Below are positions 1 to 64,000 of a DNA stretch of 64,000 nucleotides, piece after piece. How positions within the stretch are numbered: position 1 is the stretch's first letter; every line of letters begins with the position of its first letter. A program made the position numbers and the translations under genes. Origin of the DNA: Metallosphaera tengchongensis (GTDB taxonomy: Archaea; Thermoproteota; Thermoprotei_A; Sulfolobales; Sulfolobaceae); the NCBI RefSeq assembly GCF_013343295.1, contig NZ_CP049074.1:539501-603500 (forward strand), in the 5' to 3' direction. The notes under the pieces are model-generated. The model was given only the letters and a program-made list of their open reading frames with translations, did not search any database and was not told where the DNA came from.

Positions 1-228
1 ACTACTAAGCCTCTCCACATGAGTGATGGACCTGTGGACCTTAATTGACCACCTTATTTTGTGTTGTTTCCATTCATCCACTTGCCTTTTAGTCGGGACA
101 CGATAGAAACTGAAGTTAAGTTCTACCGCATTGAAACCCGTGTTCTCTTCATACCAAGATAAGTTCCTACCCTTGTTCCAGCTGTAGGACCATCCGGACG
201 TACCTACATAGATTTCCATGAATTTCAT
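1..228 (-). CDS. DUF72 (YecE-like) family protein, 3' part outside window
   Basis: Seventy-six codons without a stop run from the ATG at 228 (a second ATG lies at 219) off the left edge of the window. The N-terminus reads EIYVGTSGWSY, then WYEENTGFNAVELNFSFYR and a PTKRQVDEW stretch. This is the opening of DUF72 TIM-barrel proteins, whose glycine-rich first strand and 'NAVELNFSFYR' strand are characteristic. The biochemical role of the family is unsettled. Only about a third of the usual 240-260 residues is visible, so integrity cannot be judged. An AT-rich TATA-like stretch lies just upstream (about 244-249). Confidence 0.8.
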   Translation of the reverse strand, partial: MKFMEIYVGTSGWSYSWNKGRNLSWYEENTGFNAVELNFSFYRVPTKRQVDEWKQHKIRWSIKVHRSITHVERLSS

Positions 229-450
229 CTTCTTTACAAGGGTTAAATTCCTCTTGTCTTGAGTTCGTTCTTTTGCAGGGATCTCCTGAGACGTTCCCAC
301 CCTAGCCTTTCATTACCACTTCGCCTTACTTGTGTACCATTTGGTTATGTATGCTATCTAGGAACAGCTGGTAAAGTTGGAATAACTACTTCTTCGTGCC
401 TAAGGTCAACTCGGTGACTAGATCCCCTTGTGGTGGTTAAGGATAGGCTA

Positions 451-478
451 TGACCTCCTCCCCGCCATAAATGCAGGG
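451..478 (-). repeat. IS200/IS605-type end relic
   Basis: The 348-base gap between the DUF72 gene and transcription factor S holds no gene that I can support. It does contain TGACCTCCTCCCCGCC, nearly the same as the string at 964-979 that closes a TnpB relic (TGACGTCCTCCCCGCC). I read it as a solitary, decayed right end of a TnpB element, minus orientation. Confidence 0.45.
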
Positions 479-576
479 TTTCCCATCGTTTATAACTAAC
501 GTATAGCACCAAGGAAATTATTCGTGATGAGGTGTCATACCTTCACACTTTGGGCATGTCTAGGACACTATCCCTA

Positions 577-906
577 TTACTCATACTCCCTCCATACCTT
601 ACCGCAACTTGTGCACTTGTAGAACCTAGTTGGAGGTTCATCTGCAGCCCTGGTCTGTAACATCCAGAAATAGACCTCATCGTTCTTGCAATTTGGACAT
701 ACTACCCCCTTCATTCTTTGCGTCCCTGTTGGCATTTCCGTCTCAATCACAATCATTCTTTCGTGTTCCGAATGCTTTATTTTAGACGAAATCACGTCCG
801 ATTTAACTGCCTCCTCTTCATATCCGCACTTGATGCATCTGTAAACGGACTTACCGTTAACTTTCCTTGGAGTCATCATGGATTTACATTTAGGGCAAAA
901 CTTCAA
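577..906 (-). CDS. tfs: Transcription factor S (TFS, TFIIS/RpoM-like cleavage factor)
   Basis: A 109-residue protein with two zinc ribbons, the usual TFS size. The N-terminal ribbon has CPKC (residues 4-7) and CIKC near 24-27; the C-terminal ribbon has CPNC near 70-73 and CTSC near 98-101. Between the last two cysteine pairs is RAADEPPTRFYKC, which carries the paired acidic residues (DE) that TFIIS-type factors insert into the RNA polymerase active site to stimulate transcript cleavage. That places it in the active anti-arrest class rather than the inhibitory TFS4 class. A T-rich promoter (TATA-like about 935-945) precedes the ATG. It is a single-gene unit between two transposon remnants. Confidence 0.95.
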   Translation of the reverse strand: MKFCPKCKSMMTPRKVNGKSVYRCIKCGYEEEAVKSDVISSKIKHSEHERMIVIETEMPTGTQRMKGVVCPNCKNDEVYFWMLQTRAADEPPTRFYKCTSCGKVWREYE

Positions 907-963
907 GGTGAGTCAATCATACTACGTTGTCATCTTTTTTTAACTTTTTGGATCTTTTGAGGT

Positions 964-1190
964 TGACGTCCTCCCCGCCATGGCGAGGGCTCCCCTCATC
1001 TGTCCGGTTTACATCCCTCATCTGGGGGGATAGTCGAGAGGCTCAGAGAACCCTCCCATACAGGTTCATAACTGCGGTGACGTCCCTGTCCTCATAACCA
1101 CAGTTAACATAACGATAATATACATGGGCCAGGTCTGGGCAAGACTTCTTTAGGTACAAAGTCCTTAGCAATCCAGATCATATAGACATA
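964..1190 (-). pseudogene. TnpB (IS200/IS605) C-terminal relic with right end
   Basis: Read on the minus strand, about 1060-1120 encodes NCGYEDRDVTAVMNLYGRVL, the last zinc-ribbon half and 'RDVxAxMNL' segment of TnpB. It is followed by a stop, then PQMRDV at about 1012-1027, and the palindrome CGCCATGGCG inside TCCTCCCCGCCATGGCGAGG at 970-989. In intact elements the end of tnpB overlaps the guide (omega) RNA scaffold and finishes at such a right-end hairpin. The upstream part of the gene is missing or frameshifted, so it is a fragment only. Confidence 0.7.
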
Positions 1191-1212
1191 ACGGTCTCAC
1201 GGAAACTGTCGA

Positions 1213-1452
1213 CTACGGCTTATCTATGGGTTTATCTAAACTCCTCTTTATCATCTGGACTATCCTTCCACACTCCTCCACCAAGGCGCCCTGGTAACCT
1301 CTCCCCACGTGAAAGTTACTGAAATTTACTTCCATCTTTACCCTGCTCTCCTCGAACTCCTTCAAAGACAGGAAGAGGTGCTCAAGAAGGTTACCCCTAA
1401 AGACGCAGACCTCCCCTGTAGGAAGGAGTATTGCAGTCCTGGTCTGTTTCAA
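1213..1452 (-). CDS. Small protein of unknown function, last gene of the L10e-rpoL operon
   Basis: A 79-residue protein that I do not recognise. It opens MKQTRTAILLPTGEVCVFRG and is predicted soluble, with no cysteine motif or membrane segment. The reason to accept it is its position: its ATG overlaps the rpoL stop codon as ATGA, the same coupling used by the other genes of this operon. Its end lies against a transposon relic. Function unknown; a link to transcription or RNA metabolism is suggested only by the neighbours. Confidence 0.55.
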   Translation of the reverse strand: MKQTRTAILLPTGEVCVFRGNLLEHLFLSLKEFEESRVKMEVNFSNFHVGRGYQGALVEECGRIVQMIKRSLDKPIDKP

Positions 1453-1721
1453 ATCTTCTCCAGGTCCTTAATGAAGGAGTTCCCTAAGCTTATTACGTCC
1501 TCGATTGCCTTGTTAATTGCCTCCTTTGGGGAAATTGAGCCGTCCGTAGAGATCCTTAAGATTATCTCGTCCTTTAATGGGTGCGGTAGAAAGTAAGTAG
1601 CTAACAGCACTCCCTTCACTTGCCTAAGCCTGTTGGCTAGGAGGTTCCCCAGGGTGTGGTCCTCCCCCATGATCCTTAGCTCTAAGTAGTCCTGGGACTC
1701 CTTTTCAACTGCGATTTCCAT
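1449..1721 (-). CDS. rpoL: DNA-directed RNA polymerase subunit L (Rpo11)
   Basis: Ninety residues, normal for archaeal subunit L. It contains the family core GEDHTLGNLLANRLRQVKGV followed by a YFLPHPL..EIILRISTDG strand-turn and a C-terminal helix. With subunit D it forms the alpha-like assembly platform of RNA polymerase. Its start overlaps the end of csl4 by 17 bases, and its stop overlaps the next ORF by ATGA, so it is translationally coupled on both sides. Confidence 0.95.
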   Translation of the reverse strand: MEIAVEKESQDYLELRIMGEDHTLGNLLANRLRQVKGVLLATYFLPHPLKDEIILRISTDGSISPKEAINKAIEDVISLGNSFIKDLEKI

Positions 1722-2289
1722 TTCCCCTCACCGAATAAGGACCGACTTTTCTACTCTCCACATTACCACACAAAGGGCACTTTAAATGTTCATCGTCTAC
1801 TTTAAGCATGGGGGTTCCGCACACTGAGCAGAGGGCGTAAATAACCCCCAGATCCTTCCCCCTTAGACTGAGCTGAAGGGGATAGGTGAAGGATATGGGT
1901 CTAGCCCTAATTACGTCACCTGGTCTGACCAAATCCCTTATGTTCTTGGCGTGCTTGTGGGAGGCTTGGGATACGTGTAGGTAACCCGTAATGGAGGGGC
2001 TTACGAACCTCTCCTCAACTCCGCTCACGGAGATCACGGCGTAATCTTCCTTCAGGTTGGAGACCATGCCGTAAACGTACTTGGTTTTCTTCAACTTGTA
2101 GACGAAGGTCTTCCTTTCAGGTATAACGTTGCTCTTCCTGTTTATCATATCGTAGAACAGCTTACCCACTATTGAAGCCCTCACTTCACCTTGATTTTCG
2201 TAACACCCTTCACCAGGCGTGAACTCCTCTAGAACACCCAGTTGTTCTCCAGGGAGGACTAGTTCTCCTTGCTTTCTCATTTTCACCAC
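1705..2289 (-). CDS. csl4: Exosome complex RNA-binding protein Csl4
   Basis: About 191-194 residues. The order is that of archaeal Csl4: an N-terminal domain beginning LVLPGEQLG, a central S1 RNA-binding barrel ([14 protein letters not shown] to about [15 protein letters not shown]), then a C-terminal zinc ribbon with CSVC and CPLC. It caps the archaeal exosome and helps recruit DnaG and RNA. The GTG at 2289 and the ATG at 2280 are both possible starts; the ATG gives [11 protein letters not shown] and I prefer it. It overlaps dph2 upstream and rpoL downstream. Confidence 0.93.
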
Positions 2290-3281
2290 GGAAATATATA
2301 TGGTTCAAGCTTATTGGTTATAATCATTTTCGCTTCCCCAGGCGTTAGGACAGGTTTTTCGTATGAGTAGAGGTCATCAGTCGGTAGCCTAGGGCAGGAG
2401 GTAACTACAAATGCGTCTATGTAACTTCTGTCTAGGTTGCGGAGGGAGTCCTTGGTGAGCACCTTACTGGTGACCACGAAGGTCCTCTTCCCCAAGGACC
2501 TAAGCCTCGACTCTAGGGACTTTACCATTAAGGGCCTGTTCTGCCCTACCTTCAGTCCCTGAATTATGACCCACGTGTTTGAGTCCATTGCCTCCATTAT
2601 CTTAGAGTACCTAATCTTCAAGACCTTGAAGACCTGGGGCGAAATGTCCTCAACGGATCCTGTGTAGGGGTCTACCTTGATCACTGGCTTCCCGGTCGCC
2701 AATCCTAGACCCAGGGAGTGAAAGACCCCCCCTGAAACGTTGACGTGGACGTCAGCGTCCACCATAGCCGACTTGTAGTCACACCCCAAGACCTGCCCGT
2801 CGCCCATGAAAGGGGAGGAAGGCTTCCCAACAAGTATCTCAAAACCTTTCCCAGTAAGGAAGTCCCTTATTACTGGGATGAGCTTTCCGTGTTGCACTGT
2901 GGACGTGAGGGCTACCCTCTTTACCTTTAGGTCATTCAGGGAAGCGGCAAGCCTCTCTAGGACTTCCTGACTCAGTTCCAGTTTACTCTCGGCCTTGACG
3001 AACAGGGTTGGGAACTTGGGATAGTACCAAGTATAGGGGGAGTGACCGAAGTGGACTATTAGGTCAACCTTCAGTAGACTTGCCTCATCCTCAGCGATAT
3101 CGCACGCCCCCCAACTGGGCTCCCCAGAGATGATGAACTCCACGTCTGGGACTGACCTTAACCTTTCCACAATTTCGGTCGAAAAGTATCTTAACCCTTC
3201 AGGGAATTGCAGGAGAACTCTCTTGACCTTTCTCCTTATTAGTTCAGACTTTAGGTATTCCTCATCAAAAAAGTAACTCAC
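2283..3281 (-). CDS. dph2: Diphthamide biosynthesis enzyme Dph2
   Basis: A 332-residue member of the archaeal Dph2 family, which is an unusual [4Fe-4S] radical enzyme that transfers the 3-amino-3-carboxypropyl group of S-adenosylmethionine to the diphthamide histidine of EF-2. It starts with a LLQFPEGL strand and keeps the three separated cluster cysteines, one per domain: WGACDIA near residue 58, LGCDYK near 164 and [10 protein letters not shown] near 292. Length is normal. The ATG overlaps the L10e stop codon by four bases. Confidence 0.93.
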
Positions 3282-3805
3282 TGAGTTTTTTCCTCCTTAA
3301 GAGGAAGTACCACAATCTCGGTATCCAACGGGATCTTGCTCATGGCGACCTTGAAGGCCTTCTTTGCGAAATCGAGGTGCTCCTTCTTGACCCTCACAGC
3401 CATAATCATGTCTCCAAGCTTAGTTATCCTGGCAGCTGTCCCTATGGGCTTACCGAAAGATAGCCTCATCCCGTCCTGAAGCCTGTCCGCTCCCGCGAAA
3501 GCCATCATTTTGTTCTCCCTTATTACGTGATGCGGGTATTTGGTTACGAAAAGGTAGAAGTCGGTCTCGTTCCCTACAAATGAAGTTAGCTGTTTCAGAG
3601 CAATGACCCTAGCAGCTTCCAGAGCGTTATGCCTTATCTGGCCTATCTGCTTTGTGACTAACCTGACCTCAAAGTCGTACTGTTTCTTGTGGTCGCCCAT
3701 GGTGAACTTGGTTATTTTGGGCTGTGGAACGCCCGGGATATACTCCTTTCTGGTATAGGCAGGACCTGAAAAGTGCCTATAGCATCTTCCTGGTCTAAGT
3801 GGCAT
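3278..3805 (-). CDS. rpl10e: Large ribosomal subunit protein L10e (uL16)
   Basis: A 175-residue L10e protein beginning [20 protein letters not shown], with the [10 protein letters not shown] and [16 protein letters not shown] segments of this family. L10e/uL16 sits near the peptidyl-transferase centre and the A site of the 50S subunit. It is the first gene of a five-gene operon. A TATA box (TTAAATA on the minus strand) lies at 3828-3834, about 26 bases before the ATG, so the mRNA is probably leaderless. Confidence 0.96.
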
Positions 3806-3827
3806 GGTTTAAAGTAGCCTCGTGTGG

Positions 3828-3834
3828 TATTTAA
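3828..3834 (-). promoter_or_regulatory. TATA box of the L10e-dph2-csl4-rpoL operon
   Basis: TTAAATA is centred about 26 bases before the ATG at 3805, the spacing expected for a leaderless archaeal transcript. The rest of the gap 3835-3998 shows nothing that I can name. Confidence 0.6.
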
Positions 3835-3998
3835 CTCTATGGTTTGTCGACTCTCTGGTGGAAGGGGTAACCTTACCCCTAGATGAGCTAGTCCATCTCG
3901 TCTGTGGGACAGTGTTCTAGATAACTGTCACGGAAACCAGGGTAAGTGAAGGGTCTAAGCTGAACCCTGAGGTAAACGTTACCCTGTGACTATCTTCC

Positions 3999-4766
3999 TT
4001 AAGCTTTCACGTATTTACCTAGGGACTTTTGTTCCTTTTCCACCTTATCCCAGAGGGCGTCGTAATTATCTTCAAGGAAAGCGTAAAGCTTGGCTATCCT
4101 CGCCATCACTTCAGCTTCGCTAAGGGAGTGTATCCTCAGCCCTACCCTTCCGACTGCACCACCCCTCACCATAACCCAGTGGGCGAAGACTTCCAGAGGA
4201 TACTTCGAGAAGACCTCTTCCTTGGGGACTTTCCTACCGTATAGCCAGTATATCTCCCTCACGAAGTTGGAAGAGATATTCCTGAACATCCTGGGTTCCC
4301 ACTCCTGAAGGATCCTCTCCCCTTCCTTGGAGAGGACATTCTTCAGGTATTGATAGCCTTCCTCTTCTCCTCCTGTCAAGGCCAGACCGGTCACAGCAAT
4401 GACGAAGTCCTTTTGGGCAAGGAAGGAGTCAAAGTCCCTGTTCACGAAGAGCCAAGCGGTAGCTGCAAAGGAGTCCACTATTCCTTCCATTAATTTCCCA
4501 ATGAGCTCCTCCTTGTTGAAATGCCTTTCCACGCCATTGCCGTGGAGTATATCCTCGAACTCCTGAAAGTCCACTTTACCTGCGTAAACTAGCTTCCCGT
4601 CTATGAAGACTGATGGAGTTGAGATGACGCCCCTCTCCAACGCGAGGAAGGGGTACCTCTCCGTGTCTATGATCTTGACTTTTCCAAGCAGACCCCTCTG
4701 ATCTAGGTACTCCATGAGTAGGTTGCACTCGGTACAGTTCCTATGGGTAAATATCTCCACTTCCAT
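3999..4766 (-). CDS. Thioredoxin/glutaredoxin-like protein with C-terminal helical domain
   Basis: A 255-residue protein. Residues 1-80 are a thioredoxin fold: strand EVEIFTHRN, a redox pair CTEC at about 11-14, then ISTPSVFIDGKLVYAG with the cis-proline (TP) opposite the active site. The remaining 170 residues are helical, rich in aromatic and charged residues, and not recognised. It begins one base after the stop codon of the XPD gene and ends the operon. A thiol-disulfide role is likely, but the partner is unknown. Confidence 0.7.
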   Translation of the reverse strand: MEVEIFTHRNCTECNLLMEYLDQRGLLGKVKIIDTERYPFLALERGVISTPSVFIDGKLVYAGKVDFQEFEDILHGNGVERHFNKEELIGKLMEGIVDSFAATAWLFVNRDFDSFLAQKDFVIAVTGLALTGGEEEGYQYLKNVLSKEGERILQEWEPRMFRNISSNFVREIYWLYGRKVPKEEVFSKYPLEVFAHWVMVRGGAVGRVGLRIHSLSEAEVMARIAKLYAFLEDNYDALWDKVEKEQKSLGKYVKA

Positions 4767-6389
4767 TTATAGTCTTGTTTTCTTAGGGTTGAAGCAATTT
4801 ATCTTTAACTTCCACCACGGGGTATCGAACCTCTTGTCCAGCAGCCAGACCGTTGCGTGGTCCTCCCTGCTCCTTATAGACCTTCCTATAGCCTGTTTTA
4901 CCGCTACGAGCGCCGGGATCTCCATGAGGACGTCTCTAAGGCTCTGTTTCGTGAGCTTAAAGATCTCCTCACTCCTGAGCCTCAAGTAATCATCAAAGGA
5001 GGGATATGGGATCCCGCAAATGGCCACGTCGCCGATCACACTCCTTCCGTCTATCGTGAGCTCCACACCTTCCGTCAGTTTCCCTCTGGCTACCCCTGCG
5101 ATGATGGTCTTTCCACCCCTTACCCTCTCCGTTACTTCTTCTAAGTTTGTACTAATCCCCTCGACGAACTTGCTCACCTTAACGTGCTTCATGACCTCCT
5201 CCATGATCTTGTAGCTTGGGAATATGGCTAGCACGTTCTTTGGGGAAGAGTAGTATATCCTCAATAGGTAACTCGCGTACTTCTTCCACATCTCCTGTCC
5301 CCTGGAGGAGTAGGAGGAGGTCACGTCTAGGGCCAGAACACAGTCGTATGTCCCGGTCACCCTGCTCTTGGTCTCCTTCTCCACGTCGATGTATAAGATT
5401 TCCCTAGAGATGCCTAGGACTTTAGATAGGTAGTCCTTGGGTTGCATAGTCCCAGACATGATTATAACTGGAATATTCTCGTTCAACACTGACACGTACT
5501 GCGTTGGGGTGACGGGCTTCCTGATTAAGCCCCCCTTGTAGGAGAACACAGGGTCTTCGTTCCCTAAGTAGAACTTAATGACTGAGCCTAAGTGAAGTCG
5601 CTTAATGGACTTGTTTAGTATCATCTCCCTCCTTCTCTCCTCGTATTCCTCCTTTAGGAGCTTAAGCTCCTCGTCCGTAGGCCTTGGAAAGTCCTTGACC
5701 AAGACGTACTTCTCTTCATCTAGGACGACCTTCCTAAGTCCTTCCTTAAGCCTGAACAGGATCTCCTTGGTAGCTTCGTTCTTAGCCTGTCTAACAGCAA
5801 GCTCGATGGTCTGCTCGGTAAGCCTCCTCTCCTCGATCTCGTTTAAGTTGTCCAGGTTATGCGCTTCGTCCACAACGATGACGTAGGACTCGAGGTCTAT
5901 ACCAAGGGATTCCCTCATCCACGGGATGAACAAGTAGGGGTACGTCAACGCGACCACATCTGCCTTTGGCATCTCCTCCATTAGGGTGAAGTAGGGACAG
6001 AACCCATCCAGTTTACCTCTCTCTTTTAAGTCTCTTAGGACTGAAAACGGTGGCCCTCTAGCCTGCACTAGCCCAGGGGAGGAGGTCATGCATAGGGAAC
6101 ACTTCACGTCCTCTGGGTCTACCCCTTCCTCGGTATAGAGACATGCCTTGGACTTCCCCACGATGAAGGAGAAAGTCTTGCCTAATCTCACTGCTTCCCT
6201 GTAAATGGGGTAAAACTCGTTAAGAGTCCTAACTGCGAAAAGAACCTTATCCCTCACTTCTAGGGCTGAGACCAACGAAAAAAGCGTTTTTCCGCTCCCT
6301 GTAGGCGACTGTAAGGCCACTAACTGGCCTTCATTCAGGGCCTTAACTACCTTATCCTTTAGCGAGTGTTGCCAGTCCCTTAGCTCCAA
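4767..6389 (-). CDS. xpd: XPD/Rad3-family Fe-S helicase
   Basis: A 540-residue superfamily 2 DNA helicase. Walker A is SPTGSGKT at residues 28-35, and the DEAH box lies at 174-177. Between them are the four cysteines of the [4Fe-4S] domain at about 83, 97, 100 and 131; that spacing (13, 2 and 30 residues) matches known archaeal XPD. Motif VI reads QAIGRSIRSREDHA near the C-terminus. Archaeal XPD unwinds DNA 5' to 3'; its role in archaeal repair is still argued. The gene overlaps a small upstream ORF by 10 bases and abuts the thioredoxin-like gene. Confidence 0.95.
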   Translation of the reverse strand: MELRDWQHSLKDKVVKALNEGQLVALQSPTGSGKTLFSLVSALEVRDKVLFAVRTLNEFYPIYREAVRLGKTFSFIVGKSKACLYTEEGVDPEDVKCSLCMTSSPGLVQARGPPFSVLRDLKERGKLDGFCPYFTLMEEMPKADVVALTYPYLFIPWMRESLGIDLESYVIVVDEAHNLDNLNEIEERRLTEQTIELAVRQAKNEATKEILFRLKEGLRKVVLDEEKYVLVKDFPRPTDEELKLLKEEYEERRREMILNKSIKRLHLGSVIKFYLGNEDPVFSYKGGLIRKPVTPTQYVSVLNENIPVIIMSGTMQPKDYLSKVLGISREILYIDVEKETKSRVTGTYDCVLALDVTSSYSSRGQEMWKKYASYLLRIYYSSPKNVLAIFPSYKIMEEVMKHVKVSKFVEGISTNLEEVTERVRGGKTIIAGVARGKLTEGVELTIDGRSVIGDVAICGIPYPSFDDYLRLRSEEIFKLTKQSLRDVLMEIPALVAVKQAIGRSIRSREDHATVWLLDKRFDTPWWKLKINCFNPKKTRL

Positions 6390-6676
6390 TCCTGAGTCCT
6401 TGAGATAACTTCGTCTAACATTATATATCTTATGAAGGACTTCTCACCCAACCTCGCAACGTCGCTAGCTTTTCCTCTGACTTTGATGGTCAACATGAAA
6501 CTGAAGACGTTCTCGATCTTCACTTGGGAGATTTCCTTTAAAACGTCATCTGATGGGGAGGTATCCAGGACAAGTATAGCCTTTATCTCAGTACTTGGAG
6601 AGCTCTGGGCTATCTCTACTATCCTGTAATCAACCTTGGTTCTGAGGGCTTCATTATAACTTATCATTTCACGCAC
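6380..6676 (-). CDS. Conserved small protein upstream of xpd, function unknown
   Basis: Ninety-eight residues, starting MREMISYNEALRTKVDYRIV and alternating strands and helices (IKAILVLDTSPSDDVLKEI, FMLTIKVRGKASDVARLGEK), which suggests a compact alpha/beta fold of ferredoxin-like size. No catalytic motif is visible. It overlaps xpd by ten bases and is the first gene of that operon, so co-expression with the helicase is nearly certain. The first ATG is followed by another two codons later (MREM), so the start is uncertain by a few residues. Confidence 0.6.
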   Translation of the reverse strand: MREMISYNEALRTKVDYRIVEIAQSSPSTEIKAILVLDTSPSDDVLKEISQVKIENVFSFMLTIKVRGKASDVARLGEKSFIRYIMLDEVISRTQDWS

Positions 6677-6818
6677 CTTAATGTAGTATAGCGTTTTAAC
6701 ATTATAAAATAATCTGTTAAGGACTTAACGGAATAGTGACCATATAAGTGAATTATTAAGTTAATAATAATCAGGGATCTGTGCTAATTTTATTTAGATA
6801 TAGAACAATCATGTTCAC

Positions 6819-7148
6819 GTGATAATTAAGAGGCCTGAGATGAAGGTAGGGGAGAAGAGAAAAGTGGTGGATGAAGGTAAGGAGATTCTGTTGATATTCC
6901 TCGGGGGGTCTAGATACCTAGCTTTTGATAACAAATGTCCTCATCTGGGGTGTGACCTGAGCAAATACGGAGTTTTGATAAGGGAAGAGTTGGTATGTCA
7001 GTGTCACTTCAGTCACTTTTCCGTAATAGACGGGAGACCATTAAAGGGTGCGTCTAAGAGGGCAATAAGGGTTTACGATGTCAGGGTCGAAGGTGAGGAT
7101 CTAGTCCTCACCCCAAGGGAGGGGGTAAGCGACCGTCAGCATAAATGA
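6819..7148 (+). CDS. Small soluble Rieske-type [2Fe-2S] protein
   Basis: A 109-residue protein starting at GTG. The Rieske ligands are present: C40-P-H42 and C60-Q-C62-H63, giving CxH and CxxH. C45 and C62 fall where the bc1-type Rieske proteins place their disulfide, which ordinary dioxygenase-type ferredoxins lack. There is no membrane anchor or signal peptide. The spacing of a TATA-like TTTATTTAG (about 6787-6795) to the GTG supports a leaderless start; the ATG at 6811 runs straight into a stop. The electron partner is unknown, and the gene stands alone. Confidence 0.88.
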   Translation: MIIKRPEMKVGEKRKVVDEGKEILLIFLGGSRYLAFDNKCPHLGCDLSKYGVLIREELVCQCHFSHFSVIDGRPLKGASKRAIRVYDVRVEGEDLVLTPREGVSDRQHK

Positions 7149-7324
7149 GCGCATGGGGTCTATCCTGTCTTCTTAGACGTATTAAGTGACGTGTAGGATA
7201 GGGATCCTTGTTTGGGGTCATTGGTTAGGTTTACTTCTGACATCCAGCTCTGTGAGGGTTTTTGTAGAGGTTCCGTGTGTCACTCCCCTTTCTTCAGGTT
7301 ACTACTCGTTAACTTCCTCTGTCC

Positions 7325-7405
7325 TTAGCTATTAGGTAGTCTTAAGACGGTAAGGACGCTCTCCTCTGACGTTACTAAAGAGGTGGTCTCAATCCTCATC
7401 TTCAT
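7325..7405 (-). pseudogene. Possible decayed start of a DUF54-type RNA-binding protein
   Basis: The gap 7149-7490 has no intact gene. On its minus strand a 26-codon reading frame begins MKMRIETTSLVTSEESVLTVL and then stops. This resembles the opening of the small archaeal RNA-binding proteins of the DUF54 family (typically 'VxxxVxPTEDEEKVxxAL'). Further downstream short frames (NLKK, SEVNLTNDP) recall later parts of the same family but are broken by stops and shifts. Weak, recorded as a relic only. Confidence 0.25.
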
Positions 7406-7532
7406 GGAGTTCGCCAGAGATGGGTAGTCATTAAAGGAGGTTTTAAGTAGCCTTTTACTTGCCCTAGAAGACCAGACTGGCTACCTGGAAGTGAATAACA
7501 GATATAAACTTGTTAATAAACTTGGTACCATC

Positions 7533-8156
7533 TTGAGACCTCTAATAGTAGCGTCACTCCCTATCTTGAGGAGGGAAGACCTAAAGAAAGTCCAGGACGT
7601 CGATGCCGATTTTGTAGAGCTACGTCTGGACTACCTAAGGGAAAGGGTGGAACCAACGGAGTTGGCATACCTCAAAGGGAAAGTCATAGTGACCTTGAGG
7701 GACAGGAATGAGGGGGGCGTGGGGAATATTGATCACGACGAGAAGGAGGCGTTCCTCAAGAAGCTCTTTGACCTCGGCGTGATGTATGATGTGGAGGAGT
7801 CCTTCCTGAGGAAGAGGAAAGTTCCTTACGAAGGACAAGTAGTCTCAGCTCATTATTTCTCCAGGTTGCCTGATAAAGAGGAGGTGGACCAGATCTTCTC
7901 AAGGTTTAAGCAAGCATATACGGTCAAGGTAGCCGTCTCTAATCTTCCCGGATACAGGGAAACTTTAGCATATATTTCTGAAAAACCTAACGCGACCTTT
8001 ATGCCCATGAACGTTAAACCTATGGAAAGGCTCGCCTTCGCCCTCCTGGGCTCTAAGTTACTGTACACCTACGTTGAAGCCCCCACTGCTCAAGGTCAGA
8101 TGAACTACAAGGAGGCTAAGAGGCTCCTGGACTTCTTGTTTGAAAATGGTAAATGA
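7533..8156 (+). CDS. aroD: 3-Dehydroquinate dehydratase, type I
   Basis: Converts 3-dehydroquinate to 3-dehydroshikimate through a Schiff base. Type I features are visible: an ELRLDYL strand, VTLRDRNEGG, the general base histidine in SAHYF, and the Schiff-base lysine in TVKVAVS. A longer frame can be opened from a GTG at 7491, but I choose the TTG at 7533, giving MRPLIVASLP. That is where the family normally begins, and a TATA-like ATATAAACT (7501-7509) lies about 27 bases before it. It is convergent to the rest of the aro genes and transcribed alone. Confidence 0.93.
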   Translation: MRPLIVASLPILRREDLKKVQDVDADFVELRLDYLRERVEPTELAYLKGKVIVTLRDRNEGGVGNIDHDEKEAFLKKLFDLGVMYDVEESFLRKRKVPYEGQVVSAHYFSRLPDKEEVDQIFSRFKQAYTVKVAVSNLPGYRETLAYISEKPNATFMPMNVKPMERLAFALLGSKLLYTYVEAPTAQGQMNYKEAKRLLDFLFENGK

Positions 8157-8277
8157 GGTTGAACTTCGCAGGGTTTCATAGTGCTTTGTGTAATCCATGG
8201 CCATCGGGCTTCACTGGGTTCGAGGAACTACTCCCTTTCACCACATTAGCGTAACCGCAAAACCCTCCTGGTGGACT

Positions 8278-9456
8278 TTAGGGCGTAACTTTGATCAACG
8301 CCCCTACCTTAGCTAGGCTATCCCAAAACTTTGGGTTGCTCTTCTTTACGCATTCAGCACTCAACACCTTTCCTCCCGCATTGAGGGCTAAGTCCCCTGC
8401 CATCATGGCGATCCTGTGGTCCTTGGGACAATCCACTTCCCCTCTCCTTAACCTTCCTCCAATTATCCTTATTTTCCCGTCTTGGACTTGGGTGGTTACC
8501 CCAAAGCTCCTCAATGTTAGGGTTATTGTCTCCACCCTGTCGCTCTCCTTGGTTCTGAGCCTCTGGACGTCCTCAATCACGGACTCGTTGGGCGAAATAG
8601 CCATGATCACAGCAAGGGATGGCGCTAGGTCTGGAACATCATTGACCGAGACTTTGAGAGGGTTGTGAACTCCGGTGTCCTCCACCTCCCACGTTCCTTC
8701 CACCACCTCGCTTCGGGCTCCGCTCTCCTTAAGGAGATTCACTATCACGTGGTCTCCAAAGTAGTTGGGCGTGGGATAAAGGTTAGTTATTTTAATTTTG
8801 CCTCCTGTAAGGATCGCACCGTTGGCGTAAAAGGATGCTAAGGCGTAGTCCCCCGGGACTTTCCCCTGGAACTTACCGAGCTGGGAGCATTGGACCTCTA
8901 CGACGTTCCCTTCGAACCTAACCTTCCCACCTACCATATTTATGACTTCGGCGGTCATGTGTATGTAGCCCTTGGAGGAAATTGGGGGTATAATCCTGAT
9001 TCTCCCTCCCCCCTTGAGACAATATGCGTAAATGAGCCCCGAGATGTACTGACTGCTCTCCCAACCTTCGATTTCCGTCTCGTCCTCCAGCTGACCCTCC
9101 ACTACTAAAGGCAGGGAGTTGGAGGAAAACTTAGCCTTCCTCATGTACCTTAGGGCGTTGAGCGGTCTCCTCCTTAAGGTTTCGTCACCGTCCAACTTAA
9201 CCTTCCTTCCGAGGGTTAGGAGTATTGGGATGATCATTCTCAAGGTAGTTGCAGAGCCTCCGAGGTGGAGTTCCTCCCTTCCCTCCCTTATTCCCCTAAC
9301 CACATTGAGGGCGACCTTAACGTCATCCGACTCCGGAACGTTCTCCAGTCTGACCTCAGTTAGGAGCGAGAGCAGGACGTACCTTATGCCGTAGCTCTTG
9401 GAGGGTGGAGCTTCCACCTCGCCCCTTATGACAGAGGGCTCAATTTCTACTATCAA
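8278..9456 (-). CDS. aroA: 3-Phosphoshikimate 1-carboxyvinyltransferase (EPSP synthase)
   Basis: A 392-residue enzyme that joins shikimate 3-phosphate and phosphoenolpyruvate, step six of the pathway. It opens with [14 protein letters not shown], carries [17 protein letters not shown] (the substrate-binding GGSATTLR loop), a central GDYALASFY segment and a late [10 protein letters not shown] motif (about residues 300-310), all EPSP-synthase hallmarks. It is the last gene of the aro operon; its start overlaps the 3' end of the shikimate kinase gene by 17 bases. Confidence 0.96.
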
Positions 9457-10219
9457 GATTTATCGGCCTCACCTTCATGACTCTTCCGTATCTCTCCAGG
9501 GTCTCCTGAACTGGGCCCTCTTCTCCTTCCTTGACCACAGCGAAGTAGGAGGGGCCGTTCCCAGAAATTCCAGAGGCTAAAGCACCCCTCCTTAGGCTTT
9601 CCTCTATTGGTTCCGATGGGAAACCCAGTATCTCAGCTACTGCTATTCCGTTCATCTTCATAGCTTCAACAACTCTACCTGATAAAGCCATTTCAAATAT
9701 CTCCTTGAAGAGGACTCTAAACTTCCTCAATTTATTCAGGTCTATAGTCCCTTTACCTTCCCTGGCCAGTACGAGTATTATGAAATCCTCAGGAGCCCTA
9801 TCCTTCCTTATCACTCTAAATTCCTTGTTATAGGTGAAGGAAATCCCTCCGTAAAATGAGGCCACAGAGTCGTCTAGAGCTCCGGTGTAGGAGACCCCAG
9901 CCTTGAGGGAAAGGATAGCTGAAAGTTTGGGCACGTCCAGTTCTAGGTCAAACTTCTTGGCTATTTCACCTATCAGCGCACACGAGACCGCGCTACTACT
10001 CTTCAGACCGCTACTCCTGGGTATCTCGGACTTAATCTCCACCCGTAAGTTGTCTATCCCGAGCCCTCTGAAATAGTCCAGGATCTCCCTGACCAGGACG
10101 TCATTCTCCTCGTTTTTACCCTCCGAGACCTCCACGACTACCTTAAGGTTGACCGCCATGGAGGATCCATACCATGAGGGTAGGGCATTGACTACTGAGA
10201 TTCCTCCGTAGGCCTGCAT
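9440..10219 (-). CDS. aroK: Archaeal shikimate kinase (GHMP family)
   Basis: Phosphorylates shikimate at O3. This is the archaeal kinase type related to homoserine and mevalonate kinases, not the bacterial AroK fold. The ATP-binding GHMP motif reads [16 protein letters not shown], and the C-terminal motif is [19 protein letters not shown] choose the ATG at 10219 ([16 protein letters not shown]), which matches the usual start of the family, although the frame can be opened from 10240 deep inside aroC. The overlap with aroC is then 28 bases. Confidence 0.94.
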
Positions 10220-11361
10220 TCTTCCATGTACCTCCTCCACCTGTCCTCTATTATTTCTGCCTGGCTTTTCTCCAGTCTAACTGTAGGGATGACACCGGAT
10301 CTCAGGGAGTGGTCAGCTAACGTTAGCGCCATCATGGACTCAACCACCGAAACCCCGCGTATCGCCACTGCGGGATCATGCCTCCCTAGGACTGAGATCT
10401 CTGAGGGATTGCCTGTCCTTAAGTCCACAGTGCCTTGTGGTTTCCTTATGGAGCTTGTTGGCTTGAATGAGCACCTTATCACTATGTCCTCTCCGGTAGT
10501 TATACCGCCTAGGATGCCTCCAGACTTGTTATCCTTCCAACCCAGTCTCTCCCCCTTCTTCACTATGGCGTCGTTGGCTTCACTCCCCTTCATCCTAGAC
10601 GCTTGAAAGCCCAACCCGTATTCGAAGCCAGTCACAGCCGGAATGGATAGGATTGCCTTGGCAAGGTCAGCCTTAATCTTATCGAACGTCGGTTCCCCCA
10701 GACCTGGGGGAGGATTCCTAGCAATAACCTCTGCTACTCCACCGTAGCTGTCGCCCTCTACGGTCGCTTGCTTCACTAGGTCCTGGAATCTAGCTTCGCT
10801 TTCCTTGTCTGAGGCCCTAACTGGACTGTACTTTGAGCAGAGGACGCTACGAAAGTCAGCAGGTTTAGACTCCAGGGGGCCCAGACTCTTGAGCCTACCC
10901 GCTATCCAAGTATCGTGGTACATTAGAAGTTTTTTAGCTATGGCACCAGCTGCGACTCTACCTACAGTTTCCCTTGCACTGGATCTACCCCCTCCTCTGT
11001 AATCCCAGTTCTCAAAGCCGTACCTCATAATGAAGGGTAGATCTGCGTGTCCAGGTCTCGGTTTAAACCTCACTTCCTCGTAAAAGGATGAAATGACGTC
11101 AGTGTTCCTAACTACAATGGCTATTGGGGATCCTGTGGTTCTCCCATCGTAAATCCCGCTGAGTATCTCCGGAACGTCCTTCTCCCTCCTGCCTGAGACG
11201 TAAAGTCTCCCTGGCCTCCTGAAGGAGAGCTCGAATTCTATGTCCTCTTGGGAGAGCTTAAGTCCTGCAGGGACTCCGTCAACTACCACCCCCACTGCAG
11301 GTCCGTGACTCTCCCCAAAGGTAGTTATGGACAAAACTTTACCGAACGAGTTGCCTGGCAT
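10192..11361 (-). CDS. aroC: Chorismate synthase
   Basis: A 389-residue enzyme making chorismate from EPSP with reduced FMN. Signature stretches: [16 protein letters not shown] near the N-terminus, [35 protein letters not shown] in the middle, and the C-terminal [17 protein letters not shown]. All are in order and the length is normal for archaea. It overlaps aroE (23 bases) and aroK (28 bases), so the whole operon is translationally coupled. Confidence 0.97.
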
Positions 11362-12121
11362 TTAGGAAATTCACCACCTGTAGGTCATCTAAGCTCTTCC
11401 CAAACCAAATTTTTTCAGCCTCCATTGCTTGCCTCACTAAGATTTCCAGTCCCGTAACAGTCCTCAGTCCCCTTTCCTTAGCCAGCTTGAGGAAGGGGGT
11501 GTCCTTGTACACGAACTCGATAGCGACTTTCCCCTTAACACACTCCAGAGGGACTGAGTAGGGATCAGGGATTGTGTTAACCACGATGTCGTAGTCGTCC
11601 CTGCAGTCATCAGTCACTTCAGCTTCTAAACTGTACCTAGCTAACCTGTCGACAAGCTCCTGGCTCCTCTCCCTAGTTCTGTTCCTTATCAGAATCCGAC
11701 TGCCCATCTCCGCTAGGGCAAAGGACGCTGCCTTAGCCGCTCCGCCTGCACCGAGTATCAAAGCCTTACCATACTTTTCTCCCACGAGTGACTTTACTGC
11801 GAGATAGTCCGTGTTGTAGCCCCTTCCTTGGAAAACCGTGTTCACTGCACCTATCCTCTCAGCCTCGGGAGAGAGAGAGTCAAGGTAGGGTATCACGGAC
11901 TCCTTGTAGGGTATAGTGACGTTTAGTCCGTAGGTCAACTCTAGCAGACCTGGCAAAGCCCTCTGGAACTTTTCCCTACCCAGGTCGAATATGACGTAGA
12001 GGGCGTTGAGTCCTAACCTCTCGAAAGAGTAATTGTGAATTAGAGGAGACAGGGAATAACTTATCTTCTCTCCTAGAACCCCCAGTAATTTGGTTTCGTA
12101 CGATATGGAGGTGCAGTTCAC
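11339..12121 (-). CDS. aroE: Shikimate dehydrogenase
   Basis: A 260-residue enzyme that reduces 3-dehydroshikimate to shikimate. The substrate domain shows [21 protein letters not shown] (catalytic lysine) and GAVNTV; the nucleotide domain has [15 protein letters not shown], then IRNRTRERS, which suits NADPH. The C-terminus has [19 protein letters not shown]. Its ATG overlaps the aroB stop. Confidence 0.96.
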
Positions 12122-13164
12122 GTCCCATCACCCAAGCACTGCACTACGAACCCCCTTAGGGTCTCAAGGGGGATCTTTACCCCTCTCCAGCTCCCTATCC
12201 TTGTGGGAAAGGGCATAAGGATGTCCTCTCCTCTCCTCTTCTTGTCCTTGGAAAGGGACTTAACAGCCTGCTCCTTATCTAGTCCCTTAAGTTGGTCTGG
12301 GGAAATAGGTAAGTTAAAGAGCTGAAGGAGCCAGATAACGTCCTCCACTACCCCCTCCTCCGCGTAACCCATCTCCTCAGCTATCTTCGCCTCACAAACC
12401 ATCCCCACTGAGATGGCTAACCCGTGTGGGATCTGGAAGTTGGATCCGGCTTCTATTGCGTGTCCTACGGTATGTCCAAAGTTAAGTACTACCCTAATAC
12501 CCTTAGTTTCCCTCTCGTCCTCTGCGACGACCTTAAGCTTATTTAGAGCTGACAAATGTATAACCCTCTCGAGGGAGTTCTGCTCCTTCCTCAGTATGGA
12601 GGAATAGTTTAAGGAGAGGAAGTCGTAAAGCTCCTTATCCAGGACCAGACCGTACTTTATGACCTCCGCCATCCCCTTTCTTATCTCCTCTTCAGGCAAA
12701 GTGTCCAGGAAAGAGATGTCCTCCAGTATTAGGGAAGGCTGATAAAAAGTGCCCAACATGTTCTTCGCCATCCCGTAATTTACGCCTGTTTTACCTCCTA
12801 TCCCCGCGTCAACCATCCCCAAGAGGGTGGTGGGTACGTTGACCAAGTTTAGACCCCTCATGAAGATGGAAGCCGAGAACCCGGCTACGTCAAGTACGGT
12901 ACCCCCTCCAATGGCGACCAGGTAGTCCCCCCTTGTGAACTCGGCTTCGAGGAGTTCGTCGACTATCCTCATGGCGTTCTTAATGTCCTTACCAGATTCG
13001 CCGTCCTCAATTTCCACCTCAAGGTCAGCCTTCAACTCAGGCTTAATGGATTTCGGGTGGACAATGCACTTCCTTCCAGGAAGCGACTCTATCTCCTTAA
13101 CTACTCCTCTCCCTACCTTGACTTTCACCTCAGAACAGCAGACCTGTTGAGAGAACTCCATCAT
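12118..13164 (-). CDS. aroB: 3-Dehydroquinate synthase
   Basis: A 348-residue zinc- and NAD-dependent enzyme converting DAHP to 3-dehydroquinate. The NAD-binding loop is [21 protein letters not shown]; zinc-site residues lie in [30 protein letters not shown] and [11 protein letters not shown]. It overlaps aroG upstream and aroE downstream by four bases each. The TTG/ATG doublet gives MMEFSQQ, so the exact start is uncertain by one or two residues. Confidence 0.96.
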
Positions 13165-14153
13165 GCAGACCTACCTAGAACTGACGCCAAAGCCTTTATC
13201 CTCTCCATGAGGAGCTGGAACGAGTCTGGAGTTAGCTGTTGCTCTGAGTCGCTCAGCGCGACCTCAGGTTTTGGGTGTACCTCTATTAGAATCATGTCCG
13301 CTCCTGCAGCAACTGAGGCCAATGCCAGTGAGTGGACTAGTTCCCTCTTCCCTGCAGGGTGGCTTGGGTCTGCGCAGAAGGGGAGGTGTGTCATTAGCTT
13401 CCCTGCCACCATTCCCCCCAAATCCAGGGTAAACCTAGTGGACTTCTCGAAGGTTCTAATTCCCCTCTCGCAGAGCACCACGTTACCGTTCCCTTCCATT
13501 AGGATATACTCAGCAGACTGTATGAGCTCCTCCACGGTGTTGCCAAGTCCTCTCTTTAGGAGGACCGGTTTACCCATTTTCCCAGCCTCCCTGAGCAAGG
13601 TGAAGTTCTGCGAGTTCCGAGCACCTATCTGGATCATGTCGGCGAACTTCACGAAGGCGTCCCTGTCCCTAGCATCAAGTATCTCGGAGACTACAGGAAG
13701 TCCAGTCTCCTCACTTGCTCTCCTCAATATTTTGAGCCCCTCTTCTCCTAAACCCTGGAAGGAGTATGGGCTTGTCCTAGGTTTGTAAGCCCCTCCCCTA
13801 AGTAGGGAGGCACCAGCCCTCTTGACTGCCCTAGCTACAGTCAGGGTCTGTTCCTCAGACTCTACGGCACATGGGCCCGCAGCTACTACCACCTTGTTTC
13901 CTCCAACTTCAACGTCCTTGACCTTGACCAGGGTAGGGTCCTTCTTCCACTCGTTACCAGCTAAAACGTAGGACTTCTTTGTCTTTACCATTAACTCAAC
14001 CGAGTCGTCTTTGATTCCCTCCACCTCAGAGTCTGGATATGCAAGTGCCAATTGCTTCCCGTAGAGGTTGAGGAACTTGAAGGAGGCCGAGCTTGACTCG
14101 AGCTTCTCCTTTAGGGATGATGTATCCGTACCCCTTAGAATGAACAAGATCAT
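13161..14153 (-). CDS. aroG: DAHP synthase, type I-beta with N-terminal ferredoxin-like domain
   Basis: A 330-residue enzyme that condenses erythrose 4-phosphate and phosphoenolpyruvate, the first committed step. Residues 1 to about 65 form a ferredoxin-like (ACT-type) regulatory domain, as in the feedback-inhibited Thermotoga-type enzymes. The barrel follows, with [29 protein letters not shown] and [14 protein letters not shown]. By analogy the N-terminal domain may sense aromatic amino acids. Immediately downstream of the fused chorismate mutase gene. Confidence 0.95.
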
Positions 14154-15184
14154 TTCTTTTCCTGTTCAAAAGTAGAGAAAAGGGTATTTAACTCTCTAAG
14201 TCCTATCCTCCTGGCTTCCTTGGCGTAAGGGTTCAACCTCTGTATCTCCATGATCACGCCCTCCAGTTCCCTCACCCTTTTAGCTATCCTGTGAACCTCC
14301 CTGAAGTTAGTAGTTTCAAAGTTGCTGAAGTCTACGTTCATCTCCCTGGAGAGTAATTCAAGGCTCCTGGAAAGCCCAATCATGTAGAAATGCGGGAGCA
14401 CCTGGACTAGGGCCATTGCCCTCTCATGAGTATCTAGGTCAGTTACCACGACGGAGAGACCCACGTCAGTCCAGAACTTGTGCACATCTTGGATGTCCCC
14501 AGACGTGGAGGAGGGTATTAATGCTATCTTCTCCCCAACCGGATTTAGGTAAGGCCCAAAGAGGGGATGAGTAGAAACGAATCTGAACTTCTCCCTCTCG
14601 GAGGTTCTCTCCAGTTCCCTAAAAGAGCTCTGCTTGCTGGAAAGGATGTCCATGACTGTCTTCCCGGATGCCGCGTGAAGGTACTTGGACATGCTGTCAG
14701 AGAACACCCCCTCTGGCGGAAGCGCTAGTAAGATCATTTCGCCCCACTGTAACGCGTGGGGGACCGGCATGGTGGTGAAGCCGAACTCCTTCGCCAACTT
14801 CTCAGACTTCTCAAGGTTCCTACCAGTGATTACAACTTCGTGGCCTGCTAGCTTAAAGAGCGACGCAAGGGATCTAGCCATGCCCCCGTATCCGACTATG
14901 GTAACTTTCCTCCTCTCAGATGGTCCCAACTCCCTCATCTTAGCTACGGTGAAGATGGTTGACAGAAGGTTGTCGGCCAGAACTTCAGGTATGCCATACC
15001 TCCTTGCCATTCCCCTCCATTTCTCCCTGACCTCGTCCTCTCTCCTTTGGTCGGTGACTGGGAGACCTTTAGCCTTCTTGAACTTACCCACCTCTGAGAC
15101 TAGTTCCAACCTTCTGAAGAACAGTTTGAACAGCTCCTCATCTACCTTATCTATCTCTGCCCTAAGCCTATCAAGTTCCGTCAT
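14150..15184 (-). CDS. tyrA: Chorismate mutase-prephenate dehydrogenase fusion
   Basis: A 344-residue bifunctional protein. Residues 1 to about 85 are an AroQ-class chorismate mutase (LRAEIDKVDEELFKLFFRRL, then a QRREDEVREKW helix). From about residue 92 a Rossmann domain starts VTIVGYGGMARSLASLFKLAGHEVV and continues to the prephenate-dehydrogenase catalytic region (STHPLFGP). It channels chorismate through prephenate to the tyrosine branch. An alanine-tyrosine-type role versus arogenate use cannot be told from sequence. Its start overlaps the upstream 109-residue frame by ATGA. Confidence 0.92.
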   Translation of the reverse strand: MTELDRLRAEIDKVDEELFKLFFRRLELVSEVGKFKKAKGLPVTDQRREDEVREKWRGMARRYGIPEVLADNLLSTIFTVAKMRELGPSERRKVTIVGYGGMARSLASLFKLAGHEVVITGRNLEKSEKLAKEFGFTTMPVPHALQWGEMILLALPPEGVFSDSMSKYLHAASGKTVMDILSSKQSSFRELERTSEREKFRFVSTHPLFGPYLNPVGEKIALIPSSTSGDIQDVHKFWTDVGLSVVVTDLDTHERAMALVQVLPHFYMIGLSRSLELLSREMNVDFSNFETTNFREVHRIAKRVRELEGVIMEIQRLNPYAKEARRIGLRELNTLFSTFEQEKK

Positions 15185-15510
15185 CCCTGCCCTGAACCTC
15201 CTTGGTTACCTTTGGAGATTATTCTTTTAGTCCATTCCGCCCTCGGACATAAAGGAGAACTTCTATCCGTGGGAAATTTCCTAGTTTTCAAATTATCCAG
15301 CTCAGACCTCCCCCTAGGTTTCCTGAAGGTGGAATTGCAGTCTAGATTCTCCCCATCGGAGTAGTTGATGTTCCCACGGTTCCAGATCTCAAATCCCCCA
15401 TCCATCCTCACAGCAACCAGCTCGTTAAATCCTTGCTTCCCACCCTCTGGTTCCAAGACGTGGAGGCTGAATAAATCCGTGAGATCCAATTCCCCAGAGG
15501 GCGTTTCCAT
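15181..15510 (-). CDS. Unrecognised 109-residue ORF heading the aro operon
   Basis: The frame starts METPSGELDLTDLFSLHVLEP. The first half looks like an ordinary protein (VAVRMDGGFEIWNRG); the second half is basic and low in hydrophobic residues (FRKPRGRSELDNLKTRK). I do not recognise it. Two things favour expression: a TATA box 27 bases before the ATG, and ATGA coupling to tyrA. It could equally be the decayed remnant of a longer gene that still carries the operon promoter, or act as a leader cistron. Confidence 0.45.
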   Translation of the reverse strand: METPSGELDLTDLFSLHVLEPEGGKQGFNELVAVRMDGGFEIWNRGNINYSDGENLDCNSTFRKPRGRSELDNLKTRKFPTDRSSPLCPRAEWTKRIISKGNQGGSGQG

Positions 15511-15532
15511 GGTACAAACGTAGTCAAAAATA

Positions 15533-15543
15533 GTTTTTAAATA
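15533..15543 (-). promoter_or_regulatory. Promoter (TATA box) of the aro operon
   Basis: On the minus strand ATTTAAAAACT is centred about 27 bases before the ATG at 15510, the typical geometry of a leaderless Sulfolobales transcript. No other good TATA box is seen within the tightly overlapping aro genes, so one promoter probably drives all eight cistrons. Confidence 0.6.
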
Positions 15544-15565
15544 TTTACCCGTGGCGTAGCTAAGT

Positions 15566-16513
15566 TCACTTCATTAGCTCTAGGGCTGCATTGACGATGG
15601 TCTTCTGGGTAATACCGTAATAGTCTAGGAGTTCCCTTTGGCTCCTGGCTGACCTACCGTAAGTCGTTGCTCCTACGAACCTCATGGGTACGGGGTAGGT
15701 CGAAACCACAGTCTCAGCTATCGCTGAGCCCACCCCTCCCATCACGTTGTGCTCTTCCACCGTAACTATTCTTCCTGTCTTCCTGGCTAAATACTCTATG
15801 GTAGACTTGTCGATGGGTTTAATCGAAGGTACGTTAACTACAGCTGCGCTGATTCCCATCTTTTCCAGTTCCTCAGCTGCCTTAAGCGCGTCCCAGAGCA
15901 CGACGCCAGCTCCCATTATGGTCAAATCGTCACCGTCCCTCAATGTGTAGGCTTTCCCTATCTCGAACTTGTAATCTATAGTCGAGGTTATAGGTGGAGA
16001 ATAGTCCCTCCCCATTCTGTAATACAAAGGCCCCTTGTCGTTCAAGACTACGGGCATACTTCTCTCCACTTCCGCAGCGTCTGCCGGAATCACTACCTTA
16101 AAGTTGGGGATGACCCTCATTAACGCAATGTCCTCCAGGGCCTGGTGGCTTGAACCATCTCCACTGTCGCTGTAGCCCGAATGGGTTACGAAGACCTTTA
16201 CGTTCAAGTTCATCCTACCTATTGAGTTCCTCATCTGTTCCCAGGCCCTCATTAGGAACATGGCGAACCCAACTACCACTGGTTTCTTCCCAACAGCTGA
16301 GAGCCCTGCCCCGAAGTTTACCATGTCCTGTTCCGAAATGCCCACGTTGAAGTACCTGTCTGGAAACTTCTCCTTGTAATAGGACGCCCTTGAAGAGTCA
16401 CCTACATCGGCCGTAATTACTATGATGTCCTTGTCGGCCTCCCCTAACTTCACAAGGGTTCGGCCGAAGGCTTCACGTATTGAGGAGAAACTGCCTTGCA
16501 ACATCCGGAACAA
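15566..16513 (-). CDS. Transketolase, C-terminal subunit
   Basis: A 315-residue subunit carrying the pyrimidine-binding and C-terminal domains of a split transketolase. Visible: [42 protein letters not shown] with the conserved glutamate for thiamine diphosphate activation, then [24 protein letters not shown], and a C-terminal domain from about residue 190. With the N-terminal subunit it interconverts pentose and hexose phosphates and can supply erythrose 4-phosphate for the adjacent aro operon. It overlaps the N-terminal subunit gene by 41 bases. Confidence 0.93.
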
Positions 16514-17294
16514 CCCTCTGTCTCTTAGTGTTCTCTATCGGGGTGAACCCCTTGCCTCTCTTGGTATCTGCGAATATCACAGCAGGTCTCTTACTTTTAA
16601 CGGCCTCCTCCACGGTAGAGAGGACGCTTGAAATATCGTGCCCATCGCAGTGGAACACTCTCCAGCCAACAGCCCTCCATACCTCAGGAAGGAATTCCTT
16701 TGGCTTCACGTCCTTTGTGCTCTCATCTAACTGGAACCCGTTAACCTCAATTATGGCGACCAAGTTGTCTAAATTCCTAGCGACCGCGTGAGTCATCGCT
16801 TCCCATATCTCTCCTTCGTCCTGCTCTCCGTCTCCCATTATCACGAACACCCTACCAGTCCCCTTAGCCATCCTTATGCCTGTGGCAACACCTATGCCGA
16901 AGCTTAGACCTTGCCCTAGGCTCCCTGTTGACATGTCCACTCCTGGTATAAATGTCTCAGGATGCCCTTGAAGTAGGCCTGAGATGTCCTGTATTTTCCA
17001 CAGTTCCTCCTCTTGAATAAGACCCTTCTCATGTAGCACTGCGTAAAGGGCTGGCGCTGCGTGGCCTTTGCTTAATATTAACCAATCTCTGTTAGCCGGA
17101 TCCTGGGATTCCCTTAGCACCTTCATTTCTAACGCTGTAAGTATTTCTATACTGCTCAAGGAGGAACCAACATGTATCGACTGATCGTAGAACTGCATCT
17201 TTATAACGTTCTTCCTGGCCCTGTTGGCCATCTCCTTGAGCTTGTTTATTTCCTCTATTGATATTGGAATTCCATCACTTCCACCTTTTTCCAT
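16473..17294 (-). CDS. Transketolase, N-terminal (thiamine-diphosphate) subunit
   Basis: From the ATG at 17294 the product is 273 residues, the normal size. It shows [48 protein letters not shown] and the ThDP motif [15 protein letters not shown]. The same frame stays open for 129 more codons upstream, to 17681, but the family starts near MEKGG, and a TATA-like ACTTAAAAAAGG at about 17333-17344 precedes this ATG by roughly 45 bases, which would give a short leader. I therefore annotate the internal start. Confidence 0.88.
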
Positions 17295-17681
17295 TGGTGC
17301 AACAACTAACCCCCAAGCTAATCCATACGCTTCCTTTTTTAAGTTTTCGGAGCGAGAGTAAAGTGGATAGTCCGGCAGTCTACCGGGGGCACGTATAGCA
17401 AATCTTAAGCTCCATCTTTTGAGGGCTTCGCATTTAGGGAAAGCATTTAAAAAACACTGGGTGAGATACTTCTGTGTGATATCATCGAACTCGCCCAGCT
17501 CCTTGATTGAGGATTCAACTACGCTAATGCAGGGACAGCATCCGTTAATTTCATCCCTTTTAGGTGAATCATCGTATCGTGGAGTTTCATTAACCCTTCC
17601 CAGCGCGACGTCATTAATCAAGTGGGAACTTAAATCTAAACCTTTGGAGAGGGGAGGAAATGGTTTAGATGATCGACACAT
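17295..17681 (-). other. In-frame open extension upstream of the transketolase subunit
   Basis: One hundred and twenty-nine codons without a stop continue the transketolase frame upstream to an ATG at 17681. The encoded peptide has CCPC at about residues 48-51, then [20 protein letters not shown] and [10 protein letters not shown], which read like a real folded segment. I recognise no family. It may be a genuine N-terminal domain, a separate small gene that has lost its stop, or chance. The other strand here leads into the E1-like gene. Confidence 0.35.
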
Positions 17682-17704
17682 CCTTTGGGAGCTAGTTAAG
17701 TAAG

Positions 17705-18580
17705 GTGATTACTCTGCCGAACTTTGAAATGGTAACTAGACAGCTTCTGGTTTTAGGTCCTGAGGTTCAGGAGAAAATTTTCAATCTCAAGATCCTGGTC
17801 GTAGGTTGTGGGGCTTTAGGGAGTTCCATACTGGAACAGCTCGTTAGACTGGGGGCTGAAAACATTACCGTCATGGACGCTGACGTGGTGGAGATATCGA
17901 ACCTCCACAGGACTCACCTCTTTAGGTACGAAGACGTTGGAAAACCGAAGGCGCTAGTTTGCTCCCAAAGGGCGATGGAGATAAACCCGGGGGCTAAGGT
18001 CAAACCAATACTCGATGTCCTTGACGAGACCAATGCGGAGGAAATGGTTAAGGGAGTGGACTTGGTTTTTGACGCTCTGGACAGCGTTAACTCCAGGTTA
18101 ATCCTTAACGACGCATGTGTTAAGAACAGGATCCCATTAATATATGGAGGGGTTTCAGGGGAGTATGGATCGGCCATGTTGGTGAAGCCTGGGGAGACCC
18201 CTTGCCTATCGTGCTTTATGGAGCCTCAAGAGGGAACTGACGCTTGCGAGACTGTGGGTACCACCCCAATGACCGTGTCCTTAGTAGCTACGTCCCAGGT
18301 CCAGCTCATGCTTCGCCTTCTTAGGGGGGATTATGCTTCAGGCCTTTACTACATCGACGCAGGTTCACTTTCAATCGACCTGATAAAAATGGAAAGAAAT
18401 CCATCTTGCCAGGCCTGTTCCCTGATGACGTATAAGTATCTCAAGGGTTTGGGGCACAGTTGTGGAATCGTAAGAGTAAAAGAAAATCCCCCTGAAGGCT
18501 CACCAGTACCCTACGTGAAGAGAGTGAACGACGGGCTGCTGATCTGCTATGAAAAATGTTTTAAGAAAATAGGAAGGTAG
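17705..18580 (+). CDS. E1-like ThiF/MoeB-family adenylyltransferase
   Basis: A 291-residue protein that by family adenylates the C-terminal glycine of a ubiquitin-like sulfur carrier or SAMP-type modifier. The nucleotide motif is [20 protein letters not shown] (from about residue 31), with [12 protein letters not shown] at about 58-69. Zinc cysteines are CLSC (167-170) and CQAC near 239. C181 in DACETVG is placed like the catalytic cysteine of E1 enzymes. GTG at 17705 or ATG at 17729 ([10 protein letters not shown]) may be the start. A target such as MoaD, ThiS or a SAMP cannot be chosen. Confidence 0.88.
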
Positions 18581-18587
18581 AACTTAG

Positions 18588-19517
18588 ATGGAGAGAAAAT
18601 TACTAGTTGCCATCCTTGTCCCACCTGCCGTCATAGTAGCCTACTCGCTCATTTATCACATAGATTTCGTGAACGTTATTAGGACCATGAGCCCAGTTCT
18701 CTTTTCAGCTTTTCTCGCTTCTTATTTCGGGCAACTTCTGATCCTGTCGATCAGAGACTCTAGAATAGCAAAGGTGTCCTACTTCACCGCTTTCAAGGCT
18801 AGGTTTCTAGGCAACGCTGTGGGTTTGATAATCCCAGGTTGGGTGGGACAGGACCTAGTGAGGGCTACTGTCTACGCCAAGAAAAATAGGGACCTAGTAA
18901 GCTCATTTGCCTACTCGCTGAACGAGGCCTTTTACGACGTAGTGATAGGATCAGCGATGTTTTTAGCTCTCATTGAAGTCAAGGCTTCACCAGTTGACCT
19001 CATTTACATACTAGTTACTCTGGGAAACATAGTCGGTTGGACCCTCGGTACAGGGTACGTTATTTTCACCTCCAAGAAAGTTGTGAAAGCCGAGGAGAGG
19101 ATGGTGAACTTCCTCAAGATGCAGAGCTATTACGTCCTACTTCAGAGGGGCAAGGAGAGGGTTAGAGAGGCTACGACACCGGGCTCGTTTATTCTCAACA
19201 GCCTAATCACCATAGTAGGTTACCTTGTCCAGTCAGTAGCTTTCTTCTTCGTAGTGCCCAAGTTCCCCATTGACGTTTTAGTGAACATGACCTACTTCGC
19301 TGCCTCCCTAATTCCGATACCTGCAAGCTCCGGTTTCGCAGAGCTGGGGCTCTCCATATACTTCACCCCAAGCGTTGTGGTAGCCCTAAGGATCTTGGAG
19401 CTGATAGACTACTCTTTAGGTTTCCTTTTGATCAAGGAGATAGGCCTTGGTGAACTTAAAAAGCAAATAGAGGAAATAAGGTCTTATGGAAAACTTCCTG
19501 AGAGACCCGGTACCTGA
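18588..19517 (+). CDS. Flippase-like membrane protein (LPG synthase TM-domain family, UPF0104)
   Basis: A 309-residue integral membrane protein with about eight hydrophobic helices. It contains the family's basic, glycine-rich loop (AFKARFLGNAVGLIIPGWVGQDLVRA) and the late IPIPASSGFAELGLSIYF motif. Members resemble the membrane half of lysylphosphatidylglycerol synthases; in archaea they are thought to move or modify lipids, but the substrate is unknown. It starts eight bases after the E1-like gene and overlaps the next gene by 32 bases. Confidence 0.82.
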   Translation: MERKLLVAILVPPAVIVAYSLIYHIDFVNVIRTMSPVLFSAFLASYFGQLLILSIRDSRIAKVSYFTAFKARFLGNAVGLIIPGWVGQDLVRATVYAKKNRDLVSSFAYSLNEAFYDVVIGSAMFLALIEVKASPVDLIYILVTLGNIVGWTLGTGYVIFTSKKVVKAEERMVNFLKMQSYYVLLQRGKERVREATTPGSFILNSLITIVGYLVQSVAFFFVVPKFPIDVLVNMTYFAASLIPIPASSGFAELGLSIYFTPSVVVALRILELIDYSLGFLLIKEIGLGELKKQIEEIRSYGKLPERPGT

Positions 19518-20466
19518 AGAGGCCTCAAAGCAACTCTCTGCGATATACTCTGAGAGGCAAACCTGTCTGAAGGGCCCATTTGATCCTGACTTCCTCATAT
19601 TCTCGTCATTAATTTCCAAGTATTTTAAGGGAGACATCGGTGTCAGCTTCAAGGAGCCGTGTCCGTTACGGGCCGAGAGGAGAGAGAACGGTAACTATCT
19701 CGTCTATAAGGACGCGGAGTATTACCTCGGGCCGTCCTCATTTTCCTCACTTCTTCCTCTCACCCTAGACGATCTAGTTCCAATCCTGTCAGGGATCTCC
19801 TCAGACCTCATCCTCAGGAGGAGGAAGTTAACGGAGTGGGAGAGGAAGGTTTTGAACAACGCTGAGAGACTCAACCTTAAGGTGGAGAAGTCCTTAAGGT
19901 TACCTGGCTACAACGAGGTACCCCTTTTCCTTTCAATTTATTATTCTCTCGACCCATTTATACCTGAGATATCTGGGAACAGGGAGAACTCGCTGAAATT
20001 GGTCAGGGAGATTGGCGGGAACGAGTTCACGAAGTTGGGGGACTTAGATGAAGCTCAGCTCAACTCGTTGATCTTCAGGTTGATTTCCTCTATCTCCAGG
20101 CTGAACCCAAAGGTCACTAGGGATGACTTGATTGAGGAGAGGTTCTTCTTTGGTAACTTCGATTTCCTCGAACTTGGCTTCCTCTCCATTTTCCTAATGG
20201 ACCTTTACGGCTACCCTGGACTCTTCAGGTTAGCCAGTGAGCCTTCCTATCCGTCAGAGATGGTCGTGGTGTATAGGGAGACCCTAAGTAGAGGTCTAAC
20301 CCTTAGTCTACAAGACTCCAAGGACTATTACCTTGTGGAGACATCGTTGCCTTCCCCTACTCTTCTTTACCTGATAGCTAAACAGTTGGGCAAGATCAAG
20401 GTGGAGAAGCCTGTGGTAGCGAAGGTCGGGGATAAGTTGATACCTTCAAGGTACTTCTCTAGGTGA
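19486..20466 (+). CDS. RecJ/Cdc45-like protein (probable CMG subunit)
   Basis: A 326-residue protein. The stretch YSLDPFIPEISGNRENSLKLVREIGG (about residues 148-173) matches the RecJ/Cdc45 core 'YSLDPYIPGxSGxxEGA'. The C-terminal third looks like the DHHA1 half (MVVVYRETLSRGLTLSLQDS). The DHH metal motifs of active RecJ nucleases are absent, as in Sulfolobus Cdc45 (RecJdbh), which binds GINS and MCM. In Saccharolobus the Cdc45 gene also lies close to transketolase genes, as far as I recall. The assignment rests on partial motifs and synteny from memory. Confidence 0.65.
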   Translation: MENFLRDPVPEEASKQLSAIYSERQTCLKGPFDPDFLIFSSLISKYFKGDIGVSFKEPCPLRAERRENGNYLVYKDAEYYLGPSSFSSLLPLTLDDLVPILSGISSDLILRRRKLTEWERKVLNNAERLNLKVEKSLRLPGYNEVPLFLSIYYSLDPFIPEISGNRENSLKLVREIGGNEFTKLGDLDEAQLNSLIFRLISSISRLNPKVTRDDLIEERFFFGNFDFLELGFLSIFLMDLYGYPGLFRLASEPSYPSEMVVVYRETLSRGLTLSLQDSKDYYLVETSLPSPTLLYLIAKQLGKIKVEKPVVAKVGDKLIPSRYFSR

Positions 20467-20470
20467 GCCC

Positions 20471-20713
20471 ATGCTTCAAAGGATAAGCGTATGGATTGAT
20501 TCAAAATTTGGTGAAGAGATTGCAAATTCCATAAAGGTTGACAACATTAATATACCAACCGGAATGAGGATAGAAGTCCGCGGTAATAAGGAAGGAGTGG
20601 AAGTGGTCGCTGAGGTAGAGTATAGGGACCCTAAGTCCATCCTAACCCTTCGCAATACCGTGGATGAGATTCTGGAGCACATTGAAATGCTTATTAAAGT
20701 CCTCGGAGAGTAA
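20471..20713 (+). CDS. pcc1: KEOPS complex subunit Pcc1
   Basis: Eighty residues with a beta-alpha-beta-beta-alpha pattern. It ends with the Pcc1 signature: a strand (GVEVVAEVEYRD), then PKSILTLRNTVDEILEHIEMLIKVL, a serine/arginine-containing helix used for dimerisation. Pcc1 is the dimerising subunit of KEOPS, which makes the t6A37 modification of tRNA. Four bases separate it from the RecJ/Cdc45-like gene. Confidence 0.85.
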   Translation: MLQRISVWIDSKFGEEIANSIKVDNINIPTGMRIEVRGNKEGVEVVAEVEYRDPKSILTLRNTVDEILEHIEMLIKVLGE

Positions 20714-20950
20714 TTCGAAGTTGCAATGTTGAAAGTGCCTTTTTTAATATCATCTAAGTGAGGTTTAATAATTAAAAGAGTACAGATGTTTTACGTCAGT
20801 AGTAAATTCTTTACAGCAATTAGTCCATTTCATGTTTATAATTCGATAATCTGCATAGGCTGTCAAGAGGAATGGGAGCGAGTTCTACTTAGATTATAAC
20901 CTTGCACTACCTAAGATAGAACTAGTATCTTCCATGAGATCTGCATAAAC

Positions 20951-20964
20951 AAATAAATAATATT
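20951..20964 (+). promoter_or_regulatory. TATA box of the glutamate synthase operon
   Basis: AAATAAATAATATT lies about 28-33 bases before the ATG at 20991. The rest of the 277-base gap after pcc1 is AT-rich, with no gene seen. Confidence 0.5.
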
Positions 20965-20990
20965 CGAATGATAGTTTCTTCTGCGATTCC

Positions 20991-23126
20991 ATGATTATTA
21001 ACAAATATCTGCCCATACCCAACCAGACAGACTCTGAGTTTTGGACAGTCGACAGGCTTAATCACATAAGGCAGCTCGCTTTTACGGGTAAGCCTTACCA
21101 AATATTCAAGAGCAGGCGTTCTAGCTTAAGGATTCTGGACAGGGTCGAGTTCAAGGTAGCTGAAACTAAGGTTACGGATTCGCCTGTTGGATCCACTAAG
21201 TTCCGCTTTTCTGGGATAGAAATGTCAGCTCCCCTTTACCTCGGGGACATGTCTTACGGTGCCTTGAGCGGGAACCCCAACATTTCCATAGCTGAGGCAG
21301 CCGAGATAACTGAAACCCTAGCTGGGACTGGGGAGGGTGGTCTTCACCCTGACGTGGCTAAACACAGGAGAATCTTCGTGCAGTGGGCATCTGCTAGGTT
21401 TGGGGTCGACGTTGACGTCCTTAACGCAGGGATGGGCGTTGTGATAAAGATAGGTCAGGGAGCGAAACCTGGGATAGGAGGTCATCTTCCAGGTAGCAAG
21501 GTAACGGAGCCCATATCCAAGACCAGGAGGATACCAGTGGGAATGGACGCCATTTCGCCCGCTCCACACCACGATATTTACTCCATTGAGGATCTAGGGC
21601 AGAGGATTGAGGCGCTCAAGGAACTTACAGGGAAACCCGTCTTCGTTAAGGTTGCAGCTACCAATTACATACCTTACGTGGTCTCCGGTATTGCTAGGAT
21701 GAAGGCTGACGGTGTCATAATAGACGGTCACGGGGCTGGGACTGGGGCTACCCCCGCAGTGATAAGGGATAACGTGGGGATACCAATCGAGTTGGCTGTA
21801 GCCTCGGCTGATAGAGTGTTAAGGAGGGAGGGGATGAGGGAAGGCTTCACCATTATTGCAGCTGGAAGGGTAGCTGATGCAACTGACGCAGCTAAGTTGA
21901 TCGCGTTGGGCGCTGACGTGGTAAGCGTAGGGACGGGAGCTTTGATCGCCATGGGCTGTGTGATGGTCCATAAGTGCCACATAGGTTCATGCCCCACCGC
22001 ATTGACTAATAAGATAGACGGTACGAGGATCATGGACGTTGAATTCGGCACTAAGATGTTAGTGAACTACGTGAGAGGTTTCGCCCTTGAGCTTGCTAAC
22101 ATCCTGGATAACCTGAACGTGAGCTCCATAGAGGGGCTTAGAGGTAAACGGGATTTGCTCTACGGTTATGGGCTCTCCAGGGACGTGCTTGACATTCTAG
22201 GAATTAAGGGGGAGGTGGAGGAGCTGAACCCTAAGATAGGGGAGCTTTGGACTAAGAGGAGGAAGACAGCTCTTCACGACCTCATTAACAAGGGGGAGCC
22301 GTCTCTGACTAGTATGGGGAGCACTGCACCCCCTGACGTTGAGAAGCCTGCCAGGATAGTGGACTGGTTGAGGGTCGACGGCGCTCAAGTTACGAGACCC
22401 TCCATAGATCCCTACAGGGAGGACATCGACACGAGTTTCCTCCTCATGGGGGGCGAGGTTTACATCTCTTTACCTGTCATGTTCGATGTCACCAACGCAC
22501 CTGAGGATTATCTGCTAGCCTTCTCCTGGGCCTCCCTTGCCCTGGGTACATTGGTCTTTTCACCTGAGTCCGTGAGTCCCTACGAGGAGGTTTACTTCTC
22601 AGCTGATGGGAAAGGTCTACTGACCTGGTCCACAAGGAAATCTCCGGGAACTTACTACGTACCCCAAGACTTAGACGAGATGGAGACCTTAGCCAACGAG
22701 GGGGAGGTGCCGGGTTTCGTCATAGATGAGGACGTAATGGGGGAGGATCTTGAAGTGTTGGTATCTGAAGCTGATGTACGCTTGAAGGAGGCTGGGGTTA
22801 GAAACAGGTACGACCTAGTTGCTAAGTCCTCCAAGTTGAGGGATTCAGCTGACGCTTTCAAGCTCGTTGCCTTGGGTGCAGACGCAGTAGTTATGCCATA
22901 TAGCGTCCTGGAGATAGCCATAGGTGAAGGAAGCAAGGGAAACCTAAAGGAGAGGGCATTCAACCTCATCTCAGGAATGAAGAAGGAGATAGCTCTCCTA
23001 GCCGGGGCAGCTGGAATTTACAGCGTCCAATCCAGCCTTACTGGAAATAGAGAGCTACTAAGGGCCGTGAATCTCAATTCGTACATTGCCAGAAAAATAA
23101 GAGTGAGGCAGGCTGGTTCTCTATGA
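20991..23126 (+). CDS. gltB: Glutamate synthase, FMN/Fe-S catalytic subunit
   Basis: A 711-residue protein. Residues from about 75 to 390 form the FMN barrel of glutamate synthase, with [40 protein letters not shown] and [14 protein letters not shown]. The [3Fe-4S] motif is C-x5-C-x4-C in [17 protein letters not shown]. The last 300 residues are not a standard GltB part; near the end, [17 protein letters not shown] resembles the barrel's own [16 protein letters not shown], hinting at an internal duplication. It overlaps the next gene by four bases, which brings the amidotransferase. Confidence 0.92.
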
Positions 23127-25057
23127 TCTCGCCATCAGGATGCGGAGTATTTGGTGTACTAAGGAAACCTGGATCCCAGAAGATAGACGGAAATATGGTG
23201 ATCAAGGCAATTGACGCTGTGAGTTACAGGGGGAGCGATAAGGGGGCAGGCTACGCGGTCTTTGACAGGGAAGAGGGAAACGTCTATCACATCAAGGCCT
23301 TCACGGATGACCCCTCAAAGACCAAGAGGTACATTGAAGAGCAGGGCCTTCAAATTCTCCAGGAAGAGATGGAGGGTGAAATAGACGGAGTGTGTAGTTG
23401 TAACTACAAGGTCTCTATAGCTAACATAGCGCAGCTCAGAAAGGCAGTGAGGAACTTTAACGATATGATGTGGTCTGAAAAGAGGGGGAGAATTTACAGC
23501 ATGGGCAGGTCTCTTAACGTGTTCAAGGGGGTAGGGTACCCTAAGGATATAGCAAAGGTCTACAACGTGGAAAAGTACTCAGGAGACATGTGGCTGGCCC
23601 ACACAAGGCAGCCCACCAATTCCCCAGGGCACTACCCGTACTGGTCTCACCCATTCTCATCATTCGACGTAGCTATAGTTCACAACGGAGACGTTAGCTC
23701 CTTTGGGGCAAACCTGGAGTTCTTACAGTCTAGGGGGTGGGGCGGTTTCGTTGGGACAGACAGTGAGGTTATGGCGTTCCTGTTTGAGGAGCTTCTGAGC
23801 GAAGGGCTTACAGTTGAGGAGGCATCTAAGATTCTCGTCAACCCGTCAAGGAGGAACGGCGTCATCTCAACGCATCATGATTACCTTTACAGAAACGCTA
23901 GGCTGGACGGGCCCTTCACCGCAATAATAGGGTATGACTCTGGGGACGACCTGTATCTAATAGGTATAGCTGATAGATCCAAGTTTAGGCCGGTTTTGAT
24001 AGGGGAGGACGACAATTACTATTTCATTGCCAGTGAGGAAAGTCAGATTAGATTGGTTAGTCCAAAGGCAAAGGTATGGACTTTGAGTCCTGGATCTTAC
24101 TTCATTGCTTCAATGAAGAGAGGGATAGTGAGTTACGGGAGGACCACTGAGGAGATGGAAAGTTTCTCCTCTCCGCCTATCTTTTACGTAAAGGAATTTG
24201 ACGTCGATGCTAGCAAAGTGGGGTATAAGGATCTGGACCAGCATATATTGGGGACAGGTAAGAGGGAAGTTAAGGTAGTTAACGTAATGGGTCATAGGTT
24301 TGTTGGGATTAGGTTTCCAAAGGGTGGCCTCAAGGTAAGGCTTTATGGAGTAGTTGGTAACTCCATGGCTAATCTAAATGAAAATAACGAGTTCTACGTT
24401 TATGGAAACGTAGCAGACGACTGTTGCGATACCATGCATGGCGGTAAGGTAGTTATCACTGGTGATGCTAGAGACGTCCTAGCGCAAACTTTTCAAGGGG
24501 GCAAAATCTTCGTTGGGGGGAACGCAGGTAACAGAGTTGGAATACAGATGAGAGAGTATGCTAATAAAAGGCCTTATCTAGTAATAGGAGGAAGGGTAGA
24601 CGATTACTTGGGCGAATATATGGCAGGCGGAGCAATAGTTGTTCTAGGTTTAAGGAGCAAGGGGGATAAGACAGGGAACTATGTGGGAACAGGGATGGTA
24701 GGGGGGAGAATCTACGTGAGAGGAAGATTGGACCCTGGCCGAATAGGAATGCAACCAAATAGGTTAGAAGTGAGGAGGCTACTTAGGGCACTGGAGCTGG
24801 GTGGGTACATTAAGGACATAAACAACGACACCTCCTACTTGGAGTTGATGAACAAACTTGAAGGCGAATCGAGGAAGTACGCGAAGAGACTATTCGAGGA
24901 AAAAGTTGGTATTCCGACTTATGAATATAGGGAATTGACCGAAGAGGAAATAAAGGAGTTTGAGCCCATATTCGACGAGTACGATAGAGACCTGGGGGTT
25001 AAGGCGAAGGAAACTTTAGGGGAGAAGTTCACGGTAATAAAGCCTTTGAAAGGTTAG
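23123..25057 (+). CDS. Glutamate synthase glutaminase subunit: class II GATase fused to GXGXG domain
   Basis: A 644-residue protein. After a six-residue propeptide the catalytic Cys7 starts [11 protein letters not shown], the Ntn-type class II glutaminase, which runs to about residue 345 and includes [13 protein letters not shown] and FVGTDSEVM. From about 400 a GXGXG beta-helix follows ([46 protein letters not shown]). The FMN and central domains that separate these in bacterial GltB are absent and encoded by the preceding gene. Ammonia must therefore be channelled between subunits. Confidence 0.92.
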
Positions 25058-25344
25058 TGCTGAGTAGAAATTTATTTTAGTTAAAGTTGTACATTGATGT
25101 CCTTATTTATGTCAGCTTGGATAACTCGTGCCAGGCTTAACCTTGGGCGATGCAGATTTTTTAATAAGTAACTGATCTAAACGGCGGTATCTCCTAAATA
25201 CCTTTATTGAGTCCTAGATGTAGGGTAAAGTTTATCATTGATAAAAAGACAAATGTATTTAAAATCAATTTGAATCATTCCGAACTACAGGATGCTGTAT
25301 TTAAACTTATATGAAGTTGTAGCCAATAGTGTCACAAAAGAGGA

Positions 25345-25371
25345 AATCCTCGTCCTCTAGGACGAGGAGGA
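25345..25371 (+). repeat. Perfect hairpin, IS-end relic or terminator
   Basis: TCCTCGTCCTCTAGGACGAGGA forms a nearly uninterrupted palindrome and is followed by GGAAGTAGGAG, similar to the GGAAGTCAG that ends the TnpB relic at 26290. It lies in a 337-base AT-rich gap between the glutamate synthase and TusA genes, which converge here. It may be an IS200/IS605 right end, and could also act as a bidirectional terminator. Nothing else was seen in the gap. Confidence 0.45.
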
Positions 25372-25394
25372 AGTAGGAGATGCGCAAAGTCGCT

Positions 25395-25622
25395 CTACCT
25401 AAGTCTCCTAATGGTTATTTCAGCGTGATCTCCAACTACATCTCCTTTAAAGAGATATCTTGGAGCGTTCTTCAAGAGCTGATGTGTACATAGAATCCTA
25501 TCTGGATCTGTCGTCAAAGAGAGAACATCACCTGGCTTCATTGATACTAAGACCTTTGATATCTCAACCATAAACTCGTCGCAAGACTTTCCTCTTAAGT
25601 CTAAAGAGAATGTTTGTGGCAT
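25395..25622 (-). CDS. TusA/SirA-family sulfur carrier-like protein
   Basis: Seventy-five residues. The N-terminal strand [22 protein letters not shown] matches the TusA pattern 'LDxRGxxCPxPxxxxxKxL' with the active cysteine kept and the CPxP prolines lost. Then [10 protein letters not shown] and a C-terminal strand HAEITIRRL follow. TusA proteins carry persulfide sulfur in thiol-sulfur oxidation and tRNA thiolation; the changed CPxP motif makes this a divergent member. A TATA-like CTTAAAAC about 26 bases before the ATG (near 25645-25652) suggests a leaderless message. Confidence 0.75.
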
Positions 25623-25652
25623 ACCTGCTAATGAGATTTAGAAGTTTTAAGT

Positions 25653-26144
25653 CTTTGCCAAGAATTTAAATGATAAATTTGTTTATTCTCTTCATTACAA
25701 GTTAAAAACAAGTTTCAATTTGTTTTGATTTCATGGTGATGCAAAAAGTATTAAGTTTTCTAAATTTTATTATATTTAATATCAATTTTGAATCGTTTAG
25801 TTTAACAGAAGTCAAGGAAGCTACTTTCTAAAAAAATAAATAATCCGAGTGACCTGGCCTCTACAGTCCACGAAGCTACGTAGATTTACAGGGACGCTAT
25901 AGCTATGTATAAGTTATGGTCGGATGACCCTAAACGGAGCAGACACTCGTGAATACGCAAGATCTCTCAAGATATTGTCAACGAGATTTAGATATCTCTT
26001 TCGTATTTCCCCGCAGTTAGGATAATGGGCAGAGCAGTGGTGAGGGCTGATGTAAGACCTTTAAACAGCGCTTTCCAGATTGTCAACTAATCCAGTAATG
26101 CCCACTACCGTATCGCATCTGGTATAGTCTAGCCTGAAGATTTC
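25653..26144. other. Long AT-rich gap without recognisable gene
   Basis: From the tusA promoter to the TnpB relic I see only short frames broken by stops. The part at 25850-26130 is less AT-rich and has the feel of decayed coding sequence (for example GADTREYARSLKILSTRFRY on the plus strand around 25935-25995), but I cannot assign it to a family. Confidence 0.4.
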
Positions 26145-26290
26145 TGTTGTACAAAATGCAGTTACGAGAAATTGTCACGAAATCCCAATCATGGAATGGG
26201 AGGGATTTTCAAGCCTCTTCACCGTTGCTCAAATGAGAGATGTAATCCCAAATCGAGGGAGAACCCTCACTAGGCGGGGGAGGAAGTCAG
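26145..26290 (+). pseudogene. TnpB C-terminal relic with right end, beside tRNA-Gly
   Basis: With frameshifts, the plus strand reads CTKCSYE (zinc-ribbon half), then GFSSLFTVAQMRDVIPNRGR, the end of TnpB proteins of this group, whose tails read 'SLSLSTAPQMRDVxPNR'. It closes with GAACCCTCACTAGGCGGGGGAGGAAGTCAG-type right-end sequence at about 26261-26290. The 5' part of the gene is gone. It lies 140 bases upstream of the tRNA used by the integrated element. Confidence 0.65.
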
Positions 26291-26428
26291 ATACTAGTAG
26301 TCTAAAACCTCGTCCAACAGTCTCTTGTACCCTTTAACGAGGAATGGGATTATCCCTTCTAACTACTTTACACGTCAAAGGGATAGAGGGAGATAAACAT
26401 AAATATGCAATTTCTCAAAACCATAATT

Positions 26429-26504
26429 GCGGCCGTAGTCTAGCCTGGATTAGGACGCTGGCCTTCCAAGCCAGAAGTCCCGGGTTCAAATCCCGGCGGT
26501 CGCA
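26429..26504 (+). tRNA. tRNA-Gly (anticodon UCC)
   Basis: Acceptor GCGGCCG pairs with CGGTCGC (one G-U) and the discriminator is A at 26504. The anticodon stem is CTGGC/GCCAG around loop CTTCCAA, giving anticodon TCC for glycine GGA codons. The T arm is CCGGG-TTCAAAT-CCCGG. No intron. The 3' half is the attachment site of an integrated element: its last 44 bases plus one are repeated exactly at 31732-31776, and insertion left the tRNA intact. Confidence 0.96.
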
Positions 26505-26505
26505 T
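26461..26505 (+). repeat. attL: 45-base core inside tRNA-Gly
   Basis: Begins GCCTTCCAAGCC and ends CGGCGGTCGCAT. It spans from the anticodon loop to one base past the discriminator, and is identical to 31732-31776. Sequence diverges immediately on both sides. Confidence 0.95.
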
Positions 26506-26940
26506 GCGGGGGATACCCCCGCACCCCCACTGCTATTCTTCAGTTTTAAGTATGATTCGACTACGTCGACTAAGGGACCGACGTAAGTTTCCTTTACGTC
26601 ACCGCCCACATTCTCTAGCTTATAGACGTAATACTTCCCTTTGATCTGACGTATAATGTAGTCGCCATATTTATAACGCGTCTTCTCTCTCGTCATTTTT
26701 ACGCCCCATATTACGGTTACCAAAACGCGTTTATAAGCACTGGTAACACGTAAAAAGTTACGGGGTCTCGCGTTGATTTGAAAGTAGGCGGTAAAAGTTC
26801 CTCGCTAGAGACAGAAATACTAGTAACTCGCGGTACACTGGGGAGTATACTCTAGACACGACGACAGTACCTACGCGGTATTACTCTGCTAAGAGTAAAC
26901 CGGGGAGTAAACTCCGAGCGGAGGGACGAAAAAACTGGCC

Positions 26941-29529
26941 CTAAGTGTAGGCCAGGGTCACACGTGTTGTACCTACGCGATGGGACTGACGTACTCCTCT
27001 AGACCGTTCTACCGTCGCTCTCTCACACGCGTCAATGTCGTCGCCCACGCACGAGAATATACCTACTAGCCTGGCCAAGTCGTCGTTCCTTATCCTCAGC
27101 CTGTGTATTGCCGACGTCTTCACGGGTACCATCTTCATCTCTCTCGATATTTCCTCATGGCCTCTAACATACTGTCCCTCACCTTTTTGCACTCCTCCTC
27201 CGTCGCCTGACACGGCATTCGCCTTACCGCGTCCTCGGTCAGACCCTCGAAAAAAGTCCTTATCAGTGAGTACTTCGCCGTTCTGCGTCTTTATCCTAAT
27301 GACGTCGTTACCGCCGTTACCTCTGTCGTTGTCCTCAGTATCACCACCGCCAGTCTCGCCCTCGACGTAGTCTAGTATACCGCGACCTAGCTTTGTCAGC
27401 GACCACACGAACGCCTTGCCCGGCTTATCGCTATCGAGTAGGCCCTTCCGTTCTAAGCCCCTCAAGACCTTGAGTACGTAGTCCTTCTTGTGTTCTCTCG
27501 CTAACGTCATTACGTCGTCGGTCTTGGGCGGGTCCGCCTCGCCCCTGTCCATTTTCGCCCTCTCCGCGTCCCTAACGTAGCGCAAGTACTCAACGTCCCT
27601 CTCTGTGAGCCCCAACGCGTCGAACAGTACCTCGTTGTAGAACTCGGACATTACTTCGTTATAGTCGCTAATGTCGGCCACGGCCTTGAGCTTTAACGCA
27701 CTGTGGACCCTCACAAGTACCATAATCTGCGAGGAAGCCCTCGTTACTACGCCGTAGTCGCCCAAGACGTTGTACTTCTCCCTCGCGGACTGTTTTATCG
27801 CGTTGTTTACCTCTTCGCTTAGCCTGACCTGTTTCGGCATCCTAGAGAGGAAACACGCGATTACCGCCTTGACCTCAAACGGGTACTCGAGGTCGCCTTC
27901 TCTCTCGCCCATTTTGCCCACGGCTTCGCCGATATCTACCGTCTTCGTGTTGACGTAGGCCTTGAAGAACCTGTTCTCTATCTGCGCCTTCACTGCGTTA
28001 GTGACGTCTATCACCGACGTCGTTATGAACACTGGCTTGTACTTGACCTTAACGACGCGGGTAGTCAGTTGGCCGTCTTCGCCTTTCTCGACCGTCCCCG
28101 TCATTACTTGGCCCTCGGTCATGAGCTCGCGCATGTAGTTAATGTCCTGGCCGTCTATCTGCTCTATGAATATGATAGGCGGGTAGTACTCGGTGTTGTA
28201 GCCGAGGAAGTTCTGGCTCAGCCTAGAGAACGGGGCTACTACGTCGTCTGGGAACTGGAAGAGTATACTCTTGACGGCGGTAGATTTACCTGCACCGGTC
28301 CCTCCGATTAGCATTAAGTGAAGCCCGGTCATGCCGTATACCGGCTTGAGGAACGCCGAGAACGCCGAGTATACCGTCAACTCCCTCTGCTTCCCGTAGC
28401 CGTGTACGTACTTTTCCGAGTTGCGTAGCATGAAGCCGATAATGTCCTTCTCCGCCTCTCTGTACAGGTCGGGGAAATGAGACATGACGTACTCGCACAC
28501 TGGCGTCTCTTCTCCGGCGTATCCCTCTTTGACCGCCTTTACCGCTTCCAACACTGCCTTCTTTGACGGGTGACTGTCCGTCTGCTTAGCGATTAGGCCC
28601 GCTATCTTATCACAATTACCGTCGCACTTGTATTCCTTGTCCTTATACTTAATTGTTATATTGTACTTAGGCACCTCAGTGACGTAAAATGCTACGTCGC
28701 GGTCTTCGCTACGGAACTCGGTCCTTAGCGTAGGCACGTAACTGACGACCGAACCGCACACTTCGACGGTAGTCCCGACTTTCTCGTCGTTAACGTTTAT
28801 GCACTTGACGTTCTCGTTATTGTCCTTGGCATTAGCGTTACCATTAACGCCCTCGCTCTTCTCGGATTTCTCGCTTTCCAGGTTGTCTTTATTCAACGTT
28901 TTGTCCCGGAGGGGTACCGTAGGACCCGTAGAACCCGTAGATTTTCGCTTTTGTTGCGCGATAAAGTTGCTATTCTTCGGGTACTGACCCCCCGTTGAAC
29001 CCGTAGATTTTCCACTTTTTTCTGGAAAAACGCGATTTTCTACGGGTTCTACGGCTTCTACGGTACCCTTTTGGGACAAACGTTCAAAATCTTTCGCTTT
29101 CTGTTCAACTTTTTGTGTTCTGTTACCGTCGTTATCCCCCTTCTGTTGGCCTCCACGCGTTCCCGCTCTCTCCGCGTCTTCTGCGTCGCCTCCCTTACGC
29201 GCCTTATGCCCCGCGACGTCTATTACTGCGAGTCCGTCACTGCGCTTAACTACTACGTTACCGGGCCTACACGCTTTGACGTCTTCCTCTTTCACGTTGA
29301 GGTACACGAGGTAGTCGCGTAAGTCCTTAGCGTCGTAGGTCTTCCCCTCTTTCGCGTCGTAGAACTCGCCAGATATTGGCCTTATCCTCACGCGGTAGCT
29401 ATACTTAGTCTTCTCTGGCCCAGACAAGACGCGGAAGGTAGCGTAGTCCCTAGCGTAGACGTACTTGACTTCATTCGCGTTAGCCTTATTACCTCTGTCG
29501 CGCTTAGAGTTATTTGACCTGTCCACCAC
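26941..29529 (-). CDS. Large plasmid replication protein (Rep) with P-loop ATPase domain
   Basis: An 862-residue protein starting at GTG with a GAGGTG ribosome-binding site seven bases upstream (29537-29542). Residues 1-110 form a small unrecognised domain. About 115-230 is a low-complexity charged linker with KSTGSTG repeats. The ATPase follows: Walker A IGGTGAGKST near 407-417, Walker B IIFIEQID near 451-458, then RELMTEGQVMTGTVEKG and a sensor-like ITTS, a layout recalling MCM/SF3 helicases. About 660-730 is a winged helix. I see no PrimPol domain such as that of pRN1 RepA. RepA-MCM proteins of Sulfolobus plasmids are the nearest idea. Confidence 0.7.
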   Translation of the reverse strand: MVDRSNNSKRDRGNKANANEVKYVYARDYATFRVLSGPEKTKYSYRVRIRPISGEFYDAKEGKTYDAKDLRDYLVYLNVKEEDVKACRPGNVVVKRSDGLAVIDVAGHKARKGGDAEDAERAGTRGGQQKGDNDGNRTQKVEQKAKDFERLSQKGTVEAVEPVENRVFPEKSGKSTGSTGGQYPKNSNFIAQQKRKSTGSTGPTVPLRDKTLNKDNLESEKSEKSEGVNGNANAKDNNENVKCINVNDEKVGTTVEVCGSVVSYVPTLRTEFRSEDRDVAFYVTEVPKYNITIKYKDKEYKCDGNCDKIAGLIAKQTDSHPSKKAVLEAVKAVKEGYAGEETPVCEYVMSHFPDLYREAEKDIIGFMLRNSEKYVHGYGKQRELTVYSAFSAFLKPVYGMTGLHLMLIGGTGAGKSTAVKSILFQFPDDVVAPFSRLSQNFLGYNTEYYPPIIFIEQIDGQDINYMRELMTEGQVMTGTVEKGEDGQLTTRVVKVKYKPVFITTSVIDVTNAVKAQIENRFFKAYVNTKTVDIGEAVGKMGEREGDLEYPFEVKAVIACFLSRMPKQVRLSEEVNNAIKQSAREKYNVLGDYGVVTRASSQIMVLVRVHSALKLKAVADISDYNEVMSEFYNEVLFDALGLTERDVEYLRYVRDAERAKMDRGEADPPKTDDVMTLAREHKKDYVLKVLRGLERKGLLDSDKPGKAFVWSLTKLGRGILDYVEGETGGGDTEDNDRGNGGNDVIRIKTQNGEVLTDKDFFRGSDRGRGKANAVSGDGGGVQKGEGQYVRGHEEISREMKMVPVKTSAIHRLRIRNDDLARLVGIFSCVGDDIDACERATVERSRGVRQSHRVGTTRVTLAYT

Positions 29530-29546
29530 TCCCTTTCACCTCTTTT

Positions 29547-29858
29547 TTACTCGTCATCGGCTACCGCGTTGACTACTACGTCGACCTTCTTCACTCCCTT
29601 TAGCCTGTCGCTGTTCTTCACTGGGACCATTATCGCGGGCCTGCCTTTAGTGTGGGTCACCTCGACGCCCCACACGCTCAACGTCTTACCGTCTGGTAGT
29701 ACTAGGGTCACGTTTAGCGTCTTACCTACTAACTCCTTTACTACGCGCCACGGTAGTGCTACCCCGTAGTACTCCTTCCCCTTGTGGCTAGAGTGCAAAA
29801 AAACCGAACGGTTAGGTATCTTGTATAGGACTTTTTGTTCAGTTGTTTTTGTGCTCAT
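29547..29858 (-). CDS. Small basic element protein cotranscribed with Rep
   Basis: A 103-residue protein, all beta in appearance: GVALPWRVVKELVGKTLNVTLVLPDGKTLSVWGVEV then PAIMVPVKNS. The first part recalls an AbrB-like swapped-hairpin (YGVALPWRVVKEL is like 'vtLPkelrekL'), but this is a guess. It is not a CopG ribbon-helix-helix protein, which occupies the same place upstream of RepA in pRN plasmids. It begins the operon, is leaderless behind a TATA box, and ends 17 bases before the Rep GTG. Confidence 0.65.
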   Translation of the reverse strand: MSTKTTEQKVLYKIPNRSVFLHSSHKGKEYYGVALPWRVVKELVGKTLNVTLVLPDGKTLSVWGVEVTHTKGRPAIMVPVKNSDRLKGVKKVDVVVNAVADDE

Positions 29859-29876
29859 CGATTAAGAAATGCGTAA

Positions 29877-29887
29877 GCTTATATACT
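29877..29887 (-). promoter_or_regulatory. Promoter of the element's rep operon
   Basis: On the minus strand AGTATATAAGC is centred about 25 bases before the ATG at 29858. It is one of the strongest TATA boxes in the window. Confidence 0.65.
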
Positions 29888-30301
29888 CCGCAAGGGGACC
29901 CTTTTTATTTTTTTCTGTCCCGCGCCCCTCTTTTCCCTTCACCGGCGCCTTGGCGTGGGTGACGTAATAAGCGCGCACGTGTCTACTGGGGAGTGGAAGG
30001 GCGAGTAGGCGACAGACGTGTAACCCGCAGAGAAAGGCGAGGGGTCAGTACGCGTAGCGAGTAGCGCGGGGTGAAGAGTAGTAGCGCGACAGACCGGGCG
30101 GGGTAAAGACAGAGAGAAAGAGAGTAGCGCGCGGGGAGCGGGAAAGAGAGACAGAAAGAAAGAGAGAGCGGGGTCTGGGGTCTGGACTTGAACCCCAGAA
30201 ATAGGACTTGTGACCTGAACCCGTGGCCCGAGTTTTTTGGCTTTTTGTTTTTTGGCGGGTTTTTTGGCAGTTTGGCAGTTTGGGGGGCGGGGGCTGAAGA
30301 C

Positions 30302-30383
30302 GTAAGCAAATATATGCAATCGTACGCAATGTCGTAGCAATACCGTAGCAAATCTATGCAATAGACAGCAGACCTATGCAAAT
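30302..30383 (+). repeat. Helically phased iteron-like repeats
   Basis: Near-repeats of TATGCAAT occur at about 30313 (TATGCAAT), 30323 (TACGCAAT), 30334 (GTAGCAAT), 30345 (GTAGCAAAT), 30355 (TATGCAAT) and 30375 (TATGCAAAT), with a weaker GTAAGCAAAT at 30302. The spacing of 10-11 bases, or 20 for one gap, keeps them on one face of the helix. Such arrays bind plasmid initiators. Confidence 0.55.
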
Positions 30384-30387
30384 CTTC

Positions 30388-30410
30388 GCATAAAAAATGC
30401 CATTTTATGC
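30388..30410. promoter_or_regulatory. Inverted repeat, candidate operator
   Basis: GCATAAAA and TTTTATGC form an exact inverted repeat separated by seven bases. It ends 40 bases upstream of the TATA box of the winged-helix gene and directly follows the iteron-like array. It may be a binding site for that regulator or for Rep. Confidence 0.45.
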
Positions 30411-30486
30411 CTTTCGTAGGTATTAGATACTTTTCGTGGGCATTAAAAGCAAAATAAAAGCTTACTATATTCTTTAATGAGATAGT

Positions 30487-30852
30487 ATGAGCTCGGAAGG
30501 TATTGAAAGGCAAAAGAAGGCAAAGAAGGCCAAAGACGGGACTATAGCTTTAGCACTGCCACAGTACGCTGTAGGTATTAAGGGGAGGGTTGAGACTACG
30601 GCGCTACAGGTACTGAGGGAACGCGAGTTCGCGACAGAGAAGGAACTACTACTCGAGATCTTGACGAGGGACGAAAAGGCGCAGGAGTACTACATGCAGA
30701 AGAAGGACTTACGCTATTTCAGGGCCGTACTGTGGAAGATGGCGAAGAAGGGGGTAGTAAAGAAGGTCAAGATGGTAGGCAACGATAAGGTCAAGTTCTA
30801 CTGCCTACCAGAGACGTTACAGAAGTACAAGGACTACGTCGTTAAGCACTGA
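30487..30852 (+). CDS. Winged-helix DNA-binding protein of the integrated element
   Basis: A 121-residue basic protein. A lysine-rich N-terminal tail (RQKKAKKAKDG) is followed by a winged-helix-like domain: TTALQVLREREFATEKELLLEIL, then LRYFRAVLWKMAKKGVVKKVKMVGNDKVKFYCL, where recognition helix and wing can be seen. It is transcribed away from the rep operon with its own TATA box (AAAATAAAAG at 30451-30460). Probably a copy-number or transcription regulator. Not a CopG or PlrA homologue. Confidence 0.7.
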   Translation: MSSEGIERQKKAKKAKDGTIALALPQYAVGIKGRVETTALQVLREREFATEKELLLEILTRDEKAQEYYMQKKDLRYFRAVLWKMAKKGVVKKVKMVGNDKVKFYCLPETLQKYKDYVVKH

Positions 30853-30876
30853 CAGTGACCCACGCGCGTAAAAAGG

Positions 30877-30916
30877 CATTTTGTTTCATTTTACTTCATT
30901 TTGTTCCATTTTGCGC
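30877..30916 (+). repeat. Four tandem 10-base repeats at a convergent gene junction
   Basis: CATTTTGTTT, CATTTTACTT, CATTTTGTTC and CATTTTGCGC follow each other with an exact 10-base period. They lie between the ends of the winged-helix gene and the integrase fragment and overlap the last codons of the latter. T-rich runs could terminate plus-strand transcription; the period also suits a protein-binding array. Confidence 0.6.
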
Positions 30917-31760
30917 CACTGTCTACTCCCCGGTGTACTGTGGTCGCGTCTACGTCTACCAACCCCTCGCCCTTGAGCCACTCCGCGTACTTCTTGTACC
31001 ACTCCTTCGCTATGCCGAAGAGCGAGATATAGTGTTGCGTTAACACGCGCGTAGGTTTCCTACCCTGTATGAAGTCTATGACGTCAAACGGTATACCTAG
31101 CATGGCCATCTGCGTCGAAACGAACTTCCTGAAGTACTTTATGGCGACTGCGTCCTTACGTCTCTCAAAGTCGTGTATAGCGTAACGCGAGATATCTATT
31201 TTCGTTAACGGCGTGACGTGGAAGACGTAGAAGACGCCCTTATATCCACGGGTCCATGAGAGAGGGTAGTAACAGACGCCGTTTTCGCATATATCGCGTT
31301 CAGGCTCACTTGACGCTTTCAACAGTTCGCTAAGCCTCGCCCCGCTCTCTAGGGCGGTCTTATAGACATAATAGACGTTATCGCTATACTCCTTCGCTAA
31401 TGAGAGCGTTCTCTTTATCTCTTCTAGAGTTGGCACATACAAATCGGGGTTTGTACGTTTTATCTTAACAACGCTTAATATCTTATCTCTGAAGTCCTCG
31501 CTGATGACGCCCTGCTCAGCCAAGAACTTAGCGAACAGCCTTATAGCCTTCCTGTCGTTATTACTATCAGAGTATGATAATAACCCCGATACGTAGCTCT
31601 TCGCCGTGGCCTCTGATATTTTGCGTCTGTCCAGAAGCCACCCGTAAAATGCCTTCACGTTACCGTCTGACGCGTACTGGCGTAAATTGGTAACTAACGC
31701 TACTTTACGCCTCTCAAAAACGTCTTCCTGCGCCTTCCAAGCCAGAAGTCCCGGGTTCAA
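30891..31760 (-). pseudogene. int(C): C-terminal fragment of split SSV1-type tyrosine integrase
   Basis: About 289 codons from the attachment core. The first residues NPGLLAWKA are encoded by the tRNA repeat; [22 protein letters not shown] then follows closely the SSV1 integrase core-binding region. Catalytic-domain landmarks: [12 protein letters not shown] (first arginine), [25 protein letters not shown], and the C-terminal [25 protein letters not shown] with the nucleophilic tyrosine. Without its own promoter and start it is silent while integrated, as in SSV viruses. Excision would rebuild the gene. Confidence 0.92.
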
Positions 31761-31776
31761 ATCCCGGCGGTCGCAT
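31732..31776 (+). repeat. attR: duplicated 3' half of tRNA-Gly
   Basis: Exact second copy of the 45-base core; not a functional tRNA because the D arm and 5' acceptor strand are missing. It also encodes the first residues of the C-terminal integrase fragment. Confidence 0.95.
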
Positions 31777-31802
31777 CAAGGTTTTCCATTTTTACCTTAC
31801 AG

Positions 31803-32064
31803 AGCGAGGAAAGCCCCGCAATGGCGGGGATGGTGTTTTTTAAACACGTCTTTTTTATATTTATAAGCAGAAGGGCTAAAAAAGTAGCATCACAGTGACA
31901 TCAACGGCGCTTTAAACATAATGAAACAGGGAATAAAGAAAGTTTTTAATGAATTGGGGAGCCTCTCTCTTTTCTTGTGACTTCTAAAGGATTAACCCCA
32001 CAAAGGGTAACACCTCAGACCTCGGCAAAACCCTCACCCTTTAGGACAGGGAGGACGTCAGTTA
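31803..32064. repeat. MITE-like IS200/IS605 derivative
   Basis: The left part shows the hairpin CCCCGC-AATG-GCGGGG (31814-31829) followed by ATGGTGTTTTTTAAAC, nearly the same as the left end of the TnpB pseudogene at 34109-34136 (CGCCATGGCGGGGTGAGG). The right part, CCCTCACCCTTTAGGACAGG then GAGGACGTCAG (32031-32061), matches the right-end style of the other relics. The 260 bases between hold no gene. I read it as a non-autonomous remnant between the integrated element and the next gene. Confidence 0.5.
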
Positions 32065-33930
32065 ATGGTCTGGGGTGCATATCTGGTCTCCTTTAATCGT
32101 TGCATTAATACCTATGGTCTGCATCCAAGACGTTACGTATCTTCCATATTTTGGTTCAATACCCAGGTCAGCTAGCGCGACGCACCCCTCTTCGTTAAGC
32201 TTTACTACCATAACGTCCTTTAGGCCCTCCAGTAGTTGGAACAGCGCCCCTATGGACTGAGCGTCCACAATCATTTGGTCCACGTCGTTCAATACGCTGA
32301 TAATGGAATATACCCTTCTTAGCTTTTCGCAGGTTGGGGAATCATTTTTGAATGAGCTGTAAGTTTCACTCAAAATTTTTATGTATTCTTTTGCCTCAGG
32401 CAGTCCTGTCTTTTCTACCAACTCCTTCTTGTTCGAGACGTATTCCAAGTACTCAGCTATAGCCTTAAATGTGTCATTACTAACGTTAATTATCTCCTCT
32501 ATTTTGTCCATTGAAAACGATTCAATCATAATCTCATTGATTTTCCTCGAGAGCCGTTGCTTACTTTCTGGGGAATACGCGAAGCTTAGCTCTCTGACTA
32601 AATCAGCCTGCATGGAAAGGCACTCCTCAGCTTTCTCTATTACAGCTTTATCCTCAAGGAAGAGAGAGATTTTACCTAGGGATTTGAAGTCCGTAACGAA
32701 GAGCCTATTGTACTTTCCACCTATGGTCTTCTCAAGACCCTCAATGGTCTTGTTAATCCTGTTTACTGTTAAGTAAGTATTCCTATCAATGCTCGATACT
32801 ATCTTAATTATAGAGTTCACATCAGTTTCGTTTAACCTAAGCCTCGATGGTATCTGTATCTCTTCAATGTTGAGGCCCAAATTTTTTATCTTCTCTGCGA
32901 TTTGGTTATAATCTATTATTATCTTGAAAATTGAATCATTTAGCATTTTATCTATTTCCTCAGATGTTTTCCTAAAATCTTCCAGCATGGACGTTATGCA
33001 TTTACTGTCGTTGCAGGAGTTGATCTTACTTATGCTGTCCTTAAGCTTCGATTCAATCTCTGATAGTGCTGAAATTAAATCTACTGGGAGGTCTGGGGAT
33101 CCGCCCTTGATGTTGTTGACCAATACAATTTTTTGCTCAATTTCCCCAATTATTTGGTTTTTCTCTTTAAGTAAAGTCGATTTAGCTTGAGTTTTCTCCC
33201 TCAGTGCATTTATAGCAACTGGTAGGCCGTTAACTAGGCCCCCTATGATTGTCCCCACTATTGTTAATGTGGAAGTGAAGGGGAGAGTAAACATGAAGGA
33301 TATGGAAGGATATAGAGGGATCAACCCCAACACGCTTAAGGCGCTCCGTCTGGTAAATACTACGCTGGATATTATAAAGAGAATAAATCCCAAGACTACA
33401 GGCACTATTAAATCAGGTTGAGAGAGCACTTTTGCTAGATTGTTGAGGACGTACGTGATAATGATGTATAAAACGGCCAGTGATGAGAGTATGTTGAACT
33501 TTAGATCTCTTCCTTTCTCTGCAACGCCGATCCCTACTAATGATGGAGAAAAAAGTAAACTCAATGAGGATTCAGCAGTGATGAACCCTTGGAGGGAACC
33601 ACCCTTCACTTGGATTAGGACTGGTAAGATGAAAAGGAAGACGAGCATTATGACGAAGTTCTCCATATTGACCAAGGATACGGCAGAACCATTCAGGAGT
33701 AATGAGGAAAAGTTGAAGGAAACGATGTAAATGAGGGTTATTGCGGGTGCTAATATGTAAGGTAAAAGGGCAGTCAACACAATGATAATTCCCTCACCGA
33801 AGGCTAGGTAGTCAGTGATTTTCAGTTGAGTTGCTATAAAATAAAACAGGACTGAGTTCAGCACTGTTATTCCAATCCTTTCCACGATATCGTTAAAAGT
33901 GACCGTGCTTAGGCCTAAGATCCTTAACAT
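32062..33930 (-). CDS. Large membrane protein with C-terminal coiled-coil region, unknown
   Basis: A 622-residue protein. Residues 1-245 are hydrophobic, with about seven membrane segments. Residues 250-480 are rich in I, E, K, N and predicted to form long helices, with two cysteine pairs (SCNDSKC near 303-309). The C-terminus ends with a compact domain containing GCVALADLGIEPKYGRYV. I do not recognise the family. AT-rich codon use and the position between an integrated element and transposon relics suggest accessory origin. A TATA-like TTTATATATC lies at about 33960. Its 3' end runs into the MITE-like remnant. Confidence 0.7.
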   Translation of the reverse strand: MLRILGLSTVTFNDIVERIGITVLNSVLFYFIATQLKITDYLAFGEGIIIVLTALLPYILAPAITLIYIVSFNFSSLLLNGSAVSLVNMENFVIMLVFLFILPVLIQVKGGSLQGFITAESSLSLLFSPSLVGIGVAEKGRDLKFNILSSLAVLYIIITYVLNNLAKVLSQPDLIVPVVLGFILFIISSVVFTRRSALSVLGLIPLYPSISFMFTLPFTSTLTIVGTIIGGLVNGLPVAINALREKTQAKSTLLKEKNQIIGEIEQKIVLVNNIKGGSPDLPVDLISALSEIESKLKDSISKINSCNDSKCITSMLEDFRKTSEEIDKMLNDSIFKIIIDYNQIAEKIKNLGLNIEEIQIPSRLRLNETDVNSIIKIVSSIDRNTYLTVNRINKTIEGLEKTIGGKYNRLFVTDFKSLGKISLFLEDKAVIEKAEECLSMQADLVRELSFAYSPESKQRLSRKINEIMIESFSMDKIEEIINVSNDTFKAIAEYLEYVSNKKELVEKTGLPEAKEYIKILSETYSSFKNDSPTCEKLRRVYSIISVLNDVDQMIVDAQSIGALFQLLEGLKDVMVVKLNEEGCVALADLGIEPKYGRYVTSWMQTIGINATIKGDQICTPDH

Positions 33931-34214
33931 CGTACTTTCTTGTGATTTATGGAGGAGGTGATATATAAATTACATTGGATATTACAAGATTTTCTAAATT
34001 GATATGAAGAGTATTATGGTAATTTTCAAACTAAGATAGTGGTTTGGTCTATTTCATAATTGGACTCAGAAATGGGTAGATTCTCCTTGATAATAGAACG
34101 GCAAACTTCGCCATGGCGGGGTGAGGTTTTTAAAACTCCCTCTCCTCACCTTCTTTTGTGACACTCCCATCTGGTCAACTCCTCTACGAGGAGGGGGAGC
34201 TGATCTCTCCCGCA

Positions 34215-35160
34215 ATACCGGAACGTTTGCACCGTAACTGTTAGACTTTTCCCGAATGGAGCACAACAGAAAAAGATGAGGAAGTTAGCAGACGCCTCAT
34301 CTAGACTGTACAACGAGGTAAACTACGAAAGACAACAGTCCTTCCAACAGAAGGGAGTAGACTTCAAGGGTACATGGGAAAAGTACTATGACAAGTACAA
34401 GAAGGTGCTTGGGGTTAACGCACAGGCTGTCCTCCAGAAGAACAACGAGGCTTGGTCGTCTTTCCTCTCCTTAAGGAACAGAGACGGACTACCATCCTTC
34501 GCAGACCACGTATCTCCGCCTGGCTACTGGAAAGAGGACAGGATTCCTCTGGAAGAAGTAGTCCGCTTTACGGTAGAGCCACGTAAAGGAGAACAGTAAC
34601 GTCGTCTACTGTCACCGTAGCTAGCATCTTGATACCTATGTCAATTGAGGTTACCTTGTCTGCTTTAGGTGTTGTCATCTGTACCTTGTCCCTCTCACCG
34701 TCTACGATTAGGGGGTTTTTCATAGGCTTACCAGACCTCTTTGCTGTGACCTTACCTACGTCGATAGGGATGTGGGCGTGGGACTTGTCGTCTTTGCGTA
34801 CCTCTAGCCTACCGTGAGTGCTAGACTACCTAAGTCTACCAGAGAAGGGTACCTCCATCTCCCAGTCCTTGAGGACGAGGACGTGCCTTTCCTCGTCTAC
34901 TTCGTAGCTGTCTTGCCTAACTACGAGGTTAACTTCCTAAGGTCGCAGGACTAGACAGGTTAAAGGCCGAGTCTGAGAAGTTACAAGATTTTGACGCGAG
35001 GGAAGAACTCCTGAAGGAGAGGGAGAGGGTCTTTAAGAGACTATACCGTATACTTCTCCACCACTACAGGACTTTATCCTCCCACCTATCTAAGTTACTC
35101 TGACAGTTAGGGGTCTCAACAACCTACCTTGGTTACCCTCACTCCATCTCTCAAGACTGA
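34215..35160 (+). pseudogene. TnpB (IS200/IS605) pseudogene with internal inversion
   Basis: The N-terminal part lies on the plus strand at 34215-34530: CTVTVRLFPNGAQQKK, then LADASSRLYNEVNYER and VLGVNAQAVLQKNNEAW, ending HVSPPGYWK. The following 415 bases read as TnpB only on the minus strand. From about 34946 the plus strand resumes: LDRLKAESEKLQDFDAREEL to LGVSTTYLGYP near 35140. Frames are broken by stops, and the C-terminal zinc ribbon and RuvC end are missing. A left-end palindrome CGCCATGGCG is at 34109-34118. The guide RNA end is lost. Confidence 0.8.
34531..34945 (-). pseudogene. Inverted middle segment of the TnpB pseudogene
   Basis: On the minus strand, from 34945 downwards: VNLVVRQDSYEVDEERHVLV, KDWEMEVPFSGRLR and a stop, SHAHIPIDVG, DKVTSIDIGIKMLATVTVDD (first RuvC motif region), and after a frameshift RKADYFFQRN near 34540. 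This is exactly the piece missing between the two plus-strand parts. Confidence 0.75.
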
Positions 35161-35200
35161 CATCTAAAAAATGACCCTTTTTGACAGACGTTCCTTCCCA

Positions 35201-35210
35201 AAGATATAAA
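35201..35210 (+). promoter_or_regulatory. TATA box of the superoxide dismutase gene
   Basis: AAGATATAAA centred about 27 bases before the ATG at 35235; leaderless geometry. Confidence 0.6.
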
Positions 35211-35234
35211 AATAACTACTAAGTAAGTATTGTT

Positions 35235-35867
35235 ATGAGTTCTCCTATATCTTTCAAGAAGTTCGAACTACCACCTCTACCCTACAAAGTAGATGGGCTG
35301 GAACCATACATTAGCAAGGATATAGTGGATGTACACTATAACGGTCACCATAAGGGATACGTCAACGGAGCAAACCAGTTCATGGAGAGGTTTACAAAGG
35401 TCATAAAAGGGGAACTGCAGTCAGGTCAATATGACGTGCAGGGACTGATGAGAGGGATAGTCTTTAACGTGAACGGGCATAAACTTCACGCCCTCTACTG
35501 GGACAATATGGCCCCAGCAGGTAAAGGAGGAGGGCAACCAGGAGGTGCCCTGGCGGATCTCATTGTTGAGCAATATGGCAGTTATGACAGGTTTAAGCAG
35601 GTATTCATTGAGACAGCCAACTCGCTACCAGGGACTGGATGGACTGTACTCTATTACGATACTGAGAATGGGAACTTAGAAATAATGACCTTTGAGAACC
35701 ACTTCATGAACCACATCGCGGAGCTACCAATCCTGCTAATTCTAGACGAGTTCGAACACGCCTACTATCTTCAGTACAAGAACAAGAGGGCAGACTACGT
35801 CAATAACTGGTGGAACGTCGTCAACTGGGATTACGCTGAGAAGAAGTTGCAGAAGTTCCTAAAGTAA
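35235..35867 (+). CDS. sod: Superoxide dismutase (Fe type)
   Basis: A 210-residue SOD of the Fe/Mn family. The metal ligands are visible in [26 protein letters not shown] and [14 protein letters not shown] (Asp and His). The glycine-rich [16 protein letters not shown] and [15 protein letters not shown] segments are as in the Fe-SODs of Sulfolobus, to which it looks closely similar. Cytosolic, with no signal peptide. Monocistronic with a strong TATA box. It sits directly beyond the TnpB pseudogene and appears undamaged. Confidence 0.95.
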
Positions 35868-35907
35868 AAAGCCAAACTAATTTATTTTCCTGTTTCTTTA
35901 CCTAGAC

Positions 35908-36981
35908 ATGGTATCGGTTATAATTCTAGCTGGGGGTTGGGCTACTAGACTGAGGCCATTAAGCTTGACCAAGCCCAAGCCGTTGTTCCCTGTTCTAGGA
36001 AAACCCATAATTGACTACACGCTCGACTCATTGGAAAGGGCAGGGATGGAGGACATATATATTTCTCTAAGGGTCATGTCTGATAAGATAGCTAAACACG
36101 TGGAGTCCCAGGGGAGGAAGGTTAAGCTAGTGGTTGAGAGTGAGCCCCTGGGAGACCTGGGCCCACTAAAGTACATCTCTGAAAAGTATCCTCTAGACGA
36201 GGAAGTTCTAGTGGTTTACGGTGATATTTACATGGAGACGGACTTCAGGGAGCTGTTGGCGTTTCATGAGGTCTCAGACTGTCAAGCGACCGTGATGGCT
36301 ACAGAAGTGGAAATGCCACAAAGGTACGGTGTCCTTTACACAAACGATAATAAGCTAATCCAGATAGTGGAGAAGCCATCAAACCCTCTCTCGAGGCAGA
36401 TCAACGCCGGGGTTTACGTGTTTGATAAGAGGACATTTTCCCTCATAGGTGGGAAATCCATTGCAAAGAACTTCATCCCGAAGGTCCTGCAACAGGGTTG
36501 CGTCTCTGTTTACAAGTATAACGGGCTCTGGGCTGACATAGGGATTCCATCGGATTATTTAAAGCTTAACTTTGACCTCTTAAGGAGGAAGCACCCGAAG
36601 GGGTTTATCTCCAGCTCAGCCAAAGTAAGCGAGAAGGCCGAGCTTATACCCCCCTACTTTATAGCAGACAACTCAGTGGTTGAGGAGTCATTGATAGATT
36701 CCAACACAATCATTGGAACTGGGTCAAGGATCGAGTGCTGTTCTTACCTAGGTGAAAGCTTACTTATGCCCAATGTAGTGGTCGGAAGGAACTCTTTCCT
36801 TAAGAACGTAATAGTCGGGGACAACAGCAAGATAGGAAGGTGGAACCATATAAGGGAATCCTCCATTCTAGGGGAGGAGGTCGTCACAGGTGATGGGGTG
36901 CTCCTCAATAGGGGAACGATTATTCTACCTTATAAGGAGGTTTCAGAATCAGTATTTAAAGAGAAGAGGATAATACTATGA
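35908..36981 (+). CDS. Sugar-phosphate nucleotidyltransferase with left-handed beta-helix end
   Basis: A 357-residue enzyme. The N-terminal nucleotidyltransferase domain starts VIILAGGWATRLRPLSLTKPKPLFPV, contains VVYGDIYMETDF (metal aspartate) and QIVEKPSNPLS, and ends with WADIGIPSDYLKLN. From about residue 230 hexapeptide repeats form a left-handed beta-helix. Such archaeal enzymes make GDP-mannose, UDP-glucose or dTDP-glucose; the sugar cannot be fixed from sequence. It overlaps the next gene by four bases. Confidence 0.88.
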   Translation: MVSVIILAGGWATRLRPLSLTKPKPLFPVLGKPIIDYTLDSLERAGMEDIYISLRVMSDKIAKHVESQGRKVKLVVESEPLGDLGPLKYISEKYPLDEEVLVVYGDIYMETDFRELLAFHEVSDCQATVMATEVEMPQRYGVLYTNDNKLIQIVEKPSNPLSRQINAGVYVFDKRTFSLIGGKSIAKNFIPKVLQQGCVSVYKYNGLWADIGIPSDYLKLNFDLLRRKHPKGFISSSAKVSEKAELIPPYFIADNSVVEESLIDSNTIIGTGSRIECCSYLGESLLMPNVVVGRNSFLKNVIVGDNSKIGRWNHIRESSILGEEVVTGDGVLLNRGTIILPYKEVSESVFKEKRIIL

Positions 36982-37661
36982 TCCTGAACGAAATCCTGGA
37001 GGAGCTTTCCTTCGAGTTGAAGAGAAGGAAAGTGGTGAACGTGTGTGTTGGGACTTCCTACACTGGAGTTATACTAGATGACCAGAGCATGGGAATTGCT
37101 ATTACCCTCACTGACGGAGAGGTCGATGATGCGGGGGAGATACAGGGGAAGAATGCGTACGAGGTCGCAAGTAAGTTGAACAGTGTCATGAGGAGGAGCA
37201 TATCCTTGGCAGTTATGGACGCCCTAAGCACGGTTGAGTTGTCAAACGGGGATCCCATCCAATTGTTTGAGGGGGGCAGGTTATGTATGTTTGGGTATTC
37301 CCCTCAGATCAAGGTAGAGGGTTTCAGCGAAGTCTTAGCTTACGATTTCTCCCCTCAACCCGTTCAAGGAAGCAGACCCTTTAGCGAGTTTAGGAGTGAA
37401 GTGTGTGACACAGGAGTCATATTTGGTTCCTCCTTAGTGTTAAACAACACAGACAAGATTTTGAAGGGATTAAAAGCTCAACACCTAGTTATGACTGGGG
37501 CTTCCTCAGTGATAGCTCCCAACACCTTGAAACGATATGGATTTAGTGCAGTGGGTAAGCTAGTTCCTCTAGACAGGAATAGGGCTTTCAGGACCATATG
37601 CGAAGGTGGTAGCTCGAAACAGTTGGCAAAGTACGTAGACAGGGTTCATGTAATCTTATGA
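36978..37661 (+). CDS. DUF364-type protein (putative metal-chelation family)
   Basis: A 227-residue protein with an N-terminal DUF4213-like half (VNVCVGTSYTGVILD, then GIAITLTDGEVDDAGEI) and a C-terminal DUF364 half (GVIFGSSLVLNNTDKIL, HLVMTGASSVIAPNTLKRYG). DUF364 proteins are often placed near metal or cofactor transport genes; no activity is established. Coupled by ATGA to the nucleotidyltransferase gene, which is an odd partner for a chelation role. Confidence 0.72.
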   Translation: MILNEILEELSFELKRRKVVNVCVGTSYTGVILDDQSMGIAITLTDGEVDDAGEIQGKNAYEVASKLNSVMRRSISLAVMDALSTVELSNGDPIQLFEGGRLCMFGYSPQIKVEGFSEVLAYDFSPQPVQGSRPFSEFRSEVCDTGVIFGSSLVLNNTDKILKGLKAQHLVMTGASSVIAPNTLKRYGFSAVGKLVPLDRNRAFRTICEGGSSKQLAKYVDRVHVIL

Positions 37662-37796
37662 GACTGATGTAAATTGAAGTTGTACAGCTCTAGATGCTGA
37701 CTTTTGCTTAATCTAATCAGTTTCAGGGGAGGTATGTGCAGGGAGCTTGGGGATACTATGGAGGAAGTTACGATATCTAAAAACCTCTTCTTAAGA

Positions 37797-38933
37797 TCAA
37801 TCTTCTAGTCCCAGAGATGACTGGAAGTCCTCTAGCCTCTCTGAACACTTCTCTCCCTGTTTGTATTTACACCCTGTCTTCTTGTTGAGCATAACTCTTA
37901 CGTCCTCGTAGTTTCCTGGCTCACTAGTGAGCACACCGTGGTTAAGTCTGAGTAACGCATGTCCTACCCTTGCCCCAACACCCAAATACGAAAGCCTCGT
38001 ACTTGCTACTCCCAACGCTTTCAGTGCCATTCTCTTGACCTCTTCGTCTCCTGTGGCCTCCCAAAGCGCGGAGAAGAATATCCCAGCCTCAGCGTTAGCT
38101 AAAGGCTCTAAGTAGGGTATTTGAGTCAGGGGGTCCTTTGGAACTACGTCTAGGAACCCTTTCTCGGCTTCAAGGTTGCTCTTCACGAAATCTTTAATTT
38201 TAGTTGCTATATCTAGGAGAGAGTCGTCCCCCTTTCTCATATATTCAGTGAGTAACGCGTACCCCACTACCGATTCGTCGATTAGGAGTCCGTAATTTTC
38301 CTTTTTACTGCTCCTATATACCTTACCGTCTTCCACGTATTCAAGGACCTTGGACGACCTCCCTGATATACTTTTCACTGCCTCATATATCGCGAACTCT
38401 CCTTTGAGTTCTCCCTTCCCTAAGAAGAACTTCGCTACCTCGTCCATTGGGGTCAGTTTCTCCATTGCCTTGGAGAACCTCTTCTCCAACCTTACTATGG
38501 TACTCATCAGCTCCACTACCCTGAAGTCTGCTGGGGCTCCATCGAGTACTTTCCCTATAACTTCGTAGATCGATGCCTCTGTAGGTTCTACAGGTTCAGG
38601 TATGAATGGGGGAAGCTTAACTGGGGTCAGTTTCTTGTCATCGTATTGGGTTATGAGATCCCTAAGGGAGGTGAGGATGTAGCTAGGCTCGTTGGATTCT
38701 ATTATTCCAAGTAGTTTCATGTCTGGGGTAATTACGGAAACGGAGGGGAGGACCCCTCTGGTTAACCTAATGAGGTAGTCCGGATGTTCTTCAGGGTCCA
38801 CAAGCAGAGTGACCACTCTCCTGGATAGAGGAGTTCCTTTCAACTTATCTGTGATAACGTCTTCCTTGGCTAGGATAACGGCTATTACTTTGTTGTAAAA
38901 CTTGGCGTCCGAAATTAATCTCTCGGTTATCAT
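37797..38933 (-). CDS. Divergent YyaL/DUF255-like protein (thioredoxin-like plus helical barrel)
   Basis: About 378 residues from the ATG at 38933. Residues 1-85 resemble the thioredoxin-like domain of YyaL proteins: LLVDPEEHPDYLIRLTRG then LPSVSVITPDMKLLG parallels 'VDREERPDxxxxY..GGWPxxVFLTPD'. The redox cysteines are missing. The rest is helical (FAIYEAVKSISGR, GLLIDESVVGYALLTEYMRK, LEPLANAEAGIFFSALWEAT), as in the toroidal sugar-epimerase-like part of that family. About half the usual YyaL length. Function unknown. Shares a divergent promoter region with the DUF2175 gene. Confidence 0.55.
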   Translation of the reverse strand: MITERLISDAKFYNKVIAVILAKEDVITDKLKGTPLSRRVVTLLVDPEEHPDYLIRLTRGVLPSVSVITPDMKLLGIIESNEPSYILTSLRDLITQYDDKKLTPVKLPPFIPEPVEPTEASIYEVIGKVLDGAPADFRVVELMSTIVRLEKRFSKAMEKLTPMDEVAKFFLGKGELKGEFAIYEAVKSISGRSSKVLEYVEDGKVYRSSKKENYGLLIDESVVGYALLTEYMRKGDDSLLDIATKIKDFVKSNLEAEKGFLDVVPKDPLTQIPYLEPLANAEAGIFFSALWEATGDEEVKRMALKALGVASTRLSYLGVGARVGHALLRLNHGVLTSEPGNYEDVRVMLNKKTGCKYKQGEKCSERLEDFQSSLGLED

Positions 38934-38948
38934 CAAGTCTTACCGTAA

Positions 38949-38968
38949 CATTTATTTTAATTTAAAAT
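38949..38968. promoter_or_regulatory. Shared divergent promoter region
   Basis: CATTTATTTTAATTTAAAAT carries TATA-like elements on both strands, about 25 bases from the ATG at 38981 on one side and from the ATG at 38933 on the other. Confidence 0.5.
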
Positions 38969-38980
38969 GTATCTATCGCG

Positions 38981-39316
38981 ATGAGTCGACCGGAAACAAA
39001 GTGGACGTGTGACTTATGTAAGAATAAGATATATTGGGATGAGCTTTTTACTTTCACCACGAAGAAAACGGTAGTTCACTACACCTGTTTTAGGGACAAG
39101 GCGTCGAAGACAGCCAAGGTGGACCCTGCACAGCTCGAGTTGGTTCTAGATATGCTGGAGGATGAGCTTAGAGACATCACAATTTACAAGAAGGGTATGA
39201 ACGTTATAAAGGAGGACGAGATTAAAAAGGTGTTCGAGCAGGCTGAGAAGGACGCTGAGAAGAACTCGGCCATGCTCACTAGGGTCGTGGAGAAATACAG
39301 CGGAGTTTTGGACTAG
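38981..39316 (+). CDS. DUF2175 zinc-ribbon protein
   Basis: A 111-residue protein typical of Sulfolobales. The N-terminal half carries a treble-clef or LIM-like metal site: [12 protein letters not shown] (CxxC) and [12 protein letters not shown] (HxxC). The C-terminal half is a charged helix pair ([18 protein letters not shown]). Family function unknown; a nucleic-acid or protein adaptor role is a guess. Confidence 0.8.
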
Positions 39317-39530
39317 TATATAATTTCGGTTTTTACCAATATTTTACTTGATCTGTTTTTTAATCTTGATGTGGTTTATCTTTACCTTCGATAGGCAGAA
39401 TGGACTACCTGCAGCGATAAAATCTTGTAGAAAAAATCTAGCTAAGTGTACACAAAAGTAAACACGTATTCGATGATGGAGGTAACATCTAGCGGTTCGT
39501 TTTAAGAGTTATTTACTACAATCTGTGTAG

Positions 39531-40307
39531 ATGATAAGTAACAGGTTATCATCTTATATGAAGGTCAAGTTGGTTTCCTACAACCCTGACGGCGAGCGTG
39601 TTGTAGCTATTGCAGCCAAGATCTCTCGCTCTAGAAAGGGATGGGACTATCACGAGAACATGAGCCAGGAAGAGATCGAGACGTGGATTAGGGACTCTAT
39701 ACTCCACGGATACTGGTCTGTCCTGGAGCACAGCGTCTATACTTTCAGCATAGAGGGCATAAGCAGAGTCGCCTCTCACCAGCTTGTCAGGCATAGGATA
39801 GCGTCCTACACGCAGACCTCCCATCGGTTCGCTAAGCCAGTGGATGAGTACTATAGACCTGTGTCCCCACCTAGTGCCAGGGGTAAGATAGAGCAAGCAT
39901 ACATCGACCTCTACAAGGAGTACTATACGTTACTTCAACAAGGAGTACCAGAGGAGGACGCTCGCTACCTCCTACCAAACGGCGTCAACACTAACCTGGT
40001 TGTCACCATGAACGCTAGGGAGCTCTACAACTTCTTCGGGCTAAGAATCTGTTCCAGGGCACAGTGGGAAATAAGGGCAGTCGCCTGGTTGATGTTAGAC
40101 GAGGTGCGAAAAGTCCACCCGAGGCTTTTCAGGTATGCTGGGCCGAACTGCATCCTCCACGAGAACTTCGTTAGGCCTGAGGACGACCCTGTGACCCTGG
40201 AACAGGAGAAACAGTTTACCTCGGCCAGGTGCATAGAAGGCGTCCCTAGAGAGGGTATATGGAAATGTATGAAGAACTCCCGTAACATTCTAGAAAAACT
40301 TAAGTAA
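39531..40307 (+). CDS. thyX: Flavin-dependent thymidylate synthase ThyX
   Basis: A 258-residue FAD enzyme converting dUMP to dTMP. The ThyX motif RHRxxSxxxxSxR is present at residues 87-99 as [13 protein letters not shown]. Other family pieces are [20 protein letters not shown] and [18 protein letters not shown]. The ATG at 39531 lies 28 bases after TTTTAAGAG (39499-39507), fitting a leaderless start; [10 protein letters not shown] at 39558 is the alternative and is closer to the family consensus start. Confidence 0.95.
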
Positions 40308-40370
40308 ATCTACACACGAGTAATAATAGTTTTTTAAAGTTTATAAGCACAGTTCGATTGTCAAAAGCAA

Positions 40371-40380
40371 ATATTTTATA
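40371..40380 (+). promoter_or_regulatory. Promoter of the nuo operon
   Basis: ATATTTTATA centred about 29 bases before the nuoA ATG at 40406. No further TATA box stands out in the nine overlapping or abutting cistrons that follow. Confidence 0.6.
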
Positions 40381-40405
40381 CCCCTTCTAATGTATCTACT
40401 GTTGC

Positions 40406-40795
40406 ATGACCTACATTCAGGCTGCTCTGTCATTTGGTCTACCTTTCGTATTGGTTCTATTAGCGGGTTATGGAACGTATAAGCTCCTGTCCTTAGCCTT
40501 GCCCAACAACCCGAATCCCTTAAAGACTTCTAGGTTCGAGGCAGGTAACATACCCACTGGCGAGGGGAGATTGTGGTTTCCCCTCCAGTATTACGGCTAT
40601 CTCCTTGTCTACACTACATTGGAACCAATAGTTGTTCTTCTGTTTATAGTAGCAGCTGTACCTTTTTACAACAACTTCACGCTATTCAGGAACTTAATTA
40701 TAGTGGCAGGATCATTCCTAATATTAATGTATCCAATCTTGTATTATGCAATTAAGCAGATCGATACTCTAACTTATTGGGGGTTGAGGAGATGA
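40406..40795 (+). CDS. nuoA: Complex I-like subunit NuoA
   Basis: A 129-residue membrane protein with three hydrophobic helices and the NuoA signature between the first two ([30 protein letters not shown]). It belongs to the proton-translocating membrane arm around the quinone site. The ATG overlap (ATGA) with nuoC shows that nuoB, which normally lies between them, is not encoded here. Confidence 0.92.
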
Positions 40796-41274
40796 GTCAG
40801 AAGCCAATTGACCTGATAGTCCAGGCCCTTCAGCAGAAGAAGATCCCCTTTAAGCCTGAGGGAGAGACTAGAGGATCCATTGAGGTAGATAAGAGTAAAT
40901 TAGTCGAGACTGCGAAGGCTCTCAAGGAGATTGGTTTCGACCACGTTAAGTCCGTGACTGGGACTGACTACCCGGATCAAAGCAGAATACAGCTGGTGTA
41001 CCACGTATCGTCCTACGACATACAGCTCTCAAGGGTTATAGTAGCCCTGAAGACCTGGACCTCCTATAAGGAGATGAGCGTTCCCAGTCTACTTCCTGTC
41101 TGGGGGAGCGTGTGGACTGGGGAAAGAGAAACGTATGAAATGCTGGGGGTTACTTTCGAGGGGAACCCTGATATGAGGAGGCTATTTTTGCCTGAAGACT
41201 TCGAAGGGGTTTACCCTTTGAGGAAGAGCTTCAAGATTAGAACGGAGGGGTTATTCGTTGACAAATCAAGTTGA
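40792..41274 (+). CDS. nuoC: Complex I-like subunit NuoC
   Basis: About 160 residues of the 30-kDa subunit: [63 protein letters not shown] and YPLRKSFK. The start at 40792 (MSQKPIDL) is chosen because it overlaps the nuoA stop; a frame five codons longer exists. It docks with NuoD in the hydrophilic arm. Ends 17 bases inside nuoD. Confidence 0.94.
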
Positions 41275-42475
41275 TGAGTTAATGAAAAGCGGAGGAATGG
41301 AAATAGACGTAGTACCCATTAGCGGGGAACTCAACGTCGGTCCTCAGCACCCGGGATCGGGCCACATGAGGATATTTGTGAAGTTAAATGGGGATATAAT
41401 TGAGGACGCCGAGATTGACCCAGGCTACGTCCATAGGGCGGTGGAAAAACTTGGGGAGAACAGGAACTACATGCATCTGATCCCTCTGGTGGAGAGGCCT
41501 GCAATCCTAGACTCCATCAACATGAACCTTGGGTACATCCTGGCTGTTGAGAAGATTCTTAACGTCGATGTCCCAGAGAGGGCCCAATACCTCAGGAGCT
41601 TCTCTGCTGAGATTAGCAGGATAGCTAGCCATCTATACGGAATGGGTATACTCGCAATTTTCATTGGCCACTCAACAGGTTTCATGTGGGGCTTTGGGGA
41701 CAGAGAGGTATGGGTTCAAATTCTTGAGGTGCTCACAGGGGCCAGGATAACCAACTCGTACATTATACCAGGTGGAGTTAGGAGGGACTTGACTCCAACA
41801 GTTGTAGAGATGACCAAGAAGGCAATCTCTTACATGAGGAAAAAAATGAAGGACTGGGAGAGGATATTCCTGAACAACCCCAACATCAAGGCGAGGTTGC
41901 AAGACGTGGGAATCATGACTAGGGAACAGGCAATAGACTGGGGAGCCGCAGGTCCTAACTTGAGGGGCTCTGGGGTGTACTATGACGCTAGGAAGGCAGA
42001 ACCTTACGGAGCTTACTCTAAGCTAGATTTTGAAATTCCCGTTTACAAGGAGGGCGATGGTTACGCAAGGACTTTGGTCAGGTTTGAGGAGATAGAGCAG
42101 AGCCTTAGAATTTTGGAGCAGATTATAAAGGACATACCCGAGGGGCAGATCCTGAGCGATAGGTTCTTCAAACAAATCCCACCAACTAGGCTGAAGAAGT
42201 GGTGGGAAGGACAGAAGAGGATTGTGCTCCCAGGGTACTACGCTTCCTTTAGACCTCCTAAGGGTGAGGCGATTTCAAGGGTTGAGGCTGGTAGGGGGGA
42301 GCTGGTGTATTACGTCGTGAGCGACGGCTCAGCTAAGCCCTACAGGTTAAGAATGATTACCCCTTCATACAGGGCAATCTACGTAATGAAGAACCTACTT
42401 AAGGGGGCTAGGTATGCTGATCTAGTCTCCATCTACGGGAGTCTAGACTACTTCCCACCGGAGGCTGATAGGTAA
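41258..42475 (+). CDS. nuoD: Complex I-like subunit NuoD (49-kDa, hydrogenase-like)
   Basis: Up to 405 residues. [15 protein letters not shown] near the N-terminus forms the quinone-pocket loop, followed by [40 protein letters not shown] and a late [24 protein letters not shown]. The NiFe-site cysteines of related hydrogenases are absent, as expected. The frame opens at TTG 41258; ATG at 41282 or 41297 ([16 protein letters not shown]) are alternatives. Confidence 0.95.
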
Positions 42476-43533
42476 TGAACTTGTTATTTGACTTAAGGTA
42501 TTACATATTTTATCCGTCATTTTTTGCTCCAATTATACTACCAGGTCTGATATTCACGGGGATTCTCCTGTTGACTACCATCTGGTTTGAGAGGAAAGCT
42601 GCGGCAAGGGTCCAGATGAGAATAGGTCCGTACTACGCCTCAAAGAGACTGGGCGGTTACCTTCAACTAGTCGCTGACGCCCTTAAGTTCGTGTTCTCAG
42701 AGGTAATAGTCCCAGAGGGAGTGAACCCGACCCTCTTCGCCTTGACCCCAGTCTTGGTCGTAGCCATGTCTTTCTTACCCCTATCTGTAATACCAGTATC
42801 CGTTATTCCGCCCTCCGGATCTATATTTTCAATTTATTTTAAAGACTTCTACGATCCCAACGTTGGAATGGGCGTCCTCACCGGTCTTTTCACACAGTAC
42901 AACATGTTGTTAATTCTTGCCATTGAATCGATTTACCCCGCAATGATCATATTAATGGCGTGGAGCACCAACAACAGGTTTGCCATTGTTGGGGCTGTTA
43001 GGGAGTCGTATCTATCTGTTTCATATGACGTCTTACTCCTGTTGTCAACTGTTAGTATGGCCTTTGAGTACCACACTCTCGATCTGGCAAAAATAGTTCA
43101 GTCGGGTATACCTGGGATTTTCGCGAACCCCTTGGCGGCCATCGCTTTCTTCATAGCAATGATAATTGGAAGCGCCAGGTTTCCGTTCGATATAGCGGAG
43201 GCTGACACGGAGCTTGTGTTAGGTCCTGCAACCGAGTACAGCGGTTTGCTTTTCGTACTGACCATGGCTGGATCTTACGTGGGTAATTTCGTGTACGCCC
43301 TAGTGTTCACGGACATGTTCTTAGCTGGCTGGTACCCGCTATCCGGGTTTCCCGGAGCGTTACTTACTGTGATCAAAGCCTCCATATTGGTCTTTTTCTC
43401 CGTTTTCCTCAGGTCAGTTTACGGAAGATATAGGCTAGATCAAGCCTTGAGGGGGAGCTGGAAGTACCTGTTCCCCTTGACCGTAGCTTCTCTGTTCTTA
43501 GGTTTGGTGGTGGGTTACATATGGATTCAGTGA
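42475..43533 (+). CDS. nuoH: Complex I-like subunit NuoH
   Basis: A 352-residue membrane protein with eight or so helices. Landmarks are [18 protein letters not shown] in the first cytoplasmic loop (quinone tunnel), [14 protein letters not shown], and [23 protein letters not shown]. NuoH joins the membrane arm to the peripheral arm. One base is shared with the nuoD stop codon and 13 with nuoI. Confidence 0.95.
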
Positions 43534-44030
43534 AAATAAAGGAGTATAAGAAGGGGCAGTCCCCGTTTAACGTAGTCTCAGGTCACCTACAGGCGGTAGG
43601 GACTGGGATGAAGTACTTCGTGAGACCGCAAAGGATAACCCTGAAGTACCCTGAGGAGTCCATGACTCTACCGACTGGTTACAGGGGGATGATAAGGCTT
43701 TACAAGGACGTATGTATAGGATGTACCCTATGCGCAATGGTCTGCCCTGCGGACGCTATGAAGATGGTGACTGATCAAGGGAAGAAGCTTCCCACAATAA
43801 ATTACGGTAGGTGTGTGTTCTGTGCGTTCTGCGTGGACATATGTCCAGTGGACGCCCTCAAGGAAACAGGAGTACACGACGCCACATTCTCCAATAGGAG
43901 GGAGTTGATATTTAGGCCAGACAGGTTCGACCAGGACTTTGACCAACCTCCGATGGAAAAGGTAGTTAGGAAGGTTAAGGTTGTAATAGATGAGGAGAAG
44001 GGTGTGAAGTATGTTCCTGACACAGAGTGA
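43521..44030 (+). CDS. nuoI: Complex I-like subunit NuoI (two [4Fe-4S] clusters)
   Basis: A 169-residue ferredoxin-like subunit with two CxxCxxCxxxCP motifs: [12 protein letters not shown] (about residues 72-83) and [12 protein letters not shown] (about 111-122). Its clusters carry electrons toward the quinone site. With no NuoE, F or G in this operon, the electron donor is probably a ferredoxin or another reduced carrier instead of NADH. Confidence 0.95.
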
Positions 44031-44514
44031 TCTCCAGACTGGTATATTCTTCCTTTTCTCTGTAACTTCCTTGGCTACTGCCCTGTTCATTGTAAACTCA
44101 AAGAATGTATTTTACTCCGCCATAGCCTTGGCTTTCCTAGGGATCTCTGTCGCTATCTTGATAGCTGACTTAGACCCAGCTGTGTACTCCATATATTCAG
44201 CGTTCCACCTGCTCCTGTACGTGGGAGCAACCGTGGTCTTCCTCTCCATATCCCTGGTCATGTTTAAGGGGTTGGAAGTTAAGGAGATAAGGACGCCCTG
44301 GGCTCCGGCTTTGGCGCTTCTAGCTGCAATAGGTTTCTTTGCTGTCCTAGTCTTGTCGACTTCCTCCGTAACCCCTCAGGCGCAGTTCCCTTCCATTAGC
44401 CTCTCAAGCCTAGGGGAGAGGATAATAGCGGACTATTGGTTCCCAGCGGTTATTCTGGTGATCGCCCTGTTAACCACAATGATTGAGGCCCTGTCGTTAG
44501 CTAGGAGGGATTAG
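44011..44514 (+). CDS. nuoJ: Complex I-like subunit NuoJ
   Basis: A 167-residue membrane protein with five predicted helices, including [19 protein letters not shown] and [20 protein letters not shown], the latter with the NuoJ pi-bulge-like glycine region. Overlaps nuoI by 20 bases and ends three bases before nuoK. Confidence 0.9.
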
Positions 44515-44516
44515 AA

Positions 44517-44807
44517 ATGAACATGATTCCTGCCGACACTTCCTTGGTTGTGTCCTCGATGTTGATAGCCATAGGGGTTTACGGGTTGATGAACAGCAAG
44601 AACGTGATAAGGGTTCTGCTCTCGTCGGAGATAATACTAAACGCAGCTATACTCTTAGTGTTCTCCCTCTCGTTCTTTGCGGGGAAGTCTTATACTCCCC
44701 TGATCTTCTCGGTTTTTGCCATTGGTATGGCTCTGACTGAGGTAGTTGTTGCCTTCGCCTCGGTTATCCTCTATTATAGGCAGAAGGGAACCTTGGAGGT
44801 GGACTGA
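44517..44807 (+). CDS. nuoK: Complex I-like subunit NuoK
   Basis: Ninety-six residues with three helices. The conserved membrane glutamates are in [14 protein letters not shown] and [18 protein letters not shown], the positions needed for proton transfer in NuoK. The stop codon directly precedes the ATG of the fused nuoM-nuoL gene. Confidence 0.93.
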
Positions 44808-47800
44808 ATGTTAGGTTTGTACATACTAATAACATCGTTAGTTTTGTCCTCTATTGTGTTTTTTGTTAAGGAGAAGAGGACCTCAGCTATCCTTACAGGG
44901 GTTGCTATAGCTCTGAACCTTTTCTTCCTCTTTAGGAGGGGACTATTTGATGAGTTCTTCGTTGCCAACACTATAGGTTCCTTTGGTCTTACCGTTAACG
45001 ACCTAAACCTCGGGTTCGTTATTACTATCCTGGCTGTGACCATTCTGACCATACCCTATTCCTTGAGGTACATGGAGGAGAGGTTCCACGAACTAGGTTC
45101 AGGGAACTGGGGCCTTTTCTTTGGTCTCTTTTCACTGTTCGCAGTCTCAATGCTTTACGTTGTGCTTTCCACTAACCTGCTGGAGATTTACGTTTTCCTC
45201 GAGATCGCATTGGTTACATCCTTCCTTCTGATCCTTCTCTATGGGTATGGGGATAGGAGGAGAATAAGCCTACTCTACTTCGTGTGGACCCACGTTGGTA
45301 CGGTTCTACTTTTGGCCTCGATCATTGTGATAGGCTTAGAGACGGGTTCAATGGATGTGTACTCCGCTTATGGAGTTTTCAGGGACTACTCATCAATAGG
45401 GTACAGCCTAGTCCTCTTCCTTCTAGCTGTTGTGGGTATGATGGTTAAGGGTGCTCAAGCGGGAGTGAACGTCTGGCTTCCGTACGCCCACGGTGAAGCC
45501 CCTACCCCGATTTCAGTGTTGCTTAGTCCCAACATGGTGGGGCTGGGAGTCTTCGTCTCCATCATTTACTTCTACCTCTTTCCAGGTCTTCAGTTCCTTG
45601 CCCCGATCTTCATAGGTTGGGCAGTTCTGACCATGATTTATGGCGGTATTAACGCGTTAGCCCAGAGGGACTTCAAGAGGTTCTTGGCTTACTCCAGCGT
45701 GTCTCAGATGGGTTACATGCTCCTTGGAGGAAGCATTGCGTTCTTTGTGGGTTTAACGAACTCTATTGCGAGCTTACCCCTGGGGATAATAGCGTCCATA
45801 TTGATTTACGCCTCCCACGGATTGGGAAAGGCCCTCCTCTTCATGAGTGCTGGCGCTTCAATAACTGAGGCCCATGAGAGGGACATAGACAAGCTAGGAG
45901 GGTTTTACCTGACGTCTCCCCTCCATACGACCTTGTCCTTTATAGGCTTGTTAAACATCCTAGGTTTACCCCCCACAGTAGGGTTGGTCAGTGAAGCCCT
46001 CCTCCTCTTCGCCACCGGGGAGCTGGTAAGCAAGGTTGGAGTTCCGTGGTTCTTAGTCCTAGCGGCGTTTCTCTTTATTGCAATAGGTCTGTCCTCCGCT
46101 TACGCAACTTACCTCTTTAAGAAAGTTTACGCTGGTAAGCCTAAAATTGAAGTGTCCTTGGACAAGGCAAAGGAGTATAGCGTACCCATGTTCCTAATTG
46201 CTGTTATAAGCGTGGTCTTGTTCTTCTTACCTCAGTTGGCAGTAAACTCTATAGGTAACTTCTTAACGTCCCTTACAGGTAGCAATCTTCTCCTTCCCTT
46301 AACTGTCTTCTTGCCTGCAATCGGCTCTCTCGTAGCTCTTGTGACCACGTCCAAGCTCAGCAGGGATGTAAGGGGAGCCATCGTAACTGTGACCATAGGG
46401 ATAAGCATGGTCATGGCCTGGCTTAACCTAATTAACAGTGTTGAGCTCAACAGGATCTTCTTTGTCCCCTCTCAATATTACCTTATCTCAGGGTACCTCT
46501 CCTTCAGTTCCTCCCTTTTACAGTCAATTCTAGGGGTATTCGTTTCAACTCTCTCCTTCTTCATAGGGATTTATAGCGTGGGCTACATGAGGGAGGACAA
46601 TGTGCTAAGGAGATACTGGGGTTTCTTCGGCTTCTTCGTCTCCTCCATGCTAGCTGTGGTCCTATCAGATAACCTCCTCCTTTTTATAGCTGGGTGGGAG
46701 GGGACTAGCTTAGCCTCCTATGGTCTCATTAGCTACTGGTTGGACGATAACGAGAAGAACGTTGTTGGAGATCCAGGTAGGTTTGTATTAAACTTAGAGT
46801 ACCTATCCAAGCCTACGACCTCAGGGATAAGGGCAATGATATTTACCAGGGTCGCAGACGTTGGTCTACTGATGGGGTTGGGCTACCTTCTCTATCTAAC
46901 CTCAGGCTCGCCATACTATGGTTCCACATCCCTGTATAACCAGGTAGGAGTCCTCCCCGGGGTGTTTCAGGTTCTCTCCCTAGTAGCCTCCACTCCCTTA
47001 GGGTTAGGTATACTTATCCTGACGTTCCTAGGAGGTCTCTCCAAGAGCGCTCAGTTCCCGTTCACTCAGTGGCTCGTCACAGCCATGACTGGTCCCACTC
47101 CTGTAAGCGCATTGATACATGCAGCCACCATGGTTAACTTGGGTGCAATGCTCACTTTCCTGACCTATCCTTTCCTTGAGTTCCAGGCAAACTCCTCTAG
47201 TATAGGTAACCTAATCCTATTCTTCTCCTTCATGGCAGGTATTTCTCTCTTCACAGCGCTTTACACAAGCTTTAACGCCCTAGTGTCTAATGAGCAGAAG
47301 GTTGTCCTAGCCAATTCAACTGCTGATCAGATCTCATTAATGATATTGTCCTCCTCCTTGGGAGGTCTCTTGGCGATTTATCAAGGGAACCTCATATATC
47401 TCTTCACTGGGATAGCCATAGGTATAGTCCAGATGATCGCTCACGGGGTGTACAAAGCGTCGCTGTTCATGAACGCTGGAAGCGTAATTCATTACACGGA
47501 GAACAGGTACATGGGGGTCTTTCCCAAACTCTACAAGAGACTTAAGACTGTGTTTATCCTTCAGCTGATTGCTGCCCTTAACCTAGCTAACGTCCCTCCA
47601 CTGGTAGGCTTCTGGGCTCACTCCTACATCTCCTCCTTGACCTCCTTTAGTTCACCATTAAACCTGCTTTACCTATTCTTGGAGTTCCTGGGAGCGGTGT
47701 ACATTTTGAGGTACGTCATGAAGACTTTCCTGTGGAGCTCAGAGGGGCATGAGGAGGCTGAAGGACACGTTTACCCAGAGATGGTAATTTCTCCAGCTGT

Positions 47801-48269
47801 CCTTATTTTGGCTTCCATTGGTTTAGGGGTCTCAATTCCTGTGATCGTCTCCTTTTTGGCATCACACTTCATTGCAGCGAGCTCTCTCTTCAGTTTCGAT
47901 TTTGTGGAATTTGGGCTATCTATGGTTGGGATCTTAATTGCTGTGTTGGTCTACGTGAGACCCAGGGACTTCTCTGCGACAGGTCTTAAGCCATTCATAA
48001 ACTTCCTCTATTATGGATGGTACGTCTACCCGGCGCTCGACAAACTTGGGATGTCCCTTTACGGTGGTGCCCTAGGGCTCTATAGAAGGTTTGAGTACGG
48101 GGTAATCGACATGGGGCTTAACGTTAAACTCCCTGGAGTTTTAATCTCGACAGGAAATAAGTACTACAAGGACATACAGACAGGCCTCCTCAGGGACTAT
48201 ATCGGGCTTTACGTCGGTGGCTTTATACTATTGATGGTCATTGTGCTAATAATCATAGGGGTGATATGA
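44808..48269 (+). CDS. Fused complex I antiporter subunits NuoM-NuoL
   Basis: One uninterrupted 1,153-residue frame encoding two Mrp-type antiporter subunits. Residues 1 to about 480 are NuoM/L-like: [13 protein letters not shown] (helix-5 glutamate), [22 protein letters not shown] (lysine and proton path), [21 protein letters not shown] second start-like region follows ([17 protein letters not shown], residues 495-511), then a full Nuo[52 protein letters not shown], and a C-terminal extension with the lateral-helix region. No stop or frameshift sign is seen at the junction near 46270. Confidence 0.88.
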
Positions 48270-49663
48270 TGAGTTACCTCCTTTATCTTCCTGTAGCTAT
48301 CCCTTCGCTTGTAATCCTATTCTCTTCCCTGGCCGTTCTTTTCATAGATAAGGGACGCGAAGAAGATTATAGGTTAGCCTACGGTCTTACCTCAGCTACA
48401 GTTATAGTCACTTTAGCTGTTCTAATAGCTTCCTTGTCGTTAAGACTTTACAATTACTCGATATTCTCAGGGTCGCTATACCTTGACCTGCCGGGGTACC
48501 TCCTTTCCATAGCCACCTTTGCAGGTACCATAGTGGCCTTAACTGGCTTGACTGGACATATGAGGGACTGGAAGACAAGGTCCTCCATGCTGTCCCTGAT
48601 AATGCTGACGGACCTGGGGGTGCTCTATATGTCTTTCTCCTATGACGTACTGGTTATTTTAATGGGGTGGGCGATTTCCTCAGCTGCTACCTATGCCATT
48701 ACCATGCTTAGAAAGGATCGGAAGTCGGTTGACGCTGGGATCAAGTACTTGATTCTGGGTCTAGTGTCCTCCTCCTTCATGATACTAGGCTTCGCAGCCT
48801 ACGTCGTTAGTACTGGGACGCTGTCACTGAACTTCTCGTCATTGAGTTACCCAGACCTCCTAGTATTGGGTTTGGCTCTGTTGTCAATCTCCTTCCTTTT
48901 TAAAATAGGTGCGTTCCCATTTCAGGGTTGGCTACCTGACGTGTACACCATGGCTGACCGGGGTTCTGTCTCATTTGTTTCCAGTGTCGGAAAGTTGATA
49001 GGTATTGTACCCCTGCTTAAGGTGTTAACCTTAGGAGACCCTTCAGGGGTCGAGAAGGTAGCTGTTATAGCCCTCTTCTCCGTGGTCTCAGTCCTAAGCA
49101 TGGTTGTGGGAAACATTGTGGCTTTTTCAAGGTCTGACGTAGCAGCCATCCTGTCCTTCAGTAGTATAGCCCAAATGGGGTTTATCCTGGTCGGGTTCTC
49201 AGTTATACAGGTAGACCCTACTTTGGCTGAGGCGGGAATATTTACCCAGATATTGGCGTACGTCATAGCCCAGGCCGGGCTCTTTAACTTTCTAGGTCAC
49301 TTGGAAAAAGTGTCAGGTACTACTAACCTTGAGGGGTTGAGGGGTTTGGCCAAGGGAGACAGAGGGTTAGCAGCGTCCTCCATAATCCTCGTCTTGAGCC
49401 TGTTGGGAATACCCCCAATACTTGGGTTCTGGGGAAAACTCTTCCTCTTTGAATCAGCCTACACCCTACCCTGGTTGATCGTGATTGCTGTCCTGAACTC
49501 AGCAGCGTCTGCCGGTTACTACATACCTATAATAAGGGAGATGTTCAGGGACGGATCTGTGAAACTAGTGAGATCAGGGGAGAGGGACAGTGTTATAATG
49601 GCTTCTGTTCTCAGTATTGTTGTGGGAATCTTGGCTCCCCTCATATTGGTGATGTTCGGTTGA
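48266..49663 (+). CDS. nuoN: Complex I-like subunit NuoN
   Basis: A 465-residue antiporter-like subunit with about 13-14 helices. It has a [25 protein letters not shown] segment (proton-path lysine, then the NuoN-style proline loop), [22 protein letters not shown], and [23 protein letters not shown] overlap with the preceding fused gene; its TGA is shared with the TTG start of the following inositol phosphate synthase gene. Confidence 0.93.
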
Positions 49664-50685
49664 TAAGGGTAGGAATAGCAGGTGTGGGTAACGTAGCCTC
49701 TGCCCTAGTCCAGGGGGTGGAATACGTAAAGCAGGGAGGCAAAGTACCCGGACTACTGAACTTGGACTACAAACCAGAGGAAATCGAGGTGGTCCTAGCC
49801 CTTGACATAGATGCTAGAAAAGTGGGCAAGAGGCTCTCCCAGGCCATATTTGAGAGGCCTAACGTAGTGGAGAAGTATGTAGATGTGAATAACGACGTTA
49901 CCGTGTTAAGGGGACCTACCCTGGACGGGATGGAAGGCATACTTTCCAACGTGATAGAGGAGGCTGAGGAACGCCCAGTAGACGTCCCTGAGGTCCTGAG
50001 GGAAAACAGAGTTGATGTCCTGTTGAACCTCCTACCAACAGGTGCAAATAAGGCTAGTGAATATTACGCTGAGAGCTCACTCAAGGCTGGGTCCGCTTTC
50101 ATAAACGCGTCCCCCTCCCCAATAGTGGAGAAGTTTGAAGATGACTTCAAGAAGATCGGTGTCCCTCTTCTTGGGGACGACCTGATTAGCCAAATAGGGG
50201 GGACAGCTCTTCACAGCGGGATAATTAACTTTCTTGAGGCTAGGGGGGTGAAGGTAACTAGGTCATACCAAATAGACATCTCGGGCACAACGGAAACTCT
50301 GATCACTTTGGAGGACTGGAGGAAAGAGATGAAGAAGAGGATAAAGTCCTCCTACATATCCAGTCAACAGGACGGAGTCGAGGTGGTAGCAGGGACCTCC
50401 GATTACGTGCAATTTCTGGGGGATAGGAGGGTCAGCTACATGGTAATTGAGGGGGAATACGCTTTAGGGGCTAAGGTAAGGATAGACATATCAATGAAGA
50501 GTTTGGACGGACCCAACGCTGTAGCCCCTCTATTGGACTTAATAAGACTTGCCAAACTCCTTAAGATCAAGGGTGTGGGTGGGTCGCCTCCTCAGGTGTG
50601 TTCCCATTTCTTCAAGGGGTATCCCAGGGGTAGGGCTGGAGACACTAAGGCTGTTCTCCAGTCATATTTAGAAGGGTTGAAGTGA
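49660..50685 (+). CDS. myo-Inositol-1-phosphate synthase
   Basis: A 341-residue NAD-dependent enzyme turning glucose 6-phosphate into inositol 1-phosphate, the head group of archaetidylinositol lipids. It has [19 protein letters not shown] (Rossmann loop), [43 protein letters not shown], and [20 protein letters not shown] start overlapping the nuoN stop (TTGA), so it is probably transcribed with nuo genes. The phosphatidyltransferase at 58075 may use its product. Confidence 0.93.
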
Positions 50686-50731
50686 TGACAGAACCCCGAG
50701 CTGACCCGTGATGCTTCCGTGTGAGGACTGA
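50682..50731 (+). ncRNA. C/D box methylation-guide sRNA candidate
   Basis: Box C GTGATGA at 50682-50688, a 12-base guide (50689-50700), box D' CTGA at 50701-50704, box C' GTGATGC at 50708-50714, a 13-base guide (50715-50727) and box D CTGA at 50728-50731. Box order, guide lengths and the three-base D'-C' spacer are those of archaeal dual-guide sRNAs that direct fibrillarin. Predicted targets are CTCGGGGTTCTG and TCCTCACACGGAA; methylation would fall on the fifth base from each D box. Box C overlaps the TGA of the preceding gene. C' deviates at its last base. Confidence 0.7.
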
Positions 50732-50799
50732 TCAGGAGAGGAACCGAAATTTGGGTAAATTCTTTTTAAGGGTTTCTTAGAGACGTTGTTAGATCCATT

Positions 50800-53121
50800 A
50801 TGGATGCAAAAATTGTAGGTCTCTCCGTACTCGTGGTAATTCTACTAGTCGCCTCGGTAGTAGGTTTTTACGAATATTCAACTACCTCTAGTTCCTTAGC
50901 TTCCCTAAAGACCTCCTATAACTCTCTTTCCTCAACTGTAGCTCAGCAAAACTCCACAATATCATCCCTTCAGTCCCAGGTCTCCTCACTAAGCTCTTCC
51001 CTGCAGAACTACAAGACGCAGTTGGCTCAAGCGCAGCAGAACGCCAGTAAGTACCAGAGCCTCTACATGATGTACCTCTCCATGTTCAACCAGGCTGAGC
51101 AGAACTACACCATGTACAAGCAAATGTATCAAGCTCTGCTCTCTCAAGTGAGCACTGGAGGAGCGTCCTTCAAGGAAGGCGCTGCGCTGGACACAGCCTT
51201 CAAGTTCTGGGACGGAATAGCAATAGAGAGCTACGCTGACGTAACCCCGTACCTGGCCAATAACTTCACGGCGAAGGTCACTGGTGCTCCCTTCCCTGGG
51301 ACGTACACCTTTAGCTCATTTAACGTCTCTTGGTTGCAGTCATTCTTCAGTAACTATGAGACTGTGTACTTCTACACCACTGCCTTACCAACGATCACAG
51401 CCATGAACAACAACACGTACCAAGTTAACACTGTGGTCCAGTACTTTGTAGCTCCCACGGCGGATCCGATCCTGCTCCAGGTGTTCAACGCTTCCATCTC
51501 CTTGACAGTCCAGTACATTCAAGGCACCCCCTTAATCACCCAGATGACGTGGAACGGAAACGAAGTCCCTCCATCCACGGTAATAGCGGGTTACCCGTCT
51601 CAGCACTCCCTAGCGCAGTGGACTGCATTATCTGAAGTCCTATCCGAGATAAACGGGATGGGTGCGGAGTTCCCAGGCCAGGTAATAGCTCAGTACTTCT
51701 CACCCGGTGCTACCCTTGTAGTGTCTGGTCAGTTACCTCCAGGGCTTAAGGCGGGTACATACACTGGGCTTGGAAATATTGAGAGCTTCTTCAACTCCTG
51801 GGATAGCTACTCCATCTTCGTCCTAGAGTACTCTCAGAACCTCTTACCAAACGGGACTGCAGTCCCTCTCAACGTGAAGGTGGTTCTGAACTCATCAGGG
51901 CCTGGAACGGCTGAAGTTATTGCTAATGACACTCCGTTCTTCCTGTTCGTGAACCAAGGCATGCCTGGATTCCCTGGGATCTACGATATCCATGTCAACA
52001 TGGTCTCCTATTTAATGTACAACAGCACCTCCGCTGAGTGGCAGATAGTGAAGCAGACCATGAACGTTAGCGAAGTTCCCTCGCTCAGCGATACAGTCTA
52101 CTATAACCTGAATACTCCCACCTTCAATGTCATTGGAGAGCAAACGGTGATGGTAAACGCTACCCAGGGAGCTATACTGAGGGTAGGACCGGTCATGACA
52201 GTGTTAAAGCCGGGTACTTTTGCAGAGCTTCCCAATGGAAACTTGAGCGCCTTGTACAACTTTTCCTTGATATTGTTGAGCACTCAGGCAGTACTTCCAC
52301 CGGCCACGGACTACACTAACCTCACCCCGACGTACGCCTTCGCCTTTGCCATCAACGGTCAGATCTCACCAGCCTACTCCCTAGTAAACCAAAGCAAGGG
52401 CGCAGATCCTGCAATTACCGTGGTTTATGCTCCGGATACATGGACCTCGTGGACCTGGTTTGGAGGCACTTTTAACGGTACAACTTACGTAGGTGGCTCG
52501 TACAAGTTCGCTGATCACTGGATCTACGGGAATGGTGTAATGGTAAATAACCAGTTCTTCAAGCCTGTAATATGGATATTTGAAGCGGGATCAGCTCCAC
52601 AGGGAGGTACACAGGCTTCCACAGCAAGTGTTTCCACAGTGTTCGGTCTAACCCCAATAAACAGCTACACAGCTCTCATTAATTCACAGCAAGGAGGTGT
52701 AATTGTAGCCGGAAACATCATCACGGTAGTTCAGCCAGGAACTACTATTAGCACTCCTGTTGGGATACTGAACAACTACAACTTCTCAGTGGTGTTCTAC
52801 GCTCCTCAAAACGTCACTTCTCCATCTCCTGGACAGGTCCCATCTCTGGTATTCGCTTACGCAATAAACGGTAACGTCACTTTCTCCTACACAGCTTCAA
52901 AGCCCTTCATAACGATCATAACTACGCCTAGCATGGGAGCTCAAATGTGGACATGGGGGAACAAGAACGGAGTTAACCAGTACATATTCCACGACCCGCT
53001 ATTGGTCGGAAACGGTGTAGTGATAAACTTGTCCTTTATAAAGCCAGTACCTTGGGTGTTAACGCTTCCGAACATGGGAATGACCTCCACCTCAACTTCT
53101 TCTGGACGAACCTCATATTAA
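50800..53121 (+). CDS. Large membrane-anchored extracellular glycoprotein with repeated domains
   Basis: A 773-residue protein. Residues 5-25 are an N-terminal membrane anchor (IVGLSVLVVILLVASVVGF). About 28-110 is an S/Q-rich coiled coil. Two domains of NTF2/SnoaL-like size follow (about 125-265 and 270-420), each with an aromatic FKFWDG- or IESFFNSWDSY-type segment. Two copies of a beta-rich module (about 455-600 and 620-765) share 'GN.ITVVQPGT', 'FAYAINGNV', 'W.WG' and 'NGVVINxxFIKPVPWVL'. Dozens of N-x-S/T sequons indicate surface glycosylation. Preceded by a TATA-like CTTTTTAAGG. Function unknown. Confidence 0.75.
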   Translation: MDAKIVGLSVLVVILLVASVVGFYEYSTTSSSLASLKTSYNSLSSTVAQQNSTISSLQSQVSSLSSSLQNYKTQLAQAQQNASKYQSLYMMYLSMFNQAEQNYTMYKQMYQALLSQVSTGGASFKEGAALDTAFKFWDGIAIESYADVTPYLANNFTAKVTGAPFPGTYTFSSFNVSWLQSFFSNYETVYFYTTALPTITAMNNNTYQVNTVVQYFVAPTADPILLQVFNASISLTVQYIQGTPLITQMTWNGNEVPPSTVIAGYPSQHSLAQWTALSEVLSEINGMGAEFPGQVIAQYFSPGATLVVSGQLPPGLKAGTYTGLGNIESFFNSWDSYSIFVLEYSQNLLPNGTAVPLNVKVVLNSSGPGTAEVIANDTPFFLFVNQGMPGFPGIYDIHVNMVSYLMYNSTSAEWQIVKQTMNVSEVPSLSDTVYYNLNTPTFNVIGEQTVMVNATQGAILRVGPVMTVLKPGTFAELPNGNLSALYNFSLILLSTQAVLPPATDYTNLTPTYAFAFAINGQISPAYSLVNQSKGADPAITVVYAPDTWTSWTWFGGTFNGTTYVGGSYKFADHWIYGNGVMVNNQFFKPVIWIFEAGSAPQGGTQASTASVSTVFGLTPINSYTALINSQQGGVIVAGNIITVVQPGTTISTPVGILNNYNFSVVFYAPQNVTSPSPGQVPSLVFAYAINGNVTFSYTASKPFITIITTPSMGAQMWTWGNKNGVNQYIFHDPLLVGNGVVINLSFIKPVPWVLTLPNMGMTSTSTSSGRTSY

Positions 53122-53756
<635 letters not shown>

Positions 53757-53873
53757 AAGTTACGATCTACTGCACATCTTTTAAGTTTTGGTCATTCAGG
53801 TTTAGTCGCAACACGAGAGGGTAATTCCTCACAATCAGTACATGCGGACTTTTGCTAACTCAAGCTCCAAAGG

Positions 53874-53880
53874 TTTAAAG
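53874..53880 (+). promoter_or_regulatory. TATA box of the PolB1 gene
   Basis: TTTAAAG lies 27 bases before the ATG at 53904, indicating a leaderless transcript. Confidence 0.55.
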
Positions 53881-53903
53881 AAGATTCCTTCAATTATATT
53901 TTA

Positions 53904-56519
53904 ATGGCCCGGCAGTTAACATTAGGGGACTTTTCATCACCTTTAGAGGCGAAGATAGAGAAAACGGAGCAGGAACCTGAGGAACAATCAGAAACGGTTA
54001 CAAGGAGGTCAGTTAGGCAGGCCATGAAACAGGCTTTGGAGAACAAGAAGTATTTCCTTCTCTCGGTGGACTATGACGGAAAGTCTGGAAGGGCAGTCTC
54101 CAAGCTTTACGACCCGGAATCGGGCGAACTCCATGTGCTTTACGATACCACGGGTCACACTTCGTACTTCTTGGTTGACCTCGAACCTGAACAGATAAAC
54201 AGGAACCTTAAGATAGTCAAGGATAAATCGTTTAAGGGCCTGGACATTGTCTCCAAGGTAGACCCCTATACGTGGAAGCAAATAAAGCTCACTAAAATCT
54301 TGGTGAGCGACCCTCTGGCGGTTAGGAGGATGAGGGAGCACGTCCCTAGGGCTTATGAGGCTCATATAAAATATTTTAACAATTATATATATGATTTCAG
54401 CTTAATTCCTGGAATGCCCTATGTGGTGAAGAAGGGTAGACTAGTCCCTCTGAAGCCTAACGTGGACGTAGAGGAAATTAAGAGGGCCTTCAGTGATGCA
54501 GATCAGATAACACAGGAGATGGCATTAGACTGGGCCCCCCTCTTCGAGTCTGAGATCCCTTCTGTGAAGAGAGTTGCCATAGACATTGAGGTTTACACGC
54601 CAATGATGGGGAGAGTGCCTGATCCGTTTAAGGCGGAGTTCCCTGTAATTAGCATAGCCTTGGCAGGTAGTGATGGTTTGAAAGGGGTCCTGGTTCTAGA
54701 AAGGGATGAGTCAGTAAACAACATGAAAGTAGATAGCCTCATAAGGGTTGAGACGTTCTCCACAGAGAGGGAGCTACTAAACAGATTCTTTGAGCTAGTG
54801 AAGTCATACCCCATGGTTCTGACATTCAACGGAGACGATTTCGACGTCCCGTATATCATATTTAGGAGCCTTAAGCTCGGTATCTTACCTGAGGAAATAC
54901 CCTTTGACGTAGGGGAAAACGACAGTAAGTACTTGTTCGGCTTTCATGTAGACCTATTTAGGTTCTTCTTCAACAAGGCTGTGAGGAACTACGCTTTTGA
55001 AGGGAGGTACTCGGAGTACAATCTGGACACAGTCGCACAAGCCCTGCTCGGTCAGTCCAAGGTAAAGCTGGAGTCCTCCATCAGTGACCTCTCCGCATCC
55101 AAGCTAATCGAGTACAACTTTAGGGACTCAGAGATTACGCTGAAGTTAACCACATTCAATAACGAGCTCGTCTGGAAACTGATAGTCCTGTTCTCCAGGA
55201 TCTCCAAACTTGGAATAGAGGAGCTGACTAGGACCGAGATCTCAGCCTGGGTAAAGAACCTGTACTACTGGGAGCACAGGAAGAGGAACTGGTTGATCCC
55301 ATTGAAGGAGGAGATACTGGAGAGGTCCTCCAATCTCAAGACCTCGGCCGTGATCAAGGGAAAAGGCTATAAGGGTGCGGTGGTCATAGATCCGCCAGTT
55401 GGTGTCTTCTTTAACGTAGTAGTCCTAGACTTCGCGTCCCTGTACCCTTCCATCATAAGGAACTGGAACTTGAGTTATGAGACCGTTGACGTGAAGGACT
55501 GCAAAAAATTTGAGGATATAAAGGACGAAAGTGGTCAAGTCCTGCACAAGGTCTGCATGGACAGGCCTGGAATAACTGCAGTGGTAACTGGTTTGTTGAG
55601 GGACTTCAGGGTAAAGATCTATAAGAAGAAGGCTAAGCAGAAGGACTTGGATGAAGAGAGGAAAATGTTATACGATGTAGTCCAGAGGGGCATGAAGGTG
55701 TTCATCAATGCTACTTATGGCGTCTTCGGTGCTGAGACCTTCCCACTGTACGCCCCTGCAGTCGCCGAAAGCGTCACAGCCTTAGGTAGGTTCATCATTA
55801 CTTCCACGAAGAACATGGCTTTTCAGATGGGCCTTAAGGTAGTCTACGGTGATACAGACTCGTTATTTATCCATGAACCGGATAGGAAGAAGTTGGAAGA
55901 GCTGGTTGAGTGGACCAGACAGAACTTTGGTCTTGATTTAGAGGTAGACAAGACGTATAGGTACATAGCGTTTTCAGGTCTAAAGAAGAACTACTTTGGG
56001 GTGTTCACAGACTCCAAGGTTGATATAAAGGGTATGTTGGCTAAGAAGAGGAATACCCCAGAGTTCCTGAAACAGGCTTTTAATGAGGCCAAGGAGAGGT
56101 TAGCGACGGTGAAAACTCAGGAGGAACTGGAGAAGGCGATCGAGGACTTGACGAATCAAGTAAAGGAGGTTTATCGTAAACTCAAAATGAAGGGGTATAA
56201 TTTAGACGAGCTTGCGTTTAGGGTGATGCTTTCCAAGGACGTCTCTTCCTATAAGAAGAACACGCCCCAGCACGTTAAGGCCGCTGCGCAGTTGAGAGAG
56301 TTGAACTATCAGGTTCTTCCAAGGGATATCATATCCTTCGTTAAGGTTAAAACAAAGGAGGGAGTCAAACCTGTACAATTGGCTAAGCTATCAGAAGTGG
56401 ACGTGGAGAAGTATTACGAGAGCGTAAGAAGCACGTTTGAGCAACTCTTGAAGAGCTTTAACGTGAGTTGGGATAGGATAGAGTCAACAGTGTCCATAGA
56501 CAACTACTTTAAGTTTTAA
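53904..56519 (+). CDS. polB1: Replicative DNA polymerase PolB1 (Dpo1)
   Basis: An 871-residue family B polymerase, close in length and sequence to the Saccharolobus replicase. A disordered, charged N-terminal tail starts [11 protein letters not shown]. Exonuclease motifs: [23 protein letters not shown] and [12 protein letters not shown]. Polymerase motifs: [12 protein letters not shown] (A), [20 protein letters not shown] (B) and [10 protein letters not shown] (C). Near the start of the protein, [12 protein letters not shown] belongs to the uracil-sensing N-terminal domain. Both activities should be intact. Monocistronic. Confidence 0.97.
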
Positions 56520-56752
56520 ACTTAACTAAATTGAACAACAGTTTCTGAATTAAAACAGTTCTACAGCGCTGGTACTAAGACAAACTGACCATCGTATACT
56601 GTACATCATGTTGTTCTGGGAATTGCAATCAACACCAAGAAAGTTCCTAGTCCAGGGGGTTATAAATCTGGATAGAGAGGCCTAACGTAATATCTACACA
56701 GCACCTGAAAATCCAAAATCTAAAAATCCTCCAGTGGGGTTGAAGATAACAC

Positions 56753-57193
56753 TCACTCCTCTTCTTCCTCTTCCTCTTCTTCTTCGTTTTCTGCTTCTTC
56801 CTCCTCTGAAGTAACTTGGGAGGCGTAGTTGGTCAGCTCTTCTTTCAATTCATCAGTAAGGTAATAGGAAATGACATAGACTCTCTTATCCTGGAAGTTC
56901 TCCTCCTTCCACTGGTTGTCAAAGCTTATTATAAAAACAGGTAATTTCAGCATGGCGAAAGACTTGTCTTTTCCCGTGAGGAAATTTTTCGTCTTTTCAT
57001 ATATCTCTGGTTTTAGAGGTAGGGGTAGCTTAGCCTCCTGAGAGTCCCTCATTATAATGAAGTCTGAGGTGAGCTCGTTCCACTCCTTTAGGGCCTTCTC
57101 GGCTGTCCTCCTGACAACCTCTCCTATCTCTCCTTCTTCCACGAAATTCGAAGTGACCTTTCCTGACTCACTCTTCAGTATTATGACTTTCAT
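56753..57193 (-). CDS. Small protein with poly-glutamate tail, coupled to lysine methyltransferase
   Basis: A 146-residue protein. The first 120 residues are an alpha/beta domain (KVIILKSESGKVTS, KALKEWNELTSDFIIM, MLKLPVFIISFD, VYVISYYLTDELKEEL). The last 18 are nearly all glutamate, encoded by a CTT/CCT repeat at 56757-56787. Its ATG overlaps the stop of the methyltransferase gene. The acidic tail recalls small polymerase-binding or chaperone-like proteins; it lies convergent with polB1. I do not claim orthology with the Sulfolobus PolB1-binding protein PBP1, which also has an acidic tail as I recall. Confidence 0.65.
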   Translation of the reverse strand: MKVIILKSESGKVTSNFVEEGEIGEVVRRTAEKALKEWNELTSDFIIMRDSQEAKLPLPLKPEIYEKTKNFLTGKDKSFAMLKLPVFIISFDNQWKEENFQDKRVYVISYYLTDELKEELTNYASQVTSEEEEAENEEEEEEEEEE

Positions 57194-57687
57194 AGGTGTT
57201 CACCAATCACGTATAAGTAAACTAAGTGGTGCATGTTCCCATCTTCTACCTTAATGATTTCCTTAGGCTTCCATCCCCTCATCTCGAACTCGTGGGAAAC
57301 AACCCTCGTCCCAGGTTTGAGCTCCTTTTCAAACTTGGGTTTAAGCATCTCATTGGCGTTAGTCAACAAGAACAGAGTCACAACAGTTGCATCTGAAATG
57401 TTTTCGTCAAGGAAGTTGTTCCTTCTCAGCTCTACCTTGTCCATTACACCATTTTGGGCTGCGTTTTGTTGGGCTTCCTTTAATCTCTCTTCGCTTATAT
57501 CTACTCCAACGGCTTTCTTGGCTTTAAAGTCCTTTACAGCAGTTATTATTATCCTTCCGTCACCGCAACCTAAGTCGTACACAACATCGTTCTCCCCTAC
57601 CTTAGCTACCTCCAACATTTTCAAGACTACTTTTTCCGGTGTTGGTACAAAGGGCACGTGAGGAATTTCCTTATGTGGTTCAGTCAA
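57190..57687 (-). CDS. Archaeal protein lysine methyltransferase (aKMT-like)
   Basis: A 165-residue class I methyltransferase. Motif I is VYDLGCGDGRIIITAV, then VGVDISEERLKEA, and NNFLDENISDATVVTLFLLTNANEML. The short size, the N-terminal HVPFVPTPEKVVLKML and the C-terminal beta strands match the crenarchaeal broad-specificity lysine methyltransferase (aKMT of S. islandicus), which methylates Cren7, Sso7d-like and replication proteins. Coupled by ATGA to the acidic-tail protein, and 22 bases below the 110-residue gene. Confidence 0.8.
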   Translation of the reverse strand: MTEPHKEIPHVPFVPTPEKVVLKMLEVAKVGENDVVYDLGCGDGRIIITAVKDFKAKKAVGVDISEERLKEAQQNAAQNGVMDKVELRRNNFLDENISDATVVTLFLLTNANEMLKPKFEKELKPGTRVVSHEFEMRGWKPKEIIKVEDGNMHHLVYLYVIGEHL

Positions 57688-57709
57688 CTATCTCACTTAG
57701 GTAAATGAT

Positions 57710-58024
57710 TTATGAGACTAGATTTTTAATTTTGTTAAATGCTTCTTCCTTCCCTGCCTCAGGGTCTGGCTTCAGCTCCTTATTTAGAGGCATTTGGGTA
57801 AGTATAGGGTATATCCTCCCATCCTCCAGTTGAACCAGAAGCTGAGGTAGCCAGCTCATTCCGAACTCGTCCTTCTCGCCGTAGTCAGAAAGGAAAGCGT
57901 AGTCCTCTGACCTAGTTTCTATCTCGACTCCAAGTTCCTTTGAAATAGCTTGGGCTACGCTCATAAACCCCTTATGGTTGGGATGGGACTCTGAAGTTAC
58001 GAGGATCAGCTTTTTAGCTTTCAT
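57710..58024 (-). CDS. Conserved hypothetical protein
   Basis: About 104 residues from the ATG at 58024 (MKAKKLILVTSESHPNHKG); an in-frame TTG six codons upstream is less likely. Pattern: first strand, helix (FMSVAQAISKELGVEIE), then FGMSWLPQLLVQLEDGRIYPI, which resembles a thioredoxin-like fold with a proline after a strand, but no cysteines remain. First gene of the methyltransferase unit, divergent from the phosphatidyltransferase gene across a shared TATA-like GTTTATAAC at about 58051-58059. Confidence 0.6.
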   Translation of the reverse strand: MKAKKLILVTSESHPNHKGFMSVAQAISKELGVEIETRSEDYAFLSDYGEKDEFGMSWLPQLLVQLEDGRIYPILTQMPLNKELKPDPEAGKEEAFNKIKNLVS

Positions 58025-58074
58025 TGTTCTCTCACAATTCAAGCTAAGACGAAGTTTATAACGGTAGTGGTAAC

Positions 58075-58653
58075 ATGATCACAAACCTCAGACAGGAGTC
58101 GAAGAAGATTTTAAGGCCATTGGCCAAGGGACTCATTAGGCTAGGTCTTTCAGGTAATCAGGTCACGGCCCTAGGTCTTGTTGCGTCTATCCTTTTCCTT
58201 ATTGTCATGTATTTTACAAGGAATCCCATTTTAGGCTTCATAACATTGGTAGTTTCCTCACTGTTAGACGCATTGGACGGGGAGGTCGCTAGGTTAAGGG
58301 GAACTGCGGGTCCAATGGGTAGTTTTCTCGACTCCTCCTTTGACAGGTTAGAGGACGCAATTTTCATTTCTTCCCTGACTCTACTGGGTTTCCAATCACT
58401 CCTCACCGCCTTACTTGTTGGTATTTCCCTGTCCATTTCGTACCTTAGAGCTAAGGCCGAATCCTTGGGAATAAAGGCAGAAGGAAAAGGGTTAATTGAA
58501 AGGGGGGAGAGATTGATCTTTTTGTCCCTCATTCTCATATTCTTGGATTTCTTCCCACTGGTCTCTACGTCTCTTTTTTACATCCTAATCATAGCTTCAG
58601 TGATCACATTGTGGCAGAGATTTCATCTAGTGATATCAACGTTCCCAAAGTAG
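58075..58653 (+). CDS. CDP-alcohol phosphatidyltransferase (archaetidylinositol-phosphate synthase type)
   Basis: A 192-residue membrane enzyme with about five helices. The family motif DxxDGxxARxxxxxxxxGxxxDxxxD is complete (DALDGEVARLRGTAGPMGSFLDSSFDRLED). It transfers an alcohol phosphate to CDP-archaeol. Given an inositol-1-phosphate synthase gene in the same window, archaetidylinositol phosphate synthesis is the likely role, although glycerol phosphate is possible. Its 3' end overlaps the end of priL by 31 bases in opposite orientation. Confidence 0.85.
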   Translation: MITNLRQESKKILRPLAKGLIRLGLSGNQVTALGLVASILFLIVMYFTRNPILGFITLVVSSLLDALDGEVARLRGTAGPMGSFLDSSFDRLEDAIFISSLTLLGFQSLLTALLVGISLSISYLRAKAESLGIKAEGKGLIERGERLIFLSLILIFLDFFPLVSTSLFYILIIASVITLWQRFHLVISTFPK

Positions 58654-59543
58654 AACTGGAGGGGTGACTTAGTTCCGCAATTGGCTACGCACAGATTAAG
58701 TTCTTTCATTTTTTCACAAGAGTAGATCACCATCTTCTCCTTGAAGATTCCCTTGAGAGCTGAATCTAGGTTTTCCACCCCTCCCTTCTCTAGAACAAGG
58801 GAAATCGAGTCCAAGCTAGCCCCTGTGTTGGCCATATATGTAGCTAGAACTAACGCTTCTTCCTTGTTTCTATCCCTCTTCTCCATTAGTGCCTTCACGC
58901 AGGGAGGTGTCTTCCCTCCTCTGATGGAAATGATATCAATCAGGCTTTCAGGAATTTTATCCAATGGGATGGGTTTCACCAAGTCCCTCAACTTCTTGTA
59001 TAGGGCTAACTCCATAAGGAGAAGGAGTCTAGCCTTGTTCAGATGGACGTAACCTTTATGGAGTATGTTGGATGAAAGAGAGAGGGAATCTTCATGATGA
59101 CCTTTTGCAACTCTCAAATACTCTAAGAAATGAATTGAGTATTTAGCGGTGAGCGGTTTCTTACCCATATGAAAACGTAGTGGTGAGATCTTTAGGGTGT
59201 AACCTGACCACTTGGCAATTTCCTGTAGGACGTCATCGCTTTCCTTCTCCATCTCCCTTCTGAAATACCTGGACTCAGTCCTAAGGACTCTCTCTGTAAT
59301 TCTGTTGTCGTTTAAAACGCCCAAGATAAGGATGAGGGAATAAAACACCAGTTGCGGACTCATGTATTCCGAGTATCTCCTGACCTCTCCACCCTTCAAT
59401 ATATTAACAATCCTACCCTTGGCTTCCCTAATGGCTTTACCCTCAGTGCTCAGGAGGGTAAACAAGTCCGGTGCTCCCTCCTTCCTCAGGACTTCCTCGA
59501 TAGGTCTGAGGAAGGGGTACTTGCTAGAGTCTACTAATGCCAT
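58623..59543 (-). CDS. priL: DNA primase large subunit PriL
   Basis: A 306-residue protein, the same length as other Sulfolobales PriL proteins. Four cysteines that bind the C-terminal [4Fe-4S] cluster are present at 215 (TPPCVKAL), 276 (IYSCEKM), 285 (NLCVAN) and 289 (ANCG), followed by KSPLQFYFG. The N-terminal half has the helical PriS-docking region (LVFYSLILILGVLNDNR). It works with PriS (and PriX in this order) to make primers. Lies near polB1, as in related genomes. Confidence 0.93.
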   Translation of the reverse strand: MALVDSSKYPFLRPIEEVLRKEGAPDLFTLLSTEGKAIREAKGRIVNILKGGEVRRYSEYMSPQLVFYSLILILGVLNDNRITERVLRTESRYFRREMEKESDDVLQEIAKWSGYTLKISPLRFHMGKKPLTAKYSIHFLEYLRVAKGHHEDSLSLSSNILHKGYVHLNKARLLLLMELALYKKLRDLVKPIPLDKIPESLIDIISIRGGKTPPCVKALMEKRDRNKEEALVLATYMANTGASLDSISLVLEKGGVENLDSALKGIFKEKMVIYSCEKMKELNLCVANCGTKSPLQFYFGNVDITR

Positions 59544-59740
59544 GCCCCATAAACTATGGGGACGAGAAGGTAAAAAGCCGTAGTCAATAGTTTAAGTTAA
59601 GTCGTTGAGGTACATGATCTCACGCAATACGTACTAAGGCACTCCCTTCACAAGTACTTATCTTGCCCAACGTCACTCTTATCTGTTCACTTTATGAATT
59701 CCTTTAATAGGCAAACCAATCAATTTCAGTAGGTGGTTCA

Positions 59741-61447
59741 TTGAAGGTTCTTGTAGCTTCAGCTTGGCCGTACATTCAGACCGTGCCTCATTTAGGTAAC
59801 TTGATAGGTTCTATACTTTCCGCCGACGTCTTCGCTAGGTACGCAAGGCTAAAGTACGGGAGGGAGAACGTAGTGTTCGTTAGTGGGAGTGACGAACACG
59901 GCACGCCCATTGAGATAGAGGCAATTAAGAGGAAGGTTCACCCAAAGACCCTCACGGATTTAGCCCACGAGTACGACAGTGAGCTTTTCATCAAAACTTG
60001 GAACATAAGCTTTGACAACTACACAAGGACTGAATCTGAAGTACACAAGGCGTTTGTTAGGGATTTCTTCCTGGGACTTACCAAATACATTACTGTTGAG
60101 GAGGAGGATCTTCCCTACTGTGAAAACGATAAGCTCTTCCTTCCTGATAGATTCATCCATGGAACGTGCCCGTATTGTGGGTATGAGGACGCCAGGGGTG
60201 ATCAATGCGATAAGTGTGGGAGGTTACTTTCACCTTCACTACTAATCAATCCAAGGTGCGCCATTTGCGGCTCGAAGCCTGTCATCAGAAAGACCAAGCA
60301 TTGGTTCTTTGATTTAAGACCTTTCTCCGATCCAATCAAGAAATGGATAACCTTGTCTCAGGACATGCCAGAGAACGTAAAGGGGACAGCTCTTAGCTGG
60401 ATCAATGAAGGTTTGAAGCCAAGAAGTTTAACTAGGGACAACTCCTGGGGTATCCCTGCTCCCTTTCCTGGAGCTGAAGGCAAGACCATTTACGTCTGGT
60501 TTGAAGCTCTTCTGGGTTACATCTCAGCCACTGTTGAGTACTTCCTAAGGAGAGGTGAGCCTGAACGTTGGAAGGAGTTCTGGGAGGAAGGAAAGGTCAG
60601 AAGCTACTACTTCATTGGGAAAGACAACATTCCCTTCCATGCAGTAATCTTACCTGCCATGCTCTTAGCTTCAGGTAAAGGCTATTCCCTCCCCTCTGTC
60701 ATAGGGGCTACAGAGTACCTTATGTACGAAGGACAGAAGTTTAGCAAAAGTAGGAGGATAGGTATATGGATTGATGAAGCCCCTAAAATTATGGATGTAG
60801 ACTACTGGAGGTTCATCCTCATAAGAATGAGACCGGAGGAGAGGGATATGAACTTTACGTGGTCAGAGGCCGTGAAGATAGTGAACACGGAGCTCAATGA
60901 TGATATTGGAAATCTAGTGAACAGGGTAGTGACCATGCTGAATAGGTATTTTGAAGGGAAAGTCCCGGAACCTGCTAATCTGAGCGAATTGGATCGTGGC
61001 TTGGTGGATAAGCTTAATGAGACTGTGGACAAAACTTCTAACCTTTTTGAAAGGGCTAAACTCAGGGGTGCTACTGAGGAGATACTTAACCTAGCCAGGG
61101 AGGCAAACGCTTACCTCAATAAAAAGGCACCTTGGGACAAGGTGAAGACTGACAGGACCGATGCTTCAAACACCCTCTTCGTTTCTTTCAACGTTGTGAG
61201 ATCCATAGCTATAATGCTCTACCCGTTTATACCGGTCAAGGCTCAGGAGATCTACGACCAGATAAACCAGGGAGATCTAAACGATGAGAGATGGGACAGG
61301 GCTAAGGAGCTAATCTACGGTGTAGTTGTCGGCAAACCTAGACCTATCTTTAAGAAGTTGCCGTCCGATTTCGAGAAGGGTGTGAACGAAATTTTAGACA
61401 GTGTAAGGAAGGAAGTAGAAAAAGAGAGACCAACTTTACTTAAATAG
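59741..61447 (+). CDS. metG: Methionyl-tRNA synthetase
   Basis: A 568-residue class I synthetase starting at TTG. The HIGH motif is PHLGNLIGS, the zinc knuckles are CPYCGYEDARGDQCDKCG and CAICG, and the KMSKS loop is KFSKSRRIGIWI. Tryptophan-rich WFDLRPFSDPI and the anticodon-binding helical domain from about residue 390 follow. The C-terminal EMAP-like dimerisation domain found in some archaeal enzymes is absent. An AGGTGGT ribosome-binding-like sequence lies six bases before the TTG. Confidence 0.95.
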   Translation: MKVLVASAWPYIQTVPHLGNLIGSILSADVFARYARLKYGRENVVFVSGSDEHGTPIEIEAIKRKVHPKTLTDLAHEYDSELFIKTWNISFDNYTRTESEVHKAFVRDFFLGLTKYITVEEEDLPYCENDKLFLPDRFIHGTCPYCGYEDARGDQCDKCGRLLSPSLLINPRCAICGSKPVIRKTKHWFFDLRPFSDPIKKWITLSQDMPENVKGTALSWINEGLKPRSLTRDNSWGIPAPFPGAEGKTIYVWFEALLGYISATVEYFLRRGEPERWKEFWEEGKVRSYYFIGKDNIPFHAVILPAMLLASGKGYSLPSVIGATEYLMYEGQKFSKSRRIGIWIDEAPKIMDVDYWRFILIRMRPEERDMNFTWSEAVKIVNTELNDDIGNLVNRVVTMLNRYFEGKVPEPANLSELDRGLVDKLNETVDKTSNLFERAKLRGATEEILNLAREANAYLNKKAPWDKVKTDRTDASNTLFVSFNVVRSIAIMLYPFIPVKAQEIYDQINQGDLNDERWDRAKELIYGVVVGKPRPIFKKLPSDFEKGVNEILDSVRKEVEKERPTLLK

Positions 61448-61448
61448 G

Positions 61449-63545
61449 TCAAGATATTTCGACCGAAGCCATTAGAGGTTCAAATTTCTTTCCTCTACCT
61501 TCGTAAAACTTGCTAAACATTTCGTAGAAGTGAAGCCTCATGTCCTGTATGAATACCACTAGACCTTCCAAGCCTATTGCCAAAAGGTTCCCTATTATGA
61601 GGATAACTATGGCTGCTGGGCTGGTGGCTATACTAAGCAGACTGGGGGTTCCCACAGCTAGGTAGGCCATGTAGGAGAAAGCGTAAAGCAGGTAATAGTG
61701 GGCTAGGGCAAATACCAAGATCCTTATGAAGGATATCGTATTTGACAGAAGAAGAATAGCGGCCTCGAACCCTCCTTCGATGAAGCCCATTGCCAGGGCG
61801 CTACCTGTAGCCATGTGTTCGTGCTTCCTCAGGATGTATGCCTTGGCTAGCCAGTTGTAGATCAGCCCTATTTCCACCCACACAATAAGTACGTAGGCAA
61901 GGGCCGAGGTTGGGGTGCTCAGATCAGGATGGAAGGAGCTCAACAGGTTCTGCAGTATATAGCCCAGCAGCTCTCCTACCTTACCGAAGTAATGGCTCGG
62001 ATCTGTAACTCCGTATCCGAAGATGATCAGAGGCACTGTATATATAACTAGTAGGGGGAGTTTCTCGAACAGGAGGAACTCCGAGTCCCTCTTCTTAATT
62101 GCGTTAATTACCCCCAGCAATGAACTGACGAATAACGCTATGGCACCGAGGAGAATGGAGAGGATGATGGTGTGCTCTATGGACGTGCTGGTGCTGTACT
62201 CACCGAATGGTAGTAGCGGTGAAAGAGCCTCAGTAACAGAGACCGGTACGGGCCAGACACTATCCAAGGGACCCGAAACGTTAGCTATTCCCATCTCCTT
62301 TAACCCTCCCACAGGGAGAGGACCGAAGAAGTCTCTGGCAAGGAAGCCTGTCACCATCGCAACCACTGAGGAGTAGCCCAAGATCAGGGATAGGTTCTTG
62401 ATGTTCGTGCTACCCTTCTTGACTCCGTAACGGTGGAAGAAAACAGCGAAAACTAGGAGAACCAGTGCGTTACCAACGTCTGGGAACATAAGTCCAAATA
62501 GAAGTGGGAAAGTGACGATAAGGAACACAAGGGGAGATATTTCCCAATATGACGGAGTGCCGTAAATCTCCACCACTGACTCTATGGCCGCGATGCTCTT
62601 GGGTAGGTCCACGTAGGTCGGTGGCTCCTCTGCCTCACCGAACCTCTTTGGCGTTACGCTATAAACGAAGGCAAACTTCTCGAGGGATTTCTTTAGACGT
62701 CCAAGGAACTTCTCAGGCATGTACCCCTCAATCTGCACGAAATGATCTGAAACTCTGGCCTTTGAAAGGAGGCTTAGCGCGTCCCTCACGGTCAGAAGCC
62801 TACCATACAGGTTGTTGAGTTCCCTCTGGTTTTCCTTTATTTTCCTCATTAAGTTCTCCCTGGTCTCCCCCAGGATTTTCTCAAGTTCGCTGAGCCTCTC
62901 CTTCATTGAACTGTAGACCTCAAACGGGGATTTACCGTCCTGAGTCTCAAATTTCCTAGCACCGATCTCCTTTAAGAGAGCTTCCAATTGAACCTTTCCC
63001 TTCAGGGTCACGAGAAGAGTTGCATACTTTCCGTTGGATGTCTCCCTTGTTTCAACGAATACGTCCTTCCTTTCCCTGACCTTACTCATTTGTTCCTTAG
63101 TGAGCAGAGTAAGCACTACCTCGAGTCTCTCGAGGGAGTACAACCTGCTTAGGTTCACAGTAATGGAACTGAAGGGCTCGATCTCAGTAAGCTGCGCTTT
63201 GATTACATCTATTTCGCCCTTAAGCTTTCCTATTTCCTCCAGTAGCTCCTTATACCTGAACTCCTGGAGCGACGCCTCCTCCGCGGTCTTTTTAGCTAGG
63301 TCCACCCATGCGGAATCTACCTTCATAGCTCCTGATGGCTCGATTGTGGCACCAGCAATCTCTATTATTAACCTTATTTTATTGACGTGGTCCTGGATCG
63401 GCGTTAGTTCCCTCCTCGCCTCCTCTATCCTCTCGTTGGATATGGGGTGGGACGGCTCCACTGGCTCCATCTTTCCGAGCTTCAGTATCTCCTTAACCAC
63501 GTTATCCTTTTCCTTGATGGGTGAGATTATTTCTACTTTTACCAT
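61449..63545 (-). CDS. atpI: A-type ATP synthase subunit I (a subunit)
   Basis: About 698 residues. The N-terminal 330 residues are a cytoplasmic arm rich in coiled coil (peripheral-stalk attachment). Then about eight membrane helices follow, with the FPLLFGLMFPDVGNALVLLV segment typical of V/A-type a subunits and a late SFIRILVFALAHYYLLYAF helix carrying the essential arginine. ATG 63545 (MVKVEIISPIKEKDN) is preferred; a TTG at 63563 lies in frame, 27 bases from a TATA-like AGATATAAC, so either is possible. Divergent from atpF. Confidence 0.93.
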   Translation of the reverse strand: MVKVEIISPIKEKDNVVKEILKLGKMEPVEPSHPISNERIEEARRELTPIQDHVNKIRLIIEIAGATIEPSGAMKVDSAWVDLAKKTAEEASLQEFRYKELLEEIGKLKGEIDVIKAQLTEIEPFSSITVNLSRLYSLERLEVVLTLLTKEQMSKVRERKDVFVETRETSNGKYATLLVTLKGKVQLEALLKEIGARKFETQDGKSPFEVYSSMKERLSELEKILGETRENLMRKIKENQRELNNLYGRLLTVRDALSLLSKARVSDHFVQIEGYMPEKFLGRLKKSLEKFAFVYSVTPKRFGEAEEPPTYVDLPKSIAAIESVVEIYGTPSYWEISPLVFLIVTFPLLFGLMFPDVGNALVLLVFAVFFHRYGVKKGSTNIKNLSLILGYSSVVAMVTGFLARDFFGPLPVGGLKEMGIANVSGPLDSVWPVPVSVTEALSPLLPFGEYSTSTSIEHTIILSILLGAIALFVSSLLGVINAIKKRDSEFLLFEKLPLLVIYTVPLIIFGYGVTDPSHYFGKVGELLGYILQNLLSSFHPDLSTPTSALAYVLIVWVEIGLIYNWLAKAYILRKHEHMATGSALAMGFIEGGFEAAILLLSNTISFIRILVFALAHYYLLYAFSYMAYLAVGTPSLLSIATSPAAIVILIIGNLLAIGLEGLVVFIQDMRLHFYEMFSKFYEGRGKKFEPLMASVEIS

Positions 63546-63595
63546 GTTTTCAGGAAGGATCAATACACTATCGGGGGAAATATGAGTTATATCTT

Positions 63596-63608
63596 AAAAA
63601 TATTTAAT
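63596..63608. promoter_or_regulatory. Divergent ATP synthase promoter region
   Basis: AAAAATATTTAAT sits about 29 bases before the atpF ATG; on the other strand AGATATAAC (about 63585-63593) serves atpI. Only 67 bases separate the two coding regions. Confidence 0.5.
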
Positions 63609-63630
63609 CCTCATAACAAATGAGGTCAGT

Positions 63631-63933
63631 ATGGGTAAAATTCTTTTAATCGGTGATAGGTACACGGTTTCCCTTTTTAGGACAATGGGGGCTGAGGGAA
63701 AAGTCATTGAGGATCCTTTCGCTCTGGAAAAGGAGATAGAGACAGCAAAGAAAAGGGAAGACCTAGACCTCGTTTTGATAACGAGGGACCTCTACGAACC
63801 AGTGAGGGAGAAGTTAGACGGGGTGATCTCAACGCAGACTAAGCCTCTGGTGACAATAATCCCTTCACCTTTCTCTGAGTCGAAGCCTGTTGACGTGAGG
63901 AAGATGGTTTTAAAGGCTTTGGGGTTTGGGTGA
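63631..63933 (+). CDS. atpF: A-type ATP synthase subunit F
   Basis: One hundred residues: KILLIGDRYTVSLFRTMGAEGKVI, then LDLVLITRDLYEPVREKLDG and PLVTIIPSPFSE, the CheY-like fold of V/A-type subunit F, which sits in the central stalk. A GAGGT ribosome-binding sequence lies five bases before the ATG. It precedes atpE by six bases. Confidence 0.93.
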   Translation: MGKILLIGDRYTVSLFRTMGAEGKVIEDPFALEKEIETAKKREDLDLVLITRDLYEPVREKLDGVISTQTKPLVTIIPSPFSESKPVDVRKMVLKALGFG

Positions 63934-63939
63934 TAGTAA

Positions 63940-64000
63940 ATGGTCTCTATAGAGGAATTAATGGAGCAGGTAGCCCAATCTGAGATAGAAGTGATAAAGG
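63940..64000 (+). CDS. atpE: A-type ATP synthase subunit E, 5' end only
   Basis: From the ATG at 63940 the frame reads MVSIEELMEQVAQSEIEVIK to the window edge. The acidic helical opening and the place after atpF fit subunit E of the peripheral stalk, but only 20 codons are seen. Confidence 0.6.
   Translation, partial: MVSIEELMEQVAQSEIEVIK

Follow-up and report, generated by a model that had tools for sequence, protein, structure and literature searches.

A winged-helix gene and its helically phased repeat array as a candidate origin cassette in an integrated plasmid of Metallosphaera tengchongensis

Introduction

In the genome of Metallosphaera tengchongensis, whose family is the Sulfolobaceae, a region between two divergent promoters carries a series of short repeats spaced at about one turn of the DNA helix. 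Which protein would such an array serve, and what would it be used for? The original prediction, made from the letters of this DNA alone, was that the region is a replication origin in which initiator-binding repeats lie beside an unwinding or RNA-control region. Here we examine the whole 64-kb stretch that contains it (hereafter the window) together with related plasmids, integrated elements and chromosomes.

Results

An SSV-type integrated plasmid

The window holds an SSV-type integrated plasmid of 5,271 bp (26461-31731), bounded by the following features.

26428-26505: tRNA-Gly(TCC), found by ARAGORN and Rfam
26461..26505, + strand: attL, a 45-bp exact direct repeat, the 3' end of tRNA-Gly(TCC)
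31732..31776, + strand: attR, 45-bp repeat, exact copy of 26461-26505
26415..26723, - strand: split SSV-type integrase gene, N-terminal part (PF07935 SSV1_ORF_D-335, E 1.5e-29)
30891..31760, - strand: split integrase gene, C-terminal part (PF16795 archaeal phage integrase, E 3e-56; phrog_5127, E 1e-91)

When the ends of the element were joined in silico, the two integrase halves ran together into a single open frame of 394 codons; this restoration on the circle, together with a 45-bp att repeat in a tRNA gene, is the hallmark of SSV-type integration. Between the att sites lie only the genes for the integrase, Rep, a 103-aa ORF and a winged-helix (wHTH) protein, and there are no conjugation genes in the 5.3-kb element. 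The genes and promoters that flank the noncoding region are as follows.

26941..29529, - strand: Rep, putative helicase, 862 aa, pSSVi/fusellovirus type
29547..29858, - strand: 103-aa ORF, same strand as Rep; the A20 element has a similar 97-aa ORF at the identical position, with matching opening residues
29862..29890, - strand: rep-operon promoter with a AAGCTTAC...TTCTTAAT box, resembling the wHTH promoter
29941..29949, + strand: ACCGGCGCC, with GGCGAGTAGGCG at 30000; rep-proximal motifs, also in the G198 element (locus L042)
30487..30852, + strand: wHTH protein, 121 aa, divergent from rep; proposed array-binding protein

Rep is 33.6% identical to the pSSVi RepA-like protein and 29-33% identical to SSV proteins, and its closest relative among 214 genomes of the order (53% identity) is found in an element of Sulfolobus sp. 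A20. The first ~100 residues of Rep, fused here, form a separate upstream ORF in two relatives (L041, L042). A second rep copy in the same genome (L045, G000:C1:1100873-1101560) is decayed, being ~40-52% identical with several stops, and judged by its sequence is a relic of an earlier integration. ACCGGCGCC and GGCGAGTAGGCG lie ~50 bp apart both here (29941-30011) and in the G198 element (L042:6182-6244), and may be regarded as candidate Rep sites; the G198 element has the same gene order, and searches with the wHTH family did not retrieve the ORF that it carries divergently to the rep operon. The rep-operon and wHTH promoters (29862-29890, - strand, and 30452-30476, + strand) have in common a AAGCTTAC...TTCTT(T)AAT box with equal spacing, which suggests co-regulation by one factor. 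No wHTH-type sites were found at the rep promoter among the top sites of a motif scan, and wHTH sites at that promoter were dropped from consideration.

The phased array and its surroundings

The region between the two promoters contains the following.

30020..30190, + strand: purine-rich tract, 75% purine, far longer in most relatives
30174..30199, + strand: hairpin TCTGGGGT/ACCCCAGA, with 8-nt arms at 30174-30181 and 30192-30199
30229..30283, + strand: T tracts (about 30233-30265) and TTTGGCAG tandem (2.6 copies, 30263-30283), with no counterpart seen in relatives
30282..30301, + strand: G-run block GGGGGGCGGGGGCTGAAGAC, where relatives have the conserved GGGGGTATAGAGATGAAA; the canonical landmark is absent here
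30302..30405, + strand: helically phased array of 9-10 GCAAT-type repeats
30388..30410: exact 8-bp inverted repeat GCATAAAA/TTTTATGC (arms 30388-30395 and 30403-30410), at the array's distal end
30411..30490: least stable 80-bp interval of the whole element, a candidate unwinding element that includes the wHTH promoter

GCA-cored copies begin at nine positions (30306, 30316, 30326, 30337, 30348, 30358, 30368, 30378 and 30388), in steps of 10, 10, 11, 11, 10, 10, 10 and 10 bp, and 30399 has a tenth, weaker one. The purine tract, hairpin, T tracts, TTTGGCAG repeats and exact 8-base inverted repeat of the original prediction were all found within 30020-30410, although the hairpin arms are 8 nt long rather than 7, and its six or seven repeats at 10-11 bp were too few. 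That the region is noncoding was upheld as well: three minus-strand ORFs (94-176 aa) across it had no tblastn match in any fetched locus and are probably a by-product of purine-rich DNA.

In helical-phase contrast, the array ranks first of 12,778 intervals of 110 bp across the 64 kb (56, versus 28 at the next-best place), and its motif-chain fit exceeds that of shuffles with z = 9.1. The pattern for two adjacent repeats occurs once in the 2.18-Mb genome, at the array. Since TATGCAAT alone is not enriched window-wide (28 matches versus 28.2 expected), it is phased clustering, not word count, by which the array departs from chance.

Directly beside these sites lies the low-stability DNA at 30411-30490, a result confounded by the promoter, which is AT-rich in any case. 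In four conjugative-type plasmids the low-stability 80 bp beside the array falls in the top 0.01-1.5%, whereas in pRN2 it is unexceptional (7.8%). The predicted neighborhood of phased sites and possible unwinding DNA was recovered, but its RNA-control part was not: the plus strand of 30020-30300 folded no better than shuffles (z 0.13), Rfam found only tRNAs in the window, and structured RNA or antisense control was dropped. The predicted bend of the window array, calculated with dinucleotide wedge values, lies at the 98.5th percentile, but no curvature was predicted for the pSOG2, pTC1, pYN01 and G192 arrays. Predicted intrinsic curvature is not conserved, which favours protein binding over the shape of the DNA as the conserved property.

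The array follows the wHTH gene

The AlphaFold model of the wHTH protein is a winged helix (pLDDT about 87-93 over residues 31-90) with helices at 31-45, 51-61, 63-72 and 76-87 and wing strands at 92-95 and 102-105, and it resembles PadR/MecI/MarR-like folds. Homologues were found in pRN2, pSOG1, pSOG2, pKEF9, pYN01, pBEU9E1, pHGQ25, pTC1 and several chromosomes, with 28-38% identity to family members, a profile E value of 1.1e-43 (the window protein being included in the profile) and single-protein E values of 1e-17 to 1e-22 to relatives. No real family emerged when Pfam, NCBIfam and the PDB were searched by sequence, no wHTH relatives were found in viral contigs, and a DNA-level search in plasmids gave no match.

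In pRN2 and the Sulfolobus conjugative plasmids, nearly all of these homologues have a phased array upstream. The relatives examined keep one order: a long purine-rich stretch, usually a G-run ending in GGGGGTATAGAGATGAAA, ~100 bp, the promoter and the wHTH gene. Here, purines make up 70-82% of the strand between -500 and -300 relative to the first base of the wHTH gene, and the tract is shorter than that of most relatives. When 3-mer coincidences were pooled over 12 divergent wHTH loci, peaks appeared only near whole helical turns (10.5-bp period), with z = 7.2 at lag 10, 8.6 at lag 11, 11.8 at lag 21, 4-5.5 at lags 31-33 and 9.6 at lag 42; they changed little with the window locus removed. 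As controls, the purine tract gave at most a weak 42-bp signal, and coding sequence gave codon-related lags instead. The repeat word itself differs: GCAAT in the window, CATTgaATA in pSOG2, AAACTAT in pHGQ25, AACC in G187, and CGCTTAT in G202 and G188. What the original prediction required of related elements, conservation of the repeats, is seen as a 10.5-bp phase kept across the 12 loci with a differing motif. The arrays of pRN2, pTC1, pYN01, pSOG1 and G186 fit a motif chain weakly when taken singly (z 0.3-1.8), so their case rests on the pooled signal.

A wHTH gene adjoins every intact cassette found. By comparison, the A20 element, which encodes the closest Rep and has the integrase and small ORF in the same order, lacks both the wHTH gene and the phased array. 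From this, and from the arrays carried by homologous wHTH genes, the array is to be assigned by comparison of loci to the wHTH gene and not to Rep, and the array and wHTH gene together (30302-30405, 30487-30852) are, on the same comparison, part of a conserved cassette. At the corresponding place, the A20 element has long repeats with CGGGGGTTATACTGAAAAACTATAGC, ~146 bp apart (L041:5846-6300); here another cassette has apparently taken the place of this one next to a Rep that is conserved.

These results bear directly on whether the plasmid's Rep helicase binds the repeats as its own iterons. The array and Rep do meet in one intergenic region, and a AAGCTTAC...TTCTT box is common to the promoters of rep and the wHTH gene; yet the array is missing beside the closest Rep and is present in many plasmids with an unrelated Rep or none (PMC4390865). 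Because the array follows the wHTH gene, we rejected this explanation, which we consider very improbable, and the wHTH is most likely the binding protein.

Landmark-bearing loci

A search of the 214 genomes with the landmark GGGGTATAGANATGAAA, with no protein in the query, found 11 places, all in Sulfolobaceae, and 0 with the reversed control. Several (L070, L071, L072) led to wHTH-like genes whose divergence had kept them out of reach of the protein search, and these have phased arrays of another motif in front. Landmark hits in viral contigs had no phased array where examined. In this genome GGGGTATAGANATGAAA is absent, with a degenerate GGGGGCTGAAGAC at that place. On two chromosomes, landmark-bearing cassettes (L073:1501, L076:1501) have a truncated or missing wHTH frame and are apparently, by their sequence, decayed copies. 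In annotated conjugative plasmids, the wHTH gene overlaps the 3' end of a convergent T4SS-type ATPase gene by 4-32 bp, and this tail-to-tail arrangement is conserved (for example, L062:12952-12983).

Discussion

Based on these findings, we propose how the array may work. Most likely, the 121-aa wHTH would bind one GCA-cored site per helical turn, and nine or ten protomers on one face of ~100 bp would form a cooperative filament. We infer that this filament would, most likely, mark the origin of plasmid replication and open it. The neighbouring 80 bp of AT-rich DNA would unwind and become available to the plasmid Rep helicase or, in relatives that have no Rep, to the host MCM. The filament would also control the wHTH promoter inside the AT-rich stretch. 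Our confidence differs from part to part. That the array is the cognate binding platform for the wHTH is, from the pairing of gene and repeats, quite probable, while its use for replication initiation is possible but a good deal less sure. The best explanation that we can offer for the locus is a wHTH-iteron cassette that serves as an origin or as a site where an initiator binds, a reading that we hold tentatively and at a little below even.

The recurrence of the wHTH and array as a pair at the presumed origin of many related plasmids makes the wHTH a candidate initiator. In conjugative plasmids, this region has been named the section B putative origin, with a conserved TCTATACCCCC (PMC4390865), which is the complement of GGGGGTATAGA. 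The section B origin (pKEF9, pARN3, pING1, pSOG1/2, pTC1) and the window locus have the same architecture: a purine-rich noncoding region, a G-run block, a 10.5-bp array and a homologous wHTH. As in those plasmids, the window region lies upstream of a wHTH homologue, with a 10.5-bp phased array and a purine-rich strand; it differs in that the cassette sits in a Rep-bearing 5.3-kb integrated plasmid, that the purine tract is short, and that the TCTATACCCCC/GGGGGTATAGA block is degenerate. The available part of PMC4390865 describes neither helical phase nor a wHTH link for the section B origin; Greve et al. 2004, the primary comparison, may already describe part of the pattern. According to PMC4390865, the pSOG and pTC plasmids have no RepA and are presumed to need another initiator. 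It is conceivable, though rather doubtful, that the wHTH is this missing initiator of RepA-less conjugative plasmids, and that Sulfolobales plasmids exchange an initiator-origin cassette in which a single-domain wHTH binds once per turn, its recognition helix co-evolving with a ten-copy site.

For pTC1, PMC4390865 places the origin beside ORF142 by Z-curve and GC skew and reports no canonical TCTATACCCCC/GGGGGTATAGA block. Our pTC1 wHTH homologue has 142 residues, a length by which ORF142 is very probably this protein, so that a wHTH gene would adjoin the predicted origin. GC skew itself, which the original prediction had named as a check on the free circle, failed as evidence. With the noncoding tract removed, the pTC1 extremes move and one extreme of the window element shifts; most of the signal comes from the purine tract in the region, which makes the argument circular, and the GC-skew evidence published for pTC1 is confounded. 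The extremes of pSOG2 and pRT2 lie away from the cassette. We therefore dropped skew for the 5.3-kb circle and pTC1.

Other plasmids weigh against the origin reading. The region upstream of the pRN2 wHTH homologue (WP_176580415, NC_002101; 36% identity) is purine-rich over 0.85 kb and has a weak phased array, but the Rep of pRN2 is of the primase type, and its presumed origin is a separate stem-loop of 97 bp that resembles the one mapped as origin in pRN1 (PMC4234260). The minimal replicon of pRN1 lacks the cassette (PMC4234260). pSSVi and A20 resemble the window element in Rep family, and A20 also in SSV-type integration and a small ORF beside Rep, but no wHTH relative was detected in either, and A20 has its different, longer repeats at the same place. 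The missing canonical landmark, the five singly weak arrays, the promoter within the low-stability DNA and the ordinary stability in pRN2 likewise count against an origin. Bacterial theta iteron origins (RepE, pi) offer a parallel in their one-face repeats, winged-helix binders and AT-rich DNA alongside (PMC4980987), the last seen here at 30411-30490 with the promoter as a confounder; however, bacterial iterons are 17-22 bp and are bound by Rep proteins with two winged-helix domains, whereas the unit here is ~10.5 bp, the protein has one wHTH domain, and homology was undetected. Taking this together, the origin of the original prediction is plausible but not established: the section B architecture speaks for it, while a role of its repeats as Rep iterons was not supported. 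In the accessible literature we found no binding, replication or other experiment on the cassette.

The absence of the cassette from the pRN1 minimal replicon is also what would be expected of a stability locus. In that case the array would be a centromere and the wHTH its binder and autorepressor, as in TubR-tubC or ParR-parC, whose layouts are closely similar: direct repeats in tandem precede the operon that encodes the small centromere-binding protein, which in the case of TubR is a winged helix (PMC5016525). TubR is among the Foldseek matches of the wHTH model, at rank 25; it is absent from 50 VIA-align rows, an absence that carries no weight. Such partition systems depart from ours in that no TubZ/ParM-like motor NTPase gene is present in the 5.3-kb element, and pTC1 has the cassette but encodes no Par-like proteins (PMC4390865). 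We consider a partition site unlikely.

Since the array is upstream of the wHTH promoter in all intact cases, it could instead be an extended autoregulatory operator with no role in replication or transfer; Stf76, the wHTH of pSSVx, binds its own promoter at two sites (PMC4027180). A repressor, however, would need far less than nine to ten phased sites at some distance from the TATA-like element, together with a conserved G-run landmark and several hundred bp of purine tract, and an operator alone appears distinctly unlikely. The convergence of the wHTH gene on a large T4SS-type ATPase gene in annotated conjugative plasmids, several of which have no recognised relaxase (PMC4390865), would fit a DNA-processing site for Sulfolobus conjugation. 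Two small plasmids with their own Rep, pRN2 and the window plasmid, carry the cassette as an extra, and their copies would then allow mobilisation by resident conjugative plasmids. This proposal rests on position, and we found no mapped transfer origin of such plasmids in the accessible literature; we judge a transfer origin improbable.

For the start of replication in Sulfolobus conjugative plasmids, the conserved pairing of a wHTH gene with a one-per-turn array names a specific candidate protein and a specific candidate site of 100 bp, and the pRN2-based vectors already in use make the cassette testable. A fixed 10.5-bp phase with a changing motif would also be a good natural system for protein-DNA co-evolution. 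In a suggestive correlation, calculated on sequence distances with the tree left out of the model, motif distance tracks recognition-helix distance when the rest of the protein is allowed for (partial r 0.28, p 0.008).
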